Shown piece by piece: positions 1-21,286 of a stretch of 21,286 nucleotides of DNA (its first letter is position 1; each line of letters opens with the position of its first letter). The stretch is from a virus. The notes below the pieces were generated by a model, which saw only the letters and a program-made list of their open reading frames with translations, made no database searches and had not been told where the DNA came from. Location: positions 1 to 21,286 of the IMG/VR virus record IMGVR_UViG_3300032561_000154. The stretch is one strand, 5' to 3'. The translations under genes were made by a program, and so were the position numbers.

Positions 1-7
1 TAAAAAA

Positions 8-769
8 ATGGTAAAAATGAAGTGCGGTGGATCTGTAGCCGAAGCTTCTAAAAAAGCATGTGGTGGTAAAATCATGAAGAAAAAAGAAGGTGGTAAGGTT
101 CATGATGATGAAGCTCAAGATAAAGTATTAATCAAGAAAATGATTGACAAAGAAGAAAAAGGTGAAAAGCCAGAGTTAAAACTCAAAAAAGGTGGTCGTA
201 CAGCTAAGACTGAAGGCACCGTTAAAAAATTCAAAGCTGGTGGTATGTTAGACGTACCATCAAAAGCGGCTGTTAAGGGTAAAGAAACTCCAGCTAAAGA
301 TACAACACCCGCCGGTGATAAAGACGCTATTAAAAAAGTAAAACCTACAGGTGACAAGAAAGCTGATACTCCAAACAAAGCAGCAGTTAAGCCTAACCGC
401 ACTGGTAAAAACGCTGTTGATGATATTCAAGTAGCTAAGGGCGGCAAAGTAAAAAAATTCAAAGCCGGTGGTATATTAGATGTTCCATCAATTCCACCAG
501 AAATTGCGGCTCAAATCCAACGTGCTCAACAAGCCGCTGCGGCAGCTCAAGCTGCTAAACAAGCCCAAATACCTCAAGGTGTTCCAGCTAACAACGGTAT
601 GAGCCCACAAATGTTACAGCAATTATTAGCGGCACGTGCTAGAAACCAAGCCGGTAATTTTAGAGCTCCGGGATCTGCTAATGCAGGTGGTGGAATGAAT
701 CCTGAGCAGATTGATCGTGTAATTGGTAGTCCAGCCATGGGTATGGCTAACGCGAACAATCCGGACTAA
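8..769 (+). CDS. Lys/Gly-rich GG-motif phage protein, probably virion-associated
   Basis: A 253-aa protein in two parts. Residues 1-160 are very rich in Lys and Gly-Gly pairs (CGGSV, CGGKI, EGGKV, KGGRT, KGGKV). Residues 161-253 are rich in Ala, Gln and Asn, and the tract at about 164-190 looks helical. A 14-residue element, [14 protein letters not shown], occurs twice, at residues 72-85 and 148-161 (nt 221-262 and 449-490). No catalytic motif is visible and the protein is probably largely disordered. It sits at the head of a structural-gene run, and similar GG motifs recur in two other virion-block proteins, so a virion or assembly role is inferred. The reading frame is open to the window edge, but ATG at 8 gives the usual MVKMK-type beginning; ATG at 17 is also possible. 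Confidence 0.7.
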
Positions 770-773
770 TATC

Positions 774-920
774 ATGCCTTCTGTAAGTAAACAACAACAA
801 AAAGCAATGTACGCGGCTGCGGAGGGTGAGAGTACCCTCGGTATCCCTAAGAAGGTAGGCAAAGAGTTTATCAAAGCTCCTGCTCCAAAGAACCTTCCTA
901 AAAAGGTAAAAGGTAAATAA
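774..920 (+). CDS. Small DUF3008-like conserved phage protein
   Basis: A 48-aa basic protein that begins [15 protein letters not shown] and ends in a Lys-rich NLPKKVKGK tail. The pattern (MP-x-SK-x-QQ near the start, a middle G-x-PKKVGKEF, a C-terminal LPxKV) is that of the DUF3008 group of small phage proteins, recognised from memory of the family. The molecular role of the group is unknown. The chosen start is ATG at 774, four bases after the preceding stop codon; a longer in-frame extension overlaps the upstream gene and does not resemble the family. It lies between the GG-motif protein and the accessory tail protein, so it is probably expressed with the structural genes. Confidence 0.75.
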
Positions 921-922
921 TT

Positions 923-2002
923 TTGGCATATTCTGGAACATATGATAAGACAAAGATATCGGTAGACCAATTGATATCTTACGCTTACCGCGACGCAGGC
1001 AAACAGACAGAAGAGATGACTCCGGAGTATGTTAATGCCGGTAAGCAGGCCTTATTCTATGTGCTCCAGAACTCTGTCAATCGTGGTATTAATATTTGGT
1101 TACAACAGTTTGTTGTTTTAGGTGCTCAAACCAACCAACAAATTCTATCAATGCCAGTTAGTACTATAGATGTACTTGAGGCTAACTGGATTTACATTGT
1201 TAATCCAGCGATTGCAGAATCATACCCAATTGATAATCCTGGAGCTCCTGCACTGTTTGACCAAAGTGGTAACGCTAACTTAAATGAGTATGCAACCTCT
1301 ACGCTTACAGAGAACTACTTTGGCGTGTCATATGCAAATCAAACCCGAATTTTTTATGTGGGATTTAATGCTTATTGCCCTGATACTACTGCTACTTATT
1401 CTTTAGATCTACAAGTAAGTAATGACGGAGTTACATGGGATACTTGGCAATCATGTCCTACAGTGACATTGGCAGACCAAGAATGGTCTTATATATCAGT
1501 CAATAATACTCAACAATTTTACTTCTATAGATTAGTTAATAGAATTTCAGGGGCTGTATTCTCATTACGTGCAATTCAATTTGCACAAAGCCAACAATCA
1601 ATTCCAATGGCTAGACTGAATCGCACTGATTATTTCAGTTTGCCAAATAAGCAATTTCCAAGTCAGCGCACTTTGCAGTACTGGTTTAATCGCCAAATTG
1701 ATCCTGAAATGTATCTATGGCCAGTACCTAATAATAATTATCAAGTATTTCAAATGATTCTTGAAATGCAACCTCAAGATGTTGGTGATCTGTCTAATCA
1801 GTTATATTTACCTGATCGTGTGGTGCCATATATCCAAGCAGCATTATCTCACAAACTATCTATGCAACTCCCCGGAGTGGATTTAAACCGGGTTTTGTAC
1901 TTAGAAAAACTTGCACTAGATTTAAGAACTCAATTCGAAGAAGAGGATAGAGACAAATCTCCAATATATCTGCAACCAAATTTCAGTTACTACACGAGAT
2001 AG
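923..2002 (+). CDS. Phage head/tail accessory structural protein, TTG start
   Basis: A 359-aa protein that starts at TTG (923-925). The first residues then read (M)AYSGTYDKTKI, and the following segment (residues about 12-60) has the pattern of a common podophage structural protein, with a helix containing ALFYVLQNSVNRGINIW. The next in-frame ATG would remove this conserved beginning. A weak AGG Shine-Dalgarno lies about nine bases upstream. Residues about 125-220 are beta-rich with aromatic spacing (VSNDGVTWDTW, FYFYRLVNRISG) and resemble a discoidin-like or carbohydrate-binding beta sandwich; that is an inference from pattern only. It is followed four bases later by the adaptor gene. Assignment to the head-tail or tail accessory group is by family resemblance; no enzymatic motif is visible. 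Confidence 0.7.
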   Translation: MAYSGTYDKTKISVDQLISYAYRDAGKQTEEMTPEYVNAGKQALFYVLQNSVNRGINIWLQQFVVLGAQTNQQILSMPVSTIDVLEANWIYIVNPAIAESYPIDNPGAPALFDQSGNANLNEYATSTLTENYFGVSYANQTRIFYVGFNAYCPDTTATYSLDLQVSNDGVTWDTWQSCPTVTLADQEWSYISVNNTQQFYFYRLVNRISGAVFSLRAIQFAQSQQSIPMARLNRTDYFSLPNKQFPSQRTLQYWFNRQIDPEMYLWPVPNNNYQVFQMILEMQPQDVGDLSNQLYLPDRVVPYIQAALSHKLSMQLPGVDLNRVLYLEKLALDLRTQFEEEDRDKSPIYLQPNFSYYTR

Positions 2003-2006
2003 TTAA

Positions 2007-2621
2007 ATGAGCTCCATAATGAATTACGATAGCCTTGTAGCAGATATCATTAACTATACTGAAAGAAACGATGATCAGTTTGTAGCTACAATCCCTACAA
2101 TAATTGCCTTAACAGAGGCAAGTATTGCTGCTGAGTTAAAGACACTGCTTCAATTAAATGTGGTAGAGACTACCCTAGCAGTGAACCAAACAGTACTAGA
2201 TAAACCAGTTCGCTGGCGTAAAACCATCTCTATGAAAATCAATGGAGCTCCAATACTGTTAAGGGGTCAAGACTATGTAGCACAGCTTCAATCTGAATCT
2301 ACTTCTGGAGAACCTATCTATTATGCTGATTATGACTACAGTCACTGGAATTTTGCCCCAGCTCCAGATGCAGTATATCCCGTTGAAATAATCTACTATA
2401 GTTTAATTCAACCATTGGATGCAAGCAACCAAACTAATCTATTCACTGCCACAACACCACAACTAATGCTGTATGGGGCTTTATATCATGCTATGGTATA
2501 CCTTAAAGCACTAGATAAGATTGGTGTATGGAAAGGCTATTTTGATGATGCCATGGCCGCAGTAAAGAAAGAAGATAACTCTCGTAAAATCGATCGAAAC
2601 ACCAGTATCCAAGAGCCATAA
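2007..2621 (+). CDS. Head-tail adaptor-like protein (SU10 adaptor family type)
   Basis: A 204-aa protein with the sequence pattern of podophage head-tail adaptors that dock under the portal. It has an N-terminal helix (MNYDSLVADIINYTERND), then a segment with IPTIIALTEASI, a central beta region with GEPIYYADYDYSHWNFAPAP, and a C-terminal helical part (LMLYGALYHAMVYLK). This layout matches the proteins annotated as SU10-type adaptors, from memory. Two starts are possible: ATG 2007 (used here) and ATG 2019. The second gives the family-like beginning MNYDSL and may be the true start. Neither has a strong ribosome-binding site. The downstream tail fibre-like gene starts two bases after the stop codon. 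Confidence 0.7.
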   Translation: MSSIMNYDSLVADIINYTERNDDQFVATIPTIIALTEASIAAELKTLLQLNVVETTLAVNQTVLDKPVRWRKTISMKINGAPILLRGQDYVAQLQSESTSGEPIYYADYDYSHWNFAPAPDAVYPVEIIYYSLIQPLDASNQTNLFTATTPQLMLYGALYHAMVYLKALDKIGVWKGYFDDAMAAVKKEDNSRKIDRNTSIQEP

Positions 2622-2623
2622 AT

Positions 2624-3895
2624 ATGACAACACCTACATACGTTTCCCCATTCACTGGAACAGTGGTTCAGCCTACAGATGTTTCGTATCTTGCGCTTGC
2701 CCTTACTAATAATACACCTTTATACTGGCCTGCGGTAGTTAATGAAACACAAGTTGCGGTGGCTCGAATTATTGACTGTACCCCAGCAACAACCCTACTA
2801 TCAATATTCTTACCCGATGCCTCTCAGGGTACTGTTGGATCAGATATATTAATACGTAACTTGGGTTCAGTACCATTTACAGTTAATTCCTATTTACAAG
2901 ACAATGCAGTTTCAATTCCAGCGGGGACTTCTAAATACTTTTATTTGGCTGATAATTCTACCCCAGATGGTGTTTGGAATAATGTAACCTTTGGTACTGG
3001 CACTTCTTCTGCAGATGCAGCAAGTTTAGCTGGGTACGGACTATCAACAACACTTTCTGGTAAGCTTGCAACATCAAGTAATATTATTCAAGTATCAGCC
3101 TCTCCTACAATTGCAGAATCAAGTCGAGCGTCTACCTATGTATGGAATTCTGGTGCAGGAAGTTTTACCCTACCTAGCTATTCATCAATTCTATCTGGCT
3201 GGTATATTGGTTTTAGAAATAACGGTACAGGTTCACTCACGATATCTCCCCAAAGCCCATCTACAATCAATGGTTCTCCATCTATTACTACTAATCCTGG
3301 GGATTCTGGGATTATTATTTATGACATTTCATCTGGCAACTTTTTCACAGTTGGCTGGGCTGTTCCCAATAGTATTACTTTTTCAGCAGCTACATATGAT
3401 GTAGACAGCATTTCTGGATCCGCACTTAATTTAGTGGCTAATGCGCCAATCATTGAAACCTACGTAGCGCTATCAGGCACCAGAACAACTAACCTAATTG
3501 TTACTCTCCCAGCAATTACACAGCTCTATGTATTAGTAAATAATACTACATCAGGGCTATATAACATTGTTATTAATGTATCTGGAAGTACTACACCACC
3601 ACTAACACTATACGCTGGTGATGTCGTGGTTGCAGGTACAGACGGGGGTACAATATTCCCAATCTCACAAGCATCAGTTTCTAACTTTGTTGCGGGAGAT
3701 GGATCAGCTAGCGCCCCATCATTTACCTTTTCTAGTGACACAACTACAGGAATGTATTTAGCCAGTTCCCATGTTTTAGGATTGACAGTCAATAGTGTAG
3801 AAATGCTAAATCTGGATAACACCAATGTTCTTAACCCCCAAATATCCACTGTAGCAACATTCAACGCGGGACTAATTCCGGGCGGTGTATTTTAA
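2624..3895 (+). CDS. Tail fibre-like / host-recognition structural protein
   Basis: A 423-aa protein rich in Ser, Thr, Gly and Asn and low in charged residues, as expected for a beta-structured fibre. Residues about 90-145 contain a capping-like stretch (VPFTVNSYLQDNAVSIPAGTS) of the type seen in fibre shafts. Near the C-terminus, about residues 352-398, is the recognisable fibre signature GDGSASAPSFTFSSDTTTGMY followed by an L-x-V-x-S-x-E-M-L-N-L-D-like motif, common just before the distal end or chaperone region of phage tail fibres and baseplate proteins. No chaperone (Peptidase_S74) domain follows. The protein ends abruptly, so that module is absent or supplied elsewhere. The stop codon directly abuts the next ATG. 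Function by family pattern; receptor unknown. Confidence 0.65.
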   Translation: MTTPTYVSPFTGTVVQPTDVSYLALALTNNTPLYWPAVVNETQVAVARIIDCTPATTLLSIFLPDASQGTVGSDILIRNLGSVPFTVNSYLQDNAVSIPAGTSKYFYLADNSTPDGVWNNVTFGTGTSSADAASLAGYGLSTTLSGKLATSSNIIQVSASPTIAESSRASTYVWNSGAGSFTLPSYSSILSGWYIGFRNNGTGSLTISPQSPSTINGSPSITTNPGDSGIIIYDISSGNFFTVGWAVPNSITFSAATYDVDSISGSALNLVANAPIIETYVALSGTRTTNLIVTLPAITQLYVLVNNTTSGLYNIVINVSGSTTPPLTLYAGDVVVAGTDGGTIFPISQASVSNFVAGDGSASAPSFTFSSDTTTGMYLASSHVLGLTVNSVEMLNLDNTNVLNPQISTVATFNAGLIPGGVF

Positions 3896-6001
3896 ATGGC
3901 GGAACAACCTAGTCAAATACCACAACAATATTCTCAAGTATATGCTTTAGGAGTTGCTGCAGGTATTAAACGGGATGGTACCATATTTGAATCTACCGAA
4001 TGTACAGATGGTGTTTGGTGTAGGTTCCAACGCGGCACACCAAAGAAAATAGGTGGATATACTCAACTATTTTCATCATTTCGTGGCCCTGCTAGAGGAA
4101 TGGTTTTAAATGGATATAATGGTGTAAACTATATATTTGCAGGCAATCAACTTGGCTTAGATGTATTTTTAACAGGCCAATCTCTTGCTGTTGGTGCAGG
4201 ACCATATTTTGCTCAATTCCTTGTTGGATATTCTCAATTTGCGGTTACTGCAAATACAACAACATCATTGACTATTACAAGTGCAACTAATCATACAAGT
4301 TTATATAGTACCGGAACTAAAATAGTATTTAGTCAATCCACTACTCCAACAATATATACAGTAACAACATCATCTTTTTCAGGAACAGCTACAATAGTTA
4401 ATTTTAGCCCTAGCTATTCTGGAACTATCTCTAGCGTTTGGTTGGCTAATGATTACTTTACTGCAAACCCAGATTTATTATGGCAGTTTGACTTTCAGTA
4501 TTCTCCATTAGGAGGAGCACTTAATCTAGTCATGCATCCGGGATTAAACCTATCTAATATTGATAACGGCGTTAATACACAGGTATACTTAGGATCTACA
4601 ATACCTAACTCCGGAAATCAATGGGTATTTACTGGGTTAGCCGATACTGCAGGAACAAGCCCAACATATCAACCAATTGCAGTTGATGGTGGTGTTTGTA
4701 CACTTCATCCTTTCTTATTTGTATATGGCTCAAATGGCTACATAGCCAATAACAATGTAAGTTCTGTTTATGGGAGTCAAACATTAAACGATTGGAATGG
4801 TCCACTAGCCAATCAGGTCAATATGGCCTCTGGCAAGATTGTATTTGGTTTACCAGTGCGTGGTGGTACCAGTTCACCTTCCGGGTTATTCTGGGCTACA
4901 GATAGTTTAATTCGAGTATCTTTTGTTAATAATGGTTCTACGTATTGGCAGTACGATATTGTATCAAGCCAGACATCTATTATGTCATCTAGGTCTGTTG
5001 TTGAAATGGACGGACTATATTACTGGATGGGCGTAGATAGGTTCTATGTTTACAATGGTATGGTTCAAGTTCTTCCAAATGATAAAAATGTAAACTGGTT
5101 ATTTAATAATTTAAATTACCAACAAAGGCAATATGTTTGGGCTACTAAGGTACCTAGGTACAATGAAATTTGGTTCTTCTACCCTAGAGGAACTGAAACA
5201 GAATGTACCGATGCTATTATTTATAATGTTAAGGATAAAATTTGGTATGATGCAGGCCAAGCTGAAGGAGCTCGTAGATCAAGCGGGTACACTACTGAAA
5301 TATTCCCTACACCTATATGGGCCAGTTGGGATTATAATACATCCTACAGTATTGAATATGACGTAGTTGCAACACCCTCTGGAATGACAGCCCCAACCAT
5401 ATATCAAATATATGGTCCAGGAAACATAACCCCTACGTTTTCTCCAGGGTCTTATTTAACTTTATCTCAAATTGCTTTTGATCCAATATATCAAATTGCT
5501 TCAAGTATTTATAATGTCGCACATAATGTAACTTTAATTACTGTTACTTCTGCATTTCCATCAATCCTTAATGTTGATACAGCATTTTATTCTATTGGTG
5601 GTGGTTACGGTATTTGGCAACATGAAGTTGGATTAAATAAAGTCACACTAAATGCAGAAACTGCCATATTATCTAATTTCACTACTTGTGATATTAGTTG
5701 GGTCGGAGGAAGCCCTACGGCACATAACTCACCATCAATTAATAGAAGAACACATTTAAGACGTATAGAACCCGATTTTGTGCAGGCTGGAACACTTAAT
5801 ATGTCTGTCCTAGGCAAACCCTTTGCCCAAGGATTAGAAGAAGACTCAGGACCCTTCCCGTTCACCCCAGATATAGGTAAAATAGATTTACGTATAGAGC
5901 ATCGTGAAGTTCGTTTAAAGTTTGAGTCTAATGAGATTGAAGGCAACTACGAATTAGGTCGTATTTTAATTACTGCTGAATTTGGGGATGAAAGACCTTA
6001 G
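3896..6001 (+). CDS. P22 gp10-like tail / packaged-DNA stabilisation protein
   Basis: A 701-aa structural protein. The N-terminus (residues about 20-55) has the conserved phage pattern G-I-K-R-D-G-T-x-F followed by a Cys-containing DGVWCRFQRGTPKK segment. The middle (about 335-470) has repeated beta-propeller-like elements: FWATDSLIRVSF, a DGLYYWMGVDRFYVYNG stretch around residues 371-388, and VWATKVPRYNEIWFFYPRG. The C-terminus ends in a charged GDERP tail, common in this family. This is the layout of podovirus tail-hub or DNA-stabilisation proteins such as P22 gp10, which close the portal channel after packaging; the match is by pattern, not by alignment. A family-like insertion rich in Thr and Ser occurs at about 110-190. 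The gene begins with no gap after the fibre gene. Confidence 0.7.
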   Translation: MAEQPSQIPQQYSQVYALGVAAGIKRDGTIFESTECTDGVWCRFQRGTPKKIGGYTQLFSSFRGPARGMVLNGYNGVNYIFAGNQLGLDVFLTGQSLAVGAGPYFAQFLVGYSQFAVTANTTTSLTITSATNHTSLYSTGTKIVFSQSTTPTIYTVTTSSFSGTATIVNFSPSYSGTISSVWLANDYFTANPDLLWQFDFQYSPLGGALNLVMHPGLNLSNIDNGVNTQVYLGSTIPNSGNQWVFTGLADTAGTSPTYQPIAVDGGVCTLHPFLFVYGSNGYIANNNVSSVYGSQTLNDWNGPLANQVNMASGKIVFGLPVRGGTSSPSGLFWATDSLIRVSFVNNGSTYWQYDIVSSQTSIMSSRSVVEMDGLYYWMGVDRFYVYNGMVQVLPNDKNVNWLFNNLNYQQRQYVWATKVPRYNEIWFFYPRGTETECTDAIIYNVKDKIWYDAGQAEGARRSSGYTTEIFPTPIWASWDYNTSYSIEYDVVATPSGMTAPTIYQIYGPGNITPTFSPGSYLTLSQIAFDPIYQIASSIYNVAHNVTLITVTSAFPSILNVDTAFYSIGGGYGIWQHEVGLNKVTLNAETAILSNFTTCDISWVGGSPTAHNSPSINRRTHLRRIEPDFVQAGTLNMSVLGKPFAQGLEEDSGPFPFTPDIGKIDLRIEHREVRLKFESNEIEGNYELGRILITAEFGDERP

Positions 6002-6056
6002 CTAAGTATATGATTTTAAACGATATTTTTTATGTATACATACATATGAGACCATA

Positions 6057-6311
6057 ATGACCAGTATACCAAAATTCTTTCCTTATGTACCTCACTATTC
6101 TAGCTGGGAAGACTTTAATGGTAATTTGATAATGTCTTATGGGGCTGAACCAATCGCATACACTACCGAAGATAAGTGGCATGAAACAGCTAACAATATA
6201 GCTCAAACACCTGCTTTTTCTGGGTATCCAGTTCCAGACCCTAGTTTGTATCCAAATTGGCAAGATTGGGCAAATGAATTTAGTTTAATAGTCAATGGTG
6301 TTGTGCGGTAA
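6057..6311 (+). CDS. Small conserved phage protein downstream of the tail gene
   Basis: An 84-aa acidic, aromatic-rich protein with Trp at residues 17, 41, 68 and 71, including the pairs SSWEDFNGNLIMSYG and YPNWQDWANEF. The pattern (PYVPHYxxW, NGNL, EPIAY, GYPVPDP, NWQDWA) resembles a small hypothetical protein often found after the tail genes of podophages, so it is probably a virion or assembly component. No enzymatic motif, signal peptide or membrane segment is visible. It is preceded by 55 bases of AT-rich spacer with no clear promoter or strong ribosome-binding site (a weak GAG lies about five bases before ATG). Confidence 0.65.
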   Translation: MTSIPKFFPYVPHYSSWEDFNGNLIMSYGAEPIAYTTEDKWHETANNIAQTPAFSGYPVPDPSLYPNWQDWANEFSLIVNGVVR

Positions 6312-6318
6312 AAGGGCG

Positions 6319-6324
6319 TATAAT
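6319..6324 (+). promoter_or_regulatory. Candidate -10 box before the GNAT-like gene
   Basis: A perfect TATAAT sits in the 40-base gap between the 84-aa gene and the GNAT-like gene, 27 bases before the ATG. The region 16-18 bases upstream has no recognisable -35 hexamer, so this would need an activator or phage factor, or may be chance in AT-rich DNA. Confidence 0.25.
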
Positions 6325-6351
6325 AAGCATTTTATGTATTAGTATACTTAG

Positions 6352-6798
6352 ATGATAACCTATCAGCAAGAAACATTAGTTACGTTTTTACCAGAGTCAA
6401 AACCGTTATTTGATGTATTTTATAATGAGGTAGCAGAGCTTTATGTTGCCCAAGGATTTAATGCAGAGTTTTATTGGCACCTAGAAAGCCGGAATAGATT
6501 AAAAATATATACTATTCGAGATAATGGTAAATTAATAGGGTTTAGCTTTTGGGTATTATTTTACCCACCCCATTATAAGACAAGTCTTACTGCAACATCA
6601 GATGCAATATTTGTATTACAAGAATATAGAAAAGGGCTATTTGGATATAAATTCCTAAAGCATTCCCTTAATGAAATTAAAAAACATAACCCCCAAAGAA
6701 TATTAGTTGGTGTAAAACCTAATAATGACTTTGGTAAAATATTAGAGAGATTAGGAGCTGGACATTTTGAAACTGTATACTCATTTAAACTGGAATAA
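6352..6798 (+). CDS. GNAT-like acetyltransferase-fold phage protein (internal virion type)
   Basis: A 148-aa protein with the order of elements of a GNAT N-acetyltransferase. Strands around residues 50-70 (KIYTIRDNGKLIGFSFWVLF) are followed at residues 82-104 by AIFVLQEYRKGLFGYKFLK, which corresponds to the acetyl-CoA pyrophosphate-binding motif A and the following helix. The usual R/Q-x-x-G-x-G/A is altered to R93-K-G-L-F-G, so acetyl-CoA binding may be weakened or lost. A late strand (ILVGVKPNNDFGKILERLG) matches motif B. GNAT-like proteins of this size lie among the internal virion genes of many podophages and some are built into particles. The position just before the ejection proteins supports that role here. 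It starts at ATG 6352 with no clear Shine-Dalgarno. Confidence 0.65.
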   Translation: MITYQQETLVTFLPESKPLFDVFYNEVAELYVAQGFNAEFYWHLESRNRLKIYTIRDNGKLIGFSFWVLFYPPHYKTSLTATSDAIFVLQEYRKGLFGYKFLKHSLNEIKKHNPQRILVGVKPNNDFGKILERLGAGHFETVYSFKLE

Positions 6799-6800
6799 AA

Positions 6801-7823
6801 ATGTCTGATTTCGTAACCAGCGTTATTCCGGGTATGGATTTTCTTCCTAGCGCTTCAGATATTCTTGGTAATGTATTAGGTCCAGACTCTGCTGCAACTC
6901 CAATAGATTCTGCATCAACTCCAATAGATACTTCTGGCGCAGCTCCAAATACTCCTATTGATACAACTGGAAGCCCTTATGGTCCAGCCCAAACACCACC
7001 CGGTGTCACTCCCGATCCCAGCTTACCTAATCCTGTAGATTTGACACAGACTACAACCCTTCCATCCACCGGTGGACTTCCGGGCATTCCGAGTTCCGTT
7101 ACTAATGCATTGACTAATGCAGCTACTAAAGCTGGTGTTAGTGCTGGTTTAGGTGCATTAGGTTTGGGCACTACGACAACACCCACTAGCACTACGACAA
7201 CACCCACTAGCAATAGTACAGGTACAAATACCTCTAATTTAAACGGTACTGTGGGATCTTCTAATGGAGGATTTACTAATTTCACTCCTGGAATAACTAC
7301 CGGTTCTAACAGCGAAGTTAATTTAGGTGGTACATTTGCAGCACCACAATCTTATAACACTAACGTACAAGCCCCTCAATATGCGGTAGGCGGGGGAGTT
7401 TCACCATTTGAATTCTCAGGCTTTCATGTAGGTCAAAACAAAGGGTCTTCTACAGCTTCATTACATGGTGTAAACCCTAACTTCCCATCTATGGCTGATA
7501 CGGCACCGCACTTTGCAGATGGTGGACATATTCCAGAGTTTTATTCTGAAGGTGGTGCTAAGAGTAACACATATGTTACTGGCGAAGGTGATGGTACAAG
7601 TGACAGCGTTCCGGCCATGTTAGCTAAGGGCGAATTTGTATTGCCAGCACATATCGTATCTGATTTAGGTAACGGTAGCAATGAGGCAGGTTCTAAGATT
7701 TTAGACGAGTTCTTAAAGGTTATTAGGGAACACAAACAGTCAAATGATTCTGATAGCTTGCCTCCTGATAGCAAGGGCCCATTGGGATATTTATCAATTG
7801 CAGTTAAAAAGGTAGGAAAATAA
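6801..7823 (+). CDS. Low-complexity internal virion protein with GDGTSD/KGEFVLP motif
   Basis: A 340-aa protein. Residues 1-190 are Pro/Thr/Ser/Gly-rich and probably disordered, with PID-repeats at about 34-54 and a perfect 21-bp nucleotide duplication encoding TTTTPTS twice (residues 124-137). Residues 230-300 are ordered and conserved-looking: HFADGGHIPEF, then GDGTSDSVPAMLAKGEFVLP at 263-282, then VSDLGNGSNEAGSKILDEFL. This last module is common in large virion proteins of podophages, usually among ejected internal proteins; its biochemical role is unknown. The stop codon overlaps the next start codon (TAATG), so translation is probably coupled to the following virion protein. Confidence 0.65.
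   Translation: MSDFVTSVIPGMDFLPSASDILGNVLGPDSAATPIDSASTPIDTSGAAPNTPIDTTGSPYGPAQTPPGVTPDPSLPNPVDLTQTTTLPSTGGLPGIPSSVTNALTNAATKAGVSAGLGALGLGTTTTPTSTTTTPTSNSTGTNTSNLNGTVGSSNGGFTNFTPGITTGSNSEVNLGGTFAAPQSYNTNVQAPQYAVGGGVSPFEFSGFHVGQNKGSSTASLHGVNPNFPSMADTAPHFADGGHIPEFYSEGGAKSNTYVTGEGDGTSDSVPAMLAKGEFVLPAHIVSDLGNGSNEAGSKILDEFLKVIREHKQSNDSDSLPPDSKGPLGYLSIAVKKVGK
7170..7211 (+). repeat. Perfect 2 x 21-bp tandem repeat
   Basis: Two identical 21-base units lie head to tail (7170-7190 and 7191-7211), in frame, each encoding TTTTPTS in the disordered part of the virion protein. The identity at the nucleotide level suggests a recent duplication. Confidence 0.85.
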
Positions 7824-8812
7824 TGGCTTCAGCCTTAGACTCATTAACGCAAGGAACCGCAACCCAAACCACTACGATGCCATCGTGGTATGACCAAGCA
7901 CAACAAAACGTTGTAAGTGGGGCAACGGCAGGAGCTGCAAATGTTCCATCGTTACAAAATACAGTCGCTGGTACAGCAATTAATAATTTAAGTAATCCTG
8001 CAACTAATCCATTTACACAAGCTCAGGGTTCTCTTAATACTATTGCTACTGGTGCAACAAACCCTTGGACTACAAACGCTACAACTGGCGCAGTAACACC
8101 AAATACTAATACGGCTATGGGTGGATTATTTGCTGCACAGAATCAACAATTACAAGGGCTACTACCAAGTTATGTAGCTCCAGCTGATGCTGGCGCAATT
8201 GCAAGTGGTGGATTTGGTGGTATGAGAGATGTATCTGCTGCCGATACAGCAGTAACAAATGCTCAAAATGCCTTAACTGCACAACAAATGCAGGCGGCAT
8301 TATCTAACCAACAGACTGGTGTCAATGCGGCAACAGGATTAACTAACGTAGGTACTCAAGGCACTTCTACTGAGACAACATTAGGCCAAGCACAGCAAGC
8401 ATCACCATTGACAGCAACAGCTGACTTAGCTAATATCTTAGGCACCATTAAAGCTCCAACAGCGGTTACAAATACGCAAACCCCATCGATGTTACAAAAC
8501 ATTACAGGGCTTTCAAATTTAGGTTCTGCAGCTAATAGTTTATTAGGAGCTGCAGGAGTCAATACTGGATCAAATTTATTGTCAACGATTACAGGGCTAT
8601 TTAATGGTACGCCAAGTACAACCGGAGTAGATGCAGCTACAGGCATGATTAATAACCAAGCGCCTATAGACACAGCTACAGGAACTACAAGCCCAGCAGA
8701 TAACGGTTTAATTAACAATATACCAGTGGGTCCAGATTTATCTAATACTAGCACTGATACTACAGGATCTTCTGCTTTAGATGCCCTTAACTCTTCACTT
8801 ACAGGGGCTTAA
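7823..8812 (+). CDS. Ala/Thr/Asn-rich internal virion (ejection) protein
   Basis: A 329-aa protein, very rich in Ala, Thr, Asn, Gln and Gly, with few charged residues and no Cys. Amphipathic or weakly hydrophobic Ala-rich helices are suggested in residues 110-165 and about 230-260. It lies between the GDGTSD virion protein and the transglycosylase protein, which is the position of small ejection proteins such as T7 gp14, so an internal virion role is likely. There is no recognisable catalytic motif. Its ATG overlaps the stop codon of the upstream gene by one base, and the following gene begins three bases after its stop codon. Confidence 0.6.
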   Translation: MASALDSLTQGTATQTTTMPSWYDQAQQNVVSGATAGAANVPSLQNTVAGTAINNLSNPATNPFTQAQGSLNTIATGATNPWTTNATTGAVTPNTNTAMGGLFAAQNQQLQGLLPSYVAPADAGAIASGGFGGMRDVSAADTAVTNAQNALTAQQMQAALSNQQTGVNAATGLTNVGTQGTSTETTLGQAQQASPLTATADLANILGTIKAPTAVTNTQTPSMLQNITGLSNLGSAANSLLGAAGVNTGSNLLSTITGLFNGTPSTTGVDAATGMINNQAPIDTATGTTSPADNGLINNIPVGPDLSNTSTDTTGSSALDALNSSLTGA

Positions 8813-8815
8813 TAA

Positions 8816-10981
8816 ATGGCCGGATTAGATTCAATAACACCAACGGACGAAACCCCAGTAGATACGGCCGTAACTCCTTCTGCTCCTTCGGGACTCGCTG
8901 GGTATACATCTATTGCTGGCCCTAAAGGTACTAAAACACTTTTAGATCCTACAAATTCAGAAGCTATTCTTAAAAGAATGCAAGATCAGCTAGATGCTCG
9001 TACTGGTCCTATGGCTTCTTTTCAAAGTAACATGAAGGATGCTATAGCAGCTTGGGCTCCGTATACTCAAGTCAATGCAGCTATGAGCCAACGTGATCAA
9101 GATAAAAGAGCTGAACAGACTGATACTGATGCTATGCAAATGCAAATTGCAAACTTCAAAGCACAACAAGCTTTACAAGCAGCTAGTCGTCAAAACTTTG
9201 GTGATGTGCTTGCTAAATATAATCAAGGTACACAAGGTACACAAGGTACACAAGGAACACAAGGTACACAAGGTACACAAGGTACACAAGGTACACAAGG
9301 TACACAAGGTACACAAGGTACACAAGGTACACAAGGTACACAAGGTACACAAGGTACACAACTTCCGATAGACCCGGCAGTAATGGCTAACATTATGAGT
9401 TTGGCTCAAACAAATCCGGAAGCCGCTCAAGCAGAATATACTAAAGCATTAGCAGCTCGTTCATTACAAGCTGGAAAAACAAAGGGTGACTTAACACTAG
9501 CTCAATACAATTATGAGCATAACCCGGCTATGATGGAACAAAGACAGTGGGCTATTCCAGGTCAACCGGGCAAATACTTCTTTGGTAGTATTGTGGATTT
9601 TCAAAAAGCATTTCCAAACAACCAGCCTGCTCCTACCGCTGGTGCTCCTACCGCTGGTGCTCCTACCGCTGGTGCTGAAACTCCCCCGAGTTTTGACGTA
9701 CATAAATCTTATGGAACCCCTGCTAAATTATTAGATAACTTATCTGGTGCTGAGAGTTCACAAGATCCATATGCTATTAATCCAGTCTCTAAAGCATTAG
9801 GACGGTATCAATTTACACCAGAAACTGCTGCCATGCTTCATAAACAGGGTGTTAAGTTTAATCCATTTGATGCAGATGAATCTCGTGCTGCCGCTGATTA
9901 CTATATTCAACAATTAGTTAAACAAAATGGCGGCGACTATACAAAAGCTATGATGCAATATGGTGGTTTCAAAAAAGCTGATCCTACTAAATATTTATCA
10001 CAAGTAATGAATGGTGTTGACTTAGGTAATGCTCCTACTGCTGCTCCGACTGCTGCTCCTACTGCTGCTCCTACTGCTGCTCCTACTGCTGCTCCTACTG
10101 CCGCTCCTACTGCCACTCCTACTGCCGCTCCTACTGCTGCTACAATGAGCAAAACTCAAGCCCCTATTACTCCTGTACAAGCTATTGTACAACCCACTGG
10201 ACAAGCCCCCGTAGCCGTTCAACATATTCCACACGCTTGGGGTGAATCAACTGAAGCTTCTAAAACCATTGATCAAAAGAATGCTGATTTAGATGCCGCT
10301 GCTTTAGGTGCCACACAAAAAGTTGGTCAAGCAAAAGCTACTTCTACAGCTACAGCTTTAGGAACTGATTCAGCTAAACGAGAGTCTGCATTAAGAGCAC
10401 AAAAAGACTCAACATTAGCCACAATGCGTGATGCTGATCTAGTTAGTAACCTTGCTATAAATTCACCCCATTTATTTGCTCCAACGCAGCAAGGTGATAT
10501 CACATCAATAACACGTTCCATATTTGGTGATAAGTTGCCAATCGTTGGGGGCAATCCAGAAAATATTGTTCAGCAAATTAAATACTCACCTGAAGAAATT
10601 GCTAATCGTAAAATGGCGGATGATGCGTCTGCACGATTACAGATTGATTTTGCTAAACAAGCTTTTGCAGGAACTCGTATGGAACAATCATTCTTGCGAT
10701 TAGCTCAACAAGCTAAGGGTGTGGGGACAAATTCTTCGGCTTCATCAAACGTATTAGCCGCGACTTTAATGAAAGCTGCAGCTCAATTAGTGCAAGCAAA
10801 AAATGAAATGCTGGATCAATATCATACCAAATACGGTCTTGATGCTCCTTTTGAAGTCTTAGAATCATCCCCAGCTTATAAGCAACTAGAAATTAAAACT
10901 AATAACAATTTAGCAAAACAATTTCCTTCACATTTTAAACCAATTTCATCATTCGACGCATATAAAAAGGGGCAAATTTAA
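8816..10981 (+). CDS. Internal virion protein with lytic transglycosylase domain and repeat linkers
   Basis: A 721-aa multidomain virion protein. Residues 1-137 are helical and Gln-rich. Residues 138-182 are 15 copies of GTQ, and residues 273-287 are 3 copies of PTAGA. Residues about 295-390 form a lysozyme-like/SLT transglycosylase domain: Glu313 in SGAESSQDPYAINP is the candidate catalytic acid, followed by LGRYQFTPETAAML, the counterpart of the GxMQ-x-P-x-TA motif. Residues 407-442 are 9 copies of PTAA. The rest (450-721) is helical. Phages use such proteins to digest peptidoglycan locally when DNA is ejected, as T7 gp16 does. The repeat tracts are probably flexible linkers around the enzyme. 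The stop codon overlaps the next ATG (TAATG). Confidence 0.8.
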   Translation: MAGLDSITPTDETPVDTAVTPSAPSGLAGYTSIAGPKGTKTLLDPTNSEAILKRMQDQLDARTGPMASFQSNMKDAIAAWAPYTQVNAAMSQRDQDKRAEQTDTDAMQMQIANFKAQQALQAASRQNFGDVLAKYNQGTQGTQGTQGTQGTQGTQGTQGTQGTQGTQGTQGTQGTQGTQGTQLPIDPAVMANIMSLAQTNPEAAQAEYTKALAARSLQAGKTKGDLTLAQYNYEHNPAMMEQRQWAIPGQPGKYFFGSIVDFQKAFPNNQPAPTAGAPTAGAPTAGAETPPSFDVHKSYGTPAKLLDNLSGAESSQDPYAINPVSKALGRYQFTPETAAMLHKQGVKFNPFDADESRAAADYYIQQLVKQNGGDYTKAMMQYGGFKKADPTKYLSQVMNGVDLGNAPTAAPTAAPTAAPTAAPTAAPTAAPTATPTAAPTAATMSKTQAPITPVQAIVQPTGQAPVAVQHIPHAWGESTEASKTIDQKNADLDAAALGATQKVGQAKATSTATALGTDSAKRESALRAQKDSTLATMRDADLVSNLAINSPHLFAPTQQGDITSITRSIFGDKLPIVGGNPENIVQQIKYSPEEIANRKMADDASARLQIDFAKQAFAGTRMEQSFLRLAQQAKGVGTNSSASSNVLAATLMKAAAQLVQAKNEMLDQYHTKYGLDAPFEVLESSPAYKQLEIKTNNNLAKQFPSHFKPISSFDAYKKGQI
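9227..9361 (+). repeat. 9-bp tandem repeat, 15 copies, encoding (GTQ)15
   Basis: Fifteen in-frame units of ggtacacaa; the fourth differs by one base (ggaacacaa). The near-perfect nucleotide identity indicates recent expansion by slippage. The unit length is a multiple of three, so copy-number changes keep the reading frame. Confidence 0.97.
9632..9676 (+). repeat. 15-bp tandem repeat, 3 copies, encoding (PTAGA)3
   Basis: Three identical 15-base units (cctaccgctggtgct), in frame, between the GTQ-linked helical part and the transglycosylase domain. Probably a flexible linker. Confidence 0.95.
10034..10141 (+). repeat. 12-bp tandem repeat, 9 copies, encoding (PTAA)9
   Basis: Nine in-frame units of cctactgctgct with single-base variants; one unit encodes PTAT. 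It follows the transglycosylase domain and resembles Pro-Thr-Ala linkers of secreted enzymes. The units are more diverged than those of the 9-bp tract, so it may be older. Confidence 0.95.
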
Positions 10982-12714
10982 TGGCTGATGGAACTACTGA
11001 AAACCCTTCTATAACGGCTGAAGATCCCTCTATAATAGCTCAAGCTCGTCAATTAGGCTCAGCACATGGTATTGATGTAGATAAAGCAGTTACTGAGGGC
11101 GCCGGATCTTATGGTGATTTTGTAAATGAATACAAAACTCAAAGGGCTCCCGGAGATATTGAAGATTACGCTGGAGGTTCTTTAGAACATCTTACTTCTC
11201 CGGAACAACAACTTAATGCAAAAAAATTAGGTGAAGAAGCAGGTGGTGCAGCTTTAGCAGCTCAATTTTTACCAAAAAAATTAAACCCTATTGAATCTTT
11301 TTCAGATTCATTAGCATCTAAATTAAAACCTACAATTGCTGAAACTCCTAATACCGTTCAAGCTTCTGAATTATTTAATGTGCCAAAGAATTTTCAAACA
11401 GATCCTGCATATAAAAGAGGGTTCCCTTCCCCATTAGATAGTGTTGCAAAACCTATCGCCACTCCCGAGCCCGTAGTTCCGGGGGATACTTATTATTCTG
11501 AACATGGGTTATCAGAGCCCGCTGTTAAAAATGTTATCGTAAATGAAGATATTTCTGCGGGAAATGCTGCAGCAAGAAAAGCTGGTACTATGGGAGTCGA
11601 AGAGTTACCTATAACAAGCCATAGTATTCAAGGTAACAGCCGAATTCTTACACCGAATGCAACTCCAGAGGAGTTAGCCCAAGCTAGAATAATCGCCCAA
11701 TCTAAAGCAGCCCAAGCAGCAGAAGAAACAGCTAAAGCAGAACAATCTGCAAGAGAAGCGGCTATTGCAGAAGCTCAACGGAAGGCTGCAGCTACACAAC
11801 AGCAAATAGCAGATGCAGCCACAGCTCGTAATGAGGCTGCTAGAACTTATAGAATAAATCAAGGTGCTGCAAATGCCTTATCTTCTGAAAGAGAAGCTCA
11901 GGCGGCTAGAGCTGGTATGTCAAATTTAGATAAAGCAAAAGCTATGTATCAAGCTATCGGTGAAAGTCCTGTGGGTTCAGCAGTGGGTAAGACACTTTCA
12001 GTAGTTAATAAAATACCCTTTGCTAATAAAATATTACCTGCTGCATCAATAGGGGATATGGTATACCAAGGAGCACAGGCAAAAAACTATTATGATCAAA
12101 ATAGGCCTTTACAAGCTTTTATTAGTGGAGTTGGCGCCCTTGGTGCTGGTGCTTCTGCTATTCCATCGTTACCATCCAAAGTCATTGGTGGGGGATTAGC
12201 TACGGCAGCCCCTATACTTAACAGTCAAATTGATAAAGCTTATGTAAATCCTAAGCAATATATGAAAGATGCACTCGATATGGCCTATGGCCAATCAAAC
12301 TTTAACCCTGCAGTAAAAAAGTTTGATGATGGTGGTGCAGTTCAAGCGGTTACTGATGCCGCGTCTTTACCCTTTATTCAACATAGCTTTTGGTATGAGA
12401 ATAACCTACCGCCGATGCTAGATAAGTACAGTAACAAGATTGGACCTAAGCGTATTGAGGGTGGTCCTAGAGACACAGCGGCTGAATTTGCTGGTGCTGC
12501 AGACTACGGTCAACGTACTCCAGATGATTACTATAGAGCCCTACAGGACGCAACATATTACCAAAACACGAGCAACACTGGTAAAAATGCAGCGGATAAC
12601 CTTACACAAGACGCCGCTGGATTGGCCTTAGGCACATGTAACCCACTGATGTCTAAAAAAAATATCGTTAAACAAGCCGTTAAGTATGGCCTGTCTAACG
12701 ACTTTAGTGAATAA
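10981..12714 (+). CDS. Ala-rich helical internal virion protein
   Basis: A 577-aa protein that ends the structural block. Residues 228-312 are strongly Ala/Glu/Gln/Lys-rich (QARIIAQSKAAQAAEETAKA) and probably form one long helix or coiled coil. Residues 379-412 are Gly/Ala-rich and hydrophobic (FISGVGALGAGASAIPSLPS), as seen in ejection proteins that meet the host envelope. Residues 446-453 read KKFDDGGA, which resembles the KFKAGG motif of the first protein in the window. The C-terminal 120 residues are more polar and Tyr-rich. No catalytic motif is visible. The ATG overlaps the preceding stop codon by one base. Placement after the transglycosylase protein suggests a DNA-ejection or channel component, by inference. 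Confidence 0.6.
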   Translation: MADGTTENPSITAEDPSIIAQARQLGSAHGIDVDKAVTEGAGSYGDFVNEYKTQRAPGDIEDYAGGSLEHLTSPEQQLNAKKLGEEAGGAALAAQFLPKKLNPIESFSDSLASKLKPTIAETPNTVQASELFNVPKNFQTDPAYKRGFPSPLDSVAKPIATPEPVVPGDTYYSEHGLSEPAVKNVIVNEDISAGNAAARKAGTMGVEELPITSHSIQGNSRILTPNATPEELAQARIIAQSKAAQAAEETAKAEQSAREAAIAEAQRKAAATQQQIADAATARNEAARTYRINQGAANALSSEREAQAARAGMSNLDKAKAMYQAIGESPVGSAVGKTLSVVNKIPFANKILPAASIGDMVYQGAQAKNYYDQNRPLQAFISGVGALGAGASAIPSLPSKVIGGGLATAAPILNSQIDKAYVNPKQYMKDALDMAYGQSNFNPAVKKFDDGGAVQAVTDAASLPFIQHSFWYENNLPPMLDKYSNKIGPKRIEGGPRDTAAEFAGAADYGQRTPDDYYRALQDATYYQNTSNTGKNAADNLTQDAAGLALGTCNPLMSKKNIVKQAVKYGLSNDFSE

Positions 12715-12718
12715 CTAC

Positions 12719-12898
12719 TTACGATATCTCTGACCTATCCATCCCTCTGCGGCTAAAAGATTCGTCACAAGATAGTTCTCGCCTATGAAACGTATGTCCT
12801 TTATGTTGACCGTATTTCCCATTGAGGCAACCATAAACACATTCTGGATCAAATCCAAAATTTTTAAAAGCTTTTTTTTTCCAATAAGTTGTCCCTAT
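12719..12898 (-). pseudogene. Homing endonuclease remnant (NUMOD1/IENR1-like DNA-binding end)
   Basis: A 59-codon open frame with no ATG, GTG or TTG near its beginning; a TAG stop lies immediately upstream. It contains FGFDPECVYGCLNGK followed by GQHKGHTF, the pattern of the nuclease-associated DNA-binding repeats (NUMOD1/IENR1) at the C-terminus of HNH and GIY-YIG homing endonucleases (typical ending C/A-LxGxxxTHKGYTF). A run of nine A bases lies just upstream of the motif. The catalytic domain is absent. It lies directly downstream of polA, a gene often invaded by homing endonucleases. The identification rests on motif recognition only. Confidence 0.5.
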
Positions 12899-12935
12899 CT
12901 ACATATACTAATACATAATATATCAAAACTATTAC

Positions 12936-14837
12936 CTATTTTTTATATCTATTATTTGTCCAATATTCTGCCGCTAGTGGAAAGGTTGGTGCCCACATTG
13001 GAGGATTGACCATAATATCAACTATCTCATTGGGATCAGTACCTTCATCTGCAATGACTAATACTTCATCGTGTACACTCATACAGATATCATAGCCTGC
13101 TTCATCTAAATTCAGCATAGTGTTGGCTAGGAAATCTCTAGCAGTGCCCTGTACAACACTCTGAAATATAGAACTGCCAATTAATACATTGCGCGACCAG
13201 CTATGTGAAAAAGTGTTATGGTTATGGACTGTTACGGCCATTTTCTCTTCACCCCAAGGTGTTTTAACCAACTCTAATGCTGGACGTTGCCAGCATATAA
13301 GACGACCACTTAGTAACCTAACCCACAACACATTCTTCTCTACCTTCATAGAGATCTTATCATTAGCCGCGTATGTAGTCCCCGGATTATTAACAGCGTC
13401 CATAGCAGCAAATCCACAAGCATCCCACAAGCTCTTAACCTTACCATACGAAGCCCTATACTTAGATACAGCAATATTAGCCTGCTCTAGTGATAAGGCC
13501 ACACCCATGCCTTTGGCATAGGCAACCAAGCCCTTGGCACCTTGACCAAACATGCACCCAAGTACCGCTGACTTAGACATTTGTCTTTGGTCTTTAGTAA
13601 TCTCTTCATAAGGCACGTTATAAATAGAAGTAGAGGCAAAGGTTTTATATTCATCTAAACCTTTACGAAACATTTCCACCTTGTCATTCTGATTGGCTAT
13701 GTATGCCGCGACCCTATTCTCAATTGAGCTATAGTCTGCATCAATAAACATTTTTCCATTGGGCGCCTTAATTACACTTCGCACTAATGAAGACAGTTCC
13801 TGCATGGTACCAACACCTTGATTAAAGACTGGCTCTATCGCGGCGCTAATTGCTTCATCACTGATTGTAGGTCTTGCAATATTCTGTAAGTTTAATCCAC
13901 CCCTAGATGCCCATCGACCTGTACTGGCTCCATGGTAGATTAGTGTGTTTCTAATTCTACCATTGTGCTGTATGTCTAAAATCTTGGCATACTTTGCCAC
14001 AGAAGTTTGACTACCTTCTTGACGAAGTTCAAGAGCTTTTCTGACAGACTTCGGAATTAATGGATCGAGTAATTTTAATGTTACTGTCTCGGCTGTTAAG
14101 TTTTCTAAATTTGCACCCTTAGAATTTAACCAGTTTAATAATTTAAGTCTTTCAGATGGTTTGCATCCAGTAAAAGCCAAAAGTTCTTCATCGAGAGCGG
14201 TTTGTGCATTTTTTACAGCTTTCACCGCATTTTCGACTTCTGTAATCGACACAGGAACGCCGATCACATTGATCCTGTTAGTAAGGGTCCAGATCTTCTG
14301 CTCGTGAAGCGAGAGGGGCCTTAAAATAGCTCCTATGGACATTTCGGTTAAAACATCCTGTTTACAGTAGTCAAAAAGCTGTTTTATCAGTTCTGGGTCC
14401 TTATTAAAGACACCACTGTGTGGTTTGCATAATTTTTGAATTAATTTCTTACCGATGGGATCTTTTTTATGTTTTGCATCCATAAAAATAGCGGCATCTT
14501 CCAATCCTTGTGGAATATTATTTGCGGCGGCAACTCCCATAGTGTCAATACACTGATCTAACTTTAATGGAGGCCATCCGTATTTAGGAACACAGACAGT
14601 ATTCCAAATAGCATACTCAAATAGGACATTCCACCCTTGAACTTTTCCGCCGGATTTTACGTGTGCTAATAGGTGCCCAACTACAGGACTATTAGGTTCA
14701 GATACATTTACTTGATCAATGGAGGATGCAAAGGCGATGCAGATTACTTCTGTTGATGAGTCGTTGGCATAAACATCTAGGCCACGATCTTTTAGGTCAA
14801 TATGAGACCTAGATTCAAAATCAATACTATAAATCAT
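12936..14837 (-). CDS. polA: DNA polymerase I-type (family A) phage replicative polymerase
   Basis: A 633-aa replicative polymerase with an N-terminal 3'-5' proofreading exonuclease and a C-terminal polymerase, and no 5'-3' exonuclease domain. Exonuclease motifs: D6 and E8 (SIDFES), N70/E74 (GWNVLFE), Y157-x3-D161 (YCKQD). Polymerase motif A: DADYSSIE with D368 catalytic. Motif B: R418-x3-K422-x3-L426-x3-F430-G. Motif C: HDE at 589-591. The residue equivalent to E. coli Phe762 is Leu426 and the one equivalent to Tyr766 is Phe430, a variation known in viral PolA. A strong AGGAGG lies six bases before ATG 14837, which fixes the start. It is the last gene of the minus-strand operon, after a tRNA gene. 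Confidence 0.95.
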   Translation of the reverse strand: MIYSIDFESRSHIDLKDRGLDVYANDSSTEVICIAFASSIDQVNVSEPNSPVVGHLLAHVKSGGKVQGWNVLFEYAIWNTVCVPKYGWPPLKLDQCIDTMGVAAANNIPQGLEDAAIFMDAKHKKDPIGKKLIQKLCKPHSGVFNKDPELIKQLFDYCKQDVLTEMSIGAILRPLSLHEQKIWTLTNRINVIGVPVSITEVENAVKAVKNAQTALDEELLAFTGCKPSERLKLLNWLNSKGANLENLTAETVTLKLLDPLIPKSVRKALELRQEGSQTSVAKYAKILDIQHNGRIRNTLIYHGASTGRWASRGGLNLQNIARPTISDEAISAAIEPVFNQGVGTMQELSSLVRSVIKAPNGKMFIDADYSSIENRVAAYIANQNDKVEMFRKGLDEYKTFASTSIYNVPYEEITKDQRQMSKSAVLGCMFGQGAKGLVAYAKGMGVALSLEQANIAVSKYRASYGKVKSLWDACGFAAMDAVNNPGTTYAANDKISMKVEKNVLWVRLLSGRLICWQRPALELVKTPWGEEKMAVTVHNHNTFSHSWSRNVLIGSSIFQSVVQGTARDFLANTMLNLDEAGYDICMSVHDEVLVIADEGTDPNEIVDIMVNPPMWAPTFPLAAEYWTNNRYKK

Positions 14838-14874
14838 AATGCCTCCTAGGCTTCGGACTTATCCGATTAAAAAG

Positions 14875-14948
14875 TGGAGCGGGATATCAGAATTGAACTG
14901 ATGACAGAAGTTTGGAAAACTCCGGTTTTACCATTAAACTAATCCCGC
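14875..14948 (-). tRNA. tRNA-Gly (anticodon UCC), CCA encoded
   Basis: A full 74-base cloverleaf. The acceptor stem GCGGGAT pairs with ATCCCGC, the D arm is GTTT/AAAC, the anticodon stem is GGAGT/ACTTC with loop TTTCCAA (anticodon TCC at 14914-14916), the variable loop is short, and the T arm is ATCAG-TTCAATT-CTGAT. The discriminator is U and the 3' CCA is encoded in the DNA (14875-14877). It decodes mainly GGA, a frequent codon in these phage genes. It lies 37 bases before the polA start codon, so it is probably cut from the polA leader transcript by host RNases P and E/Z. Confidence 0.95.
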
Positions 14949-15042
14949 ATAGTTGGACTACTCGCTGCGTCTAGAGGTGCAATCCATTTAGAGCCTATGC
15001 ACCGGCGCTCACCCTTTCTAGCATCCGCTTTCGTCTGTAAAT
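14949..15042 (-). other. Unassigned 94-base spacer with 6-bp inverted repeat
   Basis: No gene with a start codon is visible here. A perfect GGTGCA/TGCACC inverted repeat (14976-14981 and 14998-15003) with a 16-base spacer lies just upstream of the tRNA. One frame is open through the spacer (it would encode KGERRCIGSKWIAPLD) but lacks a start codon. It is more GC-rich than its surroundings. It could be a tRNA leader, a structured RNA or a degraded gene. Confidence 0.4.
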
Positions 15043-15129
15043 CTACCGTATAAAAATGGGTGTTCCATCTCCCATGTAAGATCCTATCACGTTGTATTCA
15101 AAATAGTCAAGCGCTTCTTCTTCTGTCAT
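15043..15129 (-). CDS. 28-aa conserved-type phage microprotein
   Basis: An acidic 28-residue protein, MTEEEALDYFEYNVIGSYMG followed by DGTPIFIR. The core pattern (E-A-L-x-Y-F-E-Y/F-N-V-x-G-x-x-x-G-x-x-T-P) is one that recurs in small phage genes, recognised from memory. A strong GGAGG lies about eight bases before the ATG, and part of it encodes the end of the upstream 48-aa gene, whose stop codon is four bases before this start. Translation is therefore probably coupled. Both the good ribosome-binding site and the family-like sequence support a real gene despite its size. Function unknown. Confidence 0.7.
   Translation of the reverse strand: MTEEEALDYFEYNVIGSYMGDGTPIFIR
15081..15110 (-). 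promoter_or_regulatory. Candidate sigma70 promoter inside the 28-aa gene
   Basis: TTGACT (15105-15110) and TAGGAT (15081-15086) are separated by 18 bases on the minus strand, matching 5/6 and 4/6 of the consensus hexamers. It could drive the tRNA-Gly and polA. It lies in coding sequence, so it may be chance. Confidence 0.3.
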
Positions 15130-15133
15130 CTCA

Positions 15134-15280
15134 CTATCCTCCATTAGGGCTTGGATAACTGTATACTACTTTGTCACCATAGTATGTAGCTCCTACGATA
15201 CACTTATCAAACTGCTCCCTTGGTTCTAATGTTAAGGCCTCATCATCTACATACTCTTCAATATCTTCAAACTTTATCAT
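15134..15280 (-). CDS. 48-aa acidic phage protein of unknown function
   Basis: A small protein, MIKFEDIEEYVDDEALTLEP followed by a basic/aromatic half that includes GATYYGDKVVYSYPSPNGG. The ATG at 15280 has AGGAGA eight bases upstream. A longer in-frame version from 15340 would overlap the upstream gene much further and has no ribosome-binding site. This start overlaps the end of the 61-aa gene by 14 bases, which suggests translational coupling. The acidic N-terminal helix plus Tyr-rich C-terminus is not assignable to a named family by eye. It belongs to the micro-gene run between nrdJ and polA. Confidence 0.65.
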   Translation of the reverse strand: MIKFEDIEEYVDDEALTLEPREQFDKCIVGATYYGDKVVYSYPSPNGG

Positions 15281-15452
15281 CGTAATGTTCTCCTGTGGGT
15301 CCATTTTGTCCAATTTGATCGATTCTTTTTTCATCTTCATCTGTCCAAAGCTCTTCTGGTTTTTTCTTACGAAAAATGTTTACAAAGCTTTCTTCAAACT
15401 TTTCTTGATCTGTTGGGCGCCTAGCGCTTCCCTTTCCTGCTTCTGATGCCAT
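15267..15452 (-). CDS. 61-aa conserved-type small phage protein (GKGSxRRPTD motif)
   Basis: A 61-residue charged protein that begins MASEAGKGSARRPTDQEKFE and ends with an acidic tail (TGEHYDDKV). The GKG-S-x-x-RP-T/F-D...F-E-x-x-F-x-x-IF pattern recurs in small proteins of many phages, recognised from memory, but no function is known. Start choice: ATG at 15452 has AAGGAGAA seven bases upstream. The longer version starting at 15500 begins in the hairpin region, has no ribosome-binding site and lacks the family-like beginning. It lies downstream of a terminator-like hairpin and overlaps the next gene by 14 bases. Confidence 0.75.
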   Translation of the reverse strand: MASEAGKGSARRPTDQEKFEESFVNIFRKKKPEELWTDEDEKRIDQIGQNGPTGEHYDDKV

Positions 15453-15473
15453 ATTGTTCTCCTTAAAAGAATA

Positions 15474-15498
15474 GGTGAGGCCAATATAGCACCTCACC
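15474..15498 (-). terminator. Terminator-like hairpin between micro-genes
   Basis: A perfect 7-bp stem (GGTGAGG / CCTCACC) with an 11-base loop on the minus strand, followed by TATTCTTTT. The stem is GC-rich but the T-tract is interrupted, so it may be a leaky terminator or an RNA processing or stability hairpin. It lies after the 54-aa gene and before the 61-aa gene. Confidence 0.45.
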
Positions 15499-15524
15499 AC
15501 ATCCCTTTTGCCACCACGCGAAAT

Positions 15525-15689
15525 CTATTTCTTTCTAGCTTCCATCATTGCGTCTGCTAATAAGAAAACACCCTCTGAAAGTTGACGCCTTCGATCATCG
15601 TCAAATCCATATTCTGTCAATGATGCTAACCGCCCTTGGATAATGGCCGCCGCAAAAATATCTCTTATAATGCTTTCGTCTTCATTCAT
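15525..15689 (-). CDS. 54-aa helical phage protein of unknown function
   Basis: A 54-residue protein, MNEDESIIRDIFAAAIIQGR and then an Arg-rich turn (DDDRRR) and a second helix ending LLADAMMEARKK. The two-helix layout with a final A-D-A-M-x-x-A-R-K pattern resembles small phage proteins of unknown role. The ATG overlaps the stop codon of the upstream 51-aa gene (ATGA), so translation is probably coupled, and a GGAG lies about nine bases before the start. It is too short for standard gene-length cut-offs but has a start, ribosome-binding site and tight spacing like its neighbours. Confidence 0.7.
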   Translation of the reverse strand: MNEDESIIRDIFAAAIIQGRLASLTEYGFDDDRRRQLSEGVFLLADAMMEARKK

Positions 15690-15841
15690 ATTTGACACTC
15701 CGTTTCTATATCTATTTTAGTGTTGTTGCGGTCTACTAAATGGGCCACACACTGAACTGTTCTCACTGGATGCAAGCCCTCTTTAAGAAAGACTAAATTA
15801 ACAAGTACCGAACAAACTAATGCTGCTACTAAAGTTTTCAT
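15686..15841 (-). CDS. 51-aa small protein with N-terminal hydrophobic segment
   Basis: A 51-residue protein whose first 19 residues (MKTLVAALVCSVLVNLVFL) form a hydrophobic helix, either a signal-anchor or an uncleaved signal peptide, followed by a polar tail with two Cys. A small inner-membrane or periplasmic protein is likely. Phages often carry such proteins for lysis control or superinfection exclusion, but nothing here identifies a role. AGGAAA lies six bases before ATG. The stop codon overlaps the next gene (ATGA) and the start codon is one base after the 45-aa gene's stop codon. Confidence 0.65.
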   Translation of the reverse strand: MKTLVAALVCSVLVNLVFLKEGLHPVRTVQCVAHLVDRNNTKIDIETECQI

Positions 15842-15842
15842 A

Positions 15843-15980
15843 TTAGTTTCCTATATTAATAGAGAGAATGAATAGATGAATACCAATATACCAGTAATAC
15901 GTTTCATCTACCCCAATCCTAGAATCAAATTCAACTCCAACCATCATTCCAGTGATAAAGTTTAGTTGTACCCAAATCAT
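15843..15980 (-). CDS. 45-aa hydrophobic small phage protein
   Basis: A 45-residue protein with a hydrophobic start (MIWVQLNFITGMMVGVEF) and a hydrophobic end (YYWYIGIHLFILSINIGN) flanking a short acidic middle (DSRIGVDE). It may be membrane-associated. The pattern F-x-x-G-x-x-x-G-x-E-F resembles a group of tiny phage proteins. The ATG overlaps the nrdJ stop codon (ATGA), and no separate Shine-Dalgarno is evident, so expression probably relies on ribosomes finishing the reductase gene. Function unknown. Confidence 0.65.
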   Translation of the reverse strand: MIWVQLNFITGMMVGVEFDSRIGVDETYYWYIGIHLFILSINIGN

Positions 15981-17848
15981 ATTTCACAAACTCCGGAAAC
16001 ACAAGCTAATGTTTGGGCCCCTTCTGTATTATCCTCTAACTCAATGAAGTCGTTCCAATCGATGTCCGTAGGCATTAATAAGACAGCCTCTTGATACTCT
16101 GCCTCAGTACAATCTGTATAGGGCGCCTGCACATACGTATGGTTTGAATGTGGCAAGAATGATACCCCACTTACCTCATCAAAGTACTTCCATACCCAAG
16201 CGCCAACTTCTACCCACTCTTCATCTTTAACACTAATTGTTACAGAAGGCTTATGCTCACACCAATGGCGCTGATAGATTAACCATAAATCTAATTGTTC
16301 AATTGCTGATTTGCTATCTCGTGTAATAGCTCCTTTAGGGGCTTTCATAGGAAAGCTAAACACTGCAGTTGAGTCAGGGCGATAAGCCTCGTCTTCTACT
16401 GGAACACCCTTGTCTTTAAGATACGTATATATTGGATCTTTCTTATCCATTCGAATACGTCTGATATAAAAATCATTATGCCTAGCATGAATGCCACTAG
16501 CACTATCCACCAACTGGCTGACTGTTCCGGAAGGTTTAACACAAGTGATAGAAGTAGAAGCAGAAATACCAAGTCTTTCAGCAAATGTTTCATTTGTTTT
16601 CCTCGCTAGGTCTCGAAGACCTTCTAACATTATTGGGTCGGGGTTATTAGTAATTGTAGCATCCATAATGCCTGTCATACTAACCCCCAGTAAACGCTCT
16701 TCTTCTGTGTTACGTTTCCAGTCTTCTGATAGGAACTGAAAGTCGCCTAGCATGGATTGAATAGTTCCAAGAATTGCGGCTAATTCTACTTTACGAGCTA
16801 ATGACTCTTGTGTGTCTCCGGCGCGTACAACCACTTCCGTAAGATTGCAGAATTGTTTATCACGGAGGATAATCTCACTACATGGATTGGTTCCGTAACT
16901 GAAAGCGTTAGAACGGCGCCCCCACTTAGCTGCTTGATTTTGTGCAGCAACACGATTAAAGATTCCTCGTTCACCTGATTTAGACTTAATAAGACTGACC
17001 CACTCTTCCAAGAAAGTTTCGCTATCTGGTTTTTCTGTATAGGCCACGCTGTTGTTAGCGAGTCCTCTATGTGGATTATCATTGTACCAAGCCCCCATTT
17101 TTGCTTCGCGCATACGGCGATCTGTTAAGTTCGAAAGTGAAATAAGAGCAGAGCGTCTAACACCCCCAACAACTACAATCTCTCCCACCATACACATTAA
17201 ATCATGGACTTCTAAACTATTGAGTTTGCGTCCACCAGCAGTTTTAAACGAACTAATCGAGAAGTCAAATAGCCGTTTAAGTGGATCAGGTCCTGATGCT
17301 CTTCCACCAAATGTTTTAAGTCTTGCTCCAGCAGGTCGAACCTTTGAGTAATCAATCTTAGGGATATCTCCTTCCCAGAGAGAAGAGAGTAATTTTTTGA
17401 AGGCTTTGGCCCATCCGAGTTTAGAGTCTTGTACAAAGATGACATCATCTACTTCCTTAAAATGATTAGGGATTGCTGGTAGCTTATCAATCTCTTGACG
17501 CTCACAACTAAAGCCAACGCCTGTACCATTCATAAGAATGTATAGTGCCTCAGAGAAAGCTCGTTTATTATTGACTGCAAGGTAAGAACAATTGTAGGCT
17601 GAAATATTATCACGATCACAAGCCTCTCCAGCCGTCATTAAAAGACGCATTGAGGGCATAACCTCAAGTGTTAAGATTGCTTTACGTAATTCAGCGTAAG
17701 GGATGTCTGCGTCTTTTGTCTTACCCTTTAAGTATGTAACTAGACGATCTACTGTCTCTTCCCATGACTCTCTACGCTGTTCCTTAGTTAAATATCGTGA
17801 ATATCGACTACGATGGATGACACTTTGATAAATACTAGGTAATTCCAT
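15977..17848 (-). CDS. nrdJ: Class II (adenosylcobalamin-dependent) ribonucleotide reductase
   Basis: A 623-aa monomeric reductase that makes deoxynucleotides using vitamin B12, of the Lactobacillus leichmannii RTPR type (739 aa, so this one is compact). Active-site block N321-P-C323-S-E325: C323 is the expected thiyl radical site and E325 the acid. C87 (AYNCSYL) and C334 match the reducing pair C119/C419, and the 11-residue C323-C334 spacing equals that of C408-C419. The C-terminal CVSGVC (C616, C621) is the Cx4C shuttle pair. The start is ATG 17848 with GAGAGG eight bases upstream, overlapping the kinase gene by 14 bases. It is oxygen-independent but B12-dependent, which suggests a host or habitat with available B12. 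Confidence 0.93.
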   Translation of the reverse strand: MELPSIYQSVIHRSRYSRYLTKEQRRESWEETVDRLVTYLKGKTKDADIPYAELRKAILTLEVMPSMRLLMTAGEACDRDNISAYNCSYLAVNNKRAFSEALYILMNGTGVGFSCERQEIDKLPAIPNHFKEVDDVIFVQDSKLGWAKAFKKLLSSLWEGDIPKIDYSKVRPAGARLKTFGGRASGPDPLKRLFDFSISSFKTAGGRKLNSLEVHDLMCMVGEIVVVGGVRRSALISLSNLTDRRMREAKMGAWYNDNPHRGLANNSVAYTEKPDSETFLEEWVSLIKSKSGERGIFNRVAAQNQAAKWGRRSNAFSYGTNPCSEIILRDKQFCNLTEVVVRAGDTQESLARKVELAAILGTIQSMLGDFQFLSEDWKRNTEEERLLGVSMTGIMDATITNNPDPIMLEGLRDLARKTNETFAERLGISASTSITCVKPSGTVSQLVDSASGIHARHNDFYIRRIRMDKKDPIYTYLKDKGVPVEDEAYRPDSTAVFSFPMKAPKGAITRDSKSAIEQLDLWLIYQRHWCEHKPSVTISVKDEEWVEVGAWVWKYFDEVSGVSFLPHSNHTYVQAPYTDCTEAEYQEAVLLMPTDIDWNDFIELEDNTEGAQTLACVSGVCEI

Positions 17849-18251
17849 TTAAAATCCTCTCAGCGTGAGCTTCTGCATCTTTTGTTTTGATGTGGAAGTC
17901 GCATATATTTGGTGGTGTAAATAATTTATTAGTATCTTCGTATTCGCTTTTTGTTTCTGTATCCATCCATATTGTCACTTGTGGTCCAAATAAATACCAC
18001 ATTAATGGAGTAGCACAAACAAAATCGCAAATCACAAAATCTACTTTTTGATCTTTTGATAGTAAGTGCATCCTAGAAGCTTGTCGCATCCTACCAGATA
18101 GCGTAAAGTCCCAGTCATCATATTCTTTTCGTACTTGGTCTGCATTAAACCATTTTACTGTCTTACCGCTCTCTATTAGTTTTGATATTAACTTCTCGGC
18201 TAAGGTGGTTTTACCAGTTCCGGGAAGACCCATAATTAGTATTTTTTTCAT
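17835..18251 (-). CDS. Adenylylsulfate (APS) kinase-like P-loop kinase
   Basis: A 138-aa P-loop kinase that resembles the CysC fold: Walker A GLPGTGKTT (residues 8-16), then FNADQVR (36-41) as counterpart of the CysC DGDNVR, DDWDFTLSGRMRQASRM, and a lid region with WMDT (95-98) and EYEDTNKLF as counterpart of VDTPLxxCExRDPKxLY. The family makes PAPS from APS and ATP; substrate is inferred, and another small-molecule kinase is possible. ATG 18251 gives the usual P-loop distance but has no Shine-Dalgarno and abuts a terminator T-run. The alternative TTG at 18275, inside the terminator loop, has AAGG seven bases upstream and would add eight residues. A sulfotransferase-like gene lies in the same block. 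Confidence 0.7.
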   Translation of the reverse strand: MKKILIMGLPGTGKTTLAEKLISKLIESGKTVKWFNADQVRKEYDDWDFTLSGRMRQASRMHLLSKDQKVDFVICDFVCATPLMWYLFGPQVTIWMDTETKSEYEDTNKLFTPPNICDFHIKTKDAEAHAERILNGIT

Positions 18252-18281
18252 AAAAAAGGGGGACTGATTCCTCAATCCCCC
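18252..18281 (-). terminator. Intrinsic terminator after the SSB gene
   Basis: On the minus strand, GGGGGA (18276-18281 arm) pairs with TCCCCC (18258-18263) across a 12-base loop, followed by six T bases (18252-18257), a textbook rho-independent terminator. It starts 10 bases after the SSB stop codon, and the kinase ATG begins immediately after the T-run. Confidence 0.85.
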
Positions 18282-18291
18282 ACCTTAGTAA

Positions 18292-18804
18292 TTAAATTGC
18301 GAAGTCTGATGCGGCTGAAGAACTACCACCCAATTTTTCACCATCTTCTAACTTTTGAACATTATTAAGACCACAGGCAATGCCTTTAGATCCATTAGAG
18401 TTATATGCATACATTGTTACTGATGCTCGGCCATAACAGCCTGAATAAAACTCTCCCGCATCAATAATTGCATTCATATCAGCATCTACAACTCCAGGTT
18501 TTTGTCCTGAGTTTGCATTGATAAAATATGAGTTTGCATATGCTTCATCATCTTTTTCTGCATCACCATCTCGTAAACCACCTTTTAGTAGTTTAGGAAG
18601 TGATCCACCAAATACAGCTAGGTTTGCTTCTGATACATCTTTAAATGCTTTATTAAAACGAGCTACAGTTTCCTTATCTGATTTAGGGATAATGATTGAT
18701 ACTGAGTACTTAGGTACACCGCCTTCCATAGCGGCTTGTGGTTGGAAAACGTGAGCGTATGAGAAACGTACTTTACCTGTTACAATTTTTTCGTTTGTTG
18801 CCAT
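18292..18804 (-). CDS. DUF2815-type single-stranded DNA-binding protein
   Basis: A 170-aa protein of the DUF2815 family, phage ssDNA-binding proteins with an OB fold comparable to T7 gp2.5. The pattern is clear: N-terminal GKVRFSYAHVFQP, GGVPKYSVSIIIPKSD, a helix (ARFNKAFKDVSE), ANSYFINANSGQKPGVVD and FYSGCYGRASVTMYAYN. It protects ssDNA during replication and recombination, and is usually next to DUF2800 nucleases and PolA, as here. The C-terminus (GGSSSAASDFAI) lacks the long acidic tail often seen in SSBs. Start ATG 18804 has AAGGAAG about nine bases upstream. It has its own promoter and leader upstream and a strong terminator downstream, consistent with high, separate expression. Confidence 0.9.
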   Translation of the reverse strand: MATNEKIVTGKVRFSYAHVFQPQAAMEGGVPKYSVSIIIPKSDKETVARFNKAFKDVSEANLAVFGGSLPKLLKGGLRDGDAEKDDEAYANSYFINANSGQKPGVVDADMNAIIDAGEFYSGCYGRASVTMYAYNSNGSKGIACGLNNVQKLEDGEKLGGSSSAASDFAI

Positions 18805-18829
18805 GATGGTTTACTTCCTTTTAACGGTA

Positions 18830-18856
18830 GAGCAGAACTTCAATGGGTGTCTGCTC
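18830..18856 (-). promoter_or_regulatory. Perfect inverted repeat in the SSB leader
   Basis: GAGCAGA and TCTGCTC form a 7-bp stem with a 13-base loop in the 5' untranslated leader of the SSB mRNA, between the promoter and the ribosome-binding site. It could be a dyad operator or an RNA hairpin that affects translation. Confidence 0.6.
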
Positions 18857-18873
18857 GTCTGACCCTGAAAACT

Positions 18874-18902
18874 ATTTTCCTCGCTTTATTCCAGCATGTC
18901 AA
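18874..18902 (-). promoter_or_regulatory. Sigma70-like promoter for the SSB gene
   Basis: On the minus strand, TTGACA (18897-18902) matches the -35 consensus fully, and a 17-base spacer leads to GAAAAT (18874-18879; 4/6 of TATAAT). It overlaps the end of the 83-aa gene and is about 70 bases upstream of the SSB ATG. Confidence 0.65.
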
Positions 18903-19150
18903 GCATTAAATAATAAATTGTTTGCTTGAAGCGCTTCTTTTATTGCTAATGCATTTACAAACTCATCGTACCTGTCTTGCCTATTAAGAATTCTTGGATC
19001 TAATTCTGCCAGTTGGAGTATATGGTATACCATCTCCCGTAATACCTCCATGTCCGCTTTCATCTCTTCATTACGCTTAAAAAGTTCAGTCATGTTAGCT
19101 ATAAGTGGATCTGGTATATTAAACTCAGTGTCAAAGTACACTACAATCAT
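18899..19150 (-). CDS. 83-aa helical protein of unknown function
   Basis: An 83-residue protein. After a short strand-like start (MIVVYFDTEF), residues 13-50 are a highly charged, leucine-containing helix (MTELFKRNEEMKADMEVLRE) that probably forms a coiled coil, followed by a second helix ending ALQANNLLFNA. No family was recognised. The start codon overlaps the stop codon of the sulfotransferase-like gene (ATGA), so the two are translationally coupled and may act together. Its end overlaps the SSB promoter. No membrane segment or metal-binding cluster is visible. Confidence 0.65.
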   Translation of the reverse strand: MIVVYFDTEFNIPDPLIANMTELFKRNEEMKADMEVLREMVYHILQLAELDPRILNRQDRYDEFVNALAIKEALQANNLLFNA

Positions 19151-19707
19151 TTATACGTCAATCCAATAGGCAATTTTAAAACAGTTCCAAAATGATCTAT
19201 CATTGGCTTAAATGCTGAATACTTTTCTCGGTACTCTGTTTGATTGCTATATGCCAATTCAGGAATAGCTACTGGCTTCTCATATGCAATTACAAAATCA
19301 TAGAAAAACTTAGCTCGTACAAACTCCCTTTGTAGCATAGCTACTTGAGTGTTATGTACTTGTCGTGGATTGGGGTCAGTAAATTGACATAACATTTTTT
19401 CAATAAACGCCAAGTATGACCACATTGAGTTCTGTACATTTTGGCGCGACACAAAGATATCAGTATGTATCAAGTTAAACCAAGTTGTGTCGTGGTTATT
19501 CACTACTACCTTATTAAAATCTACTGTCTTCAAGAACTCCACAGTCTTTGGGTAGACTACATCTAATTTGAGCTCGTGAATTTCGTTCTTATGTTTGGCT
19601 TCGATGTTGATATTAAATATCTCATCAAGCAATTGATACCCAAGCTTGTCAGCTAGATCCGAGCAGTATTTAGTTGAGCCTGATCTAGGGATGGATGATA
19701 CTATCAT
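19147..19707 (-). CDS. Sulfotransferase-like protein
   Basis: A 186-aa protein with two PAPS-binding signatures of sulfotransferases. The first is IPRSGSTKY at residues 6-14 (5'-phosphosulfate loop, PRSGT/S type, at the very N-terminus as usual). The second is FVSRQNVQNSMWSYL at 85-99, which aligns without gaps to the bacterial pattern R-x-N-V-x5-S (3'-phosphate binding; R88 and S97). A His (H72 in NNHDTTW) could be the catalytic base. It is shorter than many family members (about 250 aa), so the C-terminal acceptor part may be reduced. Acceptor unknown. It starts within the stop codon of the DUF2800 gene (ATGA overlap), with AAGGA seven bases upstream. Its likely cofactor could come from the downstream APS kinase-like protein. 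Confidence 0.65.
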   Translation of the reverse strand: MIVSSIPRSGSTKYCSDLADKLGYQLLDEIFNINIEAKHKNEIHELKLDVVYPKTVEFLKTVDFNKVVVNNHDTTWFNLIHTDIFVSRQNVQNSMWSYLAFIEKMLCQFTDPNPRQVHNTQVAMLQREFVRAKFFYDFVIAYEKPVAIPELAYSNQTEYREKYSAFKPMIDHFGTVLKLPIGLTYK

Positions 19708-20840
19708 GCAAAATCCTTTTCTGCACTGGCTGTATCGCGGACCAATTTAGGAGAGCCCTCTGGACGCGCAATCAATGAGCCGAGCCATGTGACTACCTGT
19801 CCCTTGGCTGTTAGTTTCTCCAACTGTGCTAGGCTCTTTAGTTTGGATGGTTCGTATAGAGCCTCCATTGGGATACCTTTGTTCTGCAATATTACTGCGG
19901 CCAGTGTGGGGTCACTAATCTTACGATGTGTCACTGTGGTTCCTAATTTGTAACCTTTTGGAATATTGCCCTTAGTAACAGCTTGGTCAAGAGACCAGTC
20001 TTCTACATCTGATACCCAAGTACGTAGGTCTTGAGCCTTAGACAGCACCTCTGATACCTCAGTTTCAGATAATAGTGGTGGGGTTCTAAATTCCATTTTA
20101 GCTAACGAAGTATTTAGATCTGCCCTTGCTCGGCATGTTGCCTTAGCTCTGCAAAATCCACAATGCTCTCCGGCAATAAAATCCCCCTCACCAGCCCAAG
20201 CTTTTTTAGCTTTTGGTTTGACAAAATGATTTGCCCAGTCTAAAAGCTTAACTAGCGTTGTGCTATCTGTCGTGATGGAATTAAGGCGGGGTTGCATAAT
20301 GGTATACACAACTTCGGTAATATCAGGAAATTCATCCTTAAATTTATTCCAAGCACCTAATCCATATAGTCTTAGTTGCGGGTTATCTAAGGCTGAAACT
20401 GCAATACCTGCGCCAAATTTAAGGTCGATAACAGTCACTCTATGCTTCGATAAAATAACCACATCAGCTGTACCAAAACCATCGGGAGCCCAGTCTGAAT
20501 AATCTGTCTTTTGTTCAAATAGTGGAGTATCTCCATCTCCGATTTGAGACCGCACATAAAGTACATAGTTGTCTACATGTGCCTCAAAGTCTTCGTTATA
20601 ATACTGGGTAGCTTTTACTTCAGCAACTCCAGTGTCGAACTCTTTGGTAGTGATTTGATCATATAGTTTGCGTAGTTTAAGTTCTGCTAGTGTATGGGCT
20701 GTGGTGCCCTCTTCACTAAATGAAAATCCATTAGAAGATTTACTCCGCTGTTCTGGAAGTGTGGCTTCTAGTCTTGGACTTGGTGTACAAGTTAGCCATC
20801 TTTTGCTACTTGATGCGGACAATAAAGCATGTGCTACCAT
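19704..20840 (-). CDS. DUF2800 RecB/Cas4-like nuclease
   Basis: A 378-aa protein of the DUF2800 family, a PD-(D/E)XK nuclease related to Cas4 and the RecB/AddB nuclease domain. The N-terminus (ALLSASSSKRWLTCTPSPRL, then EEGTTAHTLAEL) is a family hallmark. Catalytic residues: D126 (GTAD), D139-x-K141 (VIDLK) and the Q155-x3-Y159 motif. Cysteines C18, C227, C230 and C236 (HCGFCRAKATC) are placed to bind a 4Fe-4S cluster, one N-terminal and three C-terminal, as in Cas4 and AddB. The likely role is 5' or 3' end processing in replication or recombination with the DUF2815 SSB. It begins at ATG 20840 with AAGGGA just upstream, under a strong promoter, and overlaps the next gene. Confidence 0.88.
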   Translation of the reverse strand: MVAHALLSASSSKRWLTCTPSPRLEATLPEQRSKSSNGFSFSEEGTTAHTLAELKLRKLYDQITTKEFDTGVAEVKATQYYNEDFEAHVDNYVLYVRSQIGDGDTPLFEQKTDYSDWAPDGFGTADVVILSKHRVTVIDLKFGAGIAVSALDNPQLRLYGLGAWNKFKDEFPDITEVVYTIMQPRLNSITTDSTTLVKLLDWANHFVKPKAKKAWAGEGDFIAGEHCGFCRAKATCRARADLNTSLAKMEFRTPPLLSETEVSEVLSKAQDLRTWVSDVEDWSLDQAVTKGNIPKGYKLGTTVTHRKISDPTLAAVILQNKGIPMEALYEPSKLKSLAQLEKLTAKGQVVTWLGSLIARPEGSPKLVRDTASAEKDFA

Positions 20841-20846
20841 AATATT

Positions 20847-20859
20847 TCCCTTTCAGGGA
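20847..20859 (-). promoter_or_regulatory. Small hairpin over the ribosome-binding site of the nuclease gene
   Basis: On the minus strand TCCCT-GAA-AGGGA forms a 5-bp stem with a 3-base loop. Its 3' arm contains the AGGGA Shine-Dalgarno, so folding would hide the ribosome-binding site. This suggests structure-dependent translation but is a prediction only. Confidence 0.4.
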
Positions 20860-20874
20860 GTTGAATTTCTACAT

Positions 20875-20903
20875 ATTATACAGTATTACTTTGCGGCATT
20901 CAA
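20875..20903 (-). promoter_or_regulatory. Sigma70 promoter of the nuclease-sulfotransferase operon
   Basis: On the minus strand, TTGAAT (20898-20903; 4/6) is separated by 17 bases from a perfect TATAAT (20875-20880). It overlaps the end of the small terminase-like gene, 35 bases before the nuclease ATG. Good spacing and sequence make it the best promoter in the window. Confidence 0.75.
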
Positions 20904-21286
20904 GTTTTTTATTAGGTCATTTACTACACCTGAAAAATCAATGACTACCTCGTTTTTGATAGCGATGATAGGATCTTTTGTCTCACGATAGTCTTCTTTA
21001 AACTGGCCTTTAAGCGCAATTTCTAAAATACGTGAGTTGAAGTTTTTATTTTCAATGTTATCCAGCATTAGTTTTTCCCAAAATGCCTGCGCTTGAACTA
21101 CGGCTTTGTCTAAAGCTTCTGCAAATGCTGGATGATTCTTTTTATATGTTTGGGCCGTGGAATAACTAAGCCCCAATTCAGCAAACATAATCTTTTGACT
21201 TGCTCCTGTTTTACCAAGCTCCACCATTTTGTTACACATGGATGGATCATATTTGACAATTGCTGATTTTGTTTGTTTTACTGGGG
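20886..21286 (-). CDS. Small terminase-like HTH protein (5' end beyond window)
   Basis: A DNA-binding protein whose N-terminus is cut by the window edge. At least 132 residues are visible; an internal ATG at 21239 is not likely to be the true start, because the frame is open upstream and reads KYDPSMCNKMVEL. The first part is helix-turn-helix-like (MFAELGLSYSTAQTYKKNHP), then a helix (AQAFWEKLMLDNIENKNFNS) and LKGQFKEDYRETKD. This combination matches phage small terminase subunits, which recognise the packaging site. Normally the large subunit follows, but here the gene is last before a separate promoter and the nuclease operon, so the large subunit must lie elsewhere. Another HTH regulator is the alternative. 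Confidence 0.65.
   Translation of the reverse strand, partial: PVKQTKSAIVKYDPSMCNKMVELGKTGASQKIMFAELGLSYSTAQTYKKNHPAFAEALDKAVVQAQAFWEKLMLDNIENKNFNSRILEIALKGQFKEDYRETKDPIIAIKNEVVIDFSGVVNDLIKNLNAAK

Follow-up and report, generated by a model that had tools for sequence, protein, structure and literature searches.

Phage cysC genes have been classed by ecosystem studies as sulfur-assimilation genes, with transcription at times above that of bacterial cysC (PMC10914622), and both cysC and cysH of freshwater phages were assigned in this way (PMC10914622), an assignment repeated in a 2025 review, where it is marked 'not validated' (PMC12713726). In the CysC protein of M. tuberculosis, the residues Asp480, Arg483, Phe492 and Arg497 touch adenosine 5′-phosphosulfate (APS) (PMC4373884). 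Phage sulfotransferases of the PF13469/PHROG 27463 type are known from the cyanophages S-SRM01, S-SKS1 and S-SCSM1 and from OM43-phage metagenome genomes (PMC10580990). A literature search, with most subscription journals and preprints outside its scope, found no published work that connects the APS kinases of phages with their sulfotransferases. The window, which is the whole stretch of 21,286 nt analysed here, originates from a freshwater phage, and contains genes for a CysC-like kinase and for a 186-aa putative sulfotransferase (Table 1).

Organisation of the locus

A sequence-only reading of the window had proposed that these two genes form a pathway that makes and spends the activated-sulfate donor PAPS, encoded in one operon, and all of the motifs and genes that it named are present in the sequence, including the R-x-N-V motif of the 186-aa protein. 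The 186-aa gene is located two genes upstream of the kinase gene, with the 83-aa and SSB genes between them. The kinase ORF spans 17835-18275 (minus strand) when the first TTG is used, with the ATG at 18251 being the conserved start, and its 3′ end overlaps the start of the downstream RNR gene by 14 nt. This RNR shares up to 77% identity with that of the Methylophilales phages MEP401/402. The SSB gene and the kinase ATG are separated by a strong terminator-like hairpin (GGGGGATTGA-GGAA-TCAGTCCCCC-TTTTTT) with a predicted folding energy of -19.5 kcal/mol (z -2.9, 56-nt stretch), which makes it doubtful that the kinase shares an operon with the SSB and 186-aa genes. The window shows no gene for ATP sulfurylase, so the host would have to supply the APS, and the donor pathway is not 'complete' in the strict sense. 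The 83-aa ORF has an ATGA overlap with whichever gene precedes it, in the window the 186-aa gene, and is found in most sister operons regardless of the presence of the 186-aa gene or the kinase; on this distribution, the suggestion that its product is a sulfotransferase partner is rejected.

Table 1. Features of the kinase locus, with positions given for the window.
Feature	Position	Strand	Identification
Class II (B12-dependent) ribonucleotide reductase (RNR)	15977..17848	-	Pfam Ribonuc_red_lgC; lies downstream of the kinase, listed for context
APS-kinase-like (CysC-like) P-loop kinase, 138 aa	17835..18251	-	ATG start 18251; motifs GLPGTGKTT, FNADQVR, EYEDTNKLF
Intrinsic-terminator-like hairpin and U-run, reaching the kinase ATG	18258..18281	-	
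Single-stranded DNA-binding protein (SSB), Enc34/Gp2.5 type	18292..18804	-	PF10991 Enc34_ssDNA-bd, E 3.4e-65; PHROG 112
83-aa conserved protein	18899..19150	-	no family match (Pfam, PHROGs, NCBIfam)
186-aa putative minimal sulfotransferase	19147..19707	-	PRSGST loop; R88..S94/S97
DUF2800 PD-(D/E)XK exonuclease	19704..20840	-	PF10926, E 2.3e-112; PHROG 69 exonuclease; upstream of the 186-aa gene, context only

The phage kinase family and its neighbours

The window kinase matched the Pfam APS_kinase profile (PF01583) with an E-value of 3.1e-6 and 27.7 bits, above the gathering cut-off of 21.1, with KTI12 scoring slightly higher in the same search, and relatives of the kinase reached up to 43 bits against APS_kinase. 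Its score was far below the NCBIfam CysC equivalog cut-offs, and it matched PHROG 10255, annotated as 'kinase', at E 7.6e-21. The best match of the family profile in the PDB was APS kinase 2yvu (E 1.5e-11), and APS kinases were the top four Foldseek matches in the PDB for a model of the family member L081 (pLDDT 82.5), the best being 7yq1 (TMt 0.70, E 2.7e-6); this fold evidence comes from L081 and not from the window copy. Residues equivalent to the four APS-contacting positions of M. tuberculosis CysC, as set by alignment to 2yvu, 2gks and 7yq0, were invariant in 31 phage kinases (alignment A4), and correspond to D56, R59, F67 and R72 in L081 and to NAD-QVR..WDF..GR in the window kinase. The EYEDTNKLF motif, previously read as the kinase lid, is indeed conserved across the family, but differs from the canonical APS-kinase lid, which is approximately 20 residues longer; the phage family does have a D-T-N-K-x-F-x-P-P segment, but the alignment does not fix which of its residues, if any, correspond to the lid residues Arg559, Lys562 and Phe576 of the M. 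tuberculosis enzyme. The window kinase also has a Trp in place of a near-invariant Arg (CATPLMWYLF versus APLPEMRxNF in nearly all relatives). Profile, family fold and APS-contact residues agree in supporting the earlier assignment of the kinase as APS-kinase-like, without a clear placement among the nucleotide or polynucleotide kinases, and on this basis it very probably makes PAPS.

With 259 relatives in IMG/VR, the window kinase is a member of a widespread phage family, which is also present in the phage isolates DLP6, Suzuki, Bhz60, AhaSv and Clavibacter phage 33. Outside the window clade, genuine sulfotransferases (Sulfotransfer_3/_1, E 1e-11 to 1e-20) were found beside members of this family. 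A sulfotransferase lay no more than 6 kb from the kinase in 39/61 loci, representing 16/30 independent clusters, versus 0/160 control loci around core genes (Fisher p 2e-15), so that clear-cut sulfotransferases show a strong co-occurrence with the kinase family at large. An accessory-gene control of 25 tail-fibre loci contained a sulfotransferase in 2/2 loci with the kinase and 0/23 without, although this control is small, and of the two kinase-bearing loci one is the query contig itself and the other a contig nearly identical to it. The sulfotransferase and kinase genes overlap by an ATGA-sized stretch in L026 and L081 and have overlapping frames in L041, L047 and L065, and neighbouring genes include those for tail fibres, tail chaperones and glycosyltransferases. 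No sulfotransferase was present in DLP6 and Bhz60, both of which were searched whole.

Many members of the family are fused to a nucleotidyltransferase domain, and many of these fused members are linked to a sulfotransferase. The fused C-terminal domain resembles NMNAT (2qjt, E 9.6e-6; 1f9a, E 2.5e-4; TIGR01527), and as one fused member weakly matches ATP sulfurylase PF01747 (E 1.1e-4, below cut-off), the domain may act on sulfate. Standalone ATP sulfurylase (PF01747) was not found above cut-off in phages with the kinase family. The repeated positioning of kinase relatives next to unmistakable sulfotransferases suggests that phage 'cysC' serves the attachment of sulfate and not the synthesis of cysteine.

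The 186-aa protein and its relation to the kinase

The 186-aa protein contains PRSGST at residues 7-12 and the motif R88-Q-N90-V-Q-N-S94-M-W-S97, with R8, G10, S11, T12, K13, R88, N90, Q92, S94, W96 and S97 being invariant in the family alignment (A2). The family is small (as searched in Pfam, PHROGs, NCBIfam, the PDB, INPHARED phages, IMG/VR and GTDB genomes), its homologs in other phage lineages show 36-46% identity, and the gene is under purifying selection (dN/dS of ~0.06 when the window copy is compared with the relative closest to it). R88, S94 and S97 follow a predicted strand and are a candidate 3′-phosphate R...S motif, spaced +6/+9 versus +8 in phage sulfotransferases. Comparison by hhalign gave 83% over 13 columns with phage sulfotransferases, passing through the PRSGST loop, and 69-72% with the Stf0 type, versus 0.9% with the kinase profile; P was ~1e-5 for two sulfotransferase profiles, and global alignment to phage sulfotransferases found no similarity beyond the loop. 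The protein matched nothing in Pfam, NCBIfam or the sequences of the PDB, and PHROGs likewise gave no sulfotransferase; we have therefore not filed it as a member of a sulfotransferase family. An AlphaFold (AF2) model built from 8 sequences was poor (pLDDT 54), so that its fold matches are not usable as proof: Foldseek matches in the PDB were mainly P-loop kinases, with adenylate and shikimate kinases on top and Stf0 1tex at rank 19, and the best BFVD match was an unnamed protein. The order of strand, loop and helix in the model fits a sulfotransferase. Of the proposed sulfotransferase assignment, the recognisable 5′-phosphosulfate loop stands, and the protein may be a sulfotransferase spending PAPS.

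The kinase and the 186-aa gene are not an obligate pair, since each is found alone in sister phages, with the kinase occurring without the 186-aa gene in sister and other phages (L003-6, L013, L015-20 and L310-319), and the 186-aa gene without the kinase in L086 and L092-94. Within the window phage group, the kinase was present in 4/5 lineages with the 186-aa gene versus 4/19 without (p 0.03), an enrichment that is only suggestive and leaves the idea of a functional pair weak. No further sulfotransferases were found in the contigs of the window clade, which are fragments.

Proposed role and comparison with known systems

We consider it roughly 45% probable that the kinase converts host-made APS to PAPS during infection, and that the 186-aa protein, as a minimal sulfotransferase, can use PAPS made by the kinase or the host to sulfate some target. 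Both genes would be optional cassettes in the replication/nucleotide operon of the window clade, and the kinase would therefore boost the donor pool and not form part of an obligate two-gene system. Because the kinase family is linked to sulfotransferases of full size among tail-fibre and glycosyltransferase genes, phage PAPS would probably serve mostly to sulfate a glycan or protein of the virion or the cell surface. A more far-reaching proposal, which we put forward tentatively and would not expect to hold in full, is a dedicated phage sulfation system. In it, phage APS kinases, often joined to a nucleotidyltransferase of sulfurylase- or NMNAT-like type to give a compact PAPS synthetase, would supply sulfotransferases encoded in the same phage, whose targets would be glycans of the tail fibre or the host surface; the window clade would have the minimal form of this system, in which the 186-aa protein represents a new family of sulfotransferases. 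If true, both the PAPS-making fusion enzyme (~280 aa) and the 186-aa sulfotransferase would be unusually small.

Alternatively, the product of the kinase, whether PAPS or a different phosphorylated adenylate, may feed the metabolism of the host or the phage, with the 186-aa gene being functionally unrelated, either as an independent cassette using host PAPS or as no sulfotransferase at all. Such independence is possible though somewhat doubtful: it is favoured by the occurrence of each gene independently of the other among sister and unrelated phages, the terminator ahead of the kinase and the unconfirmed fold of the 186-aa protein, while the lineage-level enrichment and the specificity of the PRSGST loop for sulfotransferases in hhalign speak against it. 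A role of the kinase in nucleotide metabolism or NAD salvage would account for its overlap with the RNR gene, the NMNAT-like domain fused to its relatives, the NADAR-domain gene adjoining the kinase in phage Bhz60, and the lack of a sulfotransferase in Bhz60 and DLP6. We judge this improbable, as the kinase domain is nearest to APS kinases in both sequence and structure with invariant APS-contact residues, many of the fused members are sulfotransferase-linked, and one has the weak ATP sulfurylase match. The published view that phage cysC supports cysteine supply via assimilatory sulfate reduction appears very unlikely for this family, as CysH/PAPS reductase (PF01507) was found in 0/41 phage records searched, some of 50-168 kb, and the kinases repeatedly adjoin sulfotransferases instead; a role in sulfation is the better supported of the two.

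When compared with described systems, the kinase family has its best match by profile and fold in APS kinase (CysC; PF01583; 2yvu, 7yq1 and 1m7g), with a shared P-loop kinase fold and APS-contacting [DN][GA]D-x-x-R, F and R residues; the phage family differs by its shorter lid and by FNAD in place of LDGD, and the window copy by the Trp after the APLP/CPT segment. Bifunctional PAPS synthetases (human PAPSS1, Aquifex SAT/APSK 2gks) likewise combine kinase and nucleotidyltransferase, the latter of the HIGH type in relatives of the window kinase, but the fused phage domain is nearer to NMNAT than to ATP sulfurylase and is lacking in the window kinase. The 186-aa protein shares the PRSGST loop with the PF13469/PHROG 27463 phage sulfotransferases, which are 260-290 aa or longer, are clear Pfam members, and have models that do not recognise it. 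Some relatives of these sulfotransferases adjoin members of the kinase family, with none found by HMM in the flanks (~5 kb each side) of the S-SRM01, S-SKS1 and S-SCSM1 genes. With the Stf0-type trehalose 2-sulfotransferase (PF09037, 1tex) it shares the RSGST loop and, about 15-20 residues further along, a pair of conserved acidic residues, and 1tex was the only sulfotransferase among the 50 Foldseek matches listed for its low-confidence model (TMq 0.46, E 0.17); in contrast to Stf0, it has no Pfam match and is 186 aa long versus ~245-265. Finally, the cysC auxiliary metabolic genes of freshwater phages (PMC10914622) are probably of the same gene class, from the same type of habitat, and while these were read as serving assimilatory sulfate reduction, the gene context described here points to sulfation.

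The APS kinase-like family and its fused domains

The window kinase exceeded the Pfam threshold for APS_kinase (27.7 bits, cut-off 21.1), and also matched KTI12 (31.1 bits, Pfam) and PHROG 10255 'kinase', with 259 relatives found in an IMG/VR scan. A PDB search with a profile of 31 family members returned APS kinases first (2yvu, 1.5e-11; 2gks, 2.5e-8; 7yq0, 1.1e-6), and the top four Foldseek matches to the AlphaFold model of a relative on phage contig L081 (pLDDT 82.5) were all APS kinases. In M. tuberculosis CysC, APS is held by Asp480, Arg483, Phe492 and Arg497 (PMC4373884); the equivalent residues are invariant across the phage kinase family and present in the window copy. The lid of the phage family is, however, ~20 residues shorter than that of canonical APS kinases (length as in PMC4373884), and a Trp stands in the window kinase and its nearest relatives (L003-type) where nearly all others have an Arg. 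Because of this lid and the Trp at a near-invariant position, activity of the window copy is not assured.

A large part of the kinase relatives carry an extra C-terminal domain with the motifs G-R-[WYF]-Q-P-[WF]-H-x-G-H and I-S-A-T-x-I-R, which matches NMN adenylyltransferases and, in one relative, showed a weak ATP sulfurylase match below cut-off (PF01747, E 1.1e-4). The domain may be sulfate-activating or an NAD-type enzyme, and in the former case the fusion would represent a compact PAPS synthetase. Such fusions were also found in Stenotrophomonas, Xanthomonas and Clavibacter phages, and in Bhz60 the fusion gene adjoins a NADAR gene.

Linkage of the kinase to phage sulfotransferases

Outside the window clade, a Sulfotransfer_3/_1-type gene was located within 6 kb of the kinase in 39 of 61 loci (16 of 30 independent clusters), versus 0/80 clamp-loader and 0/80 RNR control loci (Fisher p 2e-15), an imperfect control since core-gene loci hold fewer accessory genes. 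A small accessory-region control of 25 tail-fibre loci showed the same trend and adds little: of the two loci in it that carry the kinase, one is the query contig itself and the other is almost identical to it. Sulfotransferase and kinase genes share 4 nt in three loci (L026, L027, L081), and their called frames share longer stretches in three others (L041, L047, L065), where the extent depends on the start codon chosen. Tail-fibre, tail-chaperone and glycosyltransferase genes (GT25, GT2, sugar-binding DXD) occur in these neighbourhoods, and a search of 41 phage records yielded no PAPS reductase. The linkage is not obligatory, since the flanks examined of sulfotransferase genes in cyanophage isolates lacked a kinase of this family. 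In two loci the sulfotransferase domain is fused to a long C-terminal part, which had no Pfam match and appears TPR- or glycosyltransferase-like by eye.

The 186-aa protein and its gene neighbourhood in the window

All features named in the sequence-only reading, which proposed a PAPS-making and PAPS-using gene pair, were found at their places; the kinase should, however, start at an ATG and not at the TTG opening the longest frame. The 21 kb record is probably a fragment, with a minus-strand order of terminase small subunit, DUF2800 exonuclease, 186-aa protein, 83-aa protein, SSB, kinase, class II RNR, several small ORFs, tRNA-Gly and PolA. Immediately ahead of the kinase ATG is a strong hairpin resembling a terminator, whose U-run enters the start codon; it could possibly attenuate kinase-RNR transcription. 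The RNR has its closest match in Methylophilales phages MEP401/402 (77%), and an operon relative (L102) sits in a betaproteobacterial MAG, which makes a freshwater methylophile or another betaproteobacterium a possible host. The structural region encodes long in-frame (GTQ)n, APTAG and APTA repeats, where other frames are open too and read as KVH and AVG repeats.

Features in the window and in related phage loci
Feature	Location	Strand	Remark
Structural-region repeat protein	8816-10981
tRNA-Gly (TCC)	14875-14948	minus	upstream of PolA gene
Class II RNR	15977-17848	minus
Kinase	17835-18251	minus	ATG at 18251
Terminator-like hairpin	18258-18281
186-aa gene	19147-19707	minus
Nearest 186-aa relative	L002:3433-3993
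APS-kinase-like + NMNAT/ATP-sulfurylase-like nucleotidyltransferase fusion	L081:5520-6362		and many others
Sulfotransferase with fused C-terminal part	L053:720-2483, L039:3107-4882
186-aa homolog region	L092:748-2186, L094:4165-5588		homolog directly after GTP cyclohydrolase I; UDP-sugar dehydrogenase and MazG nearby

The 186-aa ORF is judged to be a real gene from a dN/dS of ~0.06 against its nearest relative and from other phages that carry homologs 36-46% identical to it. Its product, which had been suggested to be a sulfotransferase, has the PRSGST loop and invariant R88, N90, Q92, S94, W96 and S97 after a predicted strand, and hhalign gave 83% against phage sulfotransferases and 69-72% against Stf0-type proteins, mostly via the loop, versus 0.9% against the kinase profile. 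However, no curated family recognises the protein and the quality of its structure model does not suffice to decide on a fold, and we therefore label it only sulfotransferase-like. The 186-aa gene and its L002 counterpart differ at 15.5% of nucleotide positions, whereas neighbouring genes differ by 0-4% and the 83-aa gene is identical; amino acid changes cluster at residues 93-123. This divergence looks like allele replacement by recombination.

Both the kinase and the 186-aa gene are cassettes. The 186-aa gene is absent from contigs L003-6, where the DUF2800 gene directly overlaps the 83-aa gene, and L086 has no kinase, with SSB followed by RNR; in L007 the SSB and kinase genes touch, unlike in the window. 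The 83-aa gene, once proposed as sulfotransferase partner, is present in most lineages regardless. Few lineages in an SSB-drawn sample have the kinase and fewer the 186-aa gene (association p ~0.1), while 4/5 lineages drawn by 186-aa scans carry the kinase versus 4/19 SSB-drawn lineages lacking the 186-aa gene (p 0.03), an enrichment that is suggestive only. In unrelated phages (L092-L094) the 186-aa gene adjoins GTP cyclohydrolase I and UDP-sugar dehydrogenase genes, and the kinase was not found.

Comparison with known phage sulfur genes

Phage cysC genes are already known and were interpreted as assimilatory sulfate reduction (PMC10914622), a reading marked as not validated (PMC12713726), and phage sulfotransferases have been described with a function called unclear (PMC10580990). 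Among the papers searched, none was found that joins phage cysC/APS kinase with phage sulfotransferases. The linkage of kinase and sulfotransferase genes is new here, as are the fusions and the small family of 186-aa proteins.
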